From assembly GCA_025360645.1 (NCBI GenBank), contig JANYBT010000023.1:1-64000 (forward strand): a stretch of 64,000 bases of DNA. Direction: 5' to 3'. Position 1 is the first letter of the stretch, and every line of letters starts with the position of its first letter. Both the position numbers and the translations under genes were made by a program. This DNA comes from Acidobacteriaceae bacterium (GTDB lineage Bacteria; Acidobacteriota; Terriglobia; Terriglobales; Acidobacteriaceae). This document shows positions 1 to 64,000 of this stretch, piece after piece. Below the pieces are notes generated by a model. The model ran no database searches. It saw only the letters and a list, made by a program, of their open reading frames with translations, and was not told the origin of the DNA.

Positions 1-375
1 CTCGGTCCAAACGTTGAAATCGTAAAACCGGCGCTGCCAGATATGATGCGCCGGAGGCTTCTCCCAGAGGCAAAGCTGAAGACGGTTGCGCAGAAATTGA
101 CGCGCCAGAACGCGTCGCGCGAAATTCAGTTTTAACGCCTGCATCACTTTGGACGGATCGCCGTGCTGGGGCTCACTGATTAAAAGATGGAAGTGCTCGG
201 GCATGACCACATAGCCGAGCACCACGACTCCGTAGCGCACACGGGCCTGCTCCAGGAATCGGAGAAATAAATCGCGGCGGGCCGCCGTGCCCAGGAGCGC
301 GCGGCGTTGATAACAACCGCAGGTAATGAAGTGCAGATCTCCTGCGCCGTATTACCGCTCGAGATGGCTGGGCAC
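1..375 (-). pseudogene. REP-associated tyrosine transposase (RAYT, Y1_Tnp family), nonsense-mutated, cut by window edge
   Basis: Reading the minus strand from GTG at 375-373 gives VPSHLER, then an in-frame TAA at 354-352, then YGAGDLHFITCGCYQRR and on through the catalytic signature GYVVMPEHFHLL (His-Phe-His) and ISEPQHGDPSKVMQALKLNF to the window edge. Family members normally read RYYGAG or similar here, so the TAA most simply replaces the first Tyr codon. No ATG, GTG or TTG follows before the first beta strand of the catalytic domain, so re-initiation would give a truncated fold. RAYTs are single-strand HUH-type transposases that act on REP palindromes. The downstream end lies outside the window. 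The family call is firm; loss of function is inferred from the stop. Confidence 0.8.
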
Positions 376-968
376 ATAGCGAGGATAGAGCGGGGAGTGG
401 GGGCGCGTCGGTGACCAGCAAGGGCCCCCAATGTGACGCGCTTCGGTCCAGCACTGGCCCCACTTCTCGCAAAGAACGATAGAAATGGGGCACCCCCAGT
501 GGAGGAATAGTCCCTAACAGATGTGGGCCCCCCGCCCAAGCTCGGCATCGTGACGGCCAGAACGAGTAGCAGGCTGAACGGTTTCATGGGGGACAAATAT
601 ACACCACAATGCTCGCCCGGGAAGGCCGAGTCCGAATGACAGTCCTCAAAAGCGTAGTACCCGAGGCTCGCGGAGTAGTACACAGCAACCGGTCGGTAGC
701 TGTCGTTCAAAAGGTTGCCGTTGGCGGATGGCCCACCCTTCTCTCCTCCCTCGCTCCCGAGCGCTCGATGCTTTCGCACATTATCGCCCGTTGTGCGAGT
801 TGCAGGAACCAATTGCGAAATGAGCAAGTATTCGCCATTTCTTCGCTGTAGCCAGGAGGCCCATGGAGAAGAATCGCATGATCGGTACCCCTCTCCCTGC
901 GTCGAAGGGAAAAATCACCTTGTTAACGAGTGCAGGTGTAAACTCAGCTACGAACTTTTTTCGGGAAA
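376..968. other. 593-base stretch with no supported gene
   Basis: The open frames here show no recognisable domain, no good ribosome site and no usual codon pattern. One minus-strand frame begins MKPFSLLLVLAVTMPSLGG near 586, which looks like a signal peptide, but it runs into a frame antisense to nothing recognisable and then crosses the broken transposase out of frame. I see no convincing promoter pair for the gene at 969. Probably intergenic sequence left around the transposase. Confidence 0.4.
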
Positions 969-1289
969 GTGGCTGAATTGGAAAAGCAGGCGGTGGGCGT
1001 TCTGAGCCGGTTCGTCGTGGCCAATGACATGGATGCCGAGGTCAAGCAGGCTTTCCTGCTGCGTCCGCATCTGGTCGACGATGCCGCAGGGTTTATCCGG
1101 ATGGATGTCCTGAGCCCAGAGGACATGCCGAATGAAATCTGGCTCATGACATACTGGGTGGATATTGCCAGCTATCGAACCTGGCACAAAAGCCATGCGT
1201 ATCACGAATCTCATGCGGGAATACCGAGGGGGTTGAAGCTCGTGCCGGGCAGCGCTGCGTTGCGAATATTCAATCTCGTCAGCTCTTAA
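969..1289 (+). CDS. Antibiotic-biosynthesis-monooxygenase-like (ABM) small protein
   Basis: The 106-residue product has the size and pattern of a dimeric alpha/beta-barrel (ABM) domain: strand VLSRFVVAND, a helix with PHLVDDAAGF, strand FIRMDVLSPE, strand EIWLMTYWVD, then a helix with YRTWHKSHAYHESH. The family includes quinol monooxygenases and IsdG/HmoA-type haem-degrading enzymes; the substrate cannot be told here. The His-rich stretch around residues 71-80 (HKSHAYHESH) could bind a metal or cofactor. GTG is the only reasonable start; the ribosome site (GGGAAA) is weak. No signal peptide. It lies 134 bases upstream of the B12-binding gene and could be cotranscribed. Confidence 0.6.
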   Translation: MAELEKQAVGVLSRFVVANDMDAEVKQAFLLRPHLVDDAAGFIRMDVLSPEDMPNEIWLMTYWVDIASYRTWHKSHAYHESHAGIPRGLKLVPGSAALRIFNLVSS

Positions 1290-1423
1290 GACCTGATGAT
1301 GTCCGGCGGAAATCGATTTGCAGTCGAGAAGAGGGGCACAGGACAAAGGACTTGTTATGGGTCTGGTCCCTGTCGGCTTCAGCCCTTGAACGACTGAACT
1401 TTCAATTGACTGGACCAAGCGCA

Positions 1424-2494
1424 ATGCCGAAGCCACTCGAAACAATCCGCGATTTCATTGCTGGCCGTGAAGAGGACCTCGCTCGCGAAATTGTCGAGCG
1501 CCACTGGAGACTGAGGCCGGATTTCGAACAACTTTATGGCGCAAAAGGGATGGCGAGGTGTTTGGAAGATGCCCGTTACCACCTCAGATATCTCTCCGAA
1601 GCGGTGGGAGCGGGAGAGCCAGCCCTGTTCGTCCACTATGCCACGTGGGCCAAACAAATGCTTGTCGCACGCAATATTCCGGTTGATGATTTGGTGGCCA
1701 ATCTTGAAATAACGTTGGATGTTATACGACAAGAACTTCCTCCGCCTATGCAAACGCCGGCCACGGATTACTTGCAATCAGCCATTGATGCTCTCACGCT
1801 TGCGCCCGATAATCAATCATTTCTCGACCCTGACCAACAGCTCGCCGAACTGGCCAACCAATACTTAAGTGCGCTTCTTCGTTATGATCGACACTCGGCC
1901 TCGGCTCTTATTCTGCGCGCTGTCGAAAACAAAACCAGCATCAAGGACATCTATAGCCAAGTTTTTGAGCGATGCCAGTACGAGATTGGCCGTCTCTGGC
2001 AATCGAACGTTGTCAGTATCGCTCAGGAACACTATTGCACGGCTTCGACGCAGCTCATTATGTCGCAACTCTATCCCTACATTTTTCGGTCGGATCGACA
2101 AGTTAGAGGCACGATTGTAGCTGCGTGCGTAAGTGGCGAGTTGCACGAAATTGGGGCGCGCATGCTTTGCGACCTACTTGAAATGGAAGGCTGGAACACA
2201 ATCTACCTGGGTGCGAATGTGCCGACAGCCGGCATTATCGAGGGGCTTCGCGACAACCATTCCAATATCCTCGCCGTCTCTGCGTCTATGACTTTCCACC
2301 TTTCTGCAGTGCGGGAGGTGATCGTGGCTGTGCGTTCGGCAAGTCCCGCGACGAGAATTCTGGTCGGCGGTTATGCGTTCAAGATTGCTCCCAATCTCTG
2401 GCGCGAAGTGGGAGCCGACTACTGGACCAAAAATGCTTCGGAAGCGATAGCGCTGATAGGCGGGCTAGGCAATAACATGGTCGATGCCCGATAG
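1424..2494 (+). CDS. B12-binding sensor protein with CarH-type Wx9EH motif
   Basis: The start is placed at ATG 1424 (356 residues); an in-frame TTG at 1352 would add 24 unremarkable residues. A helical N-terminal region (about 1-140) of unknown family precedes a methionine-synthase-cap-like helical domain (about 145-225) and a Rossmann B12-binding domain (about 228-350). Trp192 is followed by exactly nine residues and Glu202-His203, the Wx9EH signature that caps adenosylcobalamin in CarH photoreceptors. His241 in GELHEIGARM fits the lower-ligand His of the E/D-x-H-x-x-G motif. No MerR DNA-binding domain is present. The next gene, 65 bases on, is a histidine kinase, so the protein probably passes a light or cobalamin signal to it; that link is inference. 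Confidence 0.75.
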   Translation: MPKPLETIRDFIAGREEDLAREIVERHWRLRPDFEQLYGAKGMARCLEDARYHLRYLSEAVGAGEPALFVHYATWAKQMLVARNIPVDDLVANLEITLDVIRQELPPPMQTPATDYLQSAIDALTLAPDNQSFLDPDQQLAELANQYLSALLRYDRHSASALILRAVENKTSIKDIYSQVFERCQYEIGRLWQSNVVSIAQEHYCTASTQLIMSQLYPYIFRSDRQVRGTIVAACVSGELHEIGARMLCDLLEMEGWNTIYLGANVPTAGIIEGLRDNHSNILAVSASMTFHLSAVREVIVAVRSASPATRILVGGYAFKIAPNLWREVGADYWTKNASEAIALIGGLGNNMVDAR

Positions 2495-2559
2495 CTTTAA
2501 TACTTTTGCGGAGCCGACTTACGATGAGCATGAAGCTTTATCCGAAGGGCTAAGGATGG

Positions 2560-3480
2560 ATGTTTATGGACGCAAAGTTTTCAAATGAGGGCGATAGCAA
2601 CGATCGTTTGTATACCGAGCTATCCCGCGTAAACAATGAGTTGATCAATACTCAGAGGGAGGTTGTCCAAAGAAACGCTCGACTTGAGCGCGCCGAGGAG
2701 GCACTACGCAAGGCTCATGGCGACTTGGAGCGGCAGGTCCAGGAACGAACCAGAGAACTAGAAAATACTTTGGCTGCATTTCGAGAAGAAGTGAGCGTTC
2801 ACCAGGAAACAGCACAAAAGTTACGAAAGCTTTCGGTGAGCGTACTTCGTATTCAAGACGAGGAACGGCGTCGTGTAGCCCGCGACTTGCACGACACCGT
2901 TGGCCAAACCCTGACCGCGGTGAAAATCAGCTTATTTATGCTGGAAAATGCAATGGCGGGATATCCTCAAACAGCCAGCCGTCTTCACGAACTTAATGAT
3001 CTTACCGATCAGGCGCTTCAGGAAATCCGGACCACATCTTACCTTTTGCATCCTCCACTTCTCGACGAGGCAGGTTTTGCTCCCGCGGCTGCATGGTACG
3101 TGGAGGGGTTTAATAAGCGTAGCCCGATACAAGTAAATCTCCAACTGCCGAAGACCATTCGCCTTCCGGGCTCGATTGAAATTGTTCTGTTCAGGGTGTT
3201 GCAGGAGAGTCTGACGAACATCACCAAACATGCGGACTCTGCTACGGTCGATGTGCTTCTGCAAGTCGAGCAAAACGTGATATCTTTTTCCGTCAGAGAC
3301 TACGGCACGGGGATTTCGGCGGAGCGGCTTGCGAAGATGAACGGTAGCGGATCCGATGTCGGAGTCGGGATCGCTGGCATGCGCGAAAGACTGAAGGAGT
3401 TGGGTGGCAGATTAGTAATCGAGTCCGATTCCACAGGCACTGTGTTGAAAGCCTTGGTACCCCTGCCTAAAGCTGTTTAG
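2560..3480 (+). CDS. Sensor histidine kinase, NarL/UhpB type (HisKA_3 + HATPase)
   Basis: This 306-residue cytosolic kinase has a long N-terminal coiled coil (about 15-95) and no membrane segment. The phospho-acceptor box is ERRRVARDLHDTVGQTLTAV with His111. The ATPase domain has the N box ESLTNITKHA (about 215), DYGTGIS (about 250) and GVGIAGMRERLKELGG (about 272). Kinases of this class usually phosphorylate LuxR-type regulators with a receiver domain; none is encoded nearby, so it is an orphan. With no sensor domain of its own, input through the coiled coil from the B12-binding protein just upstream is the obvious hypothesis. Start ATG 2560 follows AAGG. Confidence 0.85.
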   Translation: MFMDAKFSNEGDSNDRLYTELSRVNNELINTQREVVQRNARLERAEEALRKAHGDLERQVQERTRELENTLAAFREEVSVHQETAQKLRKLSVSVLRIQDEERRRVARDLHDTVGQTLTAVKISLFMLENAMAGYPQTASRLHELNDLTDQALQEIRTTSYLLHPPLLDEAGFAPAAAWYVEGFNKRSPIQVNLQLPKTIRLPGSIEIVLFRVLQESLTNITKHADSATVDVLLQVEQNVISFSVRDYGTGISAERLAKMNGSGSDVGVGIAGMRERLKELGGRLVIESDSTGTVLKALVPLPKAV

Positions 3481-3541
3481 TCGATCGAGAGGCTCCGCGG
3501 TTTCCTGAATCTTTCTAAAAACGGGTAGACAGACCCGAGAT

Positions 3542-3666
3542 CTAATCAAGTAGTGGAAGTGGTCGAGAACCAAGAGATGGAAGTGGTCGAGCATGACTAC
3601 ATCGCCCGACACAATGAAGCCTTGGCGCAGACGAACCTGGTTTGGGACGCACCGAAACTCCTAGCA
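3542..3666 (-). pseudogene. Relic of a REP-associated transposase with duplicated catalytic motif
   Basis: On the minus strand the sequence reads VRLRQGFIVSGDVVMLDHFHLL and then repeats VLDHFHYLI. This matches the strand and HxH motif of RAYT proteins (compare GYVVMPEHFHLL in the copy at the left edge of the window). The DNA at 3544-3567 and 3568-3591 is a 24-base tandem duplication, 20 of 24 positions identical, which doubles the His-Phe-His motif. Flanking sequence is no longer recognisable, so this is a small decayed fragment rather than a gene. Confidence 0.6.
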
Positions 3667-3778
3667 GTCGGATTAACGGACGCACCGAATCACACCGCGA
3701 CAAGTTTGATTGACACAACCTACTGGCTCTAGTAGCGTTGCCTTCGCAAGTAAACCCGCAGGATTCAAGGAGAGCAAC

Positions 3779-4189
3779 ATGCGTATGCGAATCGCGTTTT
3801 CCGGAACGGCGTTGTGCCTTTGTCTCGCCCCCATGGTCATGGCCCAGGATGCCGTGAAAGCTGATCCAAAGCACTACTCGGTGATGAGCGAAAACGAGCA
3901 GGTGCGAATACTGAAGGTGCACTATGGCGCGCACGAGAAGTCGATTATGCATAGTCATCCCGACGCGGTGGCGGTGTTCCTTAACGACGCCAATGTGCAT
4001 TTCAGCTATCCAGACGGGAAATCGGAGGACCGCTCGGTGAAGGCCGGCGACGCTCAATTCACTCCGCACACTGTCCATTTGCCGGAGAACGCCGGAGATA
4101 GCGGCATGGACGTGATCGTGATCGAGATGAAAGGCAAGATGGCCAAGTCGATGCCCAAGGACCACATGGAGAAGATGGAAAAGAAGTAA
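3779..4189 (+). CDS. Exported small cupin-like protein
   Basis: ATG 3779 follows AAGGAGAGCAAC, a strong ribosome site, so I start here rather than at the longer frame from 3710. The 136-residue product begins with a signal peptide ending near APMVMAQ. The rest is a single cupin-type barrel: VRILKVHYGAHEKSIMHSHPDAVAVFL supplies the HxH metal pair, and QFTPHTVHLPENAG the second motif with His. The C-terminus is Lys- and Met-rich (KGKMAKSMPKDHMEKMEKK), which may bind metal or just be a tail. Periplasmic cupins of this size are common in acidobacteria; the substrate is unknown. It appears monocistronic. Confidence 0.7.
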   Translation: MRMRIAFSGTALCLCLAPMVMAQDAVKADPKHYSVMSENEQVRILKVHYGAHEKSIMHSHPDAVAVFLNDANVHFSYPDGKSEDRSVKAGDAQFTPHTVHLPENAGDSGMDVIVIEMKGKMAKSMPKDHMEKMEKK

Positions 4190-4404
4190 GGCCGCTGGAG
4201 GCGCGGTCTTCTGAGAGGGTCTGTCTTGCCTGAGAGGGGGCGGAGTTGGGATTGGCATCGCTGCGCGGGTTTGAGACCGACGACGCTGGGTACTGAGCGA
4301 AAAACCCCGCCCAAGCGGAGCTTGAACGGGGCACCCTCTAACGGGCACTCTCTTACAGCACCCTCTTTCCAGGCGATTCTCTTCTTGGCTGGGCGGGAAT
4401 CCGG

Positions 4405-4448
4405 TATACTCCAGCGATTCCTAACTTGCTTCGATCGGAGACACCTGC
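4405..4448 (+). promoter_or_regulatory. Promoter -10 and ribosome site for the MFS gene
   Basis: TATACT at 4405-4410 is a close match to a sigma-70 -10 box. I see only a poor -35 (TTCTTG at 4382-4387, 17 bases upstream). GGAG at 4437-4440 sits 8 bases before CTG 4449, the best-placed start codon for the downstream transporter. Confidence 0.5.
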
Positions 4449-5753
4449 CTGGTAATTGCTACGCCACGCGCGATCACGCCCACCTCCACTCCGTTTGGGG
4501 ACCACACCCGGCGGCAGATTGGCCTGCGGCTGCTGCCATTTTTATTCCTGCTGTACATCGTCAATTATCTTGACCGCACCAGCCTGGCTTACGCCGCGAT
4601 CGGAATGTCGCGCGACCTGGGATTCAGCGACCGCGTGTTTGGGCTGGGCGTGGGCGTGTTCTTCGTCAGTTATGTGTCGTTGCAGATTCCCGGGGCTGTG
4701 TTGGTGGAGCGTTGGAGTGCGCGGCGGATGATTTCCTACACCTTGATTGCCTGGGGATCGCTGACCGCACTGACGGCGCTGGTGCACACTCCCGCACAAC
4801 TGTACCTGGCGCGTTTTATCTTAGGCGCTGCGGAGGCTGGATTTTTCCCGGGGGTGGTGGTCTATTTGAGCCACTGGTTCCTGCGCGAGGACAGAGCGAA
4901 AGCAACGAGCAACTTTATGGCCGCGATTCCGCTGTCGTTCGTGGTCGGGTCGCCGGTGGCAGGCTGGATCCTGGGGCGACACTGGTTTGGGCTGGCAGGC
5001 TGGCGGTGGCTGTTTGTGCTGGAGGGAATGCCAGCCATCGTGCTGGGAGTGGTGGCGTTTTTCTACTTGACCGATTGGCCGCGCGAAGCGAAGTGGCTGG
5101 CGCCCGAGCAGCGGCAATGGGTGGAACAAACGCTGCATGAGGAGGAACCCGTGACGGCGAAAGCGATCACGGTGTGGGAGGCGATGGGGTCGCGAGCCAT
5201 CTTGTTGATAGCATCGGCGGTCTTCTTCGCTTATTTCGCTTTTTACAGCTTCGTTTTCTATTTTCCGAGCATGCTGAAACGCCAGTCGGGTTTTTCCGAT
5301 ATGCGCGTGGGCATACTCGGCGCCCTGCCCTACCTGGCGTTGTTCCTTGCGATGCAGATCAACGGCTGGCATTCCGACAGGAGCGGAGAGCGACGGTGGC
5401 ACTCCGCAGTCCCAGTATTTGTCGCTGTCGCGGGATTTCTCGGGCTACTTCTTCAACCGCAGTCGGTGGCTGTTACTCTGGGGTTGTTCACAATGGTGGG
5501 CGTAGGCTCTGCCTATCTGCCAGTCTTCTGGACCATCCCCACCGAATTCTTGAGTCAGTCCACGGCCGCGGTCGCGGTGGGCCTGATCAACGCTGTGGGG
5601 AGTGTCTCCGGCTTTGCCGGCCCTTACCTGTTCGGCTATCTGCATACCCGAACCGGTTCTTATTTCTCCGGCTTGGCGGTGCTGACGATCTGCGCATTGG
5701 CGGGAGGCTTGCTGATGTTGTGCACTCCGCAGAGGGCGCGAACCGTCGGCTGA
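4449..5753 (+). CDS. MFS transporter, ACS (anion:cation symporter) family
   Basis: The product resembles phthalate/tartrate/4-hydroxyphenylacetate permeases (about 430 residues, 12 membrane segments). The first segment, IGLRLLPFLFLLYIVNYLDR, with the conserved Asp-Arg, lies upstream of the first in-frame ATG (4605), so translation must begin earlier. Between the upstream stop (TAA 4422) and 4605 there is no ATG, GTG or TTG; CTG 4449 lies 8 bases after GGAG and is the best candidate, with ATT 4455 second. This gives 434 residues. The loop VERWSARRM after segment 2 matches the MFS motif A region. The substrate is probably an organic acid. Neighbours give no pathway. Confidence 0.8.
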   Translation: MVIATPRAITPTSTPFGDHTRRQIGLRLLPFLFLLYIVNYLDRTSLAYAAIGMSRDLGFSDRVFGLGVGVFFVSYVSLQIPGAVLVERWSARRMISYTLIAWGSLTALTALVHTPAQLYLARFILGAAEAGFFPGVVVYLSHWFLREDRAKATSNFMAAIPLSFVVGSPVAGWILGRHWFGLAGWRWLFVLEGMPAIVLGVVAFFYLTDWPREAKWLAPEQRQWVEQTLHEEEPVTAKAITVWEAMGSRAILLIASAVFFAYFAFYSFVFYFPSMLKRQSGFSDMRVGILGALPYLALFLAMQINGWHSDRSGERRWHSAVPVFVAVAGFLGLLLQPQSVAVTLGLFTMVGVGSAYLPVFWTIPTEFLSQSTAAVAVGLINAVGSVSGFAGPYLFGYLHTRTGSYFSGLAVLTICALAGGLLMLCTPQRARTVG

Positions 5754-5791
5754 GCCGCCACCTGGGCGACCCGCGGGACCACTTTTACCTC

Positions 5792-5819
5792 TTGACACAT
5801 CCTCTCGTCGTGGCACAAT
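5792..5819 (+). promoter_or_regulatory. Sigma-70-type promoter for the PQQ-like propeller gene
   Basis: TTGACA at 5792-5797 is a perfect -35 box and CACAAT at 5814-5819 a 4-of-6 -10 box, spaced 16 bases. The next gene starts at 5898, leaving a leader of about 70 bases. Confidence 0.6.
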
Positions 5820-5897
5820 AGTGTTCGCGCCTTGATCCTGCGGTCCATTCCCTCGGGCGCGGTGTTCCAACTGAATTTCGAACGACTGGGGTGCTTT

Positions 5898-7493
5898 ATG
5901 CGGTTACGCTTTCTCTCCTCGTGGCTGCTTGCGGCCTGCATTCTGACAGTGGCTTGCGGCGCGCAAGTCAGCGTTACCACCCACCATAATGACAACGCCC
6001 GTACTGGACAAAATACGCAGGAAACTATCCTGACTCCAGCGAACGTGAATTCCACGCAGTTCGGCAAGGTCTTCACCTATCGAGTGGACGGCAATGTGTA
6101 TGCGCAGCCTCTGGTGCTGACAAACATCACCATCCCGGGCAAGGGTGTTCACAACGTGCTCTATATCGCCACGGAGCATGACAGCGTTTACGCCTGGGAT
6201 GCCGACCACAACCGGGGCATCAATTCCATGCCGCTGTGGAAGGTCAGCTTCCTGAATGCAGCGCAGAATATCACGGTTGTCCCCAGCGACGACATTAGCT
6301 GCTCCGACCTGGTGCCAGAAGTCGGGATCACCGGCACGCCGGTGATTGATGCGGCAAGCGGCACCATGTACCTGGTAGCCAAAACGCGCGAGCGCGGCCG
6401 CTACACCCAAAAGCTGCACGCCCTCGACGTGGCGACGGGCGCGGAAAAATTCGGAGGCCCCGTCACGATCGAGGCATCGGTCGCAGGGAGTGGGGCCGGG
6501 TCGTCCAACGGCATGGTGAGGTTTGATCCCTTCCGCCAAGCCCAGCGGCCTGGTTTGTTGCTGCAGAATGGGGCGGTGTACATCGGGTGGGCATCGCATT
6601 GCGACATCGGTCCTTACCACGGTTGGGTGATGACCTACGGCGCGCAGTCGCTGCAACAGACGGGAGTGTGGCTGTCAACTCCCAACGGGGACCTGGGCGG
6701 AGTGTGGGCGGCAGGCGAAGGGCTTCCGGGCGATGGACTGGGCAATGTGTATCCCACCACCGGCAACGGTTCGTTCAGCGCGCACGGAGGGGGCCTGGAT
6801 TACGGCGATAGCATCGTCAAGCTGAGTTTGAATTCCACTGGCCTCGCCCTGACTGACTATTTCACACCTTACGACGAGGGATATTTGAGTTCGGTGGACC
6901 TCGACTTGGGATCGGGCGGGGCTATTCTTCCTCCCGACCAGCCGGCCGGTGCTGCGCACCAACACCTTCTTTTACATGCGGGGAAGGAAGGTACGGTTTA
7001 CCTGATTGATAGAGACCACATGGGCGGCTTCGGCTTCACCAACAACGGGCAGATCATTCAGTCGCTGAACCTGGCGGTCGGCGGCATGTGGGCGGCGCCG
7101 GCGTGGTGGAACAATCGCGCCTACTTCGGCGGCAGCTCCGATTACATGAAGATGTACACGTTCGATCCCTACACCGGGATGTTGTCGAGCAGTCCCGCGT
7201 CGGTGTCGCCGACCTTCTATGGCTTTCCGGGACCGACGCCCTCCGTCTCCGCTAACGGCAACCAAGATGGCATTGTGTGGGCACTGCAGAACGATGGTTA
7301 CGGCAACACTTCGACAGTGCTACATGCCTACTGGGCGGAAGATCTTTCGAAAGAGTTGTACAACACCCAGCAGAACGCCACCCGAGATGATCCGGGGGGC
7401 GCGATCAAGTTCAGTGTTCCGACGATCGCGAATGGCAGGGTGTACGTGGGCACTTCGACGCAAGTGAGCGTGTACGGACTGCTGCCGCGCTAG
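5898..7493 (+). CDS. Exported PQQ-like beta-propeller protein
   Basis: ATG 5898 starts MRLRFLSSWLLAACILTVACGAQ, a signal sequence (531 residues in all); the longer frame from 5832 adds no useful sequence. The Cys in LTVACGAQ is at a possible lipobox, but Thr at -3 makes lipidation uncertain. The mature part holds repeated propeller blades such as NVLYIATEHDSVYAWDAD, GTMYLVAKTRERG, QKLHALDVATGAEKFGG and KEGTVYLIDRDHMGG, typical of PQQ enzyme-like repeats. The Trp-docking and Cys-Cys features of true quinoprotein dehydrogenases are not evident, so it is more likely a structural or binding propeller. It has its own promoter. Confidence 0.7.
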   Translation: MRLRFLSSWLLAACILTVACGAQVSVTTHHNDNARTGQNTQETILTPANVNSTQFGKVFTYRVDGNVYAQPLVLTNITIPGKGVHNVLYIATEHDSVYAWDADHNRGINSMPLWKVSFLNAAQNITVVPSDDISCSDLVPEVGITGTPVIDAASGTMYLVAKTRERGRYTQKLHALDVATGAEKFGGPVTIEASVAGSGAGSSNGMVRFDPFRQAQRPGLLLQNGAVYIGWASHCDIGPYHGWVMTYGAQSLQQTGVWLSTPNGDLGGVWAAGEGLPGDGLGNVYPTTGNGSFSAHGGGLDYGDSIVKLSLNSTGLALTDYFTPYDEGYLSSVDLDLGSGGAILPPDQPAGAAHQHLLLHAGKEGTVYLIDRDHMGGFGFTNNGQIIQSLNLAVGGMWAAPAWWNNRAYFGGSSDYMKMYTFDPYTGMLSSSPASVSPTFYGFPGPTPSVSANGNQDGIVWALQNDGYGNTSTVLHAYWAEDLSKELYNTQQNATRDDPGGAIKFSVPTIANGRVYVGTSTQVSVYGLLPR

Positions 7494-7510
7494 GGCGCAT
7501 TGCCGGGTGT

Positions 7511-7891
7511 ATGAATCATTCTGGTCACAACTCGCGGCCGCGGTGGCGTTGGTATGCCCTGGCTGGACTTTTGCTGTGTCTGGGAGGCATTGTGCTGTTC
7601 AGTTCGCCGGCGGCGTTTCGCAGCCCGCTGGCGATCCTGGTGCTAAGCGCGATTGCAGCCGCGTCCATTCTGCTGGAATGGTACCGGCAGCGCCGGGCGA
7701 GACGGATACCACGGGCATCCACCTGGATACTGATGCTGGGGGTAGCGTGCGCGGCCACTGCAATTGCAAGCGATGCGGTGCACGTTAGCGCCCGCGCAAG
7801 TCTCTTGCCGATCTGCCTGGCGGTGGCTTGTTTTGGCATTGCAGGCGGTTTGGTGCTGGCCAATATGCGGAAGGAACGAGCCCGGCCCTAA
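7511..7891 (+). CDS. Small integral membrane protein, unknown function
   Basis: The 126-residue product has four likely membrane segments: WYALAGLLLCLGGIVLF, PLAILVLSAIAAASILL, TWILMLGVACAATAIA and LLPICLAVACFGIAGGLVL. Basic loops follow segment 2 (EWYRQRRARRIPR) and the last segment, so both ends are probably cytoplasmic. I recognise no family. It starts 17 bases after the propeller gene and ends 8 bases before the hydantoinase gene, so it may be transcribed with both. Confidence 0.55.
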   Translation: MNHSGHNSRPRWRWYALAGLLLCLGGIVLFSSPAAFRSPLAILVLSAIAAASILLEWYRQRRARRIPRASTWILMLGVACAATAIASDAVHVSARASLLPICLAVACFGIAGGLVLANMRKERARP

Positions 7892-7899
7892 CCCGAGCC

Positions 7900-9996
7900 A
7901 TGGCACGAACTCCTACAACCCCGGCGCTGGTCGCGGTGGATACCGGCGGCACCTTCACCGATTGCGTTTGGTGGGAGCGCGGAGAACTGCGCGTGCTCAA
8001 AGTGTTCTCGACGCCGGAAGATCCATCGCTGGCCATCGCGCAGGCTCTAGAGCAGATTGCGTCCGGGGCTGCGGACCCTCCTGGCAAAGGTGCGACACGA
8101 GCGACCCAACGTGCCCAGTCAGAGCGCGAACCGGGAGCGCCTGCGCGGCCCGAGAAATCGTGGCCCTCCCTTTTGCACGGCACAACTGTGGGGACGAATG
8201 CCTTGCTGCAGCGGAAGGGAGCGCGGGTGGCCCTGGTCACGACGGCGGGATTCGGAGACGTGGTCGAGATTGGCCGGCAGGCACGGCCGAGGCTCTACGA
8301 CTTGTTCTTCGAGCGGGTTGCGCCGCTAGTTCCGCCCGAACTTCGCTTCGAGGTGCAGGAGCGGGTTGACTCCACGGGAGAGAACCTGCGGACGCCCACT
8401 GCGGACGAGCTCGAGGCATTGGTGGCGGCAGTCAAGGCACAGAAGGCGGAGTCCGTCGCGGTGGCGCTGCTGTTTTCCTTTGCCAATGCGCAGAACGAGC
8501 AGAGGGTGACGGAGCGGCTCGAGGCGCTCGGACTGCCGATTTCTGCATCGCACAAGATTCTGCCGGAGTTTCGCGAGTACGAGCGCACCAGCACGGTGGT
8601 GGTCAACGCTTACTTGCAGCCGCTGATGCGGAGCTACCTGGAAAACCTGGCGCGGCGGGCGGGAGCGGCGGCGCGAATCTTCGTGATGCAATCGAGCGGG
8701 GGCATTACCTCGCTGGCTTCCGCGGCGGAGGAGCCGGTGCGAACAGTGCTTTCGGGCCCAGCGGGCGGAGTGGTTGGGGCCGCGGCCATGGCGAAGCGGA
8801 GCGGCATTGCCCGCCTCATTTCGTTCGACATGGGAGGCACATCCACCGATGTTGCGCTGGTGGATGGCGAGCTGAGCGCGCGGAATCAATCGGAGGTGGC
8901 GGGACTGCCGGTGGCGGTGCCGATGCTCGATATTCACACCGTCGGGGCGGGCGGCGGATCGTTGGCGCGCTTTGATGCGGCGGGCGCGTTGCGAGTGGGT
9001 CCGGAGTCGGCAGGCGCGGATCCTGGTCCTATCTGTTACGGGCGCGGCGAACAGCCCACGGTGACCGACGCCAACTTGTTATTGGGCCGCCTGCAACCGG
9101 ACCGATTCCTGGGCGGTGAATTCCAGCTGGATCTTGGGCGAACGCGGAAACTCACGGAAGCGTGGTTACACAAGCAGAGGTCTGACCTAACCCCGGAGGA
9201 GTTCGCCGCTGGCGTAGTGCGCGTGGTCAACGCCACGATGGAAAAAGCGCTGCGGGTAGTGTCGGTAGAGCGGGGCTATGATCCGCGGGAGTTTGCGCTG
9301 CTGGCGTTCGGCGGAGCGGGCGGGCTCCACGCCTGCGAGCTGGCGCAAGCGATGGGCATCCGGATGGTGATACTGCCGGTATTTCCCGGAGCGCTCTCTG
9401 CCTATGGAATCATGGTCAGCGAGGTGGTGAAGGATTATTCGCGCACGGTTCTGCTGCGCTGCCGCGAACGCGCGCCGATGGCAAAGCTAGGAGCCGAGTT
9501 TGCCGGGTTGGAACGGCAGGCGAAGGTGGCGTTGCGCAATGAAGAGTGGCGGGGAACGGTGCGCTACCGGCGATCGGTGGATGTCCGCTATCGCGGACAG
9601 GGGTATGAACTGAGCGTACCGCTTAGCGGCCGCGTGGTGCAGGAGTTTCACGGCGAACACTTGCGCCGCTACGGGTACAGTCACAGCGGCCGCGAGGTCG
9701 AGTTGGTGACGTTGCGGCTACGAGCCACGGTGAAGCGGCCAGCCACGGAGCGTGCGCAACCGGAACCGTCAGGCCAAGCGAACCCGGCGGCTGGAACGGA
9801 GAAGGCCGGACGCGCTCCCGTTTTCTTCGCGGGGCGAGCCTGGCCCACTGCGATCCTTGCCAGGGAACAACTGCGCGCGATGCAAAAGCACATCGGCCCG
9901 GCCGTCATCACCGAGTACAGCGCGACCACGGTGGTGCCACCGGGCCTGGAGTTCTGGCGCGATCAGGCCGGCAACCTGCGGATCGCGGTGCGGTAG
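7900..9996 (+). CDS. Hydantoinase/oxoprolinase family protein, HyuA-like ATPase subunit
   Basis: ATG 7900 gives 698 residues, the usual HyuA length; the frame extends to TTG 7828 but that part overlaps the membrane protein. The N-terminus ALVAVDTGGTFTDCVWW is the sugar-kinase-like phosphate-binding motif, followed by LHGTTVGTNALLQRKGARVA, VLSGPAGGVVGAAAMA and SFDMGGTSTDVALVDGE. The family makes the ATP-dependent subunit of N-methylhydantoinase, acetone carboxylase-like and 5-oxoprolinase enzymes, normally with a HyuB partner. No HyuB is present in the window. Residues about 70-95 hold an unusual polar, Ala/Arg-rich insertion. Cytosolic; the substrate is unknown. Confidence 0.85.
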   Translation: MARTPTTPALVAVDTGGTFTDCVWWERGELRVLKVFSTPEDPSLAIAQALEQIASGAADPPGKGATRATQRAQSEREPGAPARPEKSWPSLLHGTTVGTNALLQRKGARVALVTTAGFGDVVEIGRQARPRLYDLFFERVAPLVPPELRFEVQERVDSTGENLRTPTADELEALVAAVKAQKAESVAVALLFSFANAQNEQRVTERLEALGLPISASHKILPEFREYERTSTVVVNAYLQPLMRSYLENLARRAGAAARIFVMQSSGGITSLASAAEEPVRTVLSGPAGGVVGAAAMAKRSGIARLISFDMGGTSTDVALVDGELSARNQSEVAGLPVAVPMLDIHTVGAGGGSLARFDAAGALRVGPESAGADPGPICYGRGEQPTVTDANLLLGRLQPDRFLGGEFQLDLGRTRKLTEAWLHKQRSDLTPEEFAAGVVRVVNATMEKALRVVSVERGYDPREFALLAFGGAGGLHACELAQAMGIRMVILPVFPGALSAYGIMVSEVVKDYSRTVLLRCRERAPMAKLGAEFAGLERQAKVALRNEEWRGTVRYRRSVDVRYRGQGYELSVPLSGRVVQEFHGEHLRRYGYSHSGREVELVTLRLRATVKRPATERAQPEPSGQANPAAGTEKAGRAPVFFAGRAWPTAILAREQLRAMQKHIGPAVITEYSATTVVPPGLEFWRDQAGNLRIAVR

Positions 9997-10004
9997 CGCC
10001 TCGA

Positions 10005-10445
10005 TCAGGCGAACTGGCTCCAACTTACTCCCGGGGGCAGCTGCTGGCGACCACTCTTGGCATCCGCCAAATCCGTTTGGATCTGCTTCTGGATGTTTTG
10101 GATAGCGGCAAACGCCTTGTGTGCCGCAGCCTTGTCGCCCGCCTGAATCGCGGACTTGAGGTCTGCCAGGTGGTGCTTCCGGGTGCTGAAATCGGTCTTC
10201 ACCTGGCTGATGTCGCCGTGAAGATCTTTCAAGCCGGCTTGCTCGGTCTTGATTTGATCGTTCAGTTTCTGGATCGCGTCCATCTCCTGTTTGCTGCCTG
10301 CAACGTTGCCAGATTGAATGTCTTGCTGGAGCTGCTTCATGTCGGCGCAGCGCTGGTGCATGTGACCGTGCAACTGTTGGGTGGCGTGGCTGACAGCATT
10401 GGAGAGACGCTCGGCTACGTTGGCTGGATTCAATGAGATTTGCAT
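10005..10445 (-). CDS. Coiled-coil protein of unknown function
   Basis: ATG 10445 follows GGAAAGGAACTT, a good ribosome site, giving 146 residues; the frame extends upstream to 10562 but without support. The protein is almost entirely charged helix: AERLSNAVSHATQQLHGHMH, MDAIQKLNDQIKTEQAGLKD, SQVKTDFSTRKHHLADLKSA, ending LPPGVSWSQFA. It has no signal peptide or membrane segment. The heptad pattern predicts a coiled coil or helical bundle. It is convergent with the hydantoinase gene (8 bases between stops) and divergent from the TPR gene. Confidence 0.6.
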   Translation of the reverse strand: MQISLNPANVAERLSNAVSHATQQLHGHMHQRCADMKQLQQDIQSGNVAGSKQEMDAIQKLNDQIKTEQAGLKDLHGDISQVKTDFSTRKHHLADLKSAIQAGDKAAAHKAFAAIQNIQKQIQTDLADAKSGRQQLPPGVSWSQFA

Positions 10446-10620
10446 AAGTTCCTTTCCGCGACGCCGGTGTCGATGCGGCGTTCCAGCACGGAGATCGGCA
10501 AGTGGAGTACCGAAGCTTAGTACAATGGCGGCAGCGCGAAGCACTTTGGGAGGATGCGGCAAAGGAGCGCGGATTCAGACGTTTCAATGTGCTTTCAGCG
10601 GGCCCGAGCGCATCATCGTC

Positions 10621-11709
10621 ATGCACTGTACGAAAGCCATTCCGCGAAGGCCGTCCGGCTGGGCAAGAGTTGCCGGGCGCTGGGCAGAATACGCAGTGGG
10701 GATGGGCTTCCTGCTGCTATCCGCGGCGCTGGCGCAACCCGCACCGGCCAACGTCCCCGCGCTGGTTCGTCGCGCGCAGGCGGCTATGGAGGTGGGCGAC
10801 TTCACCCGCGCGGTGCAAAATCTGGAGCGGGCGCAACAGCTTTCGCCTCAGGATGCGGCCATCGCGCGAGATCTGATGCGAGGCTATCTGCAGGCAGGAC
10901 AAACCCAAGCGGCGATGGCTTTCGGCAATCAGGCGGCCTCGCGCTTCCCGCAGAGTGCGGGAGTGCACCACTATCTTGGGTTGGCCTATTTCAAATCCGG
11001 GCAATTGGCGGCAGCCGCGCGCGAACTGCAACGGGCCAAAGAACTGGATGCACAGGACGGCGATATCCGCTTTGATCTGGGGCTGGTCCGGTTGAGCCAA
11101 TCAGACTATGCCAGCGCCGCGATAGAACTGGAGACAGTGGTCAAAAAGCAGGCTGGCAACGCACTGTCGCATGTGTTGCTGGGGCGAGCGTATATGAACA
11201 CTAACCGAACGCTGGAGGCGGTGGAGCAGTTCAAAGCTGCGTTGAAGCTGGATCCCGCGCTTCCGTTGGGGCACTATCATCTGGGCTTCGCGTACCAGGC
11301 GCTGGGACGAACCCCAGAAGCGATCGCAGAATATCAGGCGGAGGCGCCGCGTGCAGCCGGCAATTCGGAACTCCGCTATCAACTCGGCCACTGCCTGCTG
11401 GAGTCAGGTGATTGGAAGAGTGCGATTGAGCAACTGACGAAGGCGACCGAGCTAAATCCGGAGAACCCGTCGGCTTTTTATGATTTGGGCAAAGCAGCTT
11501 TGCTGTTGGGCGATGCGCGGGCCTCTGAGGCGCCGTTGCGGCGGGCGGCAGAGCTGAAACCCACGGACCCGAGCGCGCACTATCAATTGGCGCGGGCGCT
11601 GCAGAAACTGGGACGCAACGACGAGGCGGAGCGGGAGAGGCAACGCTTTGCCGAGCTGAAAAAGATGCATCCCGCGGAAGCTGGAATGGCAACCTCGCGA
11701 GACCAATAA
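10621..11709 (+). CDS. Exported TPR-repeat protein
   Basis: ATG 10621 gives 362 residues; the frame continues upstream to 10381 but there overlaps the opposite gene, so I reject the longer form. A membrane or signal segment, YAVGMGFLLLSAALAQPAPA (about 25-44), is followed by eight or more TPR units, for example SGQLAAAARELQRAKELDAQ, LEAVEQFKAALKLDPALPLG and WKSAIEQLTKATELNPENPS. TPR proteins are scaffolds for protein contacts. The FG-GAP gene starts 5 bases after its stop, so the two form an operon and probably act together in the periplasm. Confidence 0.75.
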   Translation: MHCTKAIPRRPSGWARVAGRWAEYAVGMGFLLLSAALAQPAPANVPALVRRAQAAMEVGDFTRAVQNLERAQQLSPQDAAIARDLMRGYLQAGQTQAAMAFGNQAASRFPQSAGVHHYLGLAYFKSGQLAAAARELQRAKELDAQDGDIRFDLGLVRLSQSDYASAAIELETVVKKQAGNALSHVLLGRAYMNTNRTLEAVEQFKAALKLDPALPLGHYHLGFAYQALGRTPEAIAEYQAEAPRAAGNSELRYQLGHCLLESGDWKSAIEQLTKATELNPENPSAFYDLGKAALLLGDARASEAPLRRAAELKPTDPSAHYQLARALQKLGRNDEAERERQRFAELKKMHPAEAGMATSRDQ

Positions 11710-11714
11710 TCCTT

Positions 11715-13571
11715 ATGAATACAAGCGCCCGGAATTTTCGCTGTGGTTTCGCGCGGTGTTTTTTTCTCGTGGCGATGGTTGTGATGATCGCGGGTACGGC
11801 GATGGCGCAGAAACCCGCGGGCACCCCGAAATCTGCCGCTGCAGAACCGCGGCCCGGCGGCGTCGCATTCCGGTTTGAGGACGTGACGCGCGCCGCCAGC
11901 ATTGACTTCCACCTTACCTGCGGGAGCAGTCCGGAAAAGCGGTACATTCTGGAGACGATGTGCGGCGGCGTGGCGATATTCGACTTTGACAACGACGGTT
12001 GGATGGACATCTACTTCGTCAACGGCTCGACGCTTGAAGACATGCGCGCGGGCAAGTGCCATTCCGGCAAGCTGTATCGCAACAACCATGACGGCACGTT
12101 CAGCGACGTCACTGCCAAGTCGGGGCTCAACCACTGCGGGTGGGGATTTGGCGTGGCGGTTGGCGATTACGACAACGACGGGTGGGAAGACTTATACGTT
12201 ACCTACTTTGACGGCGCGGTGCTCTACCACAACAATCACGACGGAACCTTCACCGACGTTACTGCAAAAACAGGCGTCGGGAATGGCGGACGATGGGGAA
12301 CCAGCGCCGCATTCGGCGACTACGACAACGACGGGCATCTCGACTTATATGTCGCGAACTATGTGAACTTGGATCTGGAGAACCTGCCGGAATTTGGCAA
12401 AGGTCCGTTCTGCCAGTATCGCGGAATTCCGGTGTCGTGCGGGCCGCGCGGGCTGAAAGGCGCGCGGGACCGGCTGTACCACAATAACGGCGACGGCACC
12501 TTCACCGATGTTAGCGAGAAACTGAACATCGATCCAGGTGGATATTACGGGCTGGGCGTGTTGTGGCTCGACTACGACAAAGATGGATGCCTGGATCTGT
12601 ATGTCGCCAACGACTCTTCGCCCAGCCTCCTCTACCACAACAACTGCAAGGGTGGATTCACTGAAGTCGGGATTGAGGCGGGCGTCGCTTACAGCTCGGA
12701 TGGGCGCGAGCAGGCGGGCATGGGCATTGACGCTGCGGACTATAACCGTGACGGTTGGCTCGACATCTTCAAGACGAACTTTTCGGACGACGCCAACAAC
12801 CTCTACCACAACGACGGTAACGGCGAGTTCACCGACTTGGCGGGAGCGGCGGGAGTGGGACCGATCAGCGTGCCCTATCTAGGGTTCGGAGCGAAGTTTC
12901 TGGATCTAGACAACGACGGCTGGAAAGACATCTTTGTGGCCAACGGGCATGTGGATCCACAGGTGGAAGGGCAGAGTTTTGGTGTGGGGTATCCGGAGCG
13001 GCCGTTTCTGTTTCACAACCTGGGCAAGGGGAAGTTCGAGGAAATTGGGACGACGAGTGGGGCGGGGTTCGGTAACCGCTACGTGGGCCGCGGGGCTGCA
13101 GTTGCCGATTTCCGCAATAACGGGCAGCAGGATGTGTTGATGACGGTGCTGGATGGCTCGCCGGTGCTGTTGCGAAATGAGACCAAGAACGCGACGCACT
13201 GGTTGGAGATTCGGACGCGGGGAGTGAAGTCCAACCGCGATGGCTTCGGGGCCAGGGTGGAAGTCACGGCGGGCGGGGTCACCCAGTACGACGAAGTGCG
13301 GGCGAACAGCAGCTTTGAGTCGGCGAGCGATCCGAGATTGCACATCGGTTTGGGAGTGGCGGGAAAAGTGGAGAGAATTGTGGTGAGGTGGCCGTCGGGA
13401 CAAGTGGATCGGATGGGGCCGGAGAATGCCGATCAGGAATTGCTGGTGGAGGAAGGCAAGGGCGTGGTCGAGCGGCGCGGTTCGGGGCTGGACAAGGGGA
13501 CGGAACCGAAACGAAGCCCGCTCGAAGGAAAAAATAAACCCAGAGGGTCGGGTTCTGCCAGCCCGGATTAG
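11715..13571 (+). CDS. Exported FG-GAP / ASPIC-UnbV protein (CRTAC1 family)
   Basis: The 618-residue product has a signal peptide ending VMIAGTAMAQ. It holds at least six calcium-type DxDxDG blades: DFDNDGWMDIYFVNG, YDNDGWEDLYV, YDNDGHLDLYVANY, YDKDGCLDLYVAND, YNRDGWLDIFKTNF and LDNDGWKDIFVANGHV, so an integrin-like beta-propeller. The C-terminal part (about 495-580) is an ASPIC/UnbV domain: VKSNRDGFGARVEV, EVRANSSFESASDPRLHIGL, VRWPSGQVDRM. The tail is Lys/Gly/Pro-rich and disordered. Proteins of this kind are exported and are often encoded beside TPR and TonB-receptor genes in acidobacteria, where they may bind glycans or proteins. Operon with the TPR gene upstream. Confidence 0.85.
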   Translation: MNTSARNFRCGFARCFFLVAMVVMIAGTAMAQKPAGTPKSAAAEPRPGGVAFRFEDVTRAASIDFHLTCGSSPEKRYILETMCGGVAIFDFDNDGWMDIYFVNGSTLEDMRAGKCHSGKLYRNNHDGTFSDVTAKSGLNHCGWGFGVAVGDYDNDGWEDLYVTYFDGAVLYHNNHDGTFTDVTAKTGVGNGGRWGTSAAFGDYDNDGHLDLYVANYVNLDLENLPEFGKGPFCQYRGIPVSCGPRGLKGARDRLYHNNGDGTFTDVSEKLNIDPGGYYGLGVLWLDYDKDGCLDLYVANDSSPSLLYHNNCKGGFTEVGIEAGVAYSSDGREQAGMGIDAADYNRDGWLDIFKTNFSDDANNLYHNDGNGEFTDLAGAAGVGPISVPYLGFGAKFLDLDNDGWKDIFVANGHVDPQVEGQSFGVGYPERPFLFHNLGKGKFEEIGTTSGAGFGNRYVGRGAAVADFRNNGQQDVLMTVLDGSPVLLRNETKNATHWLEIRTRGVKSNRDGFGARVEVTAGGVTQYDEVRANSSFESASDPRLHIGLGVAGKVERIVVRWPSGQVDRMGPENADQELLVEEGKGVVERRGSGLDKGTEPKRSPLEGKNKPRGSGSASPD

Positions 13572-13582
13572 TCACAGATTGT

Positions 13583-13598
13583 TGTGATATTCATCACT
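13583..13598. promoter_or_regulatory. CRP/FNR-family operator-like site
   Basis: TGTGATATTCATCACT has TGTGA, a six-base spacer and TCACT, one base from the CRP consensus TGTGA-N6-TCACA. It lies about 235 bases upstream of the Oar receptor promoter, and just after the stop of the FG-GAP gene. The two other sites in the window (29099, 42134) are perfect matches. Confidence 0.45.
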
Positions 13599-13817
13599 TG
13601 GGCTTGTGACATATCCCATTTCTGGAAGGTGGCGACCTGCCATTTCTCCAGTTCCTCATATTTCCCCCACCCTCCTGGCCCGCCCGATGGCTATTTTAGG
13701 CATTGTTCGCTTTGGTTGCCGGCGTGCCGCGAAGAATCGAATTCCCAAGTGGGGGCTGCTTGTAACGATCTGGTCGCTGCGGGATGAAGAGGGCTCGGCG
13801 TGAGCCAGCCGAAATAC

Positions 13818-13846
13818 TTGACATAGGGATGCGCGGGTAGCACAAT
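13818..13846 (+). promoter_or_regulatory. Sigma-70-type promoter for the Oar-like receptor
   Basis: TTGACA at 13818-13823 and CACAAT at 13841-13846, 17 bases apart. The arrangement is nearly the same as the promoter at 5792. The leader to ATG 13963 would be about 110 bases. Confidence 0.6.
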
Positions 13847-13962
13847 GCTCGACACGTCACTGTAGCGCGTGAGCGGAGTCACAAGGGGTTGTGATTCTGG
13901 TCGAAGCTCACGAACAAGTTCACGATGTTTCAAGGAAGCACCTATCGCAAGAGGGGGAGTCA

Positions 13963-16900
13963 ATGAGAAAACTGCAGTTCTGCCTGGTAGTGTTCTCGAC
14001 GATCGCGGTTCTGGCACTGGGCGCGTGGGCGCAGGTGCAAAATGGCACGTTCACGGGCACCGTTACCGATCCCAGTGGGGCGGCGATCGTCAATGCGCAG
14101 GTGAAGATCACCAATCCGGGGACTGGCCTGGCGGTGAGTGCCACAACCAGCCAGAGCGGTTTCTACTCAGCGAAAGAACTGCCACCGGGCAACTACACCA
14201 TCTCGGTGTCGGCACCGGGCTTCCGCACAGTGAACAATACCGATTTGACTCTGCACACGGGCACGATTGCGCACGTCGATTTCAAGATGCAGATCGGCCA
14301 GACCCGCGAGGTGGTGGAAGTGCAAAGCGAAGCCACAGCGGTAAACGTGGAAGACTCGAGGCTGGGAACCACGGTGGAAGCACACCAGATAGCCAACCTT
14401 CCACTCAACGGTCGCAATATCTATGACTTGATCAAGCTGGCCCCAGGCGCGGTAGACACCCGTAGCGCGGACACCGAAAACGACGGCAGCCCAGGCGGCG
14501 CGGGCACGGTAGTGAATGGAGTGCGGCAGGATTTCAACGGCTTCACCATCAATGGAGTATCGAATAAAGCCCTCAGCGGAGGCGCGGTCAACCAGCCCAT
14601 TGAAGACACGGTGGAAGAGTTCCAGACTCTGACCTTGAACATGTCGGCGCAATACGGGAACAGCGCGGGCGCCATTACCAACGTGGTCACCAAGTCGGGC
14701 ACCAACGCAATCCATGGCAGCGGGTTCGGATTTTTCCGCAACGACTACTTCGATGCCAAGAATTTCTTTGTGAATCACACGGCGCCGACGCCCCAGCCTC
14801 CGGTGCGGTTCAACCAGATTGGCGGCACGCTGAGCGGCCCGATCCTCAAAGACAAACTGTTTTTCCTGTTGGCCTACCAGCACGATCATTTTCTGACCAG
14901 CAATACTCCGGCACCGGTAAACGCGGAGTCGCCGCAGTGGCGGGCGGCGGTAGCGGCGGCCAACCCCGGTTCGGTTTCAGGGCTGCTTTACAGCACCTTT
15001 GCTCCATCCAGCTTGGGTTCGCTCGATGCGAACAATTCAACGCTGACTAAGTACATTGCGAACAACGGGCCAACTGGCAGCGTCTCCGACTACCTATGTC
15101 CAACGTCGGCGTTGTACACCGGTGGCAGCCCATTTTCAACACTTCCGGCAATTTACCAGGCGCAAGCAACCGCGGCAGCGCATCGCATAGCGAATGTAAT
15201 CGGCGTCACCGCCGCAGATCAAACAGCTTGTCCGGGAACCCCGCTGACGCCGCAGACCGGCTTATTTGATCGCAACGCCACTCCCTTTTTGTACGACACC
15301 GTAGCGATCTTTAAATCCCAACAATTGAACAACTTGTTCCAGGGACATGAAGGCTCGCTGCGCCTGGACTACAACCCGAATGAGAAAAACCGGTTTTTCG
15401 TTTCTGGGAACTGGATGCAACGCACAGACGTGTTTGGGCCCGGATTGCCAGCCAGCGCGCGCGGCTTCCTGAACCCAACCCAGGCCAAGTACCCCAACCT
15501 GCAAATCAATTTTGTCCACACTTTCACTCCCAACATTCTGAATGAGTTCCGAGCGGGATATCTGGGCAACATTCTGCTGCAAAAGCCCAGCACGAAGGGT
15601 GTTCCGGAAGTGGCGCTAGACGACGGTTCGCTGGGGTTCGGCTCCTATAGCGGCTATCCGCAGTTCTTCAAGGAGAATGTTTACACCTACAGCGATCTGG
15701 TCTCCATCAGCCATGGCAACCACAGCTTGAAGATCGGTGCGGACGTGCGGCGGAACATCGAGAACAGCGAGTTTGACGTCTCGCGGCCGTCGTACTACTT
15801 CACCGACCAACTGGCGTTCACCGGCGATTTGCCCTACGGAGAAGCGGCAGGGACGGACCCAGGAATCATCTCTGGGCAGTCGAGCCATCTCTCGACCAAC
15901 ATCCGGCACTGGCGGAACGTGGAGTTCGGAGCCTTCTTCCAGGATGACTGGAAGTTCAGCAAGCGGCTAACCCTGAATCTGGGCATGCGCTACGATATTT
16001 TCCAGCGCCACACCGAACTCAACAACCTGGCCACCACCTTCCTTAAGGGGCCGGGAACCAACATCATTGACAACATCACCACCGGCGCGGGCTGGCTGCA
16101 ACAGGCCAATGCACCGCTGGGAACGTCGAGCTGTCCGCTCAATGCCACCAACCTGTCGCAGTCGATTCTTGCCGGGGTGTGCGGGCCGGGCGGTTTTGCC
16201 AAGGCCAAGAGTCTGGGTGCCGGCGACCACAACAACTTTGGCCCCCGCATCGGTTTCGCTTACGACGTGTTCGGCGACGGCAAGATGTCCATCCGCGGCG
16301 GCTACGGGGTTTCGTACGAAGGGACGTTGTATAATCCGCTGTCGAACTCGCGCTGGAACCCGCCGTATTACTCCTTCAACCAGGCATATGACCCATTTGC
16401 AGGCAATGGAAATCAGATCGTGTTCTACGGTCCGCAGAGTGGCGGCGCGGCCAGTTTCACCGGCCCGCCCGACCCCGCCAACGGCCAAGGACCCGGTGCC
16501 AACAGCGTCGGCAACATTCAAGGCTGGTACTCGGGCAACCAAAACCTGGCGGTGCTGACTGGCATAGTGTTGCCGGAAGGCATCCGCGACCCCTACGTGC
16601 ACAACTTCTTTTTCAGCACGCAGCGGGAGTTGGTCAACAAAAGCGTGCTGGAACTCAACTATGTGGGCACGGCTGGGCACAAGCTTTTTCGGGCGGAAGA
16701 CATCAACCGGATTCCGGGAGGACGGTTGCCACTGGGGACCTGCACTACTGACACGTTTCAACGCACTTTATGCAGCCAGTTGAACAGTGCCGATCGTGGC
16801 GACGGACAGCCGGTCAATGCGACCGGACGGCTGAACCCCAACTATGGCACGCTCCGCAACTGGCGCAACGTCGTGAACTCGAACTACCATTCCTTGCAGG

Positions 16901-17718
16901 CTTCCTTCAAGATGCAAGCCTGGCGTGGGATTACCGCTAACGTGGCGTACACCTGGAGCCACTCCATTGACGAAGGCTCGACCTGGCACAGCGGCGCTAC
17001 CACGGCCAACGGAGCCTCGGCGGGTGAGGGCTTCACCACGGATATAACCAAGCCCGGATTGGACCGCGGCAACTCCCTGTTCGATATCCGGCACCGCATC
17101 GTCCTCAATTACGTATGGGAACTGCCTTTCGGCCGCCAGTCCAGCGGCTTCGTCCACAACGTTCTGGGCGGCTGGCAGTGGAACGGGATCGCGTCTTACC
17201 AGACCGGAGCGCACTGGGCGCCGTTCTGTAAGAAGGGCTCCCGCGCGGGGGTTGATTCGACTGGCGCTATCACCAACACCGGTTGTGATTTCAACCTGGA
17301 CGGGGGACGCAATGACCGTCCAAACTCGACGGTTCAGAACGTGAACGCCACGCACGACCAATGGGCCAACGGGTTCGGGCCGCAGTATTCTCTGACTGGG
17401 AACGGAACCTCGGCGGATCCGGGAAACACGGTATTCACCCGTCCCTGCGCGGGCTGCGTCGGCAACCTGGGCAGGAACACTTTTGTCGGACCCGGGCTCT
17501 TCAATGTGGATATGTCGTTGTTCAAGAACTTCAAAGTCACCGAGCGAGTTGGCGTTTCGCTGCGTTGGGAAGTATTCAACGTATTGAACCACACCAACTT
17601 CCAGTTGCCAGGAGCGAACGGATCCACTCACAACCGAGTGACCGATGGGAACTTCGGACAAGCGGGCGGCGCCTTTGATGCCCGGCAACAGCAGTTGGGT
17701 TTAAAGATTAACTTCTAA
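13963..17718 (+). CDS. TonB-dependent receptor, Oar-like, with carboxypeptidase-regulatory-like domain
   Basis: ATG 13963 follows AGGGGGAG and gives 1251 residues; the frame to 13891 lacks a ribosome site. After the signal peptide (ending LGAWAQ) comes a carboxypeptidase-regulatory-like domain (about 25-110: FTGTVTDPSGAAIVNAQVKI, GFYSAKELPPGNYTISV). A plug region follows (VVEVQSEATAVNVEDSR, LPLNGRNIYDLIKLAPGAVD, NVVTKSGTNAIHGSGFGFFR) and then a long outer-membrane barrel ending QQQLGLKINF with the C-terminal Phe expected of barrels. No typical TonB box is obvious. This acidobacterial type is present in many copies per genome and is thought to import large ligands or mediate adhesion; the ligand is unknown. 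It is preceded by its own promoter. Confidence 0.9.
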   Translation: MRKLQFCLVVFSTIAVLALGAWAQVQNGTFTGTVTDPSGAAIVNAQVKITNPGTGLAVSATTSQSGFYSAKELPPGNYTISVSAPGFRTVNNTDLTLHTGTIAHVDFKMQIGQTREVVEVQSEATAVNVEDSRLGTTVEAHQIANLPLNGRNIYDLIKLAPGAVDTRSADTENDGSPGGAGTVVNGVRQDFNGFTINGVSNKALSGGAVNQPIEDTVEEFQTLTLNMSAQYGNSAGAITNVVTKSGTNAIHGSGFGFFRNDYFDAKNFFVNHTAPTPQPPVRFNQIGGTLSGPILKDKLFFLLAYQHDHFLTSNTPAPVNAESPQWRAAVAAANPGSVSGLLYSTFAPSSLGSLDANNSTLTKYIANNGPTGSVSDYLCPTSALYTGGSPFSTLPAIYQAQATAAAHRIANVIGVTAADQTACPGTPLTPQTGLFDRNATPFLYDTVAIFKSQQLNNLFQGHEGSLRLDYNPNEKNRFFVSGNWMQRTDVFGPGLPASARGFLNPTQAKYPNLQINFVHTFTPNILNEFRAGYLGNILLQKPSTKGVPEVALDDGSLGFGSYSGYPQFFKENVYTYSDLVSISHGNHSLKIGADVRRNIENSEFDVSRPSYYFTDQLAFTGDLPYGEAAGTDPGIISGQSSHLSTNIRHWRNVEFGAFFQDDWKFSKRLTLNLGMRYDIFQRHTELNNLATTFLKGPGTNIIDNITTGAGWLQQANAPLGTSSCPLNATNLSQSILAGVCGPGGFAKAKSLGAGDHNNFGPRIGFAYDVFGDGKMSIRGGYGVSYEGTLYNPLSNSRWNPPYYSFNQAYDPFAGNGNQIVFYGPQSGGAASFTGPPDPANGQGPGANSVGNIQGWYSGNQNLAVLTGIVLPEGIRDPYVHNFFFSTQRELVNKSVLELNYVGTAGHKLFRAEDINRIPGGRLPLGTCTTDTFQRTLCSQLNSADRGDGQPVNATGRLNPNYGTLRNWRNVVNSNYHSLQASFKMQAWRGITANVAYTWSHSIDEGSTWHSGATTANGASAGEGFTTDITKPGLDRGNSLFDIRHRIVLNYVWELPFGRQSSGFVHNVLGGWQWNGIASYQTGAHWAPFCKKGSRAGVDSTGAITNTGCDFNLDGGRNDRPNSTVQNVNATHDQWANGFGPQYSLTGNGTSADPGNTVFTRPCAGCVGNLGRNTFVGPGLFNVDMSLFKNFKVTERVGVSLRWEVFNVLNHTNFQLPGANGSTHNRVTDGNFGQAGGAFDARQQQLGLKINF

Positions 17719-17739
17719 CTGTGGGATTCTCGACTCAAG

Positions 17740-17768
17740 GGCCTGGCGAAGGACCGCTAGGCCTTTTT
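17740..17768 (+). terminator. Rho-independent terminator after the Oar-like gene
   Basis: GGCCTGGCG at 17740-17748 pairs with CGCTAGGCC at 17755-17763 (nine pairs, one G-U), loop AAGGAC, followed by TTTTT at 17764-17768. The next gene starts 21 bases later, so some read-through is possible. Confidence 0.85.
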
Positions 17769-17788
17769 CATTTCGTACGAGGAGGTCC

Positions 17789-18826
17789 ATGAAGCAAGCC
17801 TGGATGATGGTTGTGGTGCTGGGGTTGGCGAGTGCGGGGGCGCTCGCTCAGCAGGTGACCGAGTGCACCATCATTGGCCAGGTTTATGGGCCACGGGGCG
17901 AATTTCCCGCCAAACATATCCTGGTGAGCCTGGAAACGCGCGGTGCCACCATCGCGTCGGTTTTCACGGACGACGAAGGGAGATTCCTGTTCTCTCACCT
18001 GGAAGGAAACCTTTACCACATTAGCGTGAACGACGACGATTTCCTGCCGGCCACGCAGTCCACGGCCTTGACTCCCCAGACCAACCCCACTGCCATGTTG
18101 CGCATTGATCTAGTACCCAAAAACGCGTCCACCGAAAAAACGGCCCAGCCTGGACGCCCCGGGCCGAATGCCCACATGAATGAGACTGATAGCCAGGGTC
18201 ATCCGGCCAAGGGAGAGAACCCCTATCTGGTGGATTCCACGGCTTTCTCCAAGCAGGTCCCGTCGAAGGCGCGCCGGGAGTTTGACGCCGGGGTCAAGGC
18301 GGACGCGAAGAAGAAGGTGGACGAGGCGATCGAGCATTATCACAAAGCCCTGACGCTCGCGCCAGACTACGGCCCGGCCCACAACAACCTGGGCACGGAC
18401 TACCTGGCGCGAGGCGATTTGCCCGAAGCTGAGAAAGAGTTTCGCGAAGTGGTGAGCCGCAAGACTAACGATGCCGCAGGATACTTCAATCTCGGCAATG
18501 TCTTGTTGCTGACCCGACGTTGGGACGATGCGGAACGGCAGCTCAAGGCCGGACTGACTCTGGAACCCAATTCGGCCTTTGGGGAGTTCCTGTTGGGAAC
18601 GGTGGCGGCAAAGCGCGGCGACCCGGTACAGGCGGAACGTTCCCTGCTGCGGGCGCTGGAACTCGACCCCCAACTGTTCAAGGCGCACCTGGCGCTGGCC
18701 AATCTATACGTGGCGCAGCACCGAAATCACGACGCCGCGCAGCAACTCATCAGTTTCCTGAAGGACGCGCCCAACGATCCCCTGGCCCCCAAGGCGACAG
18801 CACTACTGCAGAAAATCAATAAATAA
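17789..18826 (+). CDS. Exported TPR protein with carboxypeptidase-regulatory-like N-domain
   Basis: ATG 17789 follows GAGGAGGTCC. The 345-residue product has a signal peptide ending AGALAQ, then a short carboxypeptidase-regulatory-like beta domain (about 25-110: CTIIGQVYGPRGEFPAKHIL, VFTDDEGRFLFSHLEGNLYH). A Pro/Gly-rich linker leads to four or five TPR units (about 165-340), for example VDEAIEHYHKALTLAPDYGP and LPEAEKEFREVVSRKTNDAA. The same N-domain type occurs in the Oar receptor just upstream, which suggests a shared partner or surface. The two genes are separated by a terminator, so the TPR gene is probably expressed at a lower level by read-through or from its own promoter. Confidence 0.8.
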   Translation: MKQAWMMVVVLGLASAGALAQQVTECTIIGQVYGPRGEFPAKHILVSLETRGATIASVFTDDEGRFLFSHLEGNLYHISVNDDDFLPATQSTALTPQTNPTAMLRIDLVPKNASTEKTAQPGRPGPNAHMNETDSQGHPAKGENPYLVDSTAFSKQVPSKARREFDAGVKADAKKKVDEAIEHYHKALTLAPDYGPAHNNLGTDYLARGDLPEAEKEFREVVSRKTNDAAGYFNLGNVLLLTRRWDDAERQLKAGLTLEPNSAFGEFLLGTVAAKRGDPVQAERSLLRALELDPQLFKAHLALANLYVAQHRNHDAAQQLISFLKDAPNDPLAPKATALLQKINK

Positions 18827-18834
18827 GTGCCGCG

Positions 18835-20994
18835 CTAGGGCTGCTTCCCAATCTGGCCGCACAAATTGGCTTGCAGACGACAGGCTTGGGAGTATTGGGC
18901 GGCGGCCTCCTTCTCGCGGCCGAGACGATGGTAGGCAAACCCTAAATTCAGGTAGGCCTCGGCCAACGAAGGATCTAAATCCAACGCTCGGCGATACTCC
19001 GCCACCGCTTTCTGCAGTTCTCCGGTGCGGCTGTATGAGATTCCCAGGAAGTTAAACAATGGGGCATCGTTCAGTCCCAAGGCTGCGGCTTTGCTGAGAG
19101 CCACGGCAGCCTGGGAGTATTTCTGCTGACGAAAATAAAGCATGCCGAGGTCGCGGTGCAGCAGCGGGAAATTCATTTGAACGGCAATGGCCCGCTGCCA
19201 GGTAACGATGGCTTGGGCAGGATTATCCCGCGCCTGAATGACGCCGAGTTGATGCAGCGCGCGATAGTTTTGCGGGTTAAACTGAATCGCTTTTTCGACC
19301 CAAGGCTTCGCCTCCTCCGCTTTGCCTTGGGCCAGGAGGGCGCGCGCCAGCCCGGTCATCGCCTGGTCAAAACCCGGATTCAATTGCAGGCTGCGCTCCA
19401 GGGCGGCCGTAGCGCCGGCCCAATCCTCCCGCCGCAAGGCCGCTTCCCCCAACATGAAGGGCACAATGTACATCTGCGGGTCCTTCTCCTGGACCGGCGA
19501 GAGCAGGCGCTCACCCTCAGCATAGTTGCCGTGATGAAACGAGTCCTGCGCGCGCAAGATGGCGTTGAACTCCCACAACTTCCCTTTGGGATCGGGGAGG
19601 CCTGCGGCCAGGTCAGCTGCAGAAACGGGCGCGCGATAGCCGACATAGCCCAGGGCACGCAGCTTGGATTGCGCGTCGGGGCTTAGGGAGGCGGTGGGAT
19701 TTTTGGCATGGTCAGTCTGCGCCAAGAAAGAGGCCTGGGCGAGCTTCTCTTTCAACTTCACTTGGAAGGTCGCGACTGTAGCGGTTTGCTGCGAGGCGAG
19801 ATTGTGCTGCTCTTGCGGGTCGGCGCTGAGATCGTAGAGTTCCGGCTCGGGCGCGTCAATGTAATGGTAGCGCTCGGTTTGCAGAGAGTGCAGAGGGCTC
19901 CATCCGAAGGAACTGAAGGGGTAGAACGTCTCGCTGTAGGCGGGCTCGGCGTCATCAGCCTGCACTGGAAACAGGCGTGCGGCAACGAACTGCTTGTCAG
20001 CCGGGATGCCCGAAACCGCGAGTAAGGTGGGCGCCACCGCGACGGTCTCCACAGGGTGGGTGATCCGGCGAGAGGGGTTGGGCGGACCCGGCGGCTTCAC
20101 AATCAGAGGAATATGAACGGTCGCGTTGTAAACAAAGAATCCATGCTCGTCCTCGCCATGCTCGCCCAGCGACTCGCCGTGGTCGCTGAGAAAAACAATC
20201 GCAGTCTGGTCGTATATCCCTTTCGCCTTGAGCCAGGCGACGAGGCGCCCCAGTTCGTGATCGGCGAAAGCGATCTCGCCGTCGTAAAGATGATCGCGAT
20301 ACTGCGAACGATACGGCTCAGGCGGATCGTAAGGACTGTGGGGATCGTACAGGTGCAGCCAAAAAAAGAAGGGGCGCCGCTGGGTCTTCGCCAGCCAGGC
20401 GATCGCATGATCCACGCTCTCATTGGCGCGGCGATCAACCAGGCCCAGGTCCTTCTTTTGAAGCGTCTCGGCGGAGAAGGCGTCGTCATAGTAGTCGAAG
20501 CCACGCGCCAACCCCCAACTGCGGTCGAGCACGAAGGCACTGACCACGGCGCCGGTCGCATAGCCATGGGTCTTGAAGTCCTGGGCGACGGTGCGAAAGC
20601 GGGAGGAAAGCGGCTGGCCGGTGAAATCCTGTACACCGTTCTGAAAGGGATAAGTGCCGGTGAGAATCGCAGCGTGCGAGGGCCAGGTGAGCGGCACCTG
20701 CGAGATAGCGCGCTCGAACAGCACGCCGTCATGAGCGAGGGCGTCGAGCGTGGGGGTCTGAACGTTTTTCGCACCGTAGCAGCCAAGATGGTCGGCGCGC
20801 ACGGTGTCGAGCGTGATGAGAATGACGTTGGGCGGAGCGTGCTTCGGAGGAGGAGCAGCGGCGGCAGGGGCCAGGACCAACGCAAGGATGCTAACCAGCG
20901 TTGCAGCAGAAGCAGTAAAACTCCGGACCGAATACAAACTTCTTGCCGAACCGGTTAAGCGGCGCCCCACCCAAAAGCATCGCCCGAAATTCAT
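18835..20994 (-). CDS. Sulfatase-like hydrolase fused to TPR repeats, Thr nucleophile
   Basis: The 719-residue protein has a signal or membrane segment (about 30-47), an alkaline-phosphatase-superfamily domain (about 54-400) and a TPR region (about 470-710). Metal-site residues are present: Asp63 in LITLDTVRADHLGCYG and FLSDHGESLGEHGE. Where sulfatases have C/S-x-P-x-R, this protein has T103-W-P-S-H107, followed by AAILTGTYP. That pattern matches nucleotide pyrophosphatase/phosphodiesterases (T-F-P-N-H), so a phosphate ester or phosphonate substrate is more likely than a sulfate. The start ATG overlaps the stop of the paralogue upstream (ATGA, 20994-20991), so the two are translationally coupled. 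Confidence 0.85.
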   Translation of the reverse strand: MNFGRCFWVGRRLTGSARSLYSVRSFTASAATLVSILALVLAPAAAAPPPKHAPPNVILITLDTVRADHLGCYGAKNVQTPTLDALAHDGVLFERAISQVPLTWPSHAAILTGTYPFQNGVQDFTGQPLSSRFRTVAQDFKTHGYATGAVVSAFVLDRSWGLARGFDYYDDAFSAETLQKKDLGLVDRRANESVDHAIAWLAKTQRRPFFFWLHLYDPHSPYDPPEPYRSQYRDHLYDGEIAFADHELGRLVAWLKAKGIYDQTAIVFLSDHGESLGEHGEDEHGFFVYNATVHIPLIVKPPGPPNPSRRITHPVETVAVAPTLLAVSGIPADKQFVAARLFPVQADDAEPAYSETFYPFSSFGWSPLHSLQTERYHYIDAPEPELYDLSADPQEQHNLASQQTATVATFQVKLKEKLAQASFLAQTDHAKNPTASLSPDAQSKLRALGYVGYRAPVSAADLAAGLPDPKGKLWEFNAILRAQDSFHHGNYAEGERLLSPVQEKDPQMYIVPFMLGEAALRREDWAGATAALERSLQLNPGFDQAMTGLARALLAQGKAEEAKPWVEKAIQFNPQNYRALHQLGVIQARDNPAQAIVTWQRAIAVQMNFPLLHRDLGMLYFRQQKYSQAAVALSKAAALGLNDAPLFNFLGISYSRTGELQKAVAEYRRALDLDPSLAEAYLNLGFAYHRLGREKEAAAQYSQACRLQANLCGQIGKQP

Positions 20995-22949
20995 TTCGGG
21001 GCCCCGAGTTCCTGAGCGCGTTGCATTTCGCGATCGGCGTCCTGCGCCATACCCTTCGCCCGATAGGCCCGGGAGAGGGATGCGTGCGCGCTGGGATCCC
21101 CGGGCGAAAGATCCACGGCATGCTTCAACTCAGCGACGGCATCGTCGGTCTTGCCTTGATACAGCAGGACCTCCCCCAAAGCTCGGTGCGCCTGTACATA
21201 ATCGGGATCAATCGAGAGCGCCTGACGAAAAGCCCTTTCGGAGTCGACCGGCATCTGCTTCTTGAGGTAGGTCGCGCCCAGATTGAAAGCCGCTGCAGAG
21301 TTGCTAGGGTCGAGCTGCAAAGCGCGTTGCAAGGCCGAGATGGCATCGTCAAACTTGCCTTCGCGGGCGCGTGCCAGACCCAAATAATAGGCCGCCAGGG
21401 CATAGTCGGGACTTGCCTTCAAGACGTACTGAAATTCCTCGGCGGCTCTGGTGAATTCGCGCGAACGATAGTTGTCGAGGCCGAGGAGGTAGTGTACTGG
21501 GATAGAACCGGGTTCGACCTTGAGCGAAGCGGTCAGTTTTTCGATGGAGGCTGCGTAATCTCCGTGCTGACTGGCGGCGACGGCGTCGGAGATCAGTTCG
21601 TAAAGATGAATGCGGTCCTTGGGATCGGCGAGGTCACTCCGTTTTGCCGTTAGATCGCCGCCACCGGAAAAGCCAGCATAACCAAGCGATTTCAAACGCT
21701 CCATGAGCGACGGATCAAGCCCGGTCTTCACCGCCATCTCTTTTTCAGCACTGTACTGCTGAATCAGCCCGGTGAGCTTGCCCTGCATCTCTTGGGCCAC
21801 GGCTTTCTTTTCTGAAATTAAATTATGGCTTTCGCCGGGATCCGTGATGAGGTTGTAGAGTTCCGGACTTGGAGCGTCGATGAAATGATAATTGCGGGTT
21901 TCGGCGCCGCGCAGCTCGCTCCAATTGAAGTGCAGGCGAGGAAGAAACGATTCGGCATAGAGGGCGCGTGCCTCATCGTCGGCGTGTTTGCCCGCAATAA
22001 ACGGGAGCATGCTGTGGCCTTGCACCTGAGTGGGGATGGGAATCTTGACTGCTTCGAGGATGCTCGGCATCACGTCCACGAGTGACACGATGTCTGTGAC
22101 GACACGCGGCGCGCTTCCCGGAGAGTGCACAAGCAGCGGAACATGCAAGGTTGCGTTGTAGATGAAAAAGCCATGGGTCTGCTCCCCGTGTTCCCCCAGG
22201 CTTTCGCCGTGATCGCCGCTCAGAACGATGACGGTCTTGTCGTACAGGCCCTTCTCATTGAGGAACGCGAGGACCCGTCCCACCTGGACGTCGGCGAATG
22301 CGATTTCGCCGTCGTAGGGATGCGTCGCGTACTCCTTGTCGAAAGGCGCAGGAGGGCGATAGGGAGCATGCGGATCGTAGAGGTGAACCCAGAGAAAAAA
22401 CTTTGTCCGATAATTGTCCTTTAGCCAATCCAGCGCGACATCAGCGACTAAGTTGCCGGGGCGCTCCATCTCGTCCAGGTTGGCTTCCTGCAAGCGACTG
22501 AAATCGAAGTGGTCGTAGTAGAAATCGAAACCATGGTTGAGACCAAAGCGCGAGTCGAGCACGGCCGATCCCAGCACCGCACCGGTCACATAGCCTTGCT
22601 GCTTCAGCACAGACGCCAACGTGGGCTGCAGCGGGTTCAGCTTGTTGCCGCTGAAGTCGTGCATTCCGCTGAACATGGGATAGGTGCCGGTGAAGATGGC
22701 GGTATGCGCCGGCAGCGTGACAGGTACCGGCGTATAAGCACGTTCGAACCGCGCGCTGCGGGCAGCGAGCCCATCGATGTTCGGGGTGTGAATTTGCTGG
22801 TAGCCGTAGCAGCCCAGGTGGTCGGCACGAAGCGTGTCGATGGTAATGACCAGAACATTGAGCGGAGACTGGTCGGCGGCAGAGGATACCCCGAAGAGCG
22901 CACCCAACAATGCGACCACGGCGAGGAAGTGTGAGCTGAACCGGGACAT
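20991..22949 (-). CDS. Sulfatase-like hydrolase fused to TPR repeats, Thr nucleophile (paralogue 2)
   Basis: The 652-residue product has a signal peptide ending LFGVSSAAD, a hydrolase domain (about 30-370) and TPR units (about 450-645). Asp38 in LVITIDTLRADHLGCYG and VLSGDHGESLGEHGE supply metal ligands. The catalytic stretch is PV-T78-LPAH82-TAIFTGTYP, with Thr in place of the sulfatase Cys or Ser. It is the first gene of a two-gene operon with the paralogue at 18835-20994. A third paralogue is divergent across a 61-base gap, which must hold both promoters. Confidence 0.85.
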   Translation of the reverse strand: MSRFSSHFLAVVALLGALFGVSSAADQSPLNVLVITIDTLRADHLGCYGYQQIHTPNIDGLAARSARFERAYTPVPVTLPAHTAIFTGTYPMFSGMHDFSGNKLNPLQPTLASVLKQQGYVTGAVLGSAVLDSRFGLNHGFDFYYDHFDFSRLQEANLDEMERPGNLVADVALDWLKDNYRTKFFLWVHLYDPHAPYRPPAPFDKEYATHPYDGEIAFADVQVGRVLAFLNEKGLYDKTVIVLSGDHGESLGEHGEQTHGFFIYNATLHVPLLVHSPGSAPRVVTDIVSLVDVMPSILEAVKIPIPTQVQGHSMLPFIAGKHADDEARALYAESFLPRLHFNWSELRGAETRNYHFIDAPSPELYNLITDPGESHNLISEKKAVAQEMQGKLTGLIQQYSAEKEMAVKTGLDPSLMERLKSLGYAGFSGGGDLTAKRSDLADPKDRIHLYELISDAVAASQHGDYAASIEKLTASLKVEPGSIPVHYLLGLDNYRSREFTRAAEEFQYVLKASPDYALAAYYLGLARAREGKFDDAISALQRALQLDPSNSAAAFNLGATYLKKQMPVDSERAFRQALSIDPDYVQAHRALGEVLLYQGKTDDAVAELKHAVDLSPGDPSAHASLSRAYRAKGMAQDADREMQRAQELGAPK

Positions 22950-23010
22950 TCGCTACGCCAGATTATATCGCGCATGATGCGGCTTTCGCCTGTGTTACGC
23001 TGGGCCTGCG

Positions 23011-24957
23011 ATGAACAAACTTGCGGTTCTACTCGCGGGTGCGCTGGCGCTGGCCCTGAGTGGCACAGCCCAAACGCGCTCCGCAAAGGCATCTCAGCCT
23101 GACGTCTATCTGATCACGATCGACACCCTCCGCGCCGACCATGTGCATTGCTATGGAGACGACAAGGCCCAGACCCCGGCGCTCGACGCCCTGGCCAAGG
23201 ACGGAATCCGGTTCTCGCAAACGTTCACTCCCAGCCCCATCACCAACACTTCCCATACGAGCATCATGACGGGCCTATTGCCGAGCGCGCACGGCGTCAC
23301 CGATTTCGGCATTCCTCTTGCTGCGTCGCACACAACACTGGCTGAGTTGCTGAAACAAAACGGATATCACACCGCTGCGTTCATCGGAGCCGTCATCCTC
23401 GATAGTAAGACTCTGGCGCCTGGCCTCGACCGTGGGTTCGACTTCTACGACAATTTTCCTGAGCACTCGTCGAGCGCCAGCCGCTGGGGACGCGTGGAAC
23501 GGCGCGGCATGGACGTGGTGCAACATGCAGAGGCCTGGCTGACCGCGCATCGTACCGGACCCCATTTCGTGTGGGTACATTTGTACGATCCACATGATCC
23601 CTACGAGCCGCCGCCACCTTACTCGGAGACTTTCAAGGACCGTCTGTACGACGGAGAGATCGCCTATGCTGACGCGGCCCTGGCGAGCTTCGTTTCGTTT
23701 CTCAAGAGGAATGGGTGGTATGAAAATGCAATTGTGATCGCGGTGGGCGATCACGGTGAAGGTCTGGGCGAGCATGGCGAAGAGACCCATGGGATCTTTC
23801 TTTACGACTCGACGATGCACGTCCCGTTGATTGCGAAGCTACCGGGCCCCAGGGGTTCAACCGTTGACGCCCAGGTGCGCACCACCGATATTCTTCCAAC
23901 CATTCTGGAGGCGCTGCATATTCCGCGTCCGGCGCGACTGGATGGCGAATCGCTGGAGCCGTTCCTGAAGGCGAAGCCTCCCGATACGCGGGTTGCCTTC
24001 GGCGAGACGGACTATCCGCTGCGATTTGGGTGGGCGCCGTTGCGATCGGTCCGCGACGCAGGTTTCAAACTGATCGAAGCGCCGCGGGCGGAGATGTATG
24101 ATTTGCACAACGATCCCCACGAACTAAACAACAAATATGCTCCGTGGGACGCCCATGTGCAGAAGCTCAGGACGACGCTGGCGGCATGGCGCGCGTCCCT
24201 CCCGGCGAGCATGGCGTCTTCCGCTGCTGTTCCTGAGGAAACATTGGCCGAGTTGCGAGCGCTCGGCTATCTCGGACGGGCCGATGAAGGCAGTGCGACG
24301 AACGCTGCAGTGCCAACGCTGCTGCCCGACCCTAAAGACAAAATCGAAGAGCAGAACCTGCTGCATCGCGCCATGCTCGCCGCTGACGACAATCGGCCCG
24401 GCGACGCGCGCCAGGCACTGGAAAAAACGTTGCGGTTGGATCCAAAGTCTCCTACCGCGCTGCGCCAACTGGGGGAATTGGAGCTCCAGACGTCCAACTA
24501 CAGTAAGGCTTCGGATTACCTGCGACGAGCGCTGGAAGTGCGTCCCAACGATGCCACTGCGGCCTACGAGCTTGGACAAGCCATGGAGAAGACAGGCAAC
24601 CTGACGGGGTCGCGCGACGCACTGGAAACGAGCCTGAAGCTTATGCCCGGACAAGCGCCCGCACGGGTTCTACTGGGCAAGGTCTATCTCGGATTGAAGG
24701 CTCCGCAAGCCGCCGAAGACCAATTCGAGGCCGCGTTGCTGCTCGACCCGCATAGCGTCAGCGCCAAGATAGGGTTGGCTCGTACCTTGCTGGCGGAACA
24801 AAAGCCCGCAGAGGCGATCTCGCAAATTGAACCGCTGGCGGCTACTCAGCCCCGCAATCCCGAGATTTTTCTGGTCTTGGCAGAGGCCTATCGGGCTGCG
24901 GGAAAGATTCCCGAGGCGGAAAGGGCGTCGGCAAAAGCAAGAGATCTGAAGAAGTGA
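23011..24957 (+). CDS. Sulfatase-like hydrolase fused to TPR repeats, Thr nucleophile (paralogue 3)
   Basis: The 648-residue product has a signal peptide (ALALALSGTAQ), a hydrolase domain (about 30-370) and TPR units (about 445-640). Asp38 in LITIDTLRADHVHCYGD and IAVGDHGEGLGEHGEETHG supply metal ligands. The catalytic stretch reads PI-T78-NTSH82-TSIMTGLLP, keeping Thr and His but with Thr80 instead of Pro. It is divergent from the two paralogues and convergent with the degenerate phosphodiesterase-like gene at 25015-26241. The three TPR-fused copies probably arose by local duplication; their substrate is unknown. Confidence 0.85.
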   Translation: MNKLAVLLAGALALALSGTAQTRSAKASQPDVYLITIDTLRADHVHCYGDDKAQTPALDALAKDGIRFSQTFTPSPITNTSHTSIMTGLLPSAHGVTDFGIPLAASHTTLAELLKQNGYHTAAFIGAVILDSKTLAPGLDRGFDFYDNFPEHSSSASRWGRVERRGMDVVQHAEAWLTAHRTGPHFVWVHLYDPHDPYEPPPPYSETFKDRLYDGEIAYADAALASFVSFLKRNGWYENAIVIAVGDHGEGLGEHGEETHGIFLYDSTMHVPLIAKLPGPRGSTVDAQVRTTDILPTILEALHIPRPARLDGESLEPFLKAKPPDTRVAFGETDYPLRFGWAPLRSVRDAGFKLIEAPRAEMYDLHNDPHELNNKYAPWDAHVQKLRTTLAAWRASLPASMASSAAVPEETLAELRALGYLGRADEGSATNAAVPTLLPDPKDKIEEQNLLHRAMLAADDNRPGDARQALEKTLRLDPKSPTALRQLGELELQTSNYSKASDYLRRALEVRPNDATAAYELGQAMEKTGNLTGSRDALETSLKLMPGQAPARVLLGKVYLGLKAPQAAEDQFEAALLLDPHSVSAKIGLARTLLAEQKPAEAISQIEPLAATQPRNPEIFLVLAEAYRAAGKIPEAERASAKARDLKK

Positions 24958-25014
24958 GGGCGCAATCCCTCGTCACCAGGCTAGAGCCGTTCTTCCCTTC
25001 AACAAGACTCCTGG

Positions 25015-26241
25015 TTACTTCTGCGCCACCTTCGCATCGCCGTTCTCAAAGATCTGGGTCAGCACATGTCCGTGCATCTGTGGCGGCTGATCAATTCCGT
25101 AAATGTGCAGGATGGTCGGCGCCACGTCATACACGCTGGCTTCAAAGCCCATGAGCCGCAGGTCGTGTTTGATTCCCGGGCCCATCGCAAAGAACGATCC
25201 CGGGACGTCGTCGCCGTCAGCGAAGTCATGCTTGGCGATCACAGGAGTGGTTTTTTCGTGGTCCATGTGGGCGTGCGGATCTGTTTCTTCAAATTCGCGC
25301 AACGGCTTGATGCCGTGGTCCGAGACGATGAACAGGTAGGTATTGCTGTCCACGTGCTTCAAAACTTCGCCCAGAACCTTGTCCATGGCGATGTACTGAT
25401 TGGGGAATGCATCGGGACGGACGCCGTTGATCTTGGGATTGTATCCGGCATTGTAGGGAGCAATGGGATAGAGCCAATGTCCGGTGCGGTCTTCACAGGA
25501 TTGCACCATCCAGGTGAAGTCGGTGGGATGGCTGGTCAGCAAGTAATCGAACAGCTTAGTCTGCTGCTCTCGGATCACATCCAACTTCTTCAGCCAGGAA
25601 TCAATGACTTCGATTTCGTGTCCCTTCAGTTGTTCCGCGGCGGGCATGCGCTCGCAGTCAATATAAAAATCACCGACGCTCTTCAGCAACTCCGCCTTCA
25701 TTGCGACCGGATATACGGGCTCGCCGCCGGTGACCTCGCTCAACTTGGGCGCGCACAGTACACCATCTTCACAGTTTTTGCCTCGGGTCAGCATCCCGCT
25801 GATCATGTATCCGTTCACCGGCATCACCGGGAAGGTCGCGGGCACGTTGGCCATTCCGACGGTCACACCACTTTTGGAGAGGAACGACCAGATCGGCTCT
25901 TCTTTCAACATGTTGGTGTTCGCGGTAATTCCGCCGACCACGAAACCGGTGACCCCATGCTCCTCGGGCCGAGTGCTGGTAAACATGGTGGTATAGACGC
26001 GAGGGCAATTCGGCGCCGCCACCGTCTTCAACTTTCCGTAGGCTCCCTGATGGATCACTTTGGCCAGATTGGGCAGCTTCCCCTGAACCAGCAAGGGGCG
26101 CAGGATGTCCAGCTCCATGCCATTTACCCCAAACACAATTACTTTGGGTTTGGGTTTCGAGGAACTCTGGGTTTGGCCGACTGCGACCGAGACCAAGAGC
26201 GCACTTAGGATTATGCTGGCAACAAGACGGCGAGAGATCAT
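25015..26241 (-). CDS. Type I phosphodiesterase/nucleotide-pyrophosphatase-like protein with altered active site
   Basis: The 408-residue exported protein (signal peptide to about VAVGQ) has the PF01663-type fold: FLFIVSDHGIKPL and FAMGPGIKHD are typical. The first metal ligand, Asp in the usual L-D-G motif, is Asn40 here (VIVFGVNGMELD), and the nucleophile Thr is Cys79 (AAPNCPRVYTTMFTSTRPEE). The Cys is not in a C-x-P-x-R formylglycine context. Other metal residues (SDHG, DPHAHMDH) remain. It may be a non-catalytic binding protein or use a different mechanism. It is convergent with the third sulfatase-like gene and continues the run of superfamily members. Confidence 0.75.
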   Translation of the reverse strand: MISRRLVASIILSALLVSVAVGQTQSSSKPKPKVIVFGVNGMELDILRPLLVQGKLPNLAKVIHQGAYGKLKTVAAPNCPRVYTTMFTSTRPEEHGVTGFVVGGITANTNMLKEEPIWSFLSKSGVTVGMANVPATFPVMPVNGYMISGMLTRGKNCEDGVLCAPKLSEVTGGEPVYPVAMKAELLKSVGDFYIDCERMPAAEQLKGHEIEVIDSWLKKLDVIREQQTKLFDYLLTSHPTDFTWMVQSCEDRTGHWLYPIAPYNAGYNPKINGVRPDAFPNQYIAMDKVLGEVLKHVDSNTYLFIVSDHGIKPLREFEETDPHAHMDHEKTTPVIAKHDFADGDDVPGSFFAMGPGIKHDLRLMGFEASVYDVAPTILHIYGIDQPPQMHGHVLTQIFENGDAKVAQK

Positions 26242-26417
26242 GGGGCCCCAACCTCACAACTTGCTGGAATGACCTATTATACTGCTCACGGCGAGCCATC
26301 CACACTTCCCTTTTCTGGCATCCAACTTTTTACGATAGATTTTAAACCGGCTGGCGGTGGAACCACTCCCGCAACTCGGAGAGCAATTAAATCTGCACAG
26401 GGTATTGGAGGGCACAC

Positions 26418-26765
26418 GTGACACTACGAGTTCGCTTAATGACAACGGCGTTGGTGTTGTGCGGCGCCTTATTGCTGGCTGGATGCCCCCCGCGCGTGAC
26501 CATAGGCCAGATCAACGCCCGCCCTGGCAGGTACGCGGGGAAAGAGGTCACCGTCGCCGGACGCGTGACGGATTCATTTGGCCTGCTCGGTACTGGAATT
26601 TTTGAAGTGGAAGACGGAACAGGTCGCATCTGGGTGTACAGCCAAGGCCGTGGAGTGCCGGGCAACGGGGCTCGGGTCGCCGTCACCGGCGATATCGAAC
26701 AAGGGGTGAGCCTGGGTGGGCGCAACTTCGCAACCATCCTGAAAGAGACGCGCCGCCAGCACTGA
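26418..26765 (+). CDS. Small OB-fold lipoprotein
   Basis: GTG 26418 follows GGAGGGCACAC. The 115-residue product begins with a lipoprotein signal (ALLLAGCPPRVT, lipobox LLAG-C). The mature part, YAGKEVTVAGRVTDSFGLL, FEVEDGTGRIWVYSQGRGVP and GARVAVTGDIEQGVSLGGRN, is the pattern of a single OB-fold (tRNA_anti/BOF-like). Such small periplasmic OB proteins bind ligands or other proteins; nothing here indicates which. Convergent with ychF. Confidence 0.65.
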   Translation: MTLRVRLMTTALVLCGALLLAGCPPRVTIGQINARPGRYAGKEVTVAGRVTDSFGLLGTGIFEVEDGTGRIWVYSQGRGVPGNGARVAVTGDIEQGVSLGGRNFATILKETRRQH

Positions 26766-26779
26766 GCGGTGACGGGAAC

Positions 26780-27865
26780 TCAACCCGAGTGCCGGATGTG
26801 CATCACATCGCCGTCCTGCACGATATAGTCCTTGCCTTCGAGGCGCATAGTGCCTTTAGCGCGGGCATTGGCTTCGGAGCCAGCTTCCAATAACTGGTCC
26901 CAGCGAATGGTCTCAGCCCGGATAAAGTACTTCTCCAGGTCGGAGTGGATGGCGCCAGCCGCTTCCTGGGCTCGCGATTTGAAGGGCACAGTCCAGGCGC
27001 GGCATTCGTCTTCGCCGGCGGTAAAGAAGGAGATCAGCCCGAGCAACTGATAGGTGGTTCGAATCAAGCGGGTTAAACCACTTTCGGTCAAGCCGTAGCT
27101 GGAGAGGAACTCGGCCGCATCGGCGTCGCTCATGGCGGCTAGTTCCGCTTCAACCTTGCCGCAAATGGCGGTCGCCCCGGCGTTCGGGCGCGAGGCTACT
27201 TCCTCCAGCTTGTACTTCGCAGTTGCGGCTTCCAGATCGTTGCCTAGCGTGGTCGATTCGCTGACGTTGAGCACGTACAAAATCGGCTTCTCGCTGAGAA
27301 ACATGAAACCCTTGATGCGCTTCTTGTCGTCGGCGGTCATCTCCATTTCGCGCAGCGGCTTTTCCGATTCCACGTGTGCTTTCGCCCGGATCAGAAGCTC
27401 GTTTTCTCGTTCCAGCTCTGGCGTGCGCATTTTCTTCAAGTCTTTTTCCAGACGCTCCAGGCGCTTCTCGATCTGCCCCAGATCGCTGATCATCAAATCG
27501 ACTTCGACGTTCTTGATGTCACGCAGGGGATCGATCTCACCCACGTGAGGGATCGACGGGTCGTCAAACGCACGCAACACGTGGGCCAGCGCGTCCACAT
27601 TGCGCAAATGGCCGATGAAGGTCGTCTCTTTGAGGGCGTCCTGGCCGATCGCGCCTAGATCCACGTATTCGACCGCAGCATGAGTCAGTTTCTCGGGGTT
27701 GTATAACGCGGCGAGTTTGTCCAGGCGTTCGTCGGGAACCTTGGCAACACCGATGTGGGCTTCGCGGGGATTGGCAAACGCTTGTTCGGAGAGTTGCGTT
27801 TTGGTGAGAATCCGAAACAGCGAACTCTTTCCTACCTGGGGCAGACCAATAATGCCGGTTTTCAT
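26780..27865 (-). CDS. ychF: Redox-regulated ribosome-associated ATPase YchF (OLA1 family)
   Basis: The 361-residue length and motifs fit YchF. The P-loop is IIGLPQVGKSSLFRIL near the N-terminus (usual form GLPNVGKST). The G4-like motif is LYVLNVSE, where YchF has NxxE rather than NKxD and so prefers ATP. The TGS domain is at the C-terminus (RAWTVPFKSRAQEAAG to DYIVQDGDVMHIRHSG), and FFTAGEDECRAWTV is the family's typical linker. It binds ribosomes and takes part in translation and stress responses. ATG 27865 is clear. The neighbours are unrelated. Confidence 0.95.
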   Translation of the reverse strand: MKTGIIGLPQVGKSSLFRILTKTQLSEQAFANPREAHIGVAKVPDERLDKLAALYNPEKLTHAAVEYVDLGAIGQDALKETTFIGHLRNVDALAHVLRAFDDPSIPHVGEIDPLRDIKNVEVDLMISDLGQIEKRLERLEKDLKKMRTPELERENELLIRAKAHVESEKPLREMEMTADDKKRIKGFMFLSEKPILYVLNVSESTTLGNDLEAATAKYKLEEVASRPNAGATAICGKVEAELAAMSDADAAEFLSSYGLTESGLTRLIRTTYQLLGLISFFTAGEDECRAWTVPFKSRAQEAAGAIHSDLEKYFIRAETIRWDQLLEAGSEANARAKGTMRLEGKDYIVQDGDVMHIRHSG

Positions 27866-27938
27866 AAGGGTGAATGAAAATAATAGCAGGCGGCGGCGTC
27901 TACGCGTTCGGCGGCAGGCTTGCTACACTCGGGGTATC

Positions 27939-28886
27939 GTGACCAGTTTCGCCAGGATGCTTCGCGTTCTTGGAACCGGGCTTGCGCTGGCGCTCCTTTG
28001 CTCGGCATTGAGTTCGCTCTCATCAGCCCAACAAATCCACTTTCGTTTGCTTGATCGCGCTGCGGTCGAGACGCGGCTGCGTAGTTTTTCGCTAAAGGAC
28101 CCCGAGCGCGAAACCATTCTGAAGCAGATGTTTCTGGATTCCGGCTGCAAGCCAGCCAACATCTCGGAACAGGCGGTCAAGGCCAAGCAGCCGCCCAACC
28201 TGATCTGCGTTCTGCCCGGAGAAACCAGCGAAATCATCCTGGTCGGAGCTCATTTCGATCACGTTGCCGCTGGCGACGGCGTCGTAGACAACTGGAGCGG
28301 CGCTTCCCTGCTGCCCAGCCTTCTCTACAGTCTGAATGAATTGCCGCGGCGTCACACCTTTGTGTTTGTCAGCTTTGCCGCGGAGGAACAAAACCTGGTC
28401 GGATCAAACTTCTACGCGCAGAAACTGACGCCGGAAGAGCGGAGAAAGATCCATGCCATGGTCAATCTCGATACGCTGGGGCTGGGATCGACCGAGGTGT
28501 GGACGTCCCACGCAGACAAGCCCATGCTCGACGCCCTGATTGCCATTGCTCACGCGCTGAAACTGCCGATCCAGGGGATGAACGTGGACGGTGTCGGCTC
28601 CTCTGACTCTGAATCTTTTGCCAAAATTGGCGTCCCGCGCGTCACCATTCACTCTCTAACCACCGAGACCCTGCCCGTGCTCCACTCCAAACAAGACAAA
28701 CTGTCAGCGATGAAGTTGAATGACTACTACGAAAGTTATCATCTGCTAGCCGGATACCTCGCTTATCTGGACGTTCGTCTCGACCCGTTGGCAAGCCCGG
28801 CGGCCGGGCCTGGCGCGGATTCCAATCCCAGCCATCCGAAAGGGCCTGCGAAGCCAGACCAAACGGGGGCCGCCGCTCCCCAATAG
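27939..28886 (+). CDS. Exported M28-family zinc peptidase
   Basis: GTG 27939 with GGGG four bases upstream gives 315 residues; ATG 27957 is also possible. The longer frame to 27699 overlaps ychF antisense and is rejected. After a signal peptide ending LSSAQQ, the Zn ligands of M28 are visible: GAHFDHV (His), VDNWSGAS (Asp), FAAEEQNLVGSNFY (Glu), MVNLDTLGLG (Asp) and VLHSKQDKLS (His). Family members are aminopeptidases or glutaminyl cyclase-like enzymes. The C-terminal 35 residues are Pro/Gly-rich and disordered. Head-to-head with ychF, 73 bases apart. Confidence 0.8.
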   Translation: MTSFARMLRVLGTGLALALLCSALSSLSSAQQIHFRLLDRAAVETRLRSFSLKDPERETILKQMFLDSGCKPANISEQAVKAKQPPNLICVLPGETSEIILVGAHFDHVAAGDGVVDNWSGASLLPSLLYSLNELPRRHTFVFVSFAAEEQNLVGSNFYAQKLTPEERRKIHAMVNLDTLGLGSTEVWTSHADKPMLDALIAIAHALKLPIQGMNVDGVGSSDSESFAKIGVPRVTIHSLTTETLPVLHSKQDKLSAMKLNDYYESYHLLAGYLAYLDVRLDPLASPAAGPGADSNPSHPKGPAKPDQTGAAAPQ

Positions 28887-29098
28887 CGCTGATTGCGCCG
28901 CTCGGCGCACTCTTGGCCGAAGGCGGTCCAAACAAAATCACTGCCGGCACGCCCAAGGACACGAGCGTCAAAAACAGTGCAGGGCGGACACTCCTGTCTG
29001 CACATGCCGTTGCTCTTGGATTCCGGGACACGAAGTATCTAGATCAAAAACAAAGAAAAGTCAAAATCAAAGGCGGCGGACAAGAGTCCACCATACAT

Positions 29099-29114
29099 TG
29101 TGATGTTTGTCACA
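29099..29114. promoter_or_regulatory. Perfect CRP-type operator
   Basis: TGTGATGTTTGTCACA is an exact TGTGA-N6-TCACA site; the dyad extends to CATTGTGA/TCACAATG (29096-29117). It overlaps a possible -35 box (TTGTCA 29107-29112), with TACATA 18 bases downstream as a -10 candidate, so binding might repress or, with another start site, activate. Confidence 0.6.
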
Positions 29115-29492
29115 ATGAATAGCTTTAAGGTACATAATACGAAAGTGTAACTTTTACATACCAACGGAGGGTATGTCGCGTTTAAACGCGTTCTAAGCTC
29201 GTCGGCAACTCTGGATGACCCAAAGTGCCACCTCGCACCCTGTAGTCTCGCTACGGCCTTCCTGTGGCTAGCTACAGGCATTCTGCGCGACAGCCGCCTA
29301 GGCGTTTCCGGGTATCGAAAACACCGCCGGAGCGACCTGAGATGCCACCACCCGGTTAACTCGTTTGTATTGAGCATTATCACCGTAATCGTGAATAGTT
29401 TTGCAAGGTTTGTACAACTTTGCTAATCGACGTGGTTCAGGTGAAGGTCGGGCCGGTCGCGAGATTCCGGGGAATTGTGCGCACCCGTTTGC

Positions 29493-29498
29493 TATACT
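29493..29498 (+). promoter_or_regulatory. -10 box for tRNA-Glu
   Basis: TATACT lies 13 bases before the tRNA 5' end. I see no clear -35 match at the expected distance. Confidence 0.4.
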
Positions 29499-29511
29499 CG
29501 ATAATGCCTGT

Positions 29512-29586
29512 GGCGCTATCGTCTAGGGGTTAGGACGGAAGATTCTCAATCTTCAAACCCGGGTTCGATTCCCGGTAGCGCTACCA
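29512..29586 (+). tRNA. tRNA-Glu (anticodon CTC)
   Basis: The 75-base cloverleaf starts GGCGCTATCGTCTAGGGGTT. The anticodon arm is GAAGATT-CTC-AATCTTC (CTC at 29545-29547), the T arm is CCCGGGTTCGATTCCCGG, and the acceptor stem closes with TAGCGCT, discriminator A and encoded CCA. The first acceptor pair is G-U. The D-loop GTCTAGGGGTTAGGAC matches bacterial tRNA-Glu. Confidence 0.95.
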
Positions 29587-29684
29587 ACCCATCCCTCGGG
29601 CCTTCGATCGCGTTTGTCTTTTTCAACTCGCAGTCTGCTAAAATCTTGTGGTGATTTGGGGATTGGTAAGTCTTGGAGTCATTC

Positions 29685-30116
29685 GTGGCGGATAAAATAA
29701 TTCGATCGTCCAACCCGTATCCTACCGCCCGGCTCGGTCCTCTGGAACAGCAACTTCTGCAAGAGTTATGGTCGTGCCAGACCGCGACCGTGCGCGAATT
29801 GCTGGAGAACTGTAAGCTCGACCTCGCTTACACCACGGTCATGACCACTCTCGACCGCCTGTTCAAGAAGGGCCTGCTCGAGCGGGCTCCCGAAGGCCGC
29901 GCTTTCCGTTACTCGCCGCGCCACACTCGCGAGGGTTTGCAGAAATTCACCGCGATGCAAGGCCTGCGGAGTCTGCTTCGCCTCAACACGCCTTCGTCGC
30001 TTCCACTCTCCTACATTGTCGACGCCGTGGGCGAAACCGACATTGCCCTCCTTGATGAACTGCAGTCTCTGGTGGAGAGCAAGCGCCGCGCCCTCCGCAA
30101 AGGGGAGAAGCGCTAA
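29685..30116 (+). CDS. BlaI/MecI-family transcriptional repressor
   Basis: GTG 29685 lies six bases after GGAG and gives 143 residues; TTG 29673 is the alternative. The winged-helix domain reads LGPLEQQLLQELWSCQTATV, then the recognition helix LAYTTVMTTLDRLFKKGLLE, and the wing RAPEGRAFRYSPRHTREGL, all typical of BlaI. Repressors of this family are cut or displaced by a BlaR1-type membrane protease, and such a gene follows directly with TAATG overlap. Probably controls its own operon and unknown target genes. Confidence 0.85.
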   Translation: MADKIIRSSNPYPTARLGPLEQQLLQELWSCQTATVRELLENCKLDLAYTTVMTTLDRLFKKGLLERAPEGRAFRYSPRHTREGLQKFTAMQGLRSLLRLNTPSSLPLSYIVDAVGETDIALLDELQSLVESKRRALRKGEKR

Positions 30117-31057
30117 TGTTCCTGGCCCGTGGCATCGCCGTATCGCTCGCCGTATTTTTTGTGCTTTACGGATTCTTGTCGCTCGCCACCCTGGCCGTTT
30201 TCGAAGTACTGAGCCGCGTTACCAAGGCGTCAGTGCCTTTCTCTGCCGGGGTAATCTTCACGCTCCGGATCCTTCCCTTCGCTGGGTCGGCCTTCTTTAC
30301 GCTGCTGCTGGCCGTTCCCTCTTTCTATCTGCTCGAACCGCGCGGAGGAGAAGAAGATCTAGGCGTCGTCCCTGCTATTCTCGCCCTGGGCTGTGTGAGC
30401 TTGTTTGCAGCAGGCATTCTGCGTGCGTTTTTCGCCCACACACGGACTGCCCAGGTAGTCGCTGGTTGGCTGGAGAACGCCATCGTGCTGCAAGTTTCCG
30501 GCGCGGCTACCGTGTTCCAGAGTACCCAACCGATGCCGCCGCTGATCGCCGCGGGCATCCGCAAACCGAAGCTGCTGGTATCAGGGCCGGCACTGGCGGT
30601 GCTCACTCCCGCGGAGCTCTCCAACGCCCTGCGCCATGAACTTGCCCATGTCCACTCGCGCGATAATCTGAAGAAGCTGCTCTTCCTCTGTTCTCCGTTC
30701 CCAGGCATGAAGCGAATGGAAAGCGCGTGGGCGGAAGCCGCCGAAATTGCCGCCGACGATGCCGCGGTCACTAACTCCGCCGATGCGGTTGATCTGGCCG
30801 CAGCCCTGATTAAGCTCTCTCGTTTGGGCGCAACCCCGGCCCAGCCTCATCTGACCATGGGCCTGATTCACGATTCCCCGCTGACCACGCGCGTCGAGCG
30901 CCTGTTGCATTGGGAAACCGCTCACTCGGCGTCCGGACTGACCCGCGCCTGGTATGTAGTGCCCACCGCTGCAGTAGTCAGCACGACCTGCGTGGCTCTT
31001 TCTTATAGCGCAGCTCTCACCCAGCTCCATCTCTTCACAGAGTGGCTAGTTCGCTAG
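30116..31057 (+). CDS. BlaR1-type M56 membrane metalloprotease, sensor domain absent
   Basis: The 313-residue protein has several membrane segments (for example GIAVSLAVFFVLYGFLSLAT, FAGSAFFTLLLAVPSFYLL) and the zinc motif HELAH at His174-His178 (LRHELAHVHSRDNLKK). The C-terminal half ends in a membrane segment and 20 residues, with no penicillin-binding sensor domain as in BlaR1/MecR1. The start codon overlaps the stop of the BlaI-like gene by one base (TAATG), so they are coupled. No beta-lactamase gene is near. The signal it senses is unknown; cleavage of the BlaI-like repressor is inferred from family knowledge. Confidence 0.8.
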   Translation: MFLARGIAVSLAVFFVLYGFLSLATLAVFEVLSRVTKASVPFSAGVIFTLRILPFAGSAFFTLLLAVPSFYLLEPRGGEEDLGVVPAILALGCVSLFAAGILRAFFAHTRTAQVVAGWLENAIVLQVSGAATVFQSTQPMPPLIAAGIRKPKLLVSGPALAVLTPAELSNALRHELAHVHSRDNLKKLLFLCSPFPGMKRMESAWAEAAEIAADDAAVTNSADAVDLAAALIKLSRLGATPAQPHLTMGLIHDSPLTTRVERLLHWETAHSASGLTRAWYVVPTAAVVSTTCVALSYSAALTQLHLFTEWLVR

Positions 31058-31143
31058 GGTTCGCTAGCATCGGCAGGGCTGGTCCAGAGTTCCGGGAGGA
31101 TACGATTCTGCAGGAAGCCTCAACCGGAAGTTCTGAGCCGCGT

Positions 31144-32340
31144 CTAGACTGGTACCGCCGTCTTTCGCTTGGGATTGTAGAACGGCAGCGGCACCACCGT
31201 CGCGGTCGTCTTCAGCCGTTGCGCTTCGATCGTTAATTCCATCTGCAGCTTGGTTCCCGGCTTCGAGTGTTCGGTGTTCACGCTGGCCAGGGCAATCAGC
31301 TTCTTGAGCAGCGGAGAGAAGGTGGTGGTGGTCGCCTTGCCGATATGCTTGTCGCCAGCATAAATCGGCACTGCCACCCGCGAGGCCTGACTGGGAGCGG
31401 CCGGCGTCAAGCCAAATTTTTCGTGCTCTTCTTCCACTTCCACCCAATCCACTTCCAGCCCCACCAGTTGCCGCGCCACGCCATTCTTGAAGTCTTTCGC
31501 AAGCGCCTGCTTGCCGATGAAGTTTTCTTTCTCAAGATGCACCATCTTGCCGAAGCCCAACTCGTAGGGGGAATACTTCTGCGACGGAATCAACGCCTTC
31601 TTCGAACTGCTGTAGTCCACTTCAATCAACAGCAGACCCGCTTCAACACGCGCCACATCCAGCGCCAGCATCCCCGCCGCGTGGATATCAAACTGGCGGC
31701 CCTTCTGCATCAATTCATCCCAAACCCGTACTGCATCATTCCAATTGACCCAGACTTCATAGCCCAGGTCACCGGTGTAACCAGTGCGCGAAATGTCCAC
31801 TGGCACGCCCGCGATCTTGCCGTGGGTCATGCGAAAATACTTCAAATTTGCGATGTCAGCCTCCGCCACCAGCTTCAACAGCTTGCCTGACGTCGGCCCC
31901 TGCAGCGCCAAGGCCGCGATCTTCTCCGAAATATCTTCGATCTGCACCTCCATGTTCAGCCCATTCTGGCTAAACCAGCGGAGGCTGGGATCGGCAGCGG
32001 TCCAGCGATACACGTTCTCGTCCAATCGCGTGATCGTCCCATCGTCAATCACTTTGCCTTGCTCGTCACACCAGCAGCAGTAAATAACCTGAGCTACCTT
32101 CACTTTGTGAATGTCGCGGGTGATGATGCGGTTGACCAGCTTGGTGGCGTCCTTGCCGGTGATCAGGTACTTGTAGAGCGGCGTGATGTCAATCAGCGCG
32201 CACGCGTTCCGGATGGCGTTGTACTCGTGCTCGTGGTGCACTTCATACACGCTGACCGTGTAGTATCCCGACCACTCGCGGTAATTCATGCTGTGGCAGA
32301 GCGCCGATGTCCGTTCGTGGAAAGCAGTTCCGATGGGCAA
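31144..32340 (-). CDS. Glycine cleavage T-protein (GcvT)-like aminomethyltransferase
   Basis: The 398-residue product has the folate-binding GcvT fold: NACALIDITPLYKYLITGKD, LALQGPTSGKLLKLV, ISRTGYTGDLGYEVWV, ALDVARVEAGLLLIEVDY, and the C-terminal barrel VGLEVDWVEVEEEHEKFGL. Such proteins move one-carbon units from amines (glycine, sarcosine, dimethylglycine) or sulfonium compounds to tetrahydrofolate. No GcvH or GcvP is nearby, so it is probably not part of the glycine cleavage system. It is divergent from two FAD oxidoreductases and purU, which together suggest oxidative or folate-dependent demethylation of some compound. ATG 32340 is assumed; ATG 32286 is another in-frame start. Confidence 0.75.
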   Translation of the reverse strand: MPIGTAFHERTSALCHSMNYREWSGYYTVSVYEVHHEHEYNAIRNACALIDITPLYKYLITGKDATKLVNRIITRDIHKVKVAQVIYCCWCDEQGKVIDDGTITRLDENVYRWTAADPSLRWFSQNGLNMEVQIEDISEKIAALALQGPTSGKLLKLVAEADIANLKYFRMTHGKIAGVPVDISRTGYTGDLGYEVWVNWNDAVRVWDELMQKGRQFDIHAAGMLALDVARVEAGLLLIEVDYSSSKKALIPSQKYSPYELGFGKMVHLEKENFIGKQALAKDFKNGVARQLVGLEVDWVEVEEEHEKFGLTPAAPSQASRVAVPIYAGDKHIGKATTTTFSPLLKKLIALASVNTEHSKPGTKLQMELTIEAQRLKTTATVVPLPFYNPKRKTAVPV

Positions 32341-32544
32341 GAGGGTCTTCCTCGGCTAAACTGTGTTGAACTCGGATTATATGCAGCCGCCGCGGCCGCC
32401 CGCAACTAAACCCGGCTCTTCGTGACCCAGGGTCAGGCCCTTCCTTAAATCCGAGACAAACTGCACCTGCTCTCGATAGAATAGCGAGTCACTTCTCGCA
32501 AGAATGATTCGGTGCTTCACCACTGAAAAGGGGATCCATCTTCT

Positions 32545-34158
32545 GTGTCGAACGCTTCTGTGTCCAACGCAAAGAAATACGATGTAATTGTGATCGGTGG
32601 CGGCCACAACGGGCTGGTCAACGCAGCCTACCTGGCCAAGGCCGGAAAGAAAGTGCTGGTATTGGAACGCCGGCACATCGTGGGCGGGGCCGCCGTCACC
32701 GAAGAAATCTTTCCCGGCTTTAAATTTTCAGTGTGTTCTTACGTGGTGTCGCTACTGCGACCGGAAATCATCCGCGACCTCGACCTGCCACGCCACGGCC
32801 TTGAAATCCTGCCACTCGATGGCACCCTCACTCCCATGCCGAATGACGATTATCTGTGGCGAGTGAATGACCACGGCAAGTCGCGGCGGGAGATTGCGCG
32901 CCACTCGCGTCTGGACGCCGACGCTTACGACGAATTCGGCAAGGCCATGCAAGCCATGTGCCGCTTTGTGAAGCCGATTCTAAGCATGGTCCCTCCCGAC
33001 CCGGCTACTCTCAATCCCAAAGAATTGATGAAGCTGCTGTTCATCGGCAAGCGCTTCCAGGGCCTCTCCAGCGAAGACAAATACAACCAGGTGCAATTGA
33101 TGACCATGAGCGCCATTGATTTCCTGGATCAATGGTTCGAGACTGACGTGCTGAAAGCGACCATGTCCGCCTCGGGCATCATCGGCACTTTTCTCGGTGT
33201 GCGCTCGCCTGGAACAGCCTATGTCCTTCTGCACCACTACATGGGGGAGATTGACGGCGCCTTCCGAGCCTGGGGATTTGCGCGCGGCGGGACTGGCGCC
33301 ATTTCCAATGCCATCGCCGATGCGGCCTGCGAAGCCGGCGTGGAAATTCGCACTCTCTCGCCGACCGCCAAAATCATCGTCAAGGAAGGCCGCGCCAAGG
33401 GTGTGGCCTTGCAAAACGGCGATGAGATTTACGCGGATATTATTTCCTCCAGCGTGGATCCGCGACACACCTTCATAGAGTTCATCGAACCGGGCCATCT
33501 GCCCGAAGATTTCCTGGCCGACATTAACCGCTACAAGTTTCGTGGCTCCTCCGGCAAAGTGAACCTGGCACTGGATGGTCTGCCAAATTTCAAGTGCATC
33601 CCTGGAGATGGTCTTCATCTTCGCGGCGCCATCTCGATCTCGCCTAGCGTGGAATACATGGAAAAAGCCTACGACGATGCCAAGTACGGACATTTCTCGC
33701 GGCGGCCATACATTGACATGGTCATCCCCAGCCTCACCGACCCCTCGGTGGCGCCGCCTGGCAAGCACGTCATGTCCTGCTTTGTGCAGTATGCACCCTA
33801 CAAACTGGCGCCAGGGCTGCATTGGGACACCGAGAAAGAAAACTTCGGCGACACGGTGATTGATACCATTTCCCAATACGCCCCCAATATCAAAGACATC
33901 ATCCTGCATCGCCAGGTGGTGACCCCGCTCGACATGGAACGCGACTTCGGATTGACCGAGGGCAACATCTTCCAAGGGGAACTCTCTCTGGAACAGTTGT
34001 TCTTCCTTCGGCCTGCACCGGGCTATGCGCGATTTAGGACTCCGATCAAGAATCTTTACATGTGTGGTTCCGCGACCCATCCCGGCGGCGGCATTATGGG
34101 CGCACCGGGACGGCTGGCCGCATTGGAGATTCTGAAAGACGGAAAAGGAGGCGCCTAG
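32545..34158 (+). CDS. FAD-dependent oxidoreductase, PYROXD2/phytoene-desaturase-like (copy 1)
   Basis: GTG 32545 follows AAAAGGGGA; GTG 32560 is also possible. The 537-residue protein has the dinucleotide-binding motif VIVIGGGHNGLVNAAYLAKAG, then LERRHIVGGAAVTEEIFPG, a family-type FAD-contact region. The C-terminal FAD motif is NLYMCGSATHPGGGIMGAPG. The family (PYROXD2, distant from CrtI) has unclear substrates. The next gene, four bases downstream, is a paralogue. It is probably part of an amine or one-carbon pathway with the divergent GcvT-like gene. Confidence 0.75.
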   Translation: MSNASVSNAKKYDVIVIGGGHNGLVNAAYLAKAGKKVLVLERRHIVGGAAVTEEIFPGFKFSVCSYVVSLLRPEIIRDLDLPRHGLEILPLDGTLTPMPNDDYLWRVNDHGKSRREIARHSRLDADAYDEFGKAMQAMCRFVKPILSMVPPDPATLNPKELMKLLFIGKRFQGLSSEDKYNQVQLMTMSAIDFLDQWFETDVLKATMSASGIIGTFLGVRSPGTAYVLLHHYMGEIDGAFRAWGFARGGTGAISNAIADAACEAGVEIRTLSPTAKIIVKEGRAKGVALQNGDEIYADIISSSVDPRHTFIEFIEPGHLPEDFLADINRYKFRGSSGKVNLALDGLPNFKCIPGDGLHLRGAISISPSVEYMEKAYDDAKYGHFSRRPYIDMVIPSLTDPSVAPPGKHVMSCFVQYAPYKLAPGLHWDTEKENFGDTVIDTISQYAPNIKDIILHRQVVTPLDMERDFGLTEGNIFQGELSLEQLFFLRPAPGYARFRTPIKNLYMCGSATHPGGGIMGAPGRLAALEILKDGKGGA

Positions 34159-34161
34159 ACC

Positions 34162-35745
34162 ATGGCCGACGCGCGCGACATTGTCATCGTTGGAGGCGGG
34201 CACAATGGGCTGATCACCGCTTTCTATCTCGCCAAGGCGGGATTCAAACCGCTGGTCCTGGAGCAGCGTCCGCAAATCGGCGGCTCTGCCATCACGGAAG
34301 AAATCCATCCCGGCTTTCGCTGCTCTGCGCTATCCCATAGTGCCGGCCCCTTGCGCCCGGAAGTCGTTCGCGATATGCAGCTGAAAAAATTCGGGCTGAC
34401 GATCGTCACCCCAGAGGTAGGCGCCGTTTCGTTGTCGTCGGATGGGCGAGCTCTCACTCTCTACAACGATTCGAAGCGCGCCGCTCAGGAGATTGCCGTT
34501 TTCTCGCAGAAAGACGCTGCCAGCTACGCTGAGTTTGAAACTGCGCTGGGAAAAATCGGCAAGGTAATCGGCGGAGCGCTGGCCATGACCCCGCCAAACA
34601 TTGACGACCCATCCTCGGGCGATTTGTGGGGCATATTGAAAACCGGGCGCAGCATCCGCAACCTCGGCCGCAAAGATCTCTATCGCGTCCTGCGCTGGGG
34701 CCCGATGGCAGTGGCAGACTTGGTTTCGGAGTTTTTCGAGACCGACTTGCTGCGGGGCACCATTGCGGCACGCGGAGTGTTTGGAACTTTCTTGGGCCCG
34801 TGGTCAGCCGGCAGTTCCCTGGTGTTGATGATTCGCGCGGCAAGCGACCCCCACCCGGCAGGTTCCGCGAGTTTTGCCATCGGTGGCATCGGCGCCATCA
34901 CCCAGGCCATGGCCGCAGCAGCGCAAAAAGCGGGCGCGGAAATCCGAACCGGTGTAGAGGTTGCTGAGATTCGAGTGAAGGACGGAGCCGCCTGTGGCGT
35001 AGTCCTGACCACTGGCGAGGAAATCTCGGCCAAGGCCGTAATTTCCAACGCCGACCCCAAGCGGACCTTTCTGAAGCTGGTGGACTCGACCCGCCTCACG
35101 CCTGACTTCGTCCAGAAGATGTTGCACTACCGCGGCAACGGCACTGTGGCAAAAGTAAACCTGGCACTTTCTCGATTGCCCGAGTTCACTGCTCTGAAGA
35201 ACTCGAACCCGGCTAGCCTTGGCGGACGGCTTGTGATCGCGCCCGGAATTGACTACCTGGAACATGCGTTCGACGAAGCCAAGTACGGCGATTTTTCCAA
35301 ACAGCCATTTCTCGAGGTTGCCATCCCATCGCTCACCGATCCCTCGCTGGCCCCGGCGGGCAAGCACGTGATGTCGATCTACATGCAGTACGCGCCCTAC
35401 AAGCTCAAAGGCAATTGGGACGAACAGCGGGACGCTCTTCGGTCCACGGTCATCAACGCTCTGTCTAGCTATGCGCCGGACTTGCCCAATTTGATTGAAG
35501 CCGCGCAGGTCATCACGCCCCTTGACCTGGAGCGCACCTACGGACTGACAGGCGGGCAAATTTTCCACGGAGAACTTGCCCTCGACCAATTCTTCACCAT
35601 GCGGCCGCTCCTGGATTGGGCGCGATACCGGACCCCCATCGACAATCTCTATCTTTGCGGAAGCGGAACCCATCCCGGCGATGGTCTCACCGGCGCATCC
35701 GGAGCCAACGCCGCCCGCGAGATCGTGAAGTATTTGAAGAAATAA
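34162..35745 (+). CDS. FAD-dependent oxidoreductase, PYROXD2/phytoene-desaturase-like (copy 2)
   Basis: The 527-residue product starts MADARDIVIVGGGHNGLITA (FAD motif), with LEQRPQIGGSAITEEIHPG and the C-terminal YLCGSGTHPGDGLTGASGAN. It is a paralogue of the gene just upstream, sharing motifs along the whole length (for example EVAIPSLTDPSLAPAGKHVM versus DMVIPSLTDPSVAPPGKHVM). Paired paralogues often form a heterodimer. Starts four bases after copy 1; purU starts two bases after its stop. Confidence 0.8.
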   Translation: MADARDIVIVGGGHNGLITAFYLAKAGFKPLVLEQRPQIGGSAITEEIHPGFRCSALSHSAGPLRPEVVRDMQLKKFGLTIVTPEVGAVSLSSDGRALTLYNDSKRAAQEIAVFSQKDAASYAEFETALGKIGKVIGGALAMTPPNIDDPSSGDLWGILKTGRSIRNLGRKDLYRVLRWGPMAVADLVSEFFETDLLRGTIAARGVFGTFLGPWSAGSSLVLMIRAASDPHPAGSASFAIGGIGAITQAMAAAAQKAGAEIRTGVEVAEIRVKDGAACGVVLTTGEEISAKAVISNADPKRTFLKLVDSTRLTPDFVQKMLHYRGNGTVAKVNLALSRLPEFTALKNSNPASLGGRLVIAPGIDYLEHAFDEAKYGDFSKQPFLEVAIPSLTDPSLAPAGKHVMSIYMQYAPYKLKGNWDEQRDALRSTVINALSSYAPDLPNLIEAAQVITPLDLERTYGLTGGQIFHGELALDQFFTMRPLLDWARYRTPIDNLYLCGSGTHPGDGLTGASGANAAREIVKYLKK

Positions 35746-35747
35746 CC

Positions 35748-36602
35748 ATGCGCAACACAGCCATGATCCTGGTGAATTGCGCCGACCGCAAAGGCCTGGT
35801 GGCGACCGTGGCGGAATTCGTGTTTCGCCATAATGGAAACATCCTCCACACCGACGAGCATACAGACGAAGAATCCAAGCGCTTTCTGATGCGCCTGGAG
35901 TTTGACCCCAGCGGCCTGGACATAGGGCTGGATGAATTCGCCGCCAGCTTCGCACCCGTCGCAGAAAATATCGGCATGACGTGGCGATTGGCGCGGTCAG
36001 ACCAGCGCCCGAAGATGGCGATCCTGGTTTCGAAATATGACCATTGCCTGGTCGATCTGCTCCACCGCCACCGCAGCGGAGAATTGCGCTGTGACATTCC
36101 AGTGATCATTTCGAACCACCCCGACACAAAGCCGATCGCCGACTTCTATGGCATCCCGTTTTTCGTCGTGACAGTCACCAAAGACACCAAGGTCGAAGCC
36201 GAGCAGAAACAGATTGCTTTGATTCGCGACCACGACTGCGACTTTGTGGTGCTGGCCCGCTACATGCAAGTGCTGTCCAATGATTTCGTCGCCACATTTC
36301 CCCATCGCATCATCAACATTCACCATTCTTTTCTGCCGGCCTTTATCGGGGCTAAACCCTACCACCAGGCGTTTGAGCGCGGCGTGAAGCTGATCGGCGC
36401 CACCAGCCATTACGTCACCGCGGTCCTGGATGACGGCCCCATCATTGAGCAGGACGTCGTGCGTATCTCTCACCGTAATTCCGTGGAAGACTTGATTCAG
36501 AAGGGCCGCGACCTGGAGAAGGTAGTCTTGTCACGCGCCGTACGCTGGCATGTCGAGAACCGCGTTCTGCTGTATGGGAACAAGACGGTAGTGTTCGATT
36601 AG
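35748..36602 (+). CDS. purU: Formyltetrahydrofolate deformylase
   Basis: ATG 35748 gives 284 residues, the usual PurU length. An N-terminal ACT domain (MILVNCADRKGLVATVAEFV) is followed by the formyltransferase domain with NIHHSFLPAFIGAKPYHQAF, the Asn-His-containing active region, and GVKLIGATSHYVTAVLDDGP with Asp. It hydrolyses 10-formyl-THF to formate and THF. As the last gene of an operon with two FAD oxidoreductases, and divergent from a GcvT-like gene, it probably recycles THF loaded with one-carbon units. Confidence 0.95.
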   Translation: MRNTAMILVNCADRKGLVATVAEFVFRHNGNILHTDEHTDEESKRFLMRLEFDPSGLDIGLDEFAASFAPVAENIGMTWRLARSDQRPKMAILVSKYDHCLVDLLHRHRSGELRCDIPVIISNHPDTKPIADFYGIPFFVVTVTKDTKVEAEQKQIALIRDHDCDFVVLARYMQVLSNDFVATFPHRIINIHHSFLPAFIGAKPYHQAFERGVKLIGATSHYVTAVLDDGPIIEQDVVRISHRNSVEDLIQKGRDLEKVVLSRAVRWHVENRVLLYGNKTVVFD

Positions 36603-36690
36603 GAAAGGTCGATTAGTGCACCTTTGGGATCACACCGCCCGCAGCCGTGCGATGAGGAAAATCTGAATGTACACTCGGCTCCGCCGCGCG

Positions 36691-36713
36691 GTAACGATAA
36701 AGATCGTTACTTT
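36691..36713 (+). terminator. Hairpin terminator between purU and the DUF433/DUF5615 pair
   Basis: GTAACGAT (36691-36698) and ATCGTTAC (36703-36710) form an eight-pair stem with loop AAAG, followed by TTT. The stem overlaps the stop codon of the opposite-strand gene, so it may serve both directions. Confidence 0.55.
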
Positions 36714-37033
36714 ACCGGCACCCGTACCTCGGTGTAACTGCCTGGAGTGGCCGCACAGACAGCGTCCACAACCTTGGCCAGGTGGCGTCGTAGAACGGGC
36801 CATTGCTGATTGCCAAGAACCACAAACGCGATGGTCCGGCTTTGCAGATTCTGCTGGTAGCGAATATTCTTGTCGGTTGTCACTAAGACATCGAACCCCT
36901 CTGCCTCGGCAGCGGCGATGAGATCGCCATTAACCAGCCGGTCCCATCCGCGTTCGACGGCTTCCGCCACAATGTGGCCTTTGAGCGCGTAGCGAAGCGG
37001 GGCGGGGGTGCCGTTATCGAAGAGTATGAGCAT
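36707..37033 (-). CDS. DUF5615 PIN-like protein, probable toxin
   Basis: ATG 37033 gives 108 residues. The sequence LILFDNGTPAPLRYALKGHI, AAEAEGFDVLVTTDKNIRYQ and RTIAFVVLGNQQWPVLRRHL matches DUF5615/Mut7-C PIN-like proteins, with Asp residues (FDNGTP, TTDKNI) as likely metal ligands. Members pair with DUF433 proteins in presumed toxin-antitoxin modules. The start lies inside the end of the DUF433 gene (20-base overlap), so they are coupled. Toxicity is inferred. Confidence 0.75.
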   Translation of the reverse strand: MLILFDNGTPAPLRYALKGHIVAEAVERGWDRLVNGDLIAAAEAEGFDVLVTTDKNIRYQQNLQSRTIAFVVLGNQQWPVLRRHLAKVVDAVCAATPGSYTEVRVPVK

Positions 37034-37280
37034 CTGCCAATCGGGCGTGGGGCGGGGCAGGAGGCGCATCCAGGCTGCGCGCTGCGAATTCGATCACTGC
37101 GGAAACTTGTTCCTGCGACAGGTGGAACCATTCCATGATTTCGGGGATCGAGGCTCCGGCGTCCAAATTGTCGAAGACGACGGAGACCGGCGTACGCGTG
37201 TCGCGAAATACCCAAGCCCCACTGCGCTTACCGGGGATGCTCTCTACCGCTGGGCATTGCGACCAGTCGAGAGTTGGCAT
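37014..37280 (-). CDS. DUF433 antitoxin-like protein
   Basis: The 88-residue product has the DUF433 motif RSGAWVFRDTRTPVSVVFDN, IPEIMEWFHLSQEQVSAVIE, and a short C-terminal tail. DUF433 folds as a small helix-turn-helix and is encoded with DUF5615 or PIN toxins. The gene precedes the toxin-like gene, as expected for an antitoxin. Confidence 0.75.
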   Translation of the reverse strand: MPTLDWSQCPAVESIPGKRSGAWVFRDTRTPVSVVFDNLDAGASIPEIMEWFHLSQEQVSAVIEFAARSLDAPPAPPHARLADAHTLR

Positions 37281-37520
37281 GTCTCGTTCCCTCCTCTGTA
37301 GTTTACTACCACTTGTCGCAAGGTGATCTTTAGCCGACCCGGTTAGACGCGCGCCAGACCGTCGAAGTGCGCTCCGGCAGAGAGACTGAAGATCATGGCT
37401 TTACGCCGCTAGGGGATCGCAATCTCGACATACGCGCTGAGTTGGGTCATTGGCGTTCTCACTGGCGCGGTTCTTGAACATCACGGTCAAAGTCAGCGGG
37501 CAGGAGTGCGCCTTACAAAC

Positions 37521-37544
37521 CACAAAAGCCGCCTCGCGGCGGCT
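37521..37544 (-). terminator. Hairpin terminator after the radical SAM gene
   Basis: AGCCGCC (37527-37533) and GGCGGCT (37538-37544) form a seven-pair stem with loop TCGC. Read on the minus strand it is followed by TTTTG, 30 bases beyond the radical SAM stop codon. Confidence 0.75.
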
Positions 37545-37573
37545 CTTGTCTGCTCGGATCTTGCGTTTTGCAG

Positions 37574-39703
37574 CTAGTCTCCCGACACCGTCTCTTCCAC
37601 TTGTGGCTTGGGCGCGCTTGCGCCGTTGCCGTTCGATGAACCGGTGAGTGCGCCCAGAGGGATGAATCCGCCTTCCGAAGTTGGCGTCTTCTCCTTCAGC
37701 ACCACCTCGCGATACAGGGCAGACATCCGGGCGTCGTAGGCCGGATCCGCTTTCTGTTTCGCGTCGCGGGCGCGCAACTTCTCTTCACGCGCCGTCTTGG
37801 CGATGCCCAGTTTGTCGAGATCGTGCTGCACCTCGGTAGCCACGATGCTCTCCCGCAAATTGAGCGCGTGTCCGGCATCTTCCATCTTCACTTTCTTGCC
37901 ACCCGCGAAGATTTCGTGCCGGCCGTGTTCTTCGTACCACTTGGTGAGCGTGGCGGTCATGTGCATCTTCTCGATAATGTTGCGCCATCCCACACCGGTG
38001 TTGTAGGCGCAGAAGGAGATTTCGCCCTCTTGCGTGGCGTAAGGGATGATGCACTGCTCGGTGCGGCGGAAGTCGTAGTTGAACAGGTCTTGGAACCACA
38101 TGCCTGCGATGAACAGGAAGTTCCAGCGGTCCTGGCGGCGCTTCTCAACGTCCGCAATGGTGCGGTCCGGACCGACCTTGCCGTAGTTTTTTCCGGTGGC
38201 GTTGAAGTTCTTATCGAACTTTCGCAACAGATCCATCATCTTAAAATGGGTGGGCGATTGGAACGGATCGTAGTTCTTCATCAGCGCCAGCGCCATGCCG
38301 ACGATGGTCAGGAACTTGCCGCGCGCCGCATCGTTCACACGCGCCACATCTTTGGCTAACTGGTCGCCCTTCAGAAACGCCGTCACTGGAACGGCTTCCT
38401 TGGTTTCTTTGTCGATCATCACCGCCATACCGGTGCCGCAGTTGGGATGGCAGCCGCACGATAGCTGGCCCCAGTCGTTGGTGGGCTCGCCGCTGTGCAT
38501 TACGTCGGCCCAGTCGGAGAAGGTGCTCATGAACGAGATGGGGAACCAATCGCGCGTGGGCTCGCCCATGCCAATCTGGTTCTTCACATCGTGGGCCAGA
38601 TGCGACAGAGTGTAACGCTGCGCCTGGCGGCGGTCGTCCGTGACAGCTTCGTCGCGTCCGGTGAACGAAACCGGCTGGAACGACAAGAAGCCGATCTTCT
38701 TGGGATTGTCGAGCGCGAACTGGATGATGTGACCGACCTGTTCGTTGTTGATGCCGTTGACGATGGTGACTACGGGAACGATTTCGCAACCGGCGCGGTG
38801 CAGGTTGTCAATCGCCTTCAACTTCACATCGAACAAGTTGCCGACCGCGCGATGCGAGTTCGCCGCATTGCCGATGCCGTCAAACTGCAGGTAGGCGTAG
38901 CGCATACCGGCTTCGACTGCCTGCTGCGCAAACTCGAAGCTCTTGGCGAATTCAATGCCGTTGGTGGCTGCCTGCACGCTGTTGTAGCCAACCTTGCGAG
39001 CATAGCGCACCGCATCCAGGAAGTATGGCGACAGGGTGGGCTCGCCGCCGGAGAACTGCACGCTCATTTGACGCCGCGGCTTGATGGTGATGGCATTGTC
39101 AAGCATGGTCTTGATTTCTTCCCACGTCAGCTCGTGCACAAAGCCGACCTGGTTGGCGTCCATAAAGCAGGGGTCGCACATCATGTTGCAACGGTTGGTC
39201 AGATCGATGGTGAGCACCGAGCCGCGTCCGTACTTTACGGTTGAGGAGCCGTGGTTGTGCAGCTTCTCGTCGTTGTGGGCCTTAATATCGCGTCCGGGAA
39301 ATACGTCTTCCAGATGCTGCGAGAAGGCGGGGTCAATGGACATCACGTCTTCAAAATGGCCGTGCTTGGGGCAGTCCTTAACCATCAAAATCTTGCCGTC
39401 GCGCTCAATGATGGTGGCTTTGATTTCTCCGACCTTCTCGTTGAGCAGGATTTCGACCGGCAGTGTGCCGTCCAGAATCTGTTGCCGAATTTCGGGTACG
39501 CATTTGGGGCACAGGGAGTCGGTGGTGCGCGGCCAGCCGAGGGGCGGCTTGGATTTCTCCCAGGATTTGAGCAGAGGCTGGTCAGACCACTTCGGTGTGG
39601 GGGACGGATTGACATTCATCCCGTTCAGGCGCGAAAACACCGCCCACGCGCCGCTCGCAGCAACGGTGGCTACCTTTTCCACATATTTGATTGGCTTGTG
39701 CAT
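37574..39703 (-). CDS. Large radical SAM protein, Tes/MJ0619-like
   Basis: The 709-residue protein has an N-terminal Cys-rich part (SLCPKCVPEIRQQI, Cys65 and Cys68; VKDCPKHGHFEDV, Cys111), then the radical SAM motif Cys172-x3-Cys176-x2-Cys179 (TNRCNMMCDPCFMDANQ), the GGEP-type motif FSGGEPTLSPYFLD, a further Cys cluster LSCGCHPNCGTGM, and a late ISFCAYNTGVGWRN motif. The combination of CPxC/CPxHG, radical SAM core and extra Cys clusters is that of the MJ0619 family, which includes tetraether lipid synthase and bacterial membrane-spanning-lipid synthases. The usual second CxxDCGxC cluster is absent, so assignment is moderate. A 17-base palindrome lies just upstream. It may make iso-diabolic-type lipids, a known acidobacterial feature. 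Confidence 0.7.
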   Translation of the reverse strand: MHKPIKYVEKVATVAASGAWAVFSRLNGMNVNPSPTPKWSDQPLLKSWEKSKPPLGWPRTTDSLCPKCVPEIRQQILDGTLPVEILLNEKVGEIKATIIERDGKILMVKDCPKHGHFEDVMSIDPAFSQHLEDVFPGRDIKAHNDEKLHNHGSSTVKYGRGSVLTIDLTNRCNMMCDPCFMDANQVGFVHELTWEEIKTMLDNAITIKPRRQMSVQFSGGEPTLSPYFLDAVRYARKVGYNSVQAATNGIEFAKSFEFAQQAVEAGMRYAYLQFDGIGNAANSHRAVGNLFDVKLKAIDNLHRAGCEIVPVVTIVNGINNEQVGHIIQFALDNPKKIGFLSFQPVSFTGRDEAVTDDRRQAQRYTLSHLAHDVKNQIGMGEPTRDWFPISFMSTFSDWADVMHSGEPTNDWGQLSCGCHPNCGTGMAVMIDKETKEAVPVTAFLKGDQLAKDVARVNDAARGKFLTIVGMALALMKNYDPFQSPTHFKMMDLLRKFDKNFNATGKNYGKVGPDRTIADVEKRRQDRWNFLFIAGMWFQDLFNYDFRRTEQCIIPYATQEGEISFCAYNTGVGWRNIIEKMHMTATLTKWYEEHGRHEIFAGGKKVKMEDAGHALNLRESIVATEVQHDLDKLGIAKTAREEKLRARDAKQKADPAYDARMSALYREVVLKEKTPTSEGGFIPLGALTGSSNGNGASAPKPQVEETVSGD

Positions 39704-39724
39704 GTAGTCTCGCTTTCTCCAGTG

Positions 39725-39741
39725 CGGAAACCAGGTTTCCG
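39725..39741. promoter_or_regulatory. 17-base perfect palindrome upstream of the radical SAM gene
   Basis: CGGAAACCAGGTTTCCG has eight-base arms around a central A and lies 21 bases before the start ATG (39703). Its position suggests an operator. The family of regulator that binds it is not known to me. Confidence 0.4.
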
Positions 39742-39990
39742 GGGGTCGAACAAATGGTTGTGCGCTTCAGGTCCTGGCACTCTGGCGTGGGATTCCCACC
39801 GGCACCCGCGCCTCTTTGTAGGCAGCACGATGTTATTGGAAGGAAAGGGGTTTACTCACGGGAAAGACATCGAACGGCAGAAAATCGGAGCCAGATGGCG
39901 GGATTAGGAATTGGTTGGAACGGCACATTCCTTCCCCGCCACGTGAGTTGTGTCGAACAGGAGTGGAGCAAAAGCGTAGGAGGGGATGGA

Positions 39991-40533
39991 TCAGTGCCCG
40001 CCCTCGTCTGGATGAGCTGCAGCCTCGGTCGAATTTGAGAGGATCGCCAGCACGGAAGGCGGTAGCTTATCGGCGTTCGCCAGCAGCAGCGAAACCTGCC
40101 ACATCTGGTCCGAGGACAGACTCTTGTTGTAGGCTGGCATGCCGGTCAGCCGAATGCCGTTTGCGACCTTCCAGTAGGTTTCGCCCGGTTCGTCGTCGGT
40201 CACGCCCTTACCCCGGAGAAGGTGCGGAGGCTTGGGGAACTCGCCGAGTGCGATGGCGGATTGTTCCTTCCCCGGAAGCCCGTGACAGACCGCGCAATTC
40301 TCCACATAGATATGTGCCCCGGCAACGAGATTAGCCTCGTCCGGTTGCATGGGCGGCTGACGCGTCATTTCTTTGCGCAAGTGAGCATGCAAGGCCATCC
40401 GCGCCAGTTGCTTCTCGAACGGCATCATCGGCGCCGAAGTGGCGACGGGCGCCATTCCAGATGCAAAATAAACGTAGACAAATAATCCGCCCACCAGAAT
40501 GGTCAGCAGTACCCCGAGCGAAAATCCCTTCAT
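39991..40533 (-). CDS. Membrane-anchored cytochrome c, single haem
   Basis: ATG 40533 has GGGAG five bases upstream, better than ATG 40551, giving 180 residues. One membrane segment, FSLGVLLTILVGGLFVYVYF, anchors a periplasmic domain with haem motif Cys80-A-V-Cys83-His84 and axial Met in RLTGMPAYN. It resembles class I cytochrome c from acidobacterial respiratory clusters. A disordered tail of 12 residues follows. Tandem and same strand as the Ste24-like gene with 70 bases between. Confidence 0.85.
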   Translation of the reverse strand: MKGFSLGVLLTILVGGLFVYVYFASGMAPVATSAPMMPFEKQLARMALHAHLRKEMTRQPPMQPDEANLVAGAHIYVENCAVCHGLPGKEQSAIALGEFPKPPHLLRGKGVTDDEPGETYWKVANGIRLTGMPAYNKSLSSDQMWQVSLLLANADKLPPSVLAILSNSTEAAAHPDEGGH

Positions 40534-40603
40534 CAGTTCTCCCTTGGCCATGATGCTAAGTCTTTGACCTCGCGCATTGATGCAACTCCGCCCTAGTGTT
40601 CTA

Positions 40604-41977
40604 TCACTTCACGAACTCCCCTGTACCGCCGTTGGCCCATGGGTTGTAGGTAAGGCTAAACCGCACACGATCCGAGATGGGCGGGTGGCTGTAATACAGA
40701 AACACGTCCACTGGATTTGGATCTGGGTCTGCTAAACCCACTTCGCCCAGCCTCTGGAAAGCTTGCGCCGCGACTTGACCGGAATCTGGCGTCAGGCCGT
40801 GGGTGACCTCTAGTCCGTACTGGTCGGCCTGGTGCTCCTGGTAACGGGTGGCTAGGCTGGTCACAGGGCCGGCTAGGAAAAAGAAAACAGAAGCGAGCAT
40901 CATCAGCGCCGGCAGAGAAGCCCAGTCGTCGAGCCCACGAATTTCCCAAACCGCGCGCCACCGCGACAGAACCCAACCCATGCAACGAAATGCCAGATAA
41001 AAAAACAGGAGCAACAGCACGGCAAAGAAGCTGAGTGCCTTCACCACATGCTGAAGCACATAGTGGCCCATCTCATGCCCTGCGACGAAAACGATCTGCG
41101 GCGTGGTCATCTTTGCGATGGTGGTATCCCACACCACGATGCGCTTGGAGGCCCCCATCCCGGTCACGTAGGCGTTGAGCGAGGTGGTCTTCTCCCCGGC
41201 TCCCATCCAGAACATGCGTTCCGGCGGAATGTTCTGACCAGCCCGCTGCACCATCTTCTCCAAATCGATGGTGAGCGCCGGATCTTTCTGTTGTAAAGGT
41301 TCGAACTTGTGGAACATGGGATCGATGACCCAAGGCCCAATGAAGAACAGAAAAATGGCGATGGGCATGGCGAAAAGCCAAAAATAGAACCACCAGCGCT
41401 GTGGACTCCGACGAATGACTACGTAAAGCAGCCATATCAGGAGAACTCCGAGCACGAGCGAAACCAGCTCCCCTTTGGCCCAGTCCCAACTCCAGGAACG
41501 CCACCCCTGCACGGAAAGTCCATATTGCTTCTCCACCCACTCGCCGTAGATGTCCAGCGGCAACGAGAACACTGCGATGGTAAGCAACAGAAGCGGCGAG
41601 AAGACCAGACTCTGCAAAAACCGGCGAGACGAGAACGATTCCGCCCAGTCGCGGTATTTCGCCGAAAGCTTCCAGCGCAACACCAGCCAAAATACGATCA
41701 GCCCGTAGACAAAACCAAGCAAGGCCAGACGAAAGCGAATCCGCCGCAGATTGTGAGCTTTCCGATAGAGTTCGGGAGGAAGCGTGTAGGCCTTTACTTG
41801 CGAGACTGTATCGGGAGCGGCGCTAGCGGCCGAAGGCGAGGCCGGAGCTTGGTAACTGATTGTCCGGGCAGAAGGCGGTGGCGCGTAGGATGACCCATCC
41901 CACGGTTGAGTCCGGGCTAGGCCCGCCCCAGTCAAGAGAGCGAAGAGTATTGGAAAAGCGAAGTAAACTATCCTCAT
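40604..41977 (-). CDS. Ste24/CAAX-prenyl-protease-like M48 membrane metallopeptidase
   Basis: ATG 41977 (457 residues) has GGGAG nine bases upstream; the frame extends 11 codons further. A signal segment and Pro/Ser/Ala linker are followed by the M48 membrane domain, with several membrane segments (for example ALLGFVYGLIVFWLVLRWKL) and the zinc motif His301-E-M-G-His305 (VAGHEMGHYVLQH). A final zinc Glu is likely in the QYGLEVTHGLTP region. Family members cleave membrane or misfolded proteins. The extra N-terminal signal and linker are unusual for Ste24. Confidence 0.8.
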   Translation of the reverse strand: MRIVYFAFPILFALLTGAGLARTQPWDGSSYAPPPSARTISYQAPASPSAASAAPDTVSQVKAYTLPPELYRKAHNLRRIRFRLALLGFVYGLIVFWLVLRWKLSAKYRDWAESFSSRRFLQSLVFSPLLLLTIAVFSLPLDIYGEWVEKQYGLSVQGWRSWSWDWAKGELVSLVLGVLLIWLLYVVIRRSPQRWWFYFWLFAMPIAIFLFFIGPWVIDPMFHKFEPLQQKDPALTIDLEKMVQRAGQNIPPERMFWMGAGEKTTSLNAYVTGMGASKRIVVWDTTIAKMTTPQIVFVAGHEMGHYVLQHVVKALSFFAVLLLLFFYLAFRCMGWVLSRWRAVWEIRGLDDWASLPALMMLASVFFFLAGPVTSLATRYQEHQADQYGLEVTHGLTPDSGQVAAQAFQRLGEVGLADPDPNPVDVFLYYSHPPISDRVRFSLTYNPWANGGTGEFVK

Positions 41978-42133
41978 GCTGGGGTGCTCCCTGGAACATA
42001 TCAGTCTCAATCACCCGTGGAATCAACGTCAAGCAACTCTCTCGGTTAGCGTCCTGCAAAGCCGCGAAAACGTGATCTACTCGAGGATTTCGATTTCAAC
42101 AATTCCAGACTTATTTCCTCCGGAAGAACCGGG

Positions 42134-42149
42134 TGTGACGCAGATCACA
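42134..42149. promoter_or_regulatory. Perfect CRP-type operator upstream of cytochrome c
   Basis: TGTGACGCAGATCACA matches TGTGA-N6-TCACA exactly. It ends 65 bases before the cytochrome c start at 42215, a sensible distance for an activator site. Confidence 0.6.
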
Positions 42150-42183
42150 GCGCAATGGTTATGACCACATTTAACATGAAGTG

Positions 42184-42203
42184 CTCAGGCCTACCAGCCT
42201 GAG
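42184..42203 (+). promoter_or_regulatory. Hairpin in the cytochrome c leader next to the ribosome site
   Basis: CTCAGGC (42184-42190) and GCCTGAG (42197-42203) form a seven-pair stem with loop CTACCA. The ribosome site GGGGAGGA starts at the base of the stem, so the hairpin could alter translation or protect the message. Confidence 0.45.
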
Positions 42204-42214
42204 GGGAGGATGTC

Positions 42215-42646
42215 ATGAGGAACTGGTTGCTGTTGGCGGTAATACTGCTGATCGGTGCGCTTTTTGTAATGGCCCAACAGGGCTCAAACCCACCCAACGC
42301 CGCTTCGCCCGCCCAACAGTCGATTCCGCCGGAAGCCAAGAACCAGGCTAATCCGGTGAAGCCGACTACGGAATCGCTTGCCGCGGGCAAGAAGCAGTAT
42401 GACTTCGATTGCGCCATGTGCCACGGCAAGAACGGCGACGGCAAAGGCGACATGGCTGCCGATTCCAAGGCCAAGGTCACTGACTTCACCGATCCGGCCA
42501 CCCTCAATCACAGGACCGATGGCGAACTGTTTTATGTGACCAAGAACGGTAAGAGTGAGATGCCGCCGGAAGGCTCGCGGGTCAAAGCGGAAGAGATTTG
42601 GAACCTGGTCAACTACGTGCGCTCATTCGCAAAGGCTGCCAAGTAG
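42215..42646 (+). CDS. Exported class I cytochrome c
   Basis: ATG 42215 follows GAGGGGAGGATGTC. The 143-residue product has a signal peptide or N-terminal anchor (LLLAVILLIGALFVMA), then haem motif Cys66-A-M-Cys69-His70 in DFDCAMCHGKNGDGKGD, and the axial Met in KSEMPPEGSRV. Likely an electron carrier in the periplasm or anchored to the membrane. A CRP-type site and a leader hairpin lie upstream. Confidence 0.9.
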   Translation: MRNWLLLAVILLIGALFVMAQQGSNPPNAASPAQQSIPPEAKNQANPVKPTTESLAAGKKQYDFDCAMCHGKNGDGKGDMAADSKAKVTDFTDPATLNHRTDGELFYVTKNGKSEMPPEGSRVKAEEIWNLVNYVRSFAKAAK

Positions 42647-42689
42647 ATCGTTCGTTGCAGTCGGGCAGCCGTCAGATCCACCCAGCGGG

Positions 42690-43619
42690 TTAAATTGCGG
42701 CCTTCTGCAGAAGTTCGGCCGCTACCATGTCTTCCAGAGCGCAGCCTACGCTCTTAAATAGCGTGACTTCCTCGTTGTCGCGGCGAATAGCAGTCTTGCG
42801 AGTGAGCATTTGATGCAGATCGGCGAGGATCTGCGTGCGTGTGATCACCCCTTTGGCAAGCGGGATGATGAGATCGCCAGCCTCGGCGAGAGCGCTTTCG
42901 AAGGTATCCACGACGATGCGCGCGTTGCGCACCGTGGCGTCGTCCGATTCGCGAGTATGGGGTTGAAATCCACCTACCAAATTGACATGGGCCCCGCGGC
43001 GGAGCAGGTTGCCGTCGAAAAGCGGTGTGGGCGAAGTAGTGCAGGTGCAGATGACATCGGACTCTGCGGCACAGGTGCGCGGATACACCGGCTGGATGGA
43101 GAGGCCCACTTCGGCGGACATCTTCTGCGCAAAATCCCGGGTGCGAGCGGGGTCAATGCCGCAGACCAGGTACTGCTCGAATTTGCGAACCAGCGGCATC
43201 ACGCGAAAGTGGGCGCGGGCAAGCTGTCCAGTACCAAAGACGCCGAGGGAGCGGACCGCTGGCCGGGCGAGGTGTTGAGTGGCGACGGCGGAGGTGGCGG
43301 CGGTGCGGAGTGCGGTCAGCCAACGTGCGGGAGTTTGAAAAAGGGGCGCGCCCGTCCGAGGATCCAGGAGCGAGTAGGAGGCCTGGACGCGGTCCGCGCG
43401 CTCCGCATTGTTGTGCACGATGGCCATCTTGACCCCAAAGGAATCGCTGGAGGCTTCATAGCAGGGCATGATGAGCAGGATGCCATCACGGGTTTGGATT
43501 TGCGTGCGCACAGGAAGGGTCATCGACGGGAAGCGGCGGCGAAAAGCATCCTCGATGGCGGCAATGAGGGCGGCCGGATCCAGCAGGGCTTCAACATCGG
43601 CTTCGGTAAGGGTCCGCAA
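42690..43619 (-). CDS. Ornithine cyclodeaminase/mu-crystallin family dehydrogenase
   Basis: TTG 43619 lies six bases after a perfect AGGAGG, giving 309 residues; the frame extends to 43661 with no ribosome site. The product has the Rossmann motif SLGVFGTGQLARAHFRVMPL, IVHNNAERADRVQASYSLLD, and the C-terminal DLIIPLAKGVITRTQILADL region of the family. Members include ornithine cyclodeaminase, ketimine reductases, alanine dehydrogenase and SbnB-type enzymes that make unusual amino acids. The gene is divergent from the five-gene ligase cluster across 61 bases, so it may supply an amino acid substrate; that is inference. Confidence 0.8.
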   Translation of the reverse strand: MRTLTEADVEALLDPAALIAAIEDAFRRRFPSMTLPVRTQIQTRDGILLIMPCYEASSDSFGVKMAIVHNNAERADRVQASYSLLDPRTGAPLFQTPARWLTALRTAATSAVATQHLARPAVRSLGVFGTGQLARAHFRVMPLVRKFEQYLVCGIDPARTRDFAQKMSAEVGLSIQPVYPRTCAAESDVICTCTTSPTPLFDGNLLRRGAHVNLVGGFQPHTRESDDATVRNARIVVDTFESALAEAGDLIIPLAKGVITRTQILADLHQMLTRKTAIRRDNEEVTLFKSVGCALEDMVAAELLQKAAI

Positions 43620-43632
43620 CAGATTCCTCCTG

Positions 43633-43655
43633 GCAGGCGTGCATCCAATGCCTGC
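43633..43655. promoter_or_regulatory. Inverted repeat between the cyclodeaminase-like gene and the ligase cluster
   Basis: GCAGGCGT (43633-43640) and ATGCCTGC (43648-43655) match at seven of eight positions across a seven-base spacer. A TAAGAT -10-like box for the rightward operon lies at 43663-43668. The repeat is well placed to control both directions. Confidence 0.35.
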
Positions 43656-43680
43656 TTTCAATTAAGATACTCCGGCCACG

Positions 43681-44391
43681 ATGAACCGCGAATTTCACAG
43701 AGCGTACAGCCAACAATTGCAGCGGGACATGGACGCGCTTGTTTTCGGACATGCCGGCCACCCCCTTGTCGTGTTCCCCACCTCGATGGGCAAGTTTTTC
43801 GAGTACGAAGACCGGGGAATGATCCGAGCACTGGCGCCTAAGATCGAGGCCGGGGAACTGCAAGTGTTCTGTCCCGACGCGGTCGACACGGAGAGCTGGT
43901 ACAACAAGGGCGTTCACCCGCGCGTCCGGGTGATGCGGCACATCCAGTATGAAAACTACATCTTGCAAGAGTTTTTACCGTTCATCCGCTGGAAAAACCA
44001 GTCCCGTGGCCTAGCGGTAACGGGATGCAGCTTCGGCGGATACCAGGCATTGAATTTTGCGCTGAAGCACCCGGATGCGGTGACGCAATGCATCAGCATG
44101 GGTGGGGCGTTCGACATTCATCAGTTCCTGGATGGATATTACGACGACGACTGCTACTTCAATAATCCGCCGGATTTTCTGCAAAATATGAATGATGACT
44201 GGTTTTTGAACCGGTACCGGCAGATGAAGATCGTATTGGCCACCGGCGAATGGGACATGTGTCTCGACCAGAACATCAAGATGTCGCATTTGCTGGACGC
44301 CAAGGGCGTTCCGAATTGGCTGGATATCTGGGGAGACCATTCGCAACATGATTGGCCGTGGTGGCAAATGATGGCGGTGAAGTACTTCTAG
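43681..44391 (+). CDS. Alpha/beta hydrolase, esterase-like (COG4947-type)
   Basis: The 236-residue cytosolic protein has the nucleophile elbow GCSFGG with Ser117. An Asp is likely in ATGEWDMCLDQN and a His in WGDHSQHDWPWW. The early region VFGHAGHPLVVFPTSMGKFF resembles esterases of the PHB-depolymerase/enterochelin-esterase type. The family is, from general knowledge, found beside ATP-grasp and amino-acid ligase genes. It starts the cluster and the ATP-grasp gene follows 32 bases on. It could act as a thioesterase or transesterase on the product, or hydrolyse esters before ligation. Confidence 0.75.
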   Translation: MNREFHRAYSQQLQRDMDALVFGHAGHPLVVFPTSMGKFFEYEDRGMIRALAPKIEAGELQVFCPDAVDTESWYNKGVHPRVRVMRHIQYENYILQEFLPFIRWKNQSRGLAVTGCSFGGYQALNFALKHPDAVTQCISMGGAFDIHQFLDGYYDDDCYFNNPPDFLQNMNDDWFLNRYRQMKIVLATGEWDMCLDQNIKMSHLLDAKGVPNWLDIWGDHSQHDWPWWQMMAVKYF

Positions 44392-44423
44392 TGGTCGAGT
44401 TCAAATATGTTGAGGAGCTTCTC

Positions 44424-45359
44424 GTGAAGAAGATCGGGATTTTATTTGGGATGGAAAACACGTTTCCGCCAGCGGTGGTGGAGAAGATCAACTCCATGAA
44501 GGTGGAGGGAGTCACGGCGGAGTTCGTCAAGGTAGGCGGAGTGAAGATGGATGGTGGAAACCCCTACCGCGTCATTATTGACCGCATTTCCCAAGACGTT
44601 CCGTTCTACCGGGCATACTTGAAGAACGCCGTCGTGCACGGGACGATTGTGATTAACAATCCGTTCTGGTGGACTGCCGACGACAAGTTTTTTAATTACG
44701 CGATGGCAATTAAGCTGGGTGTGGCCATCCCGCCCACCGTGCTGCTTCCCCACCACTCGTATCCCCCGGATACCACGGAACGGTCGATGCGAAATCTTGA
44801 ATTTCCGCTGAACTGGGACGACATTTTTCAGTACGTGGGATTCCCGGCATTTTTGAAACCGTATGCGGGTGGGGGCTGGAAGCACGTTTATAAGGTGCAC
44901 TCGCCCGAGGAATTCTTTCACTATTACAACCAGACGGGCGACCTGTGCATGACCCTGCAGCACGGCGTGGAGTTCGACGACTACTTCCGCTGCTATGTGG
45001 TGGGACAAGAGAAAGTCCACGTGATGCGCTATGACCCGAAAGCTCCTCATGCCGAGCGGTATGTCAAGGGAAATCCGGCACCTTCAAATGACATGGGGAC
45101 GCGGGTAGTGAAAGACTCCCTAACCCTGTGCCGTGCGCTGGGATATGACCTGAACACCGTGGAGTTTGCCGTGGAGGATGGAGTCCCGTACGCCATCGAC
45201 TTCATGAATCCCGCGCCGGATGCAGAAGTCACTTCGGTAGGGCAGCAAAATTTCGAGTGGATCGTGAACGCCACGGCGGAATTAGCGGTGAAGAAGGCGC
45301 TCAGCGATGAGAATCCCGGAAAAGATTTGAGGTGGGCGCGGTTGCTAGCGGGAGGCTGA
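44424..45359 (+). CDS. ATP-grasp ligase
   Basis: GTG 44424 follows GAGGAGCTTCTC and gives 311 residues; the frame to 44352 overlaps the hydrolase and is rejected. ATP-grasp features include FPAFLKPYAGGGWKHVYKV, with the ATP-contact Lys, VEFDDYFRCYVVGQEKVHVM, and the metal site VEDGVPYAIDFMNPAPDAE (Asp-x-x-Asn). The N-terminal preATP region begins KKIGILFGMENTFPPAVV. Members join a carboxylate to an amine through an acyl phosphate. The cluster has a GCS2-type ligase 126 bases downstream, so a multi-step peptide synthesis is likely. Confidence 0.8.
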   Translation: MKKIGILFGMENTFPPAVVEKINSMKVEGVTAEFVKVGGVKMDGGNPYRVIIDRISQDVPFYRAYLKNAVVHGTIVINNPFWWTADDKFFNYAMAIKLGVAIPPTVLLPHHSYPPDTTERSMRNLEFPLNWDDIFQYVGFPAFLKPYAGGGWKHVYKVHSPEEFFHYYNQTGDLCMTLQHGVEFDDYFRCYVVGQEKVHVMRYDPKAPHAERYVKGNPAPSNDMGTRVVKDSLTLCRALGYDLNTVEFAVEDGVPYAIDFMNPAPDAEVTSVGQQNFEWIVNATAELAVKKALSDENPGKDLRWARLLAGG

Positions 45360-45485
45360 GGCCATCCCTGCAGACGGCCGGCCAACTGAGCCGCTTTGAG
45401 GAGAGGCATTGTTATACTAAGATGACCGGCGCCGAACTGCCGTCAACAAGAGTGACTCACTCGGGAAGGGTCTGGAATCCTGCCA

Positions 45486-46592
45486 ATGAAACCAAGCTTC
45501 ACACTGGGAATTGAAGAAGAGTACCAGACTGTCGACCCAGTCAGCCGAGACCTGCGTTCGCACATCCATGCGGAGATGATCGAGAAGGGCAAGCTGCGCC
45601 TGCAAGAGCGGGTGAAGTCCGAGATGCACCAGTCGGTGGTGGAAGTAGGGACCTCAGTGTGTGCGGACATCAAAGAGGCTAAAGCCGAGATCAAGTCGCT
45701 GCGCCGGAGCATGATCTTGCTGGCAAAGGAAAATGGGCTGCGGCTGGCGGCAGCGGCGACTCACCCCTTTGCGGACTGGCGGGCCCAGGAAATCACGGTC
45801 GACGAGCGCTATCAAAACATTGTGGAAGACATGCAATTGGTGGCCCGGGCCAACCTGATTTTCGGCTTGCATGTGCATGTTGGGATCGAAGACCGTGAAA
45901 CTGCGATCCAACTGATGAACCACGCGCGTTACTTTGTGCCGCATCTGCTGGCGTTGTCAGCTAATTCGCCGTTCTGGCTGGGCATGAATACGGGATTGAT
46001 GTCGTACCGCTGCAAGGTGTTTGACAAGTTTCCGCGCACCAATATCCCAGATTATTTCCCCAGCTGGGGCGAGTACGAGAACTTCATCAAGCTCCTGATC
46101 AAGACCGGCTGCATCGATAACGCGAAGAAGATTTGGTGGGACATCCGGCCGCATCCATTTTTTGACACGCTGGAGTTCCGGGTGTGCGACATCCCTATGC
46201 GAGCGGATGAATCGATTGCGCTGGCGGCTCTGATTCAGGCAACGGTGGCCAAACTGTACCGGCTGCACGAAGCCAACCAGGGCTTTCGGCTGTACCGGCG
46301 TGCATTGATCATGGAAAACAAGTGGCGTGCGGCGCGATACGGAATCAACGGGCAGATGGTTGATTTTGGCAAGCAAGTCGAACTGCCGGAGCGCGACCTG
46401 ATCCTGCAGTACCTCGAATTCGTGGATGACGTGGTGGATGAGCTGGGTTCGCGCGAGGAGATCAACTACATCTACAAGATGCTGGAACAAGGGACTGGCG
46501 CGGATCGCCAGTTGCGAGTGTTCAAGGAAACCGGCGACATCAAAGCAGTCGTGGATTACATCATCGAGGAGACCGCAGCGGGACTGGACTAG
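45486..46592 (+). CDS. Carboxylate-amine ligase, glutamate-cysteine-ligase (GCS2) family, YbdK-like
   Basis: The 368-residue product has the family signature LGIEEEYQTVD (residues 7-17), VVEVGTSVCADIKEAKAEIK, and FGLHVHVGIED with metal or substrate His. GCS2 enzymes activate the gamma-carboxylate of glutamate and join it to an amine; YbdK-type homologues have weak activity with cysteine and unknown real substrates. The ORF is the third gene of the cluster; a TATACT -10-like box at 45414-45419 lies in the 126-base gap before it. The M29 aminopeptidase starts 18 bases after its stop. Confidence 0.85.
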   Translation: MKPSFTLGIEEEYQTVDPVSRDLRSHIHAEMIEKGKLRLQERVKSEMHQSVVEVGTSVCADIKEAKAEIKSLRRSMILLAKENGLRLAAAATHPFADWRAQEITVDERYQNIVEDMQLVARANLIFGLHVHVGIEDRETAIQLMNHARYFVPHLLALSANSPFWLGMNTGLMSYRCKVFDKFPRTNIPDYFPSWGEYENFIKLLIKTGCIDNAKKIWWDIRPHPFFDTLEFRVCDIPMRADESIALAALIQATVAKLYRLHEANQGFRLYRRALIMENKWRAARYGINGQMVDFGKQVELPERDLILQYLEFVDDVVDELGSREEINYIYKMLEQGTGADRQLRVFKETGDIKAVVDYIIEETAAGLD

Positions 46593-46610
46593 CGCCCGGC
46601 ACACAGAGGA

Positions 46611-47657
46611 ATGAATACTACCTTGATCCAGACAACTACTCCATTGAACAACCTGCCGTTTGACCCTGAATTGAGCCCGGGAGCCCGCAATGCGGTGCAG
46701 GTGTGCTTGCACATCCAACCCACCGAGAAAGTCACGGTCATCACCGACAACGTGAGCCGGCAGATTGCAGCCTCGTTGGTCCACGAACTGGAAGTCGTGG
46801 GTGCGCCCTACCACGCGTGGGTGCTGGAGGATCTTGCGACGCGTCCACTGATCGACTTGCCCAAGCCGATTGTGGACGACATGGAAACCAGCCAGGTGAG
46901 CATTTTCGCGGTGCAGGCGCAGCGCAATGAATTGAAGTCGCGCATGCAAATGACCGACGTCGTGAACCGGCGGAAGATGCGGCATGCGCACATGGTCAAC
47001 ATCAATCGCCAGATTATGTTGGAAGGTATGCGAGCGGATTTTCACAAGGTGGATCGCCTTAGCATGAAAGTAGTGGCGATCGTTGAGCACGCCAGGCAAA
47101 TCCGCGCCACCAGCGCTGCCGGCACCGACATGATTGCGGACCTGAACCCGAACTACAAGTGGATCAAGACCAGCGGCATGATCACCCCGGAGAAATGGGG
47201 CAACCTGCCAGGCGGCGAGGTGTTCACTACCCCAGGAGAAGTCAACGGGGTGTTCGTTATTGATGGCGTAGTGGGCGATTACTTGTGCGAGAAGTTTGGC
47301 GATCTCAAACATACGCCCCTGACCATCCACATCAAGGGGAATCGGCTGACGGAAGTTCACTCCGTGAACAAGGAACTGGAAACGGATTTCTGGAACTACA
47401 CCCACACCGACGAAAACAGTGACCGGGTGGGCGAGTTTGCCATCGGGACCAACATCGAACTCAAGGATGTGATTGGGCAGATCCTGCAAGACGAGAAGTA
47501 TCCGGGAGTGCACATTGCGTTCGGCAACCCCTATGGATTCCACACTGGAGCGGACTGGTATTCGTCGACCCATATCGACGTAGTAGGGCGCCGAGTAGAT
47601 ATTTGGGTGGATGGCGAGCAGATCATGAAAGATGGAAAGTTCTTGATTGAGGCCTAG
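46611..47657 (+). CDS. M29-type (aminopeptidase T/AmpS) metallopeptidase
   Basis: The 348-residue product carries the M29 metal-ligand motifs: LPGGEVFTTPGEVNG (Glu), VGEFAIGTN (Glu), HIAFGNPYGFHTG (two His), YSSTHIDVVG (His and Asp), with a plausible Tyr in the same region. M29 aminopeptidases remove N-terminal residues and have one or two divalent metals. Placed between two ligases, it probably trims the cluster's product or recycles it. Confidence 0.85.
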   Translation: MNTTLIQTTTPLNNLPFDPELSPGARNAVQVCLHIQPTEKVTVITDNVSRQIAASLVHELEVVGAPYHAWVLEDLATRPLIDLPKPIVDDMETSQVSIFAVQAQRNELKSRMQMTDVVNRRKMRHAHMVNINRQIMLEGMRADFHKVDRLSMKVVAIVEHARQIRATSAAGTDMIADLNPNYKWIKTSGMITPEKWGNLPGGEVFTTPGEVNGVFVIDGVVGDYLCEKFGDLKHTPLTIHIKGNRLTEVHSVNKELETDFWNYTHTDENSDRVGEFAIGTNIELKDVIGQILQDEKYPGVHIAFGNPYGFHTGADWYSSTHIDVVGRRVDIWVDGEQIMKDGKFLIEA

Positions 47658-47749
47658 CACTTGTTGATGCAGAGGGATGATCAGCTAGCGGCAGACCTAT
47701 TGAACCACCGGTCGTGCATCCTTTCTCCCTTGCAGGATTTTGACCATCA

Positions 47750-48934
47750 ATGATTCCCTCACTTCGACAAAGTTTCAACGCGGGTTTTACGCCTGAGAAA
47801 TTCCAGGAGCTGGGGCGGCGAATGGCTTCGAATTGCGGCGTAGAAATCCCCTTCCGGTTGTGCGAGACGCCATGCTTTTTCCGCAAATCGCTCCTGGACG
47901 AATTGGCGGACGCCGGGCGGGAGTTGATCCTGCAGTTAGTGAACGACCCGCAGTATCTGGCACGTTCGAACGCCTCCATCCCAGGAGCGTTCAATGTACC
48001 GAACGAACCTTCGCACCCCATGTTTATCCAGGTGGACTTTGGTCTGGTGAAGAATGCCGCCGGTCAACTGAAGCCCAAGCTGGTGGAACTGCAGGCATTT
48101 CCCTCGCTGTACGGGTACCAGCCGGTACTGGCCCAAGCCTATATCGATACTTTCGAGTTGGATGCGGGACTGCGCTATTACTTGGGCGGGCACGACGCGG
48201 CATCGTATCGCGCGCTGCTGCAGAGGGCCGTTGTCGGCAACCATGCACCGGAGAACGTGGTACTCATGGAGATTCATCCCGAGCAGCAGAAGACGCTGCC
48301 GGATTTTTTGGCAACCGAGAATCTACTGGGAATCAAGACGGTTTGCATCACCAAAATTGCGAAGGAAGGCAATCGGCTGTTCTACGAACGCGACGGATTG
48401 CGGATTCCGATCGAGCGCATTTATAACCGCACGATTGTGGACGAACTGGAACGGGAAAACGTCACTCTGGGATTTGACTTCCGCGATGATTTGGATGTGG
48501 AGTGGGCGGGACATCCCAATTGGTATTTCCGCATCAGTAAGTTTTCCATTCCCTATTTGAAGCACGAATCGGCTCCGACGACCTGGTTTCTGGATCGCAT
48601 GGAGCGCGTTCCCGACGACCTGGAGAACTATGTGCTGAAGCCGCTGTATTCGTTCGCCGGGCTGGGAGTGAAGATCGGTCCCAGCAAGCAGGATATCGAC
48701 GCGGTGCCGCCGGACAAGCGCGGCGATTACATTCTGCAGGAGCGGCTGCACTTTGCGCCCGTGATTGAGACCCCATTCGGCCCGACCAAGGCGGAGTTGC
48801 GAATGATGTATATGTGGACAGAAGAACTACAGCCTGTGCTGACAATTGTGCGCATGGGACGGGGACTGATGATGGGCGTCGATCATAATAAGGATATGGA
48901 GTGGGTGGGTTCGTCGGCAGCGCTCTATGTGTAA
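47750..48934 (+). CDS. ATP-grasp protein, circularly-permuted-like (glutathionylspermidine-synthase-like)
   Basis: The 394-residue product has the ATP-contact segment LENYVLKPLYSFAGLGVKIG late in the sequence (about 291-310), and a metal-type motif KPKLVELQAFPSLYGYQ early (about 105-121). That order is the reverse of a standard ATP-grasp and resembles glutathionylspermidine-synthase-type permuted enzymes (E-x-N near the start). Gln replaces the usual Asn in E-x-N. The last part, YILQERLHFAPVIETPFGPT, also fits ATP-grasp. It is the last gene of the cluster, 92 bases after the aminopeptidase. The substrate is unknown. Confidence 0.7.
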   Translation: MIPSLRQSFNAGFTPEKFQELGRRMASNCGVEIPFRLCETPCFFRKSLLDELADAGRELILQLVNDPQYLARSNASIPGAFNVPNEPSHPMFIQVDFGLVKNAAGQLKPKLVELQAFPSLYGYQPVLAQAYIDTFELDAGLRYYLGGHDAASYRALLQRAVVGNHAPENVVLMEIHPEQQKTLPDFLATENLLGIKTVCITKIAKEGNRLFYERDGLRIPIERIYNRTIVDELERENVTLGFDFRDDLDVEWAGHPNWYFRISKFSIPYLKHESAPTTWFLDRMERVPDDLENYVLKPLYSFAGLGVKIGPSKQDIDAVPPDKRGDYILQERLHFAPVIETPFGPTKAELRMMYMWTEELQPVLTIVRMGRGLMMGVDHNKDMEWVGSSAALYV

Positions 48935-48979
48935 TCTATTATTTTGTGAGCAGTGATTGGTAATTTCTAAAGGCAAGTT

Positions 48980-48994
48980 TGACCGCAGCGGTCA
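48980..48994. promoter_or_regulatory. Palindrome upstream of the PIG-L deacetylase
   Basis: TGACCGCAGCGGTCA has seven-base perfect arms around a central A, 81 bases before the gene start. It may be an operator or part of a promoter (TTGACC as -35). Confidence 0.3.
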
Positions 48995-49075
48995 CAGAGG
49001 AAGCTTTGAGGCGGCCAAGCTGCGTGTCTACCAACCAGCGACCTCTTGCGCCTGTAGCGAGCCGAAAATCATCTC

Positions 49076-51847
49076 ATGGACATGCCTTATTGTAGTCATC
49101 GGTCGGGTCAGGCGAATCCCCCCTTAGCGCAACGATCTCTCTACGCAATCATCGCGCTGGTATTGGCGGCGCAGTTGGCTCTGCCCCTTTGGGCCCAGAA
49201 ACAGGCGCAGCCCTCGTCAACTTCGGCAACGAACACGCTCCCTATCGACCCCTCGGCCCCGCTGCCGCAAGACAGTGGAGTGGCGGGACTAAAGCAGATG
49301 CTGCGCCGGCTCAGCACAACAGCGCGGCTGATGCAAACGGTGGCGCATCCCGATGATGAAGACGGCGGCATGCTCACCCTAGAGTCCCGCGGCAAGGGTG
49401 CGAGCGTGGTACTGCTGACCCTGAACCGGGGCGAAGGCGGACAAAACAAAATTGGCAGCAACCTGTTCGATGTCCTTGGCGTATTGCGCACTCTGGAACT
49501 CACCGCCGCTGACCGGTACTACGGCGTGGAGCAGAGGTTCACGCGGGTGGCAGATTTTGGCTTCTCGAAGAATCCGGAGGAAACCTTTCAGAAATGGCAA
49601 GGCCATGACGTGGCGCTCGCGGACATGGTGCGGGTAATCAGGACATTCCGTCCGAATGTTTTGGTAGCGCGATTTTCAGGAACGGAGCGAGATGGCCATG
49701 GCCATCATCAGGCGTCGAGCCTGCTGACGCAAGAAGCCTTCCGGGCCGCGGCGGACCCCAATCGCTTCCCCGAGCAGATCGCGGAGGGACTGAAGCCATG
49801 GCAAGCCAGCAAATTGTACATCGGCAACGTTTGCGGCTTTATGGCCCCGACCTGTCCGGCGGAGAACTACACCCTCCGACTGAATACGGGGAAGACCGAC
49901 CCGGATCTCGGCGACTCCTACATTCAGTTCGCCATGAGGGGGCTGAAACACCAACTCTCGCAGGGAGCGGGGGGGTGGACAGTGGAACCAGGGGACCGAT
50001 TCACCTTTTACAAGCTGGTCGATTCGCAGCTGCCGGGTCCAAAACCAGACAAAGAACAGGATTTCTTCGACGGAATTGATACCAGCCTGCCGGGGCTGGC
50101 GTCGCAACTGGGAGCGGACGAAGCGAAGGCGTCGTACTTGCATTCAGGACTGCTCGACATGCAGCACCGTGTGGAGCAGGCCAAGCAGGCAACCGACCCG
50201 CGCCAGGCCGCAGTCCCGCTGCTGGAGGGGCTGCGCACCACTAACCAGTTAATCGAGAAGGTCGAGGCTTCTTCGATTGCGGGTCCGGCAAAGGCGACAT
50301 TGTTGGCGGAGCTGCGAACCAAGCAACAGCAGTTCCAGGAAGCGGCGAACCTGGCGTTGGAGTTGAAGTTTAGCTTGGTGCTGGATGCACCCCCGGCGGC
50401 GAACCCAGAAACTGGGTTCATGGCGGTTCCGGGACAGGCGTTCCCCGTGGTGGCGAAGTTGGAAATGCCGACCGCTGGCGAAGTGCAAGTTCACGAGTTG
50501 AAAGTGAGATTCACAGCGGCGGCAAACGCGGCAGACGACACCTGCGGCGAATTGGCTGCAGAATGGCCGCGCCAAGCGAGCAACCTCCGCGAGATGACGA
50601 AGCTGCTCCGCATAACGCCTTGCGAAAACGCACAGCCCACGCGTCCGTATTGGCACCGGGCGAATCCGGAGACGGATAGCGTCAACACCGTCGACGATAC
50701 GCGATGGGCGACTCTTCCCTTCCCCCCGGCGCCGTTGCAAGCCGTGACCGAGTATGCGGTCGGAGATTTGCACGGTTCGATCACAACCGTGGGTATGGTG
50801 CGGTATAAGAACTCGGTGGCAGTGGCGGAACGGGCGTTGGCGATTGCCCCGGCGTTCTCCGTGTCGCTGGAGCCAGCGAGCCAGGTCATTCCGGTGAGCC
50901 ATCAGGGCGGGACGGACATCCGAGTACTGGTGCGCAGCAACGTCAAAACCTCAGCCGGTACCGTACGGTTGACGCTGCCTGCGGGATGGAGAAGCGAACC
51001 CGCAGAACAGCGCGTCAGCTTGCAGCAGCCAAACCAATCACAGTGGGCAAATTTCCGGGTCTTCCCTGGAAAGCTGCAGGAGGGGCGTTTCGAAGTACGA
51101 GCTGCTTTGGAGTCGGAGGGCAAGACGTACGGCGATGGATATAGCATCGTCACCCGCGAAGATCTGAATATGTACTACTACTATCAGCCCGCGGTGCAGC
51201 GTGTCAGCGTGGTGGATGTGAACGTTCCCGCGGGATTGAAGATTGGGTACATCATGGGCGCGGGGGATGATATTCCCGCGGTGCTGCAACAATTGGGCTT
51301 GGATGTAAAGGTCGTGGATGCAACGCAGGACCTGAGCGGATTTTCGACCGTGGTGCTGGGAATCCGCGCATACGACACCCAGAAAGATGTGGTGACCAAC
51401 AACAAGAAACTACTGGATTTCGTTGCGGCGGGCGGGACACTGCTCGTCCAATACAACGCTAGCACGGGAGATTTCAACAACGGAAAGCTTACCCCGTATC
51501 CGGCGCAGTTAAGCCGGGCACGCGTTTCTGTTGAAGAGTCGCCGGTGGAACTACTGGCTCCGGCCAGTCCCGTATTTCACTTCCCCAACCAGATTGGGCC
51601 GCACGACTTCGACGGCTGGGTGCAGGAGCGCGGACTGTACTTCATGGACCAATGGGACAGCAAGTTTGAAGCGCTGCTGGCTTGCAACGACCCGGGAGAG
51701 AAGCCGCAGAAAGGCGGGTTGCTGCTGGCGCACTACGGCAAAGGAACTTATATCTATACTGGGTATTCTTTCTTCCGTCAGTTGCCGGCCGGCGTGCCGG
51801 GGGCGGTCCGGCTCTATGTAAATCTGTTGAGCGCAGGGCGAGAGTAG
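49076..51847 (+). CDS. Exported PIG-L family deacetylase with long C-terminal extension
   Basis: The 923-residue protein has a signal peptide (SLYAIIALVLAAQLALPLWA) and a PIG-L/LmbE domain (about 80-290) with the zinc motif VAHPDDEDGGMLTL and a second site GHGHHQASSLLT. The family deacetylates GlcNAc-type sugars, including in mycothiol and GPI-type pathways. The rest (about 430-923) is not in ordinary deacetylases: a beta-rich region (about 600-700, for example GTVRLTLPAGWRSEP) and a late segment GGTLLVQYNASTG followed by HFPNQIGPHDFDGW that resembles a glutamine-amidotransferase-like or ThuA-like domain without a clear catalytic Cys. It may act on extracellular polysaccharide. A permease follows 85 bases on. 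Confidence 0.75.
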   Translation: MDMPYCSHRSGQANPPLAQRSLYAIIALVLAAQLALPLWAQKQAQPSSTSATNTLPIDPSAPLPQDSGVAGLKQMLRRLSTTARLMQTVAHPDDEDGGMLTLESRGKGASVVLLTLNRGEGGQNKIGSNLFDVLGVLRTLELTAADRYYGVEQRFTRVADFGFSKNPEETFQKWQGHDVALADMVRVIRTFRPNVLVARFSGTERDGHGHHQASSLLTQEAFRAAADPNRFPEQIAEGLKPWQASKLYIGNVCGFMAPTCPAENYTLRLNTGKTDPDLGDSYIQFAMRGLKHQLSQGAGGWTVEPGDRFTFYKLVDSQLPGPKPDKEQDFFDGIDTSLPGLASQLGADEAKASYLHSGLLDMQHRVEQAKQATDPRQAAVPLLEGLRTTNQLIEKVEASSIAGPAKATLLAELRTKQQQFQEAANLALELKFSLVLDAPPAANPETGFMAVPGQAFPVVAKLEMPTAGEVQVHELKVRFTAAANAADDTCGELAAEWPRQASNLREMTKLLRITPCENAQPTRPYWHRANPETDSVNTVDDTRWATLPFPPAPLQAVTEYAVGDLHGSITTVGMVRYKNSVAVAERALAIAPAFSVSLEPASQVIPVSHQGGTDIRVLVRSNVKTSAGTVRLTLPAGWRSEPAEQRVSLQQPNQSQWANFRVFPGKLQEGRFEVRAALESEGKTYGDGYSIVTREDLNMYYYYQPAVQRVSVVDVNVPAGLKIGYIMGAGDDIPAVLQQLGLDVKVVDATQDLSGFSTVVLGIRAYDTQKDVVTNNKKLLDFVAAGGTLLVQYNASTGDFNNGKLTPYPAQLSRARVSVEESPVELLAPASPVFHFPNQIGPHDFDGWVQERGLYFMDQWDSKFEALLACNDPGEKPQKGGLLLAHYGKGTYIYTGYSFFRQLPAGVPGAVRLYVNLLSAGRE

Positions 51848-51932
51848 CTGGCCAATCTTCTCTATGCTCTTCAGTCTCGACACATCAGAATTGGTGTCAC
51901 CATGATGCGAGGCGCGCGAGCGTGAGAAGCCT

Positions 51933-53390
51933 TTGAACATCAACGAGGACTTCAATTCGCCTCCCTTGATCCGTGGTATGGGATTGGGAAGCGCCACGGC
52001 CCTGAACATGATCGACATGATCGGGGTCGGCCCGTTTATCACGCTACCTCTGATTGTGAGCGCGATGGGCGGTCCCCAAGCGATGCTGGGATGGGTGGTG
52101 GGCGCCTTGTTGGCGGTGTGCGACGGTCTGGTGTGGGCGGAGTTGGGTGCGGCGATGCCAGGGTCGGGCGGGTCGTACCGCTACTTGAAAGAAATTTATG
52201 GGCCGCGGGGATTGGGGCGGCTGGTGTCGTTCCTGTTCATCTGGCAGTTGTCTTTCAGCGCGCCCCTTTCCATTGCGTCCGGGAGCCTGGGTCTGGCGCA
52301 GTATGCGGCTTACTACTGGCCCGGATTGGAACATCGCTACGCCGTGCTGAATGGGATCGCAGAGATTCCACTCTTGGGGCATTTGGAGGTCAGCGCATTG
52401 GTCATGCCGGGGACGTTCGTCGCCATCGGCACTTGCGCCCTGGTAGTCCTTCTGCTGTATCGGCGGATTACCGTGATCGGTCAACTGTCCAAACTCCTGT
52501 GGGTGGGTGTGATGGGCACGATGGGATGGATCATCTTTGCCGGAGTCACGCACTTCCATGCCCAGCAAGCCTTTGATTTTCCTCCCGGAGCATTTACGCT
52601 TTCGTCCAGTTTCTTCCAGGGAATGGGCGCGGCGCTGCTGATCTCGGCATATGACTACTGGGGCTACTACAACGTCTGTTTTTTGGGAGATGAGGTAAAA
52701 GAGCCGGGCAAGAATATTCCACGGGCGATGCTGCTGTCCATCGCGATTGTGGCGTGCCTATACCTGGTGATGAACATCAGCATTTTGGGCGTAGTGCCGT
52801 GGCGCGAAGTGGCGGAGGCGGGACACGCAAACAGCAAGTTGTATGTAGTGTCGGTGTTCATGGAGCGGGCCTATGGGCCCTGGGCGGCGCGACTGGTCAC
52901 GGGAATGGTCATGTGGACGGCGTTTGCGTCAGTATTTTCGCTGATGCTGGGTTATTCCCGTGTTCCGTACGCAGCTGCGCTGGATGGCAACTATTTTCGG
53001 GCGTTCGCGCGAGTGCATCCCAAGCACCGATTTCCTTATGTATCGTTGCTGGCACTCGGCGGGGTCGCCGCCTTGTTTTGTTTTCTGCGCTTGGCGGACG
53101 TGATTGCGGCGCTGGTGGTGATCCGGATTCTTCTGCAGTTTCTGGTGCAGGCGGTGGGCGTGATCGTGTTGCGAGTGAAGCGTCCGGATTTGCCGCGTCC
53201 GTTTCGCATGTGGCTCTATCCGGTGCCCGCGCTGATGGCAACTGCGGGCTTTGTATTCATTCTGTTTGGGCGAAAGAATTTCGGAAAAGAGTTGCGGCTG
53301 GCGGTGTTTATCTTGATACTGGGTTTGATCGTTTATCTAGTGCGAGCATGGCGTGAACAGGAATGGCCGTTCGTCAGAACGGCCGCCTGA
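51933..53390 (+). CDS. APC-family amino acid/amine permease
   Basis: TTG 51933 follows GAGAAGCC. The 485-residue product has about 12 membrane segments; the first is typical of APC permeases (ATALNMIDMIGVGPFITLPL), and GAAMPGSGGSYRYLKEIYGP is the conserved substrate-site loop. It is probably an amino acid or polyamine importer. It is downstream of the deacetylase gene and may share its transcript. Confidence 0.85.
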   Translation: MNINEDFNSPPLIRGMGLGSATALNMIDMIGVGPFITLPLIVSAMGGPQAMLGWVVGALLAVCDGLVWAELGAAMPGSGGSYRYLKEIYGPRGLGRLVSFLFIWQLSFSAPLSIASGSLGLAQYAAYYWPGLEHRYAVLNGIAEIPLLGHLEVSALVMPGTFVAIGTCALVVLLLYRRITVIGQLSKLLWVGVMGTMGWIIFAGVTHFHAQQAFDFPPGAFTLSSSFFQGMGAALLISAYDYWGYYNVCFLGDEVKEPGKNIPRAMLLSIAIVACLYLVMNISILGVVPWREVAEAGHANSKLYVVSVFMERAYGPWAARLVTGMVMWTAFASVFSLMLGYSRVPYAAALDGNYFRAFARVHPKHRFPYVSLLALGGVAALFCFLRLADVIAALVVIRILLQFLVQAVGVIVLRVKRPDLPRPFRMWLYPVPALMATAGFVFILFGRKNFGKELRLAVFILILGLIVYLVRAWREQEWPFVRTAA

Positions 53391-53420
53391 GTTTCTAAAT
53401 TTGCAGCGGAGGAACTGTTT

Positions 53421-53981
53421 ATGAAGAAAGTGATGATGTGCCTGCTTCTATTGGCTGGAAGCGGCGTGGCGCTTGGGCAGACGGCAAAGGCCGCCGAACA
53501 CCGGACCGTGACACAGGTACTGGAGAACAGTCTGAAGAGCATGGAAGGAGAGTTTGTCCCGGCCGCGGAAGCCATGCCGGAAGACAAGTTCAACTTTGTG
53601 CCCACCAGCGGCGAGTTTAAGGGTGTTCGTACTTTCGCTCAACAAGTGAAGCATGTAGCGACGGTCAACTATATGCTGGGTTCCGCCATCCTGGAAGAGA
53701 AGCCGCCCTTGGATATCAAAGGAGAAAACGGACCGGACGAAATCAAGACGAAGGCTGAGGTCGTGAAGTATCTAAAAGATTCCTTTATTTACATTCACAA
53801 GGCAGTGGCGACCGTGAATGAGAAGAATGCAGTCGAACCGCAGGTCAAGAGCCCGTTCGGCGAGGGCATGATGACGCGGATGGGAGTAGCAGTCATTTCC
53901 GTGAGCCACGGGTTTGACCACTATGGGCAGATGGTGGAGTATCTGCGCATGAACGGGATTGTACCCCCCGCCAGCCGCTAG
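53421..53981 (+). CDS. Exported DinB-family protein
   Basis: ATG 53421 follows GCGGAGGAACTG. The 186-residue product has a signal peptide ending GVALGQTA. The rest is a DinB four-helix bundle with metal His in QQVKHVATVNYML and SVSHGFDHYGQMVEYL. DinB proteins are metal-dependent, sometimes thiol transferases; most are cytosolic, so the signal peptide is notable. It starts 30 bases after the permease gene and ends at a terminator. Confidence 0.75.
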   Translation: MKKVMMCLLLLAGSGVALGQTAKAAEHRTVTQVLENSLKSMEGEFVPAAEAMPEDKFNFVPTSGEFKGVRTFAQQVKHVATVNYMLGSAILEEKPPLDIKGENGPDEIKTKAEVVKYLKDSFIYIHKAVATVNEKNAVEPQVKSPFGEGMMTRMGVAVISVSHGFDHYGQMVEYLRMNGIVPPASR

Positions 53982-53984
53982 ATT

Positions 53985-54018
53985 TCAGGTACGGACCCGA
54001 ATCCCCGTACCTGATTTC
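53985..54018 (+). terminator. Terminator between the DinB and cupin genes
   Basis: TCAGGTACGG (53985-53994) pairs perfectly with CCGTACCTGA (54005-54014), loop of ten bases, followed by TTTCGTT on the plus strand. It lies between convergent genes. Confidence 0.7.
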
Positions 54019-54019
54019 G

Positions 54020-54397
54020 TTACCTGAGGTAGGCGTCGGAACCGGTGATCCAATCCTGCCGTGGAGGCGTGAAGACATCGAGGTCAACGGTGTCTTCCAA
54101 TGCCTCGGCTTTGTGGGGCAAGTGGGGCGGGATGGTAAGGACTTCGCCGGCTTTGACTACGATTGTCTTGCCGCCGATCCAAAACTTGAGTGCGCCTTCC
54201 AGGATGTACGTGACCTGCTCGTTATGGTGGCTATGCTCGGGCACGATGCAGCCTTTCTTCAGAAGAACGCGGGCGATCATGATGTCCTGGCCAACGATGA
54301 ACTGACGTTGCAGCAGCGGGTTCAGCTCCTCCACTGGGATGGTGGCCCAGGGAATGTGTGCATGGGTTGAGTTCAGGCTGTTTTCGACGTTCGACAT
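54020..54397 (-). CDS. Cupin-domain protein
   Basis: The 125-residue product has the cupin motifs VPEHSHHNEQVTYILEG (His, His, Glu) and GEVLTIPPHLPHKAEALED (His), giving a mononuclear metal site. No signal peptide. Small single-domain cupins of this type often modify or bind small molecules. It follows the aminotransferase gene on the same strand (20 bases) and probably shares its transcript. Confidence 0.8.
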   Translation of the reverse strand: MSNVENSLNSTHAHIPWATIPVEELNPLLQRQFIVGQDIMIARVLLKKGCIVPEHSHHNEQVTYILEGALKFWIGGKTIVVKAGEVLTIPPHLPHKAEALEDTVDLDVFTPPRQDWITGSDAYLR

Positions 54398-54417
54398 TTA
54401 TCGACTCTCCTGGAGTC

Positions 54418-55602
54418 CTAACCAACAACAGCGGTCTGCCAGACAGTGGAAACGGCCTGGATGCGGGTCACGGCTTCTTCTAACTTTGCAGCGGAAGATG
54501 CGTACGAGAACCGCACAAAGTCTTTGCCCGACTCACCAAAAGCAATTCCTGGAATCGCCGCCACTCCAGCCTCTTCCAGCATGATGCGGCACACCTCTTC
54601 GGCGGCCAAACCGGTGCCCGACACGTTGACCCAGGCGTAGAATGCGCCGTCGGCGTGGGCGCAGCGGAAACCAGGAACGCGGCTTAGTCCAGCGACAAAC
54701 TGGTCGCGGCGCCGCTCAAACTCGGCCACCATCCGTGGCGTGGCGCCTGCTGGATCGCGTAGGGCCTCGATCGCGGCGTACTGCGAGAACTCGGCGACAC
54801 AGGTGTAACTGTTGATGGCGAGAAGAACCAGCGCGGGAACGATCTCGCGCGGCGCAACCGTGTATCCCAGTCGCCATCCCGTCATGGCGAAGCTCTTCGA
54901 AAAGCCATCCACAATCAGGGTGCGCTCCGACATCCCCGGATACGACATCATGGAAACGTAACTCTGCCCGTAAACGATGCGGGCGTAAATTTCGTCGGAG
55001 ATGACATAGAGGTCATGCTTCACCGCAAGCTTGGCAATGCTTCGCTGGACTTCGTCCGTATAAACAGTGCCCGTGGGATTGTTCGGCGAGCAGGTCAGGA
55101 TCAGCTTGCTGCGGGGTGTAATCTTAGCAGCGATCTCGTCGGGATCGGGTTGAAAGTCGCGACTCTCATGCAGGGTGAAGGGGACGGCCACAGCACCCAG
55201 GCCGAGGGTGATGGAGGGGTAACCGGGGAATCCAGGCTCAGGATAGAGGACCTCGTCGCCGGGATCGAGCAGAGCCATCATGGCGAGGAAGAGGGCTATC
55301 TTGCAGCCCGGAGCCATGACGATGTTGTCCGCGGAGACAACCAGGCCGCGCGTCTGACGCAGGTAGCGAGCAAGTTCGGCACAGAGCTCGGGGACTCCGG
55401 CCATGGGGCAGTACCGGTCTTTACCGGCACGCAAGGATTTTTCAAGCGCCTCAATCACCTGCTGTGACGCATGAAAGTCGGGCTCGCCCAGTTCGAGGTG
55501 AATGATGTTTCGGCCCCGGCGCTCTAATTCGGTGGCCTTAGCATAGACCGTAAGGGCGCCTTCGCCGCTCATGACGGACAATCGGGAAGACAGAGGTCGC
55601 AT
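54418..55602 (-). CDS. Class I/II pyridoxal-phosphate aminotransferase
   Basis: The 394-residue product has the PLP-binding lysine in VDGFSKSFAMTGWRLGY and the aspartate-aminotransferase-fold motifs LTCSPNNPTGTVY and ISDEIYARIVYG. The C-terminal Arg that binds the substrate carboxylate is likely in GKDFVRFSYASS. The substrate could be aspartate, aromatic or another amino acid. Upstream is a rhodanese gene (46 bases), downstream a cupin. Confidence 0.85.
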   Translation of the reverse strand: MRPLSSRLSVMSGEGALTVYAKATELERRGRNIIHLELGEPDFHASQQVIEALEKSLRAGKDRYCPMAGVPELCAELARYLRQTRGLVVSADNIVMAPGCKIALFLAMMALLDPGDEVLYPEPGFPGYPSITLGLGAVAVPFTLHESRDFQPDPDEIAAKITPRSKLILTCSPNNPTGTVYTDEVQRSIAKLAVKHDLYVISDEIYARIVYGQSYVSMMSYPGMSERTLIVDGFSKSFAMTGWRLGYTVAPREIVPALVLLAINSYTCVAEFSQYAAIEALRDPAGATPRMVAEFERRRDQFVAGLSRVPGFRCAHADGAFYAWVNVSGTGLAAEEVCRIMLEEAGVAAIPGIAFGESGKDFVRFSYASSAAKLEEAVTRIQAVSTVWQTAVVG

Positions 55603-55648
55603 AGGGTGTTCTCAGCTCTCAGGTTTCAGCGCCCATTCAAGTCGTTCA

Positions 55649-55993
55649 CTAGCTCTTGGACCAGCCGCCATAGCCGCCCGCCAGCGAGAGGATATTTTTG
55701 AAACCCATTTTCTTGAGCATCCATCCTGCGAGCGCGGAGCGACTGCCGCCCCCACAGTAGAGGACCATCTTCTTTTCTTTGTCGGTTGTGACCTGGTCAA
55801 TTCTCACTTCCAGTACACCCCGCGGAATCGCGATCGCCCCAGGAATGACGCCGCGCGCCACTTCTTCCGACTCCCGCACGTCGATGAGCACGAAGTCTTC
55901 CCCGGATTGCTGCATCTGTTTGAGTTCGGCAGGGCCGACCTCCTGGACTTCTTTTTTGGCTTCGTTCACCAGCTGGGTGAATTCAGGCATCAT
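55649..55993 (-). CDS. Rhodanese-domain protein
   Basis: The 114-residue protein is a single rhodanese domain: GEDFVLIDVRESEEVARGVI, IPGAIAIPRG and the active-site loop Cys80-GGGSRS in VLYCGGGSRSALAGW. The active-site Cys can carry a persulfide. An N-terminal 20-residue helix is extra. The usual role is sulfur transfer or thiol handling. It may be cotranscribed with the aminotransferase. Confidence 0.85.
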   Translation of the reverse strand: MMPEFTQLVNEAKKEVQEVGPAELKQMQQSGEDFVLIDVRESEEVARGVIPGAIAIPRGVLEVRIDQVTTDKEKKMVLYCGGGSRSALAGWMLKKMGFKNILSLAGGYGGWSKS

Positions 55994-56074
55994 GGCAGCA
56001 CCCCTCCTCTTCGACTGAAAAGCTAGTTTAACAGCCCTCGGACTTGCCTACGACGAGATTTTCGCCTGTAATAG

Positions 56075-56614
56075 GTGGCCGTGGAGAAACTACGGGTTTT
56101 ATTGCGCGCTGAGGAAATAGGAGCTCGGGTGGCTGAGATCGGCAGCCAAATCTCCCGCGACTTTTACGGCGAGCCTGTGCTGTTTTTGGGCGTATTGAAG
56201 GGATCGGCAGTTTTTCTGGCGGATCTGGTACGCGAAGTCGACCTGAACGCGACCTTTGACTTCATTGGGGTCGCGAGCTACGGCAAACGGGACGACGCGG
56301 CATGGGAGTCCACTGGCGAAGTGCGGTTGACCAAAGATGTGGACCAGTCTCTGGAGGGCAAAAACATTGTCTTGGTAGAAGACATTCTCGACACCGGATT
56401 GACATTGACCTATCTGCGCAAAGTCTTGCTCGCGCACGCCCCCAAGTCGCTGAAGATTGCCGTGCTGCTGGATAAGCCATCGCGCCGGAAGTTGCCGGTT
56501 GCGGCGGATTATGTGGGATTCACCATCGCTGACGAGTTCGTGGTCGGGTATGGCTTAGATTACGCGGAGCAATATAGGAATCTGCGGGATGTGTGTGTGC
56601 TCGAGGGCCATTGA
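56075..56614 (+). CDS. hpt: Hypoxanthine phosphoribosyltransferase
   Basis: GTG 56075 (GTG 56081 is an alternative) gives 179 residues, the usual length. The PRPP motif is VLVEDILDTGLTLTYL. Other family parts are YGEPVLFLGVLKGSAVFLAD and VAADYVGFTIADEFVVGYGL. It salvages hypoxanthine and guanine to nucleotides with PRPP. Monocistronic in appearance; the next gene starts 76 bases later. Confidence 0.9.
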   Translation: MAVEKLRVLLRAEEIGARVAEIGSQISRDFYGEPVLFLGVLKGSAVFLADLVREVDLNATFDFIGVASYGKRDDAAWESTGEVRLTKDVDQSLEGKNIVLVEDILDTGLTLTYLRKVLLAHAPKSLKIAVLLDKPSRRKLPVAADYVGFTIADEFVVGYGLDYAEQYRNLRDVCVLEGH

Positions 56615-56690
56615 GCACCGCGTGCCCGAGCGCATCCTAAGCAGCCTCTGAACAGTTTTCCAAGAATGAGCGGCTGTTATCATAAGGACA

Positions 56691-58457
56691 GTGGGAACTC
56701 CCAACACAGCTATTCCCAAGGCTTCTGAGGTCGATCCACTTCTTCTGGAAGTGGCCGACGTGATCAACTCTACACTCGACCTGGATACCACCCTCCGCCG
56801 GGTTGCCGAGTTGGTCCGCAAAGTCATTGACTACGAAATTTTCGCCATCCTCCTGTTGCACGAAAAAACTCAGGACCTCTTCTTCCGTTTTCAGGTAGGC
56901 TACCCACCGGAAGTGGCCGAGCGCATGACCGTTAAAGTGGGCAAGGGGGTGACCGGGCGTGCCGCACAAACCCGGCGCGCCATCCTCGTCGATGACGTCA
57001 CCCAGGAAGAAGACTACCTCGACGTAGTTCCGAACGTTCGTTCGGAACTAGCGGTCCCTCTCATTGTTAAGAGCCGCGTCATTGGGGTCATCGACCTGGA
57101 GGCACGGGAAAAGGGTTACTTCACTGAGGAACACAAGCGGTTGCTGACGCTGATTGCGTCGCGGATGGCCGTGGGCATCGAGAATGCGCGCTTGCATACG
57201 CGCACCTCGCGCCAGGCCCGCACCCTGCTGCTGCTGAACGAAATTGCCCGCGAGTTGAGCTCCATCCTCAACTTGGATGAACTCCTGCAACGCATCGCCG
57301 ACCGGCTGACTCGGCTGATTGATTATCAGATGTTCAGCATCCTGCTGATCGATGCTACCGGAGAGAAACTGTATCACCGGTTCTCGCAGCGCTTTGGAGA
57401 AAACGTACAACTCAAGCATGAGGTGCAACTGGGGCGCGGCATTGTGGGAGCGGCGGTGGCGAGTAAGCAGGCAGTGCTGGTCCCGGACGTGAGCAAAGAT
57501 CCAACGTATATCTTGTTGAACCGGGAAACGCGGTCTGAATTGGCTGTGCCCCTGGTCTATAAAGACCGAGTCATTGGCGCGCTCGACATGGAGCATACCC
57601 GGCGCGGATATTTTACTGAAGATCACAAACGGACCATGACCACCCTGGCGGCGCAGATTGCGATTGCCATCGAAAATGCCCAACTTTACGAGCAAATCGC
57701 TCGCCAGGAAAAACGCTTGGAGCGGGATTTATCGCTGGCGCGGGAGTTGCAGTTTCGGCTGCTGCCTCAAAAGCGTCCTGCCCTCAACAATCTGGAAATT
57801 AGCGCCAAGTTTGTTCCTGCGCGGGCCATTGGCGGCGATTTGTACGACTTCTTGAATTACTCCCTCGGACGCACCGGCATTGCCATTGGAGACGTCAGCG
57901 GCAAAGGCGCGCCGGCGGCCATTTATGCCGCCCTGGTGAGCGGAATCCTGCGCTCTCATGCCCCCATTGAACCCGGTCCCTCGGAAATGCTCTCGGCAGT
58001 CAACAATTCGTTGGGCGAACGCCGCATCGAAGGGCAGTTCGTATCCATCATTTATGCGGTGTGGGATGCGGAGCGCCGCACCCTGCAGGTGTCGAACTCC
58101 GGGTTGCCACGGCCAATCTACTGCCACAACGGAAAAAATCAAATCATCGACGCCACCGGCCTCCCCCTCGGACTGTTCGATGATGCCGAATATGACGAAT
58201 TGAAGTTTCGCTGCAAGCCCGGAGATGTGTTCGTGTTCTTCAGCGACGGTATCCTGGACGCGCACAACAAGAACGGCGCTAGTTTTGGACGCCATCGGGT
58301 GGAGCAGATTGTGGCTCGCGAAGCCAAGAGTGGTGCGGAGGAGATTGTCACCGCGATTTTTGCCGAGGTGGCTGAGTTCGCCGCCGATGTCGAGCCTTTC
58401 GACGATCAGACCGTGGTGGCGATCAAAGTGAAGAGCGGAGTGGCGAAGCGCAAGTGA
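56691..58457 (+). CDS. GAF-GAF-SpoIIE serine phosphatase
   Basis: The 588-residue cytosolic protein begins at GTG 56691 with AAGGA two bases upstream. Two GAF domains (about 20-165 and 175-330; for example LAVPLIVKSRVIGVIDLEAR and LAVPLVYKDRVIGALDMEHT) are near-duplicates. A PP2C/SpoIIE phosphatase domain follows (about 350-585) with metal motifs AIGGDLYDF and IAIGDVSGKGAPAAI. Such enzymes usually dephosphorylate anti-sigma antagonist proteins to trigger stress responses; the partners are not in the window. Its stop overlaps the lysA start (GTGA), an unusual coupling with a biosynthetic gene. Confidence 0.9.
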   Translation: MGTPNTAIPKASEVDPLLLEVADVINSTLDLDTTLRRVAELVRKVIDYEIFAILLLHEKTQDLFFRFQVGYPPEVAERMTVKVGKGVTGRAAQTRRAILVDDVTQEEDYLDVVPNVRSELAVPLIVKSRVIGVIDLEAREKGYFTEEHKRLLTLIASRMAVGIENARLHTRTSRQARTLLLLNEIARELSSILNLDELLQRIADRLTRLIDYQMFSILLIDATGEKLYHRFSQRFGENVQLKHEVQLGRGIVGAAVASKQAVLVPDVSKDPTYILLNRETRSELAVPLVYKDRVIGALDMEHTRRGYFTEDHKRTMTTLAAQIAIAIENAQLYEQIARQEKRLERDLSLARELQFRLLPQKRPALNNLEISAKFVPARAIGGDLYDFLNYSLGRTGIAIGDVSGKGAPAAIYAALVSGILRSHAPIEPGPSEMLSAVNNSLGERRIEGQFVSIIYAVWDAERRTLQVSNSGLPRPIYCHNGKNQIIDATGLPLGLFDDAEYDELKFRCKPGDVFVFFSDGILDAHNKNGASFGRHRVEQIVAREAKSGAEEIVTAIFAEVAEFAADVEPFDDQTVVAIKVKSGVAKRK

Positions 58458-59758
58458 CCGTATCCTCGTCCCCACCCCTCGTGCGACCACCCGCATTTGG
58501 CTACTGCACCCTCCCGTCCGGAAAGCTCGAATTGGGCTGTGAACAGCGTCCCCTGATCCAACTGGCGGAGCAGTACGGAACCCCGCTCTACGTGTACTCA
58601 GCAACCGGAATCCTAGACCGGCTGGCCATGTTTCACCGCGCGTTCGCGCATATCCGTCACACCATCTGTTATTCCATCAAGGCCAATCCGAACTTGGGCA
58701 TCCTGAAGTTGGTGGCACAGAATGGCGCCGGGTTTGATGTGGTTTCGGGCGGGGAACTGGAGCGGGTGTTGCGAGTCGACCGCACCCTGGCCCGCCATGT
58801 GGTGTTCTCCGGCGTGGGCAAGACACGCGCAGAGATGGAACTGGCGTTGCAAAATTCGATTCTGCTGTTCAACGTAGAGAGCGCAGCCGAACTCAAAGTG
58901 CTGATGGAAACTGCGACTCGTACGCAATACGTTGCGCCGCTAGCCATCCGAGTCAACCCGGATGTTTCAGCCAAGACGCATCCCTATATCTCGACCGGAT
59001 TGCAAGAGCACAAGTTTGGCGTTCCCATTGAGCAAGCGCGTCGTCTGTATCGCATCGCGGCGAATTGCCCGTTTATGCGGGTCGCAGGTGTCAGCGTCCA
59101 CATTGGCTCGCAGATTTCAGACGTGAGTTCGTTTGCCGCAGCAATGGACCGGGTCGCAGAACTGGTGACCCAGTTGCGCGACGATGGGCATGAGATCGAG
59201 TATGTGGATGCGGGGGGCGGGCTGGGAATTTCGTATGACAAGCCGCAGTCAGACTTTGCGAAGCACATCGAGAAGTATGCCCGAGCGGTCACGAAGCCGC
59301 TGAAAAACCTGAATGTGCGGCTACTGCTGGAGCCAGGGCGATCGCTGGTGGGATTCGCTGGGGTCCTGTTGACTCGAGTCCTCTATCGCAAGACGAATGG
59401 GAACAAGAAGTTTCTGATTGTCGATGCCGCAATGAATGACCTGCTACGCCCGGCGTTGTACGGAGCGCATCACGATATCGCGCCGCTCCTCCTGCGTTCT
59501 GGACGCGTGCGGCGGGAATTGACCGATGTCGTCGGGCCCGTGTGTGAAACTGGAGACTTTCTGGCGCGCGGAAGAATGCTGCCGGTGGTGGCGGAGAGTG
59601 AGTACCTGGCGGTTCTGGATGCTGGGGCCTACGGCTCCAGCCTGGGATCGAACTACAACACTCGCATGAAGCCCGCGGAAGTGCTGGTGCAGGGCAAGGT
59701 CGCGAACCTGGTGCGGAGGCGGGAAACCGTGGACGACGTGTTGCGCAATGAGAAGTAG
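58454..59758 (+). CDS. lysA: Diaminopimelate decarboxylase
   Basis: GTG 58454 overlaps the phosphatase stop. The 434-residue product has the PLP lysine in HTICYSIKANPNLG (Lys76), the stretch GGGLGISYDKP, and VGPVCETGDFLARGR with active-site Cys. It makes L-lysine from meso-diaminopimelate, the last step of lysine synthesis. The stop codon abuts that of a convergent hydrolase gene. Confidence 0.95.
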   Translation: MTVSSSPPLVRPPAFGYCTLPSGKLELGCEQRPLIQLAEQYGTPLYVYSATGILDRLAMFHRAFAHIRHTICYSIKANPNLGILKLVAQNGAGFDVVSGGELERVLRVDRTLARHVVFSGVGKTRAEMELALQNSILLFNVESAAELKVLMETATRTQYVAPLAIRVNPDVSAKTHPYISTGLQEHKFGVPIEQARRLYRIAANCPFMRVAGVSVHIGSQISDVSSFAAAMDRVAELVTQLRDDGHEIEYVDAGGGLGISYDKPQSDFAKHIEKYARAVTKPLKNLNVRLLLEPGRSLVGFAGVLLTRVLYRKTNGNKKFLIVDAAMNDLLRPALYGAHHDIAPLLLRSGRVRRELTDVVGPVCETGDFLARGRMLPVVAESEYLAVLDAGAYGSSLGSNYNTRMKPAEVLVQGKVANLVRRRETVDDVLRNEK

Positions 59759-60640
59759 CTAAAGCGATTCCAGAAAATTCGTGACGGCTCGCAGCACGGG
59801 CTCGGGTTGCTGGATGTGCAGGGCATGGCCGAGTGTCTCGAATTTCACATGCGCGCAGTGGGGCAGCAAGCGGTGGGCAGCGGAAACGTCTTCATCCGAC
59901 ATCAGGCCGCCAAGCGCCGGGCTCGCCTGCAGCAAAAGCGTCGGACACTTGATCTTCGTTAGAATTTGTTCCGGTTCCCAGTCACGGATCGAGGAACCGT
60001 CCAGCGTCATTTCGAAGACCTCGGGATCCAATTGCAAGAGGCAGCGTGCCCATGAGAGCAAGTAAGCCTGGTCGTTCCCGGGCATGTCTCCGATGATGAC
60101 CGGGCTTCTCACACCGGGAACGCGCAGCGGAATCTTGGCCAGGCCTGCAGCGGTTTCCTCGAGGCTGCCGCCCTGGCGGGCAAGGTCGCGCAATCCTGCA
60201 AAAAGCGCCGGATACATGGTGCCGCCGAACTCGTAGTGAAAGATCATATTGTCGCCCAGGATGAGGCCGCGAACCAGTTCGGGACGGTGGGCGGCAATCC
60301 ACATGGCAATCATGCCGCCCAGAGAGTGTCCGAAGAGGACCGCAGGGCCCGGGACCGCGCGCTCCATTAGCCGGATAACGTCATCGGCGTACTCGGAACC
60401 GTAGTAACCGTGCGCCACATGGCTGGTGCGCCCGTGGCCTCGCAGATCAGCCGCAAAGATGTGCCAGCGCAGAGAAAGTGCGGGAATCAGAGAAAGGAAG
60501 ACTTGCCAGCGGCGCCCCAGTCCGTGCAGAAGCAGCAGCGACGCACCGGAGTCAGGCCCTTCCGCGTAATTTACTTTAACCGCCCCGGCGCTGAAGGTGT
60601 GCTCGGTCAACCCCGAGTGAAGCTCCACCACTTCGCTCAT
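59759..60640 (-). CDS. Alpha/beta hydrolase
   Basis: The 293-residue protein has the oxyanion motif LLLHGLGRRW, the nucleophile elbow FGHSLGGMIAMW (Ser), and a C-terminal His in FETLGHALHIQQPE. The substrate is unknown; the family includes esterases and haloalkane dehalogenase-like enzymes. The start ATG overlaps the end of the amidohydrolase gene (ATGA), so the two are coupled. Confidence 0.8.
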   Translation of the reverse strand: MSEVVELHSGLTEHTFSAGAVKVNYAEGPDSGASLLLLHGLGRRWQVFLSLIPALSLRWHIFAADLRGHGRTSHVAHGYYGSEYADDVIRLMERAVPGPAVLFGHSLGGMIAMWIAAHRPELVRGLILGDNMIFHYEFGGTMYPALFAGLRDLARQGGSLEETAAGLAKIPLRVPGVRSPVIIGDMPGNDQAYLLSWARCLLQLDPEVFEMTLDGSSIRDWEPEQILTKIKCPTLLLQASPALGGLMSDEDVSAAHRLLPHCAHVKFETLGHALHIQQPEPVLRAVTNFLESL

Positions 60641-62358
60641 CGACCGTGGTCCTCAGTGGCTCCGTCATACACCAACTTCCCGCCCACCCAAGTGCTTAGG
60701 ACTTTCACCTCACGAATTTTTTCCGTCGGAATGGTGAAGATGTCGTCGCTCAGCAAGACCATGTCGGCCAGTTTGCCCGAAGTCAGCGATCCTTTTTCCT
60801 TTTCCTGAAATTCCGCGTAGGCGGAACCCATGGTGTATGCATACACGGCCTCGGCAACGGTGAGTTTCTGTTCCGGAAACCAGCCCTTGGGGTTCTTGCC
60901 GTCCAGCGTGGCGCGGGTAACGGCCGCGTAAAGCCCCATCATGGGATTCAGTGGTGCCACGGCCCAGTCCGTTCCGAACGCCAGGTGTACACCGTGGTTC
61001 AGGAAAGTGCGGAACGCATAGGTTCGGCTGGCGCGGTCATGGCCAATCCGAGGCTCGGCCCAGCGCCCGTCGTCAATCGCGTGATAGGGCTGCATCGAAG
61101 CGATGACGTTCAACTCGGCGAACCGGTCGAAGTCTTTGGCGGCCATATGCTGCGCGTGCTCGATGCGGAAGCGGCGGTCGGGAGATTCCCGGTCTCCGCT
61201 GCCAGTACGCTGGTCGTGGGCCGCCACGATCTCCGCATAAAGGTCGAGCACCGTCGAGATGGCGCGGTCCCCGATCGCGTGGGTGCAGAGCTGAAGACCA
61301 GCGGCATCGGCTTGCATCATCCGATCGCGCATCAGCGATATCGGGTGCATTCCGTCAGCAAGCAAGCCGTGATTGTCCGGCTTATCCAGAAAGGGCTCAA
61401 AGAAGTAGGCAGTGGCGGAGCCCAGCGAACCGTCCGCGAAGGCCTTGAGGGCGCCGATGCGCAGGTAAGGACCACCGAACGCATGGCGGATCCCGATCGT
61501 GGTCAGGTCGTCCACCTGGGTGATGAGGGGGGCCGCGTAAATGCGGGTGGTGAGTTCGCCGGTCTGAAGCAGTTCGGCATAAACCGCGATGTCGGCGAAC
61601 GCCGGATCCATGTCTTGCACGCTGGTAACACCGAGTGCAGCGGCGTGCTGGAGCGCCCGCCGAGCCGCATGAATGCGGGCTTGATGGCTCATCTCGGGAA
61701 TCACTCGGTCAACCAAACCCTTCGCGGCGTCTTTCAAGCAACCGGTGGGATTGCCCTGGGCATCGCGGACAATCATACCCCCCGGCGGATCCGGCGTCGC
61801 CGCTGTGACGCCAGCGAGCTTGAGCGCGGCAGAATTGGCGAGAGCCATGTGCCCGTCGTAGCGGTCAAGAAAGACTGGGTTGTCCGGCGTCACCGCGTCG
61901 ATCATCTCTTTCGTGGGAAGATTGGGCGGAGTCCACTTGGTCTCATCCCAGTCGCCACCGTCAATCCATGCGCCTTTGGGAGTCTTCTTGGCTTGCTCGG
62001 CGATGCGACGCACAAATTCTTCCGAGCTGGGAGCGTCGTTCAACTCAGGATTATCCAGCTGCGCCCCCCCGCTGATGAAGTGCACATGGGAATCATTGAA
62101 CCCGGGCAGAAGCACCTTGCCGTGTGCATCGACGACAGTTGTGTGGGCACCGCTCCAGGCTTCGACCTCGGCATTCGATCCCACGGCAACAATGCGGTCC
62201 CCGAGCACGGCCACAGCCTGAGCTTCGGGATGGCCTTTCTCGACGGTCCACACTTTCGCGTTGGTAATAATGAGATCGGCAGCAGGCTTGGCGTCCGCGG
62301 CGAACGAAACACCCGCGACCAGAGCAACAGCGATGAGATGGACGATGAGTTTCAGCAT
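60637..62358 (-). CDS. Exported amidohydrolase, YtcJ-like
   Basis: The 573-residue product has a signal peptide (HLIAVALVAGVSFAADAKPA). The amidohydrolase metal motif is GFNDSHVHFISGG, a typical His-x-His. Later features are FRIEHAQHMA and FGTDWAVAPLNPMMGLYAAV with Asp. The closest well-known family is YtcJ/N-substituted formamide deformylase. Export to the periplasm is unusual for the group. It is coupled to the alpha/beta hydrolase by an ATGA overlap. Confidence 0.85.
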   Translation of the reverse strand: MLKLIVHLIAVALVAGVSFAADAKPAADLIITNAKVWTVEKGHPEAQAVAVLGDRIVAVGSNAEVEAWSGAHTTVVDAHGKVLLPGFNDSHVHFISGGAQLDNPELNDAPSSEEFVRRIAEQAKKTPKGAWIDGGDWDETKWTPPNLPTKEMIDAVTPDNPVFLDRYDGHMALANSAALKLAGVTAATPDPPGGMIVRDAQGNPTGCLKDAAKGLVDRVIPEMSHQARIHAARRALQHAAALGVTSVQDMDPAFADIAVYAELLQTGELTTRIYAAPLITQVDDLTTIGIRHAFGGPYLRIGALKAFADGSLGSATAYFFEPFLDKPDNHGLLADGMHPISLMRDRMMQADAAGLQLCTHAIGDRAISTVLDLYAEIVAAHDQRTGSGDRESPDRRFRIEHAQHMAAKDFDRFAELNVIASMQPYHAIDDGRWAEPRIGHDRASRTYAFRTFLNHGVHLAFGTDWAVAPLNPMMGLYAAVTRATLDGKNPKGWFPEQKLTVAEAVYAYTMGSAYAEFQEKEKGSLTSGKLADMVLLSDDIFTIPTEKIREVKVLSTWVGGKLVYDGATEDHGR

Positions 62359-62467
62359 CGCTGACAGTTTACCGCAACGGTGGCCGCGGGCGGCGAAACC
62401 TCGGTGGAAGCGAAGAAGCCTTCCGCTTCGTCAGCAAGCAAGGCTCCCCGATTACCGGATGAATGCA

Positions 62468-63295
62468 CTACTCGATGATGTGAAACGAATAGAGCTTGCC
62501 TGCTGAGGCAGCGCTCGAAGACGCGACCGCTCCCGGCGGTAGGAAACCATACTCTCCGGCTCCGAGGTTGGCCGGAAAGATTACGCTAAAGGTGCGAGGC
62601 GCCAGCTTCTTACTCTCAAATGGAACCACGTCGCGGGTAGCTCCGCCCGCCACGTGCATCACTCCCCCAGTGACCGTGCGGAACTCCCGGTTGTCCTGGT
62701 TCTTACGCAGCCGCAGTAGCTGGTACTCGGTGACCGAAACTCCTTCCGGAGCGACAATCAGGAATTCAATGGGCGAGGTGTAGCTGTTGCGGCTGCTGGA
62801 ACCTGTGAGATGACCGTTGATATCTCCCTTGAGTACTCCGGCCGTGGCCATGCTCTTGAGCACGCCGCCGGTCTTCCAGTTGACAACCTCAGGCAGAACT
62901 TCGGTCCATGCGCCCTGCTTCTTGGCATAAATTCCGATCTCGTTGGGCAAGGACGGGTCACCGGACGCCAGAGCGCTCGACGCGGCACCGGTCGGAGCGA
63001 CCGCTGGAGCCGGGCTCGCCGAGGGATCCATCATGACGCTAATCACGTGGTCGCTAACCGAAGCGCTCTTCAATTGGACAAGCTGCTCGGTGGAAAGATC
63101 GAACGTCTGATTTTTCTTCTTGAGTTGTTGAATAACGATGTCTTCGCTGAGGCCGGCCTTGGACATCTTAATCACGTCCTCCACCGTGAGCGGATGAGCG
63201 ACGGTTGCAGCGTTCTTGGTCTGCGCCGCCAACGGCACTGCGACGGCCAATGCGACCCCGAGAATTACAAAAGCGAACTTAGAAACATGGCCCAT
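62468..63295 (-). CDS. Exported protein of unknown function
   Basis: The 275-residue product has a signal peptide ending AVPLAAQ. A short helical part, LTVEDVIKMSKAGLSEDIVI with QLKKKNQTFDLSTEQLVQL (about 35-78), occurs in many acidobacterial exported proteins. An Ala/Pro/Ser-rich linker follows (about 92-112). The C-terminal beta-rich part (about 115-275) holds IEFLIVAPEGVSVTEYQLLR, VVPFESKKLAPRTFSVIFPA and a last strand KLYSFHIIE. I recognise no enzyme. Confidence 0.6.
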   Translation of the reverse strand: MGHVSKFAFVILGVALAVAVPLAAQTKNAATVAHPLTVEDVIKMSKAGLSEDIVIQQLKKKNQTFDLSTEQLVQLKSASVSDHVISVMMDPSASPAPAVAPTGAASSALASGDPSLPNEIGIYAKKQGAWTEVLPEVVNWKTGGVLKSMATAGVLKGDINGHLTGSSSRNSYTSPIEFLIVAPEGVSVTEYQLLRLRKNQDNREFRTVTGGVMHVAGGATRDVVPFESKKLAPRTFSVIFPANLGAGEYGFLPPGAVASSSAASAGKLYSFHIIE

Positions 63296-63735
63296 GACGA
63301 AGTGCCTCCTGAAGGTTCAATTTAAATACGCCTAATGATAGCCCTGGGATCGAGCCATCAACCGTTTTCTTAGCACGTTTGGAAAAGGAAAAAAGGGGGC
63401 AGAGGGGGCCGCCCCCACGGAGCACCCCTCACCCACCGGGGCGAAACTTTGTGGGGCTGTCTTCTAGACTGGCGAAAATTGGTGCGATACATCGGCTTCC
63501 CCCGGATAATCGAATCTGATACCGTGGCAGCAGTTACTCTCACTGAAGCCGAACCGGACAAGCCCAGCCGACCGAACCACGGGTTGCCCGAGGTTATCCT
63601 TCCCCAGAGGATCGGGTTCGCCTTGCCTTCGACGGCGGCACCTGCGGTCACGACTGTCCGCAAACTCCAGTGGAGATATCGTTTTTTTTCATCGGTGTTA
63701 TCCCAGCAATCACAGTCGATCTGATCACGTTGCTT
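63296..63735. other. 440-base region with no supported gene
   Basis: A minus-strand frame at 63370-63663 ends in a Trp/Arg/Pro-rich tail, the pattern of a GC-rich artefact, and a plus-strand frame at 63449-63724 shows no family. There is a polypurine stretch near 63380-63400 and a short GC inverted sequence near 63407-63419. I see no promoter pair. Confidence 0.35.
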
Positions 63736-63897
63736 TCAACGCAATGGCTTCTTACAAAGTGGGCAATGGGCTCGCTCCGAAATGAGGATCACACCGCTGT
63801 ACACACAGTGCTTGCAAATGAAATGCCCATTGGAACAGGTCTGACCCCCGCTCAATTCGTGGTCGTTGCCACATGAATCGCATGTTCGTTTCGACAT
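63736..63897 (-). CDS. Small Cys-rich zinc-ribbon-like protein
   Basis: ATG 63897 with an upstream AAGGGGG gives 53 residues. The Cys/His pattern is CDSCGN, TCSNGHFICKHCV and AHCPLCKKPLR: about four C-x2-C pairs or their equivalents, enough for two zinc sites of treble-clef or RING-like type. No longer partner frame is evident. It could bind zinc as an adaptor; the role is unknown. Confidence 0.55.
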   Translation of the reverse strand: MSKRTCDSCGNDHELSGGQTCSNGHFICKHCVYSGVILISERAHCPLCKKPLR

Positions 63898-64000
63898 CGT
63901 CGCCACCACCCCCTTTGCCCTCTTGCACACTTCACCGCAAGCGGCTAGACTCGGTCAACTGGCCGAAGCTGACACGAGGTGGCGATTCGTGACATTTACC
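63898..64000. other. Window end with no supported gene
   Basis: The last 103 bases hold a G-rich leader for the Cys-rich gene on the minus strand and otherwise nothing recognisable. A gene may begin just outside the window. Confidence 0.3.

Follow-up and report, generated by a model that had tools for sequence, protein, structure and literature searches.

The window (the whole stretch of DNA analysed here, 64,000 nucleotides) carries five open reading frames on the forward strand between positions 43681 and 48934, all of them intact and referred to below as g1 to g5. Coordinates are collected in the table. The gaps between the genes measure, in order, 32, 126, 18 and 92 bases; the single strand and the spacing of 18 to 126 bases given in an earlier reading of the DNA (the sequence-only reading) are correct. 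Judged by the length of these gaps alone, there is no precursor gene among the five. We start g2 at a GTG codon; the ORF listing starts it upstream, at TTG 44352, within g1. The five enzyme types that had been proposed (esterase, ATP-grasp, GCS2 ligase, M29 aminopeptidase and permuted ATP-grasp) are borne out by Pfam and NCBIfam for g1, g3 and g4 and by predicted folds for g2 and g5.

Table. Positions of the five genes, of their neighbours in the window and of features in other loci (L numbers)
Feature	Sequence	Position	Strand	Description
g1	Window	43681..44391	+	alpha/beta-hydrolase, Pfam Esterase, 236 aa
g2	Window	44424..45359	+	ATP-grasp ligase, RimK/LysX/D-Ala-ligase group by predicted fold, 311 aa from GTG
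g3	Window	45486..46592	+	GCS2-type carboxylate-amine ligase, YbdK-like, 368 aa
g4	Window	46611..47657	+	M29-type metallohydrolase (putative), 348 aa
g5	Window	47750..48934	+	permuted ATP-grasp, predicted glutathione/glutathionylspermidine-synthetase fold, 394 aa
Upstream neighbour	Window	42690..43661		ornithine cyclodeaminase/mu-crystallin-family gene, divergent from g1
Downstream block	Window	49076..53981		923-aa PIG-L protein, amino-acid permease, DinB gene
Amino-acid permease	Window	51933..53390		part of the downstream block, behind the PIG-L gene
GATase-like protein	L027	5918..6904		replaces g4
GATase-like protein	L149	5419..6396		replaces g4
GATase-like protein	L181	13095..14021		replaces g4
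g1 relative with ATP-grasp_4 protein	L138	5788..7753		plasmid gene pair
g1 relative with ATP-grasp_4 protein	L141	5828..7756		plasmid gene pair

Three of the products can be placed in sequence families. g1 scores 38.7 bits against Esterase (PF00756; cut-off 22), and its predicted triad, Ser117-Asp192-His223, is invariant in 20 of 20 relatives. g3 exceeds the cut-offs of both GCS2 (PF04107; 231.5 bits, cut-off 21) and the NCBIfam carboxylate-amine ligase family NF010039 (551.4 bits, cut-off 371), and its alignment with YbdK spans its length. g4 is a member of Peptidase_M29 (PF02073; 46.4 bits, cut-off 27), a family that is also matched by 23 of 23 of its relatives. Five g4 residues (E203, E275, H301, H321 and D323) are invariant in 23 of 23 sequences. 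The first three align with the site motifs of AmpS, and H321 and D323, assigned via a THID motif, complete the AmpS/AmpT metal-ligand set (E, E, H, H, D). NicX-type 2,5-dihydroxypyridine dioxygenase, another distant relative, was considered for g4 and rejected: in the aligned columns NicX is without both glutamates and the first histidine, peptidase ligands that g4 retains, which makes a hydrolase likelier than an oxygenase. On these residues g4 looks like a hydrolase. The intact catalytic residues of g1 and g4 and the match of g3 to YbdK predict competent enzymes and say nothing on their substrates.

Neither g2 nor g5 scores high enough for any Pfam family, and both were assigned from AlphaFold2 models (pLDDT 88.6 and 92.6, respectively). 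The g2 model matches RimK, LysX/ArgX and D-Ala ligases, with RimK as the nearest fold (Z 22.2, rmsd 2.8, 264 aligned), and K145, E247, D259 and N262 are invariant in relatives. Going by its model, g2 is an ATP-grasp protein of the RimK/LysX/D-Ala-ligase group. The g5 model matches eukaryotic-type glutathione synthetases, glutathionylspermidine synthetase and Escherichia coli YgiC and YjfC (YgiC: Z 26.4, rmsd 3.4, 344 of 383 residues aligned; YjfC: Z 26.2); for other ATP-grasps Z drops to about 8. In g5 an acidic motif, PKLVELQ (E113, Q115), lies upstream of the lysine motif YVLKPLYSFAGLGV (K297), which is the order of elements of permuted ATP-grasps. Structural prediction of the two proteins, which the sequence-only reading had suggested as a check, gives ATP-grasp folds for both, permuted in g5.

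The residues D96, E113, Q115, K264 and K297 of g5 are invariant in relatives. In an alignment that is weak, four of them (D96, E113, K264 and K297) correspond to the conserved D, E and K residues of GSP_synth proteins; g5 has Gln115 where these have Asn and no longer carries the SREG motif. YgiC and YjfC, the closest fold, share with g5 the motif YVxKPxxS..G..V and the metal/ATP residues (D, E and two K) but differ in that identity is 14%, the Asn of their ExN motif is Gln115 in g5 and SREG is gone. Plain membership of GSP_synth (PF03738) or CP_ATPgrasp_2 (PF14403) was rejected because g5 misses both cut-offs. GSP_synth has no match in the window's genome and matches one of 44 g5 relatives (E 0.034), the g5-GSP_synth profile match being weak (probability 4.6%); CP_ATPgrasp_2 likewise matches one of the 44 (E 0.0078). 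No sequence match was found between g5 and glutathione synthetases. As it misses the profile cut-offs, g5 lies outside the known sequence families; it is, according to its model, a protein of the glutathione/glutathionylspermidine-synthetase fold.

A scan of GTDB contigs with a g5 profile gave at least 571 relatives, of which the best 80 were taken, all Acidobacteriota by title. All five genes are present in 45 of these best 80 g5-related loci, and many of the others end at a contig edge. Among the best 80 of the at least 571 relatives, the order g1-g2-g3-g4-g5 and the strand are identical in 45 of 45 five-gene loci. The distance matrices of the g1 to g5 proteins also correlate (r = 0.84-0.93; mirror-tree, 33 loci). 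Presence and absence were scored in 197 Acidobacteriota genomes that are 90% complete or more, using one profile search per gene. This gave 62 genomes for g1, 63 for g2 (55 strong), 59 for g3 (E < 1e-100), 16 for g4 (strong) and 24 for g5, and the presence and absence of the five co-vary over the sample. Of the 22 genomes sampled from the window's family, exactly the same 11 have g3, g4 and g5. The genes need not be linked, and in several of the 11 they are apart: one genome has g5 0.9 Mb away from the others and another has it on a separate contig. Joint presence of g3 to g5 even where unlinked argues for joint function.

The five-gene cluster is not due to chance. Conservation across Acidobacteriota, on which the sequence-only reading had chiefly staked its case, is seen in both the common order and the shared presence and absence. 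The five genes hold as a set but not as the unit: they are one variant, g1 and g2 also occur alone, and g4 and g5 are replaceable elsewhere.

Two individual genomes deserve mention. Edaphobacter lichenicola M8UP22 (locus L102, apparently genome G203) has all five genes in dispersed places and is useful for genetics. In a genome of another family (locus L183, genome G191), g4 and g5 score like those of the window's family and lie beside a g3 fragment; this is either a recent transfer or a binning mix.

g1 and g2 are found jointly in 60 of the 197 genomes. Four genomes of the window's family keep only these two genes, so the pair can stand alone, and it may be a separate module. In plasmid sequences there is no match for g2 or g5, and relatives of g3 and g1 have about 25-43% identity. 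Six plasmid regions with g1 or g3 relatives were inspected and hold no other partners, except that in Peptoclostridium and Pararhizobium g1 is accompanied by an ATP-grasp of another type. On these plasmids (L138 and L141 in the table) a g1 relative adjoins an ATP-grasp_4 protein, a two-gene version of g1-g2 with another ATP-grasp. Other families also have a divergent subfamily of g2, with scores of 150-172 bits and larger open frames (L163-L168); in L166 and L168 a g1 relative adjoins it.

In other families, a 450-residue protein adjoins g2, often between g2 and g3. Its representative scores 41.5 bits against CP_ATPgrasp_2 (cut-off 32), and this alternative ligase is strong in 29 of the 197 genomes. 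g2 and g3 are both strong in 44 genomes, of which 19 have only g5, 22 only the alternative, two have both and one has neither (Fisher p 2.8e-9, a naive value that ignores shared ancestry). In the genome with neither, the cluster ends at the contig end just past g4. Since nearly every genome with g2 and g3 has one of the two ligases, a permuted-ATP-grasp step seems to be required, and either family seems to serve. Most genomes that carry the alternative ligase yielded no g4 and no GATase-like gene of the kind described below.

The second exchange concerns g4, whose place between g3 and g5 is held in L027 and L149 by an unrelated 335-residue protein. This same slot contains g4 in L150 and L207 and the 335-residue (GATase-like) protein in L027, L149 and L181. 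The two proteins have no sequence relation. In the 12 sequences of the GATase-like family, the motifs GTGGPG, CHSFG and NHHPE are invariant or nearly so. This is the pattern of class-I glutamine amidotransferases (GATases), which use a Cys-His-Glu triad. Searches against Pfam, NCBIfam and PDB gave no significant match for it; the best PDB row, GMP synthase in the HPE region, is weak (E 0.041). The gene is present in 12 of the 197 genomes, and g2 is present in all 12. The 24 genomes with g5 divide into 14 with g4, nine with the GATase-like gene, none with both and one with neither (p 7.6e-6, again naive as to shared ancestry). The exchange occurs within one family (f32) and also in two others (f16 and f63), and is therefore more than a split of two deep lineages. 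For example, in one genus of f32, one genome has g4, and in another the GATase-like gene lies 2.5 kb past g1.

The use of putrescine (PuuA/PuuD) offers a precedent for masking with glutamate and later unmasking, and butirosin is another such case. A catabolic route of this type, in which g3 would mask an amine with glutamate and the hydrolase would release it after processing, would account for a GCS2-type ligase together with a hydrolase slot open to a class-I-GATase-like protein, whose motifs (GGPG, CHSFG and NHHPE) are like those of PuuD and other class-I GATase-fold gamma-glutamyl hydrolases. However, the GATase-like family has no significant match with the PuuD profile, two more ATP-dependent ligases would be costly for catabolism, and the set is without a conserved oxidase, dehydrogenase or transaminase. 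We consider catabolism unlikely.

The new observation here is that the five genes represent one form of a broader system in which two slots are interchangeable. Probably, this is a pathway that extends across many Acidobacteriota families and in which the permuted-ATP-grasp and amide-hydrolase steps are each replaced, according to lineage, by a distant or unrelated family, while the GCS2 enzyme, the RimK-like ligase and the esterase remain constant. We give a probability of about 0.5 to a dedicated pathway for a small peptide or amide built without ribosome, carrier protein or NRPS. By analogy with known enzymes, this would most likely lead to a small peptide or amide of gamma-glutamyl origin.

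GCS2 enzymes couple an amine with glutamate or a similar acid; g3 would join glutamate to an amine or amino acid to give a gamma-glutamyl amide. Enzymes with the g5 fold (glutathione synthetase, GspS and YgiC) take a small peptide, activate its carboxylate and attach an amino acid or a polyamine. Modelled on glutathione synthetase and YgiC, g5 (or, elsewhere, the CP_ATPgrasp_2 ligase) would activate the free carboxylate of the g3 product and add an amine or amino acid. RimK, LysX and D-Ala ligases add amino acids, and g2 would add a further amino-acid bond in their manner. Both M29 and class-I GATase-fold enzymes can cleave amide bonds; g4 (or, elsewhere, the GATase-like protein) would hydrolyse an amide, in the simplest case to take off the gamma-glutamyl group or one residue from the N-terminus. 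g1 may cleave or transfer an ester or acyl group. Every reaction, all substrates and the order of the steps are what we infer, and the fold likeness of the g2 and g5 models gives no substrate. The exchange of one ligase and one hydrolase for look-alikes makes the logic of the pathway testable: in each of the two slots the replacement enzymes should complement each other, which would fix the slot reactions before the product is known.

Synthesis of glutathione and of glutathionylspermidine and trypanothione is alike in that a permuted ATP-grasp with the g5 fold acts after gamma-glutamyl ligation, and GspSA also has a partner amidase. The set described here differs in having an esterase, a second ATP-grasp (RimK-like) and a hydrolase of the M29 or GATase-like type, and g3 and g5 are without gshA or GSP_synth membership. 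The shared logic, in which a GCS-type ligase acts first and a ligase with the glutathione-synthetase fold second, would suit a low-molecular-weight thiol, a glutathione analogue of the form gamma-Glu-Cys-X. This is very unlikely: g3-g5 are absent from half of the close relatives, g3 is far under the gshA_cyano cut-off (71.9 bits against 249), and the window's genome encodes the bacillithiol synthase BshC (460 bits, cut-off 265.8), which argues against a substitute thiol. g3 and g5 fall outside glutathione biosynthesis as defined by the gshA equivalog and glutathione synthetase, and the standard glutathione route, which the sequence-only reading had named as a possible known explanation, can be set aside on the g3 score and the bacillithiol synthase.

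RimK modifies ribosomal protein S6, and it is the nearest fold to g2. g2 and the other ligases might then attach amino acids to a protein, from which g4 or the GATase-like protein would remove them. By sequence, g2 scores 19.9 bits against the RimK family TIGR00768 (cut-off 143.4) and does not itself match the R2K profiles; weak matches occur in 11 of 31 g2 relatives (best E 0.0023, R2K_2), and the DxxN of the last strand of g2 recalls the shifted motif of R2K.3. The R2K clade has been proposed to tag proteins (PMC4431377). Against peptide tagging, g2 misses the R2K cut-off and its profile-profile match is weak (probability 31%), the clusters contain no conserved target gene, and the folds of g3 and g5 are those of small-substrate enzymes. 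A LysW-like carrier protein was not seen either. Tagging therefore appears improbable, and a small peptide or amide is the preferred product.

In databases YgiC is annotated as a peptide-spermidine ligase, and it has been termed a peptidylpolyamine synthetase (PMC12568646). Cp1B, which has the fold of YgiC and g5, makes a pseudodipeptide in E-64 biosynthesis (PMC12568646). Both the E-64 pathway (Cp1B and Cp1D) and that of dapdiamide form amide bonds stepwise without a carrier. A natural product with inhibitory action, either an antibiotic or a protease inhibitor, made in this style and with g1 or g4 serving in maturation or immunity, would agree with the patchy distribution of the set as well as with the fold of Cp1B. 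The E-64 pathway itself works with an oxygenase and an adenylating synthetase and has no GCS2, M29 or RimK-like ATP-grasp. Against such an inhibitor, an exporter, regulator or tailoring oxygenase was not seen recurring with the set, and the genes are dispersed in several genomes, unlike typical clusters. The PADLOC defence families gave one weak row only (g4, E 0.0027 over 41 residues) and none that is convincing. An inhibitor is rather unlikely, and a defence system was rejected because this sole row is weak.

g3 resembles the YbdK-type ligases in its GCS2 and NF010039 scores; to our knowledge, no YbdK-type gene has been described with this partner set. The open-access literature that we searched contains no account of the gene set, and we use 'undescribed' within that scope; mentions of COG4947, a group named in the sequence-only reading, concern other topics there. 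An earlier notice of such a gene neighbourhood would most likely be in Iyer et al. 2009. The proposed pathway would be phylum-wide but optional in Acidobacteriota, which are abundant in soil and of whose metabolites few are known. Being in no Pfam family, g2 and g5 would extend the range of carrier-free peptide-bond enzymes for biocatalysis.

The downstream PIG-L/permease/DinB block recurs in many loci of the window's family. PIG-L relatives are found in 22 of 22 family genomes, with or without g3-g5, and PIG-L was therefore rejected as a pathway member. The divergent ornithine cyclodeaminase-family gene upstream of g1 is also present in six other loci (L020, L024, L057, L058, L069 and L071); it could be the source of an unusual amino acid or a mere neighbour.
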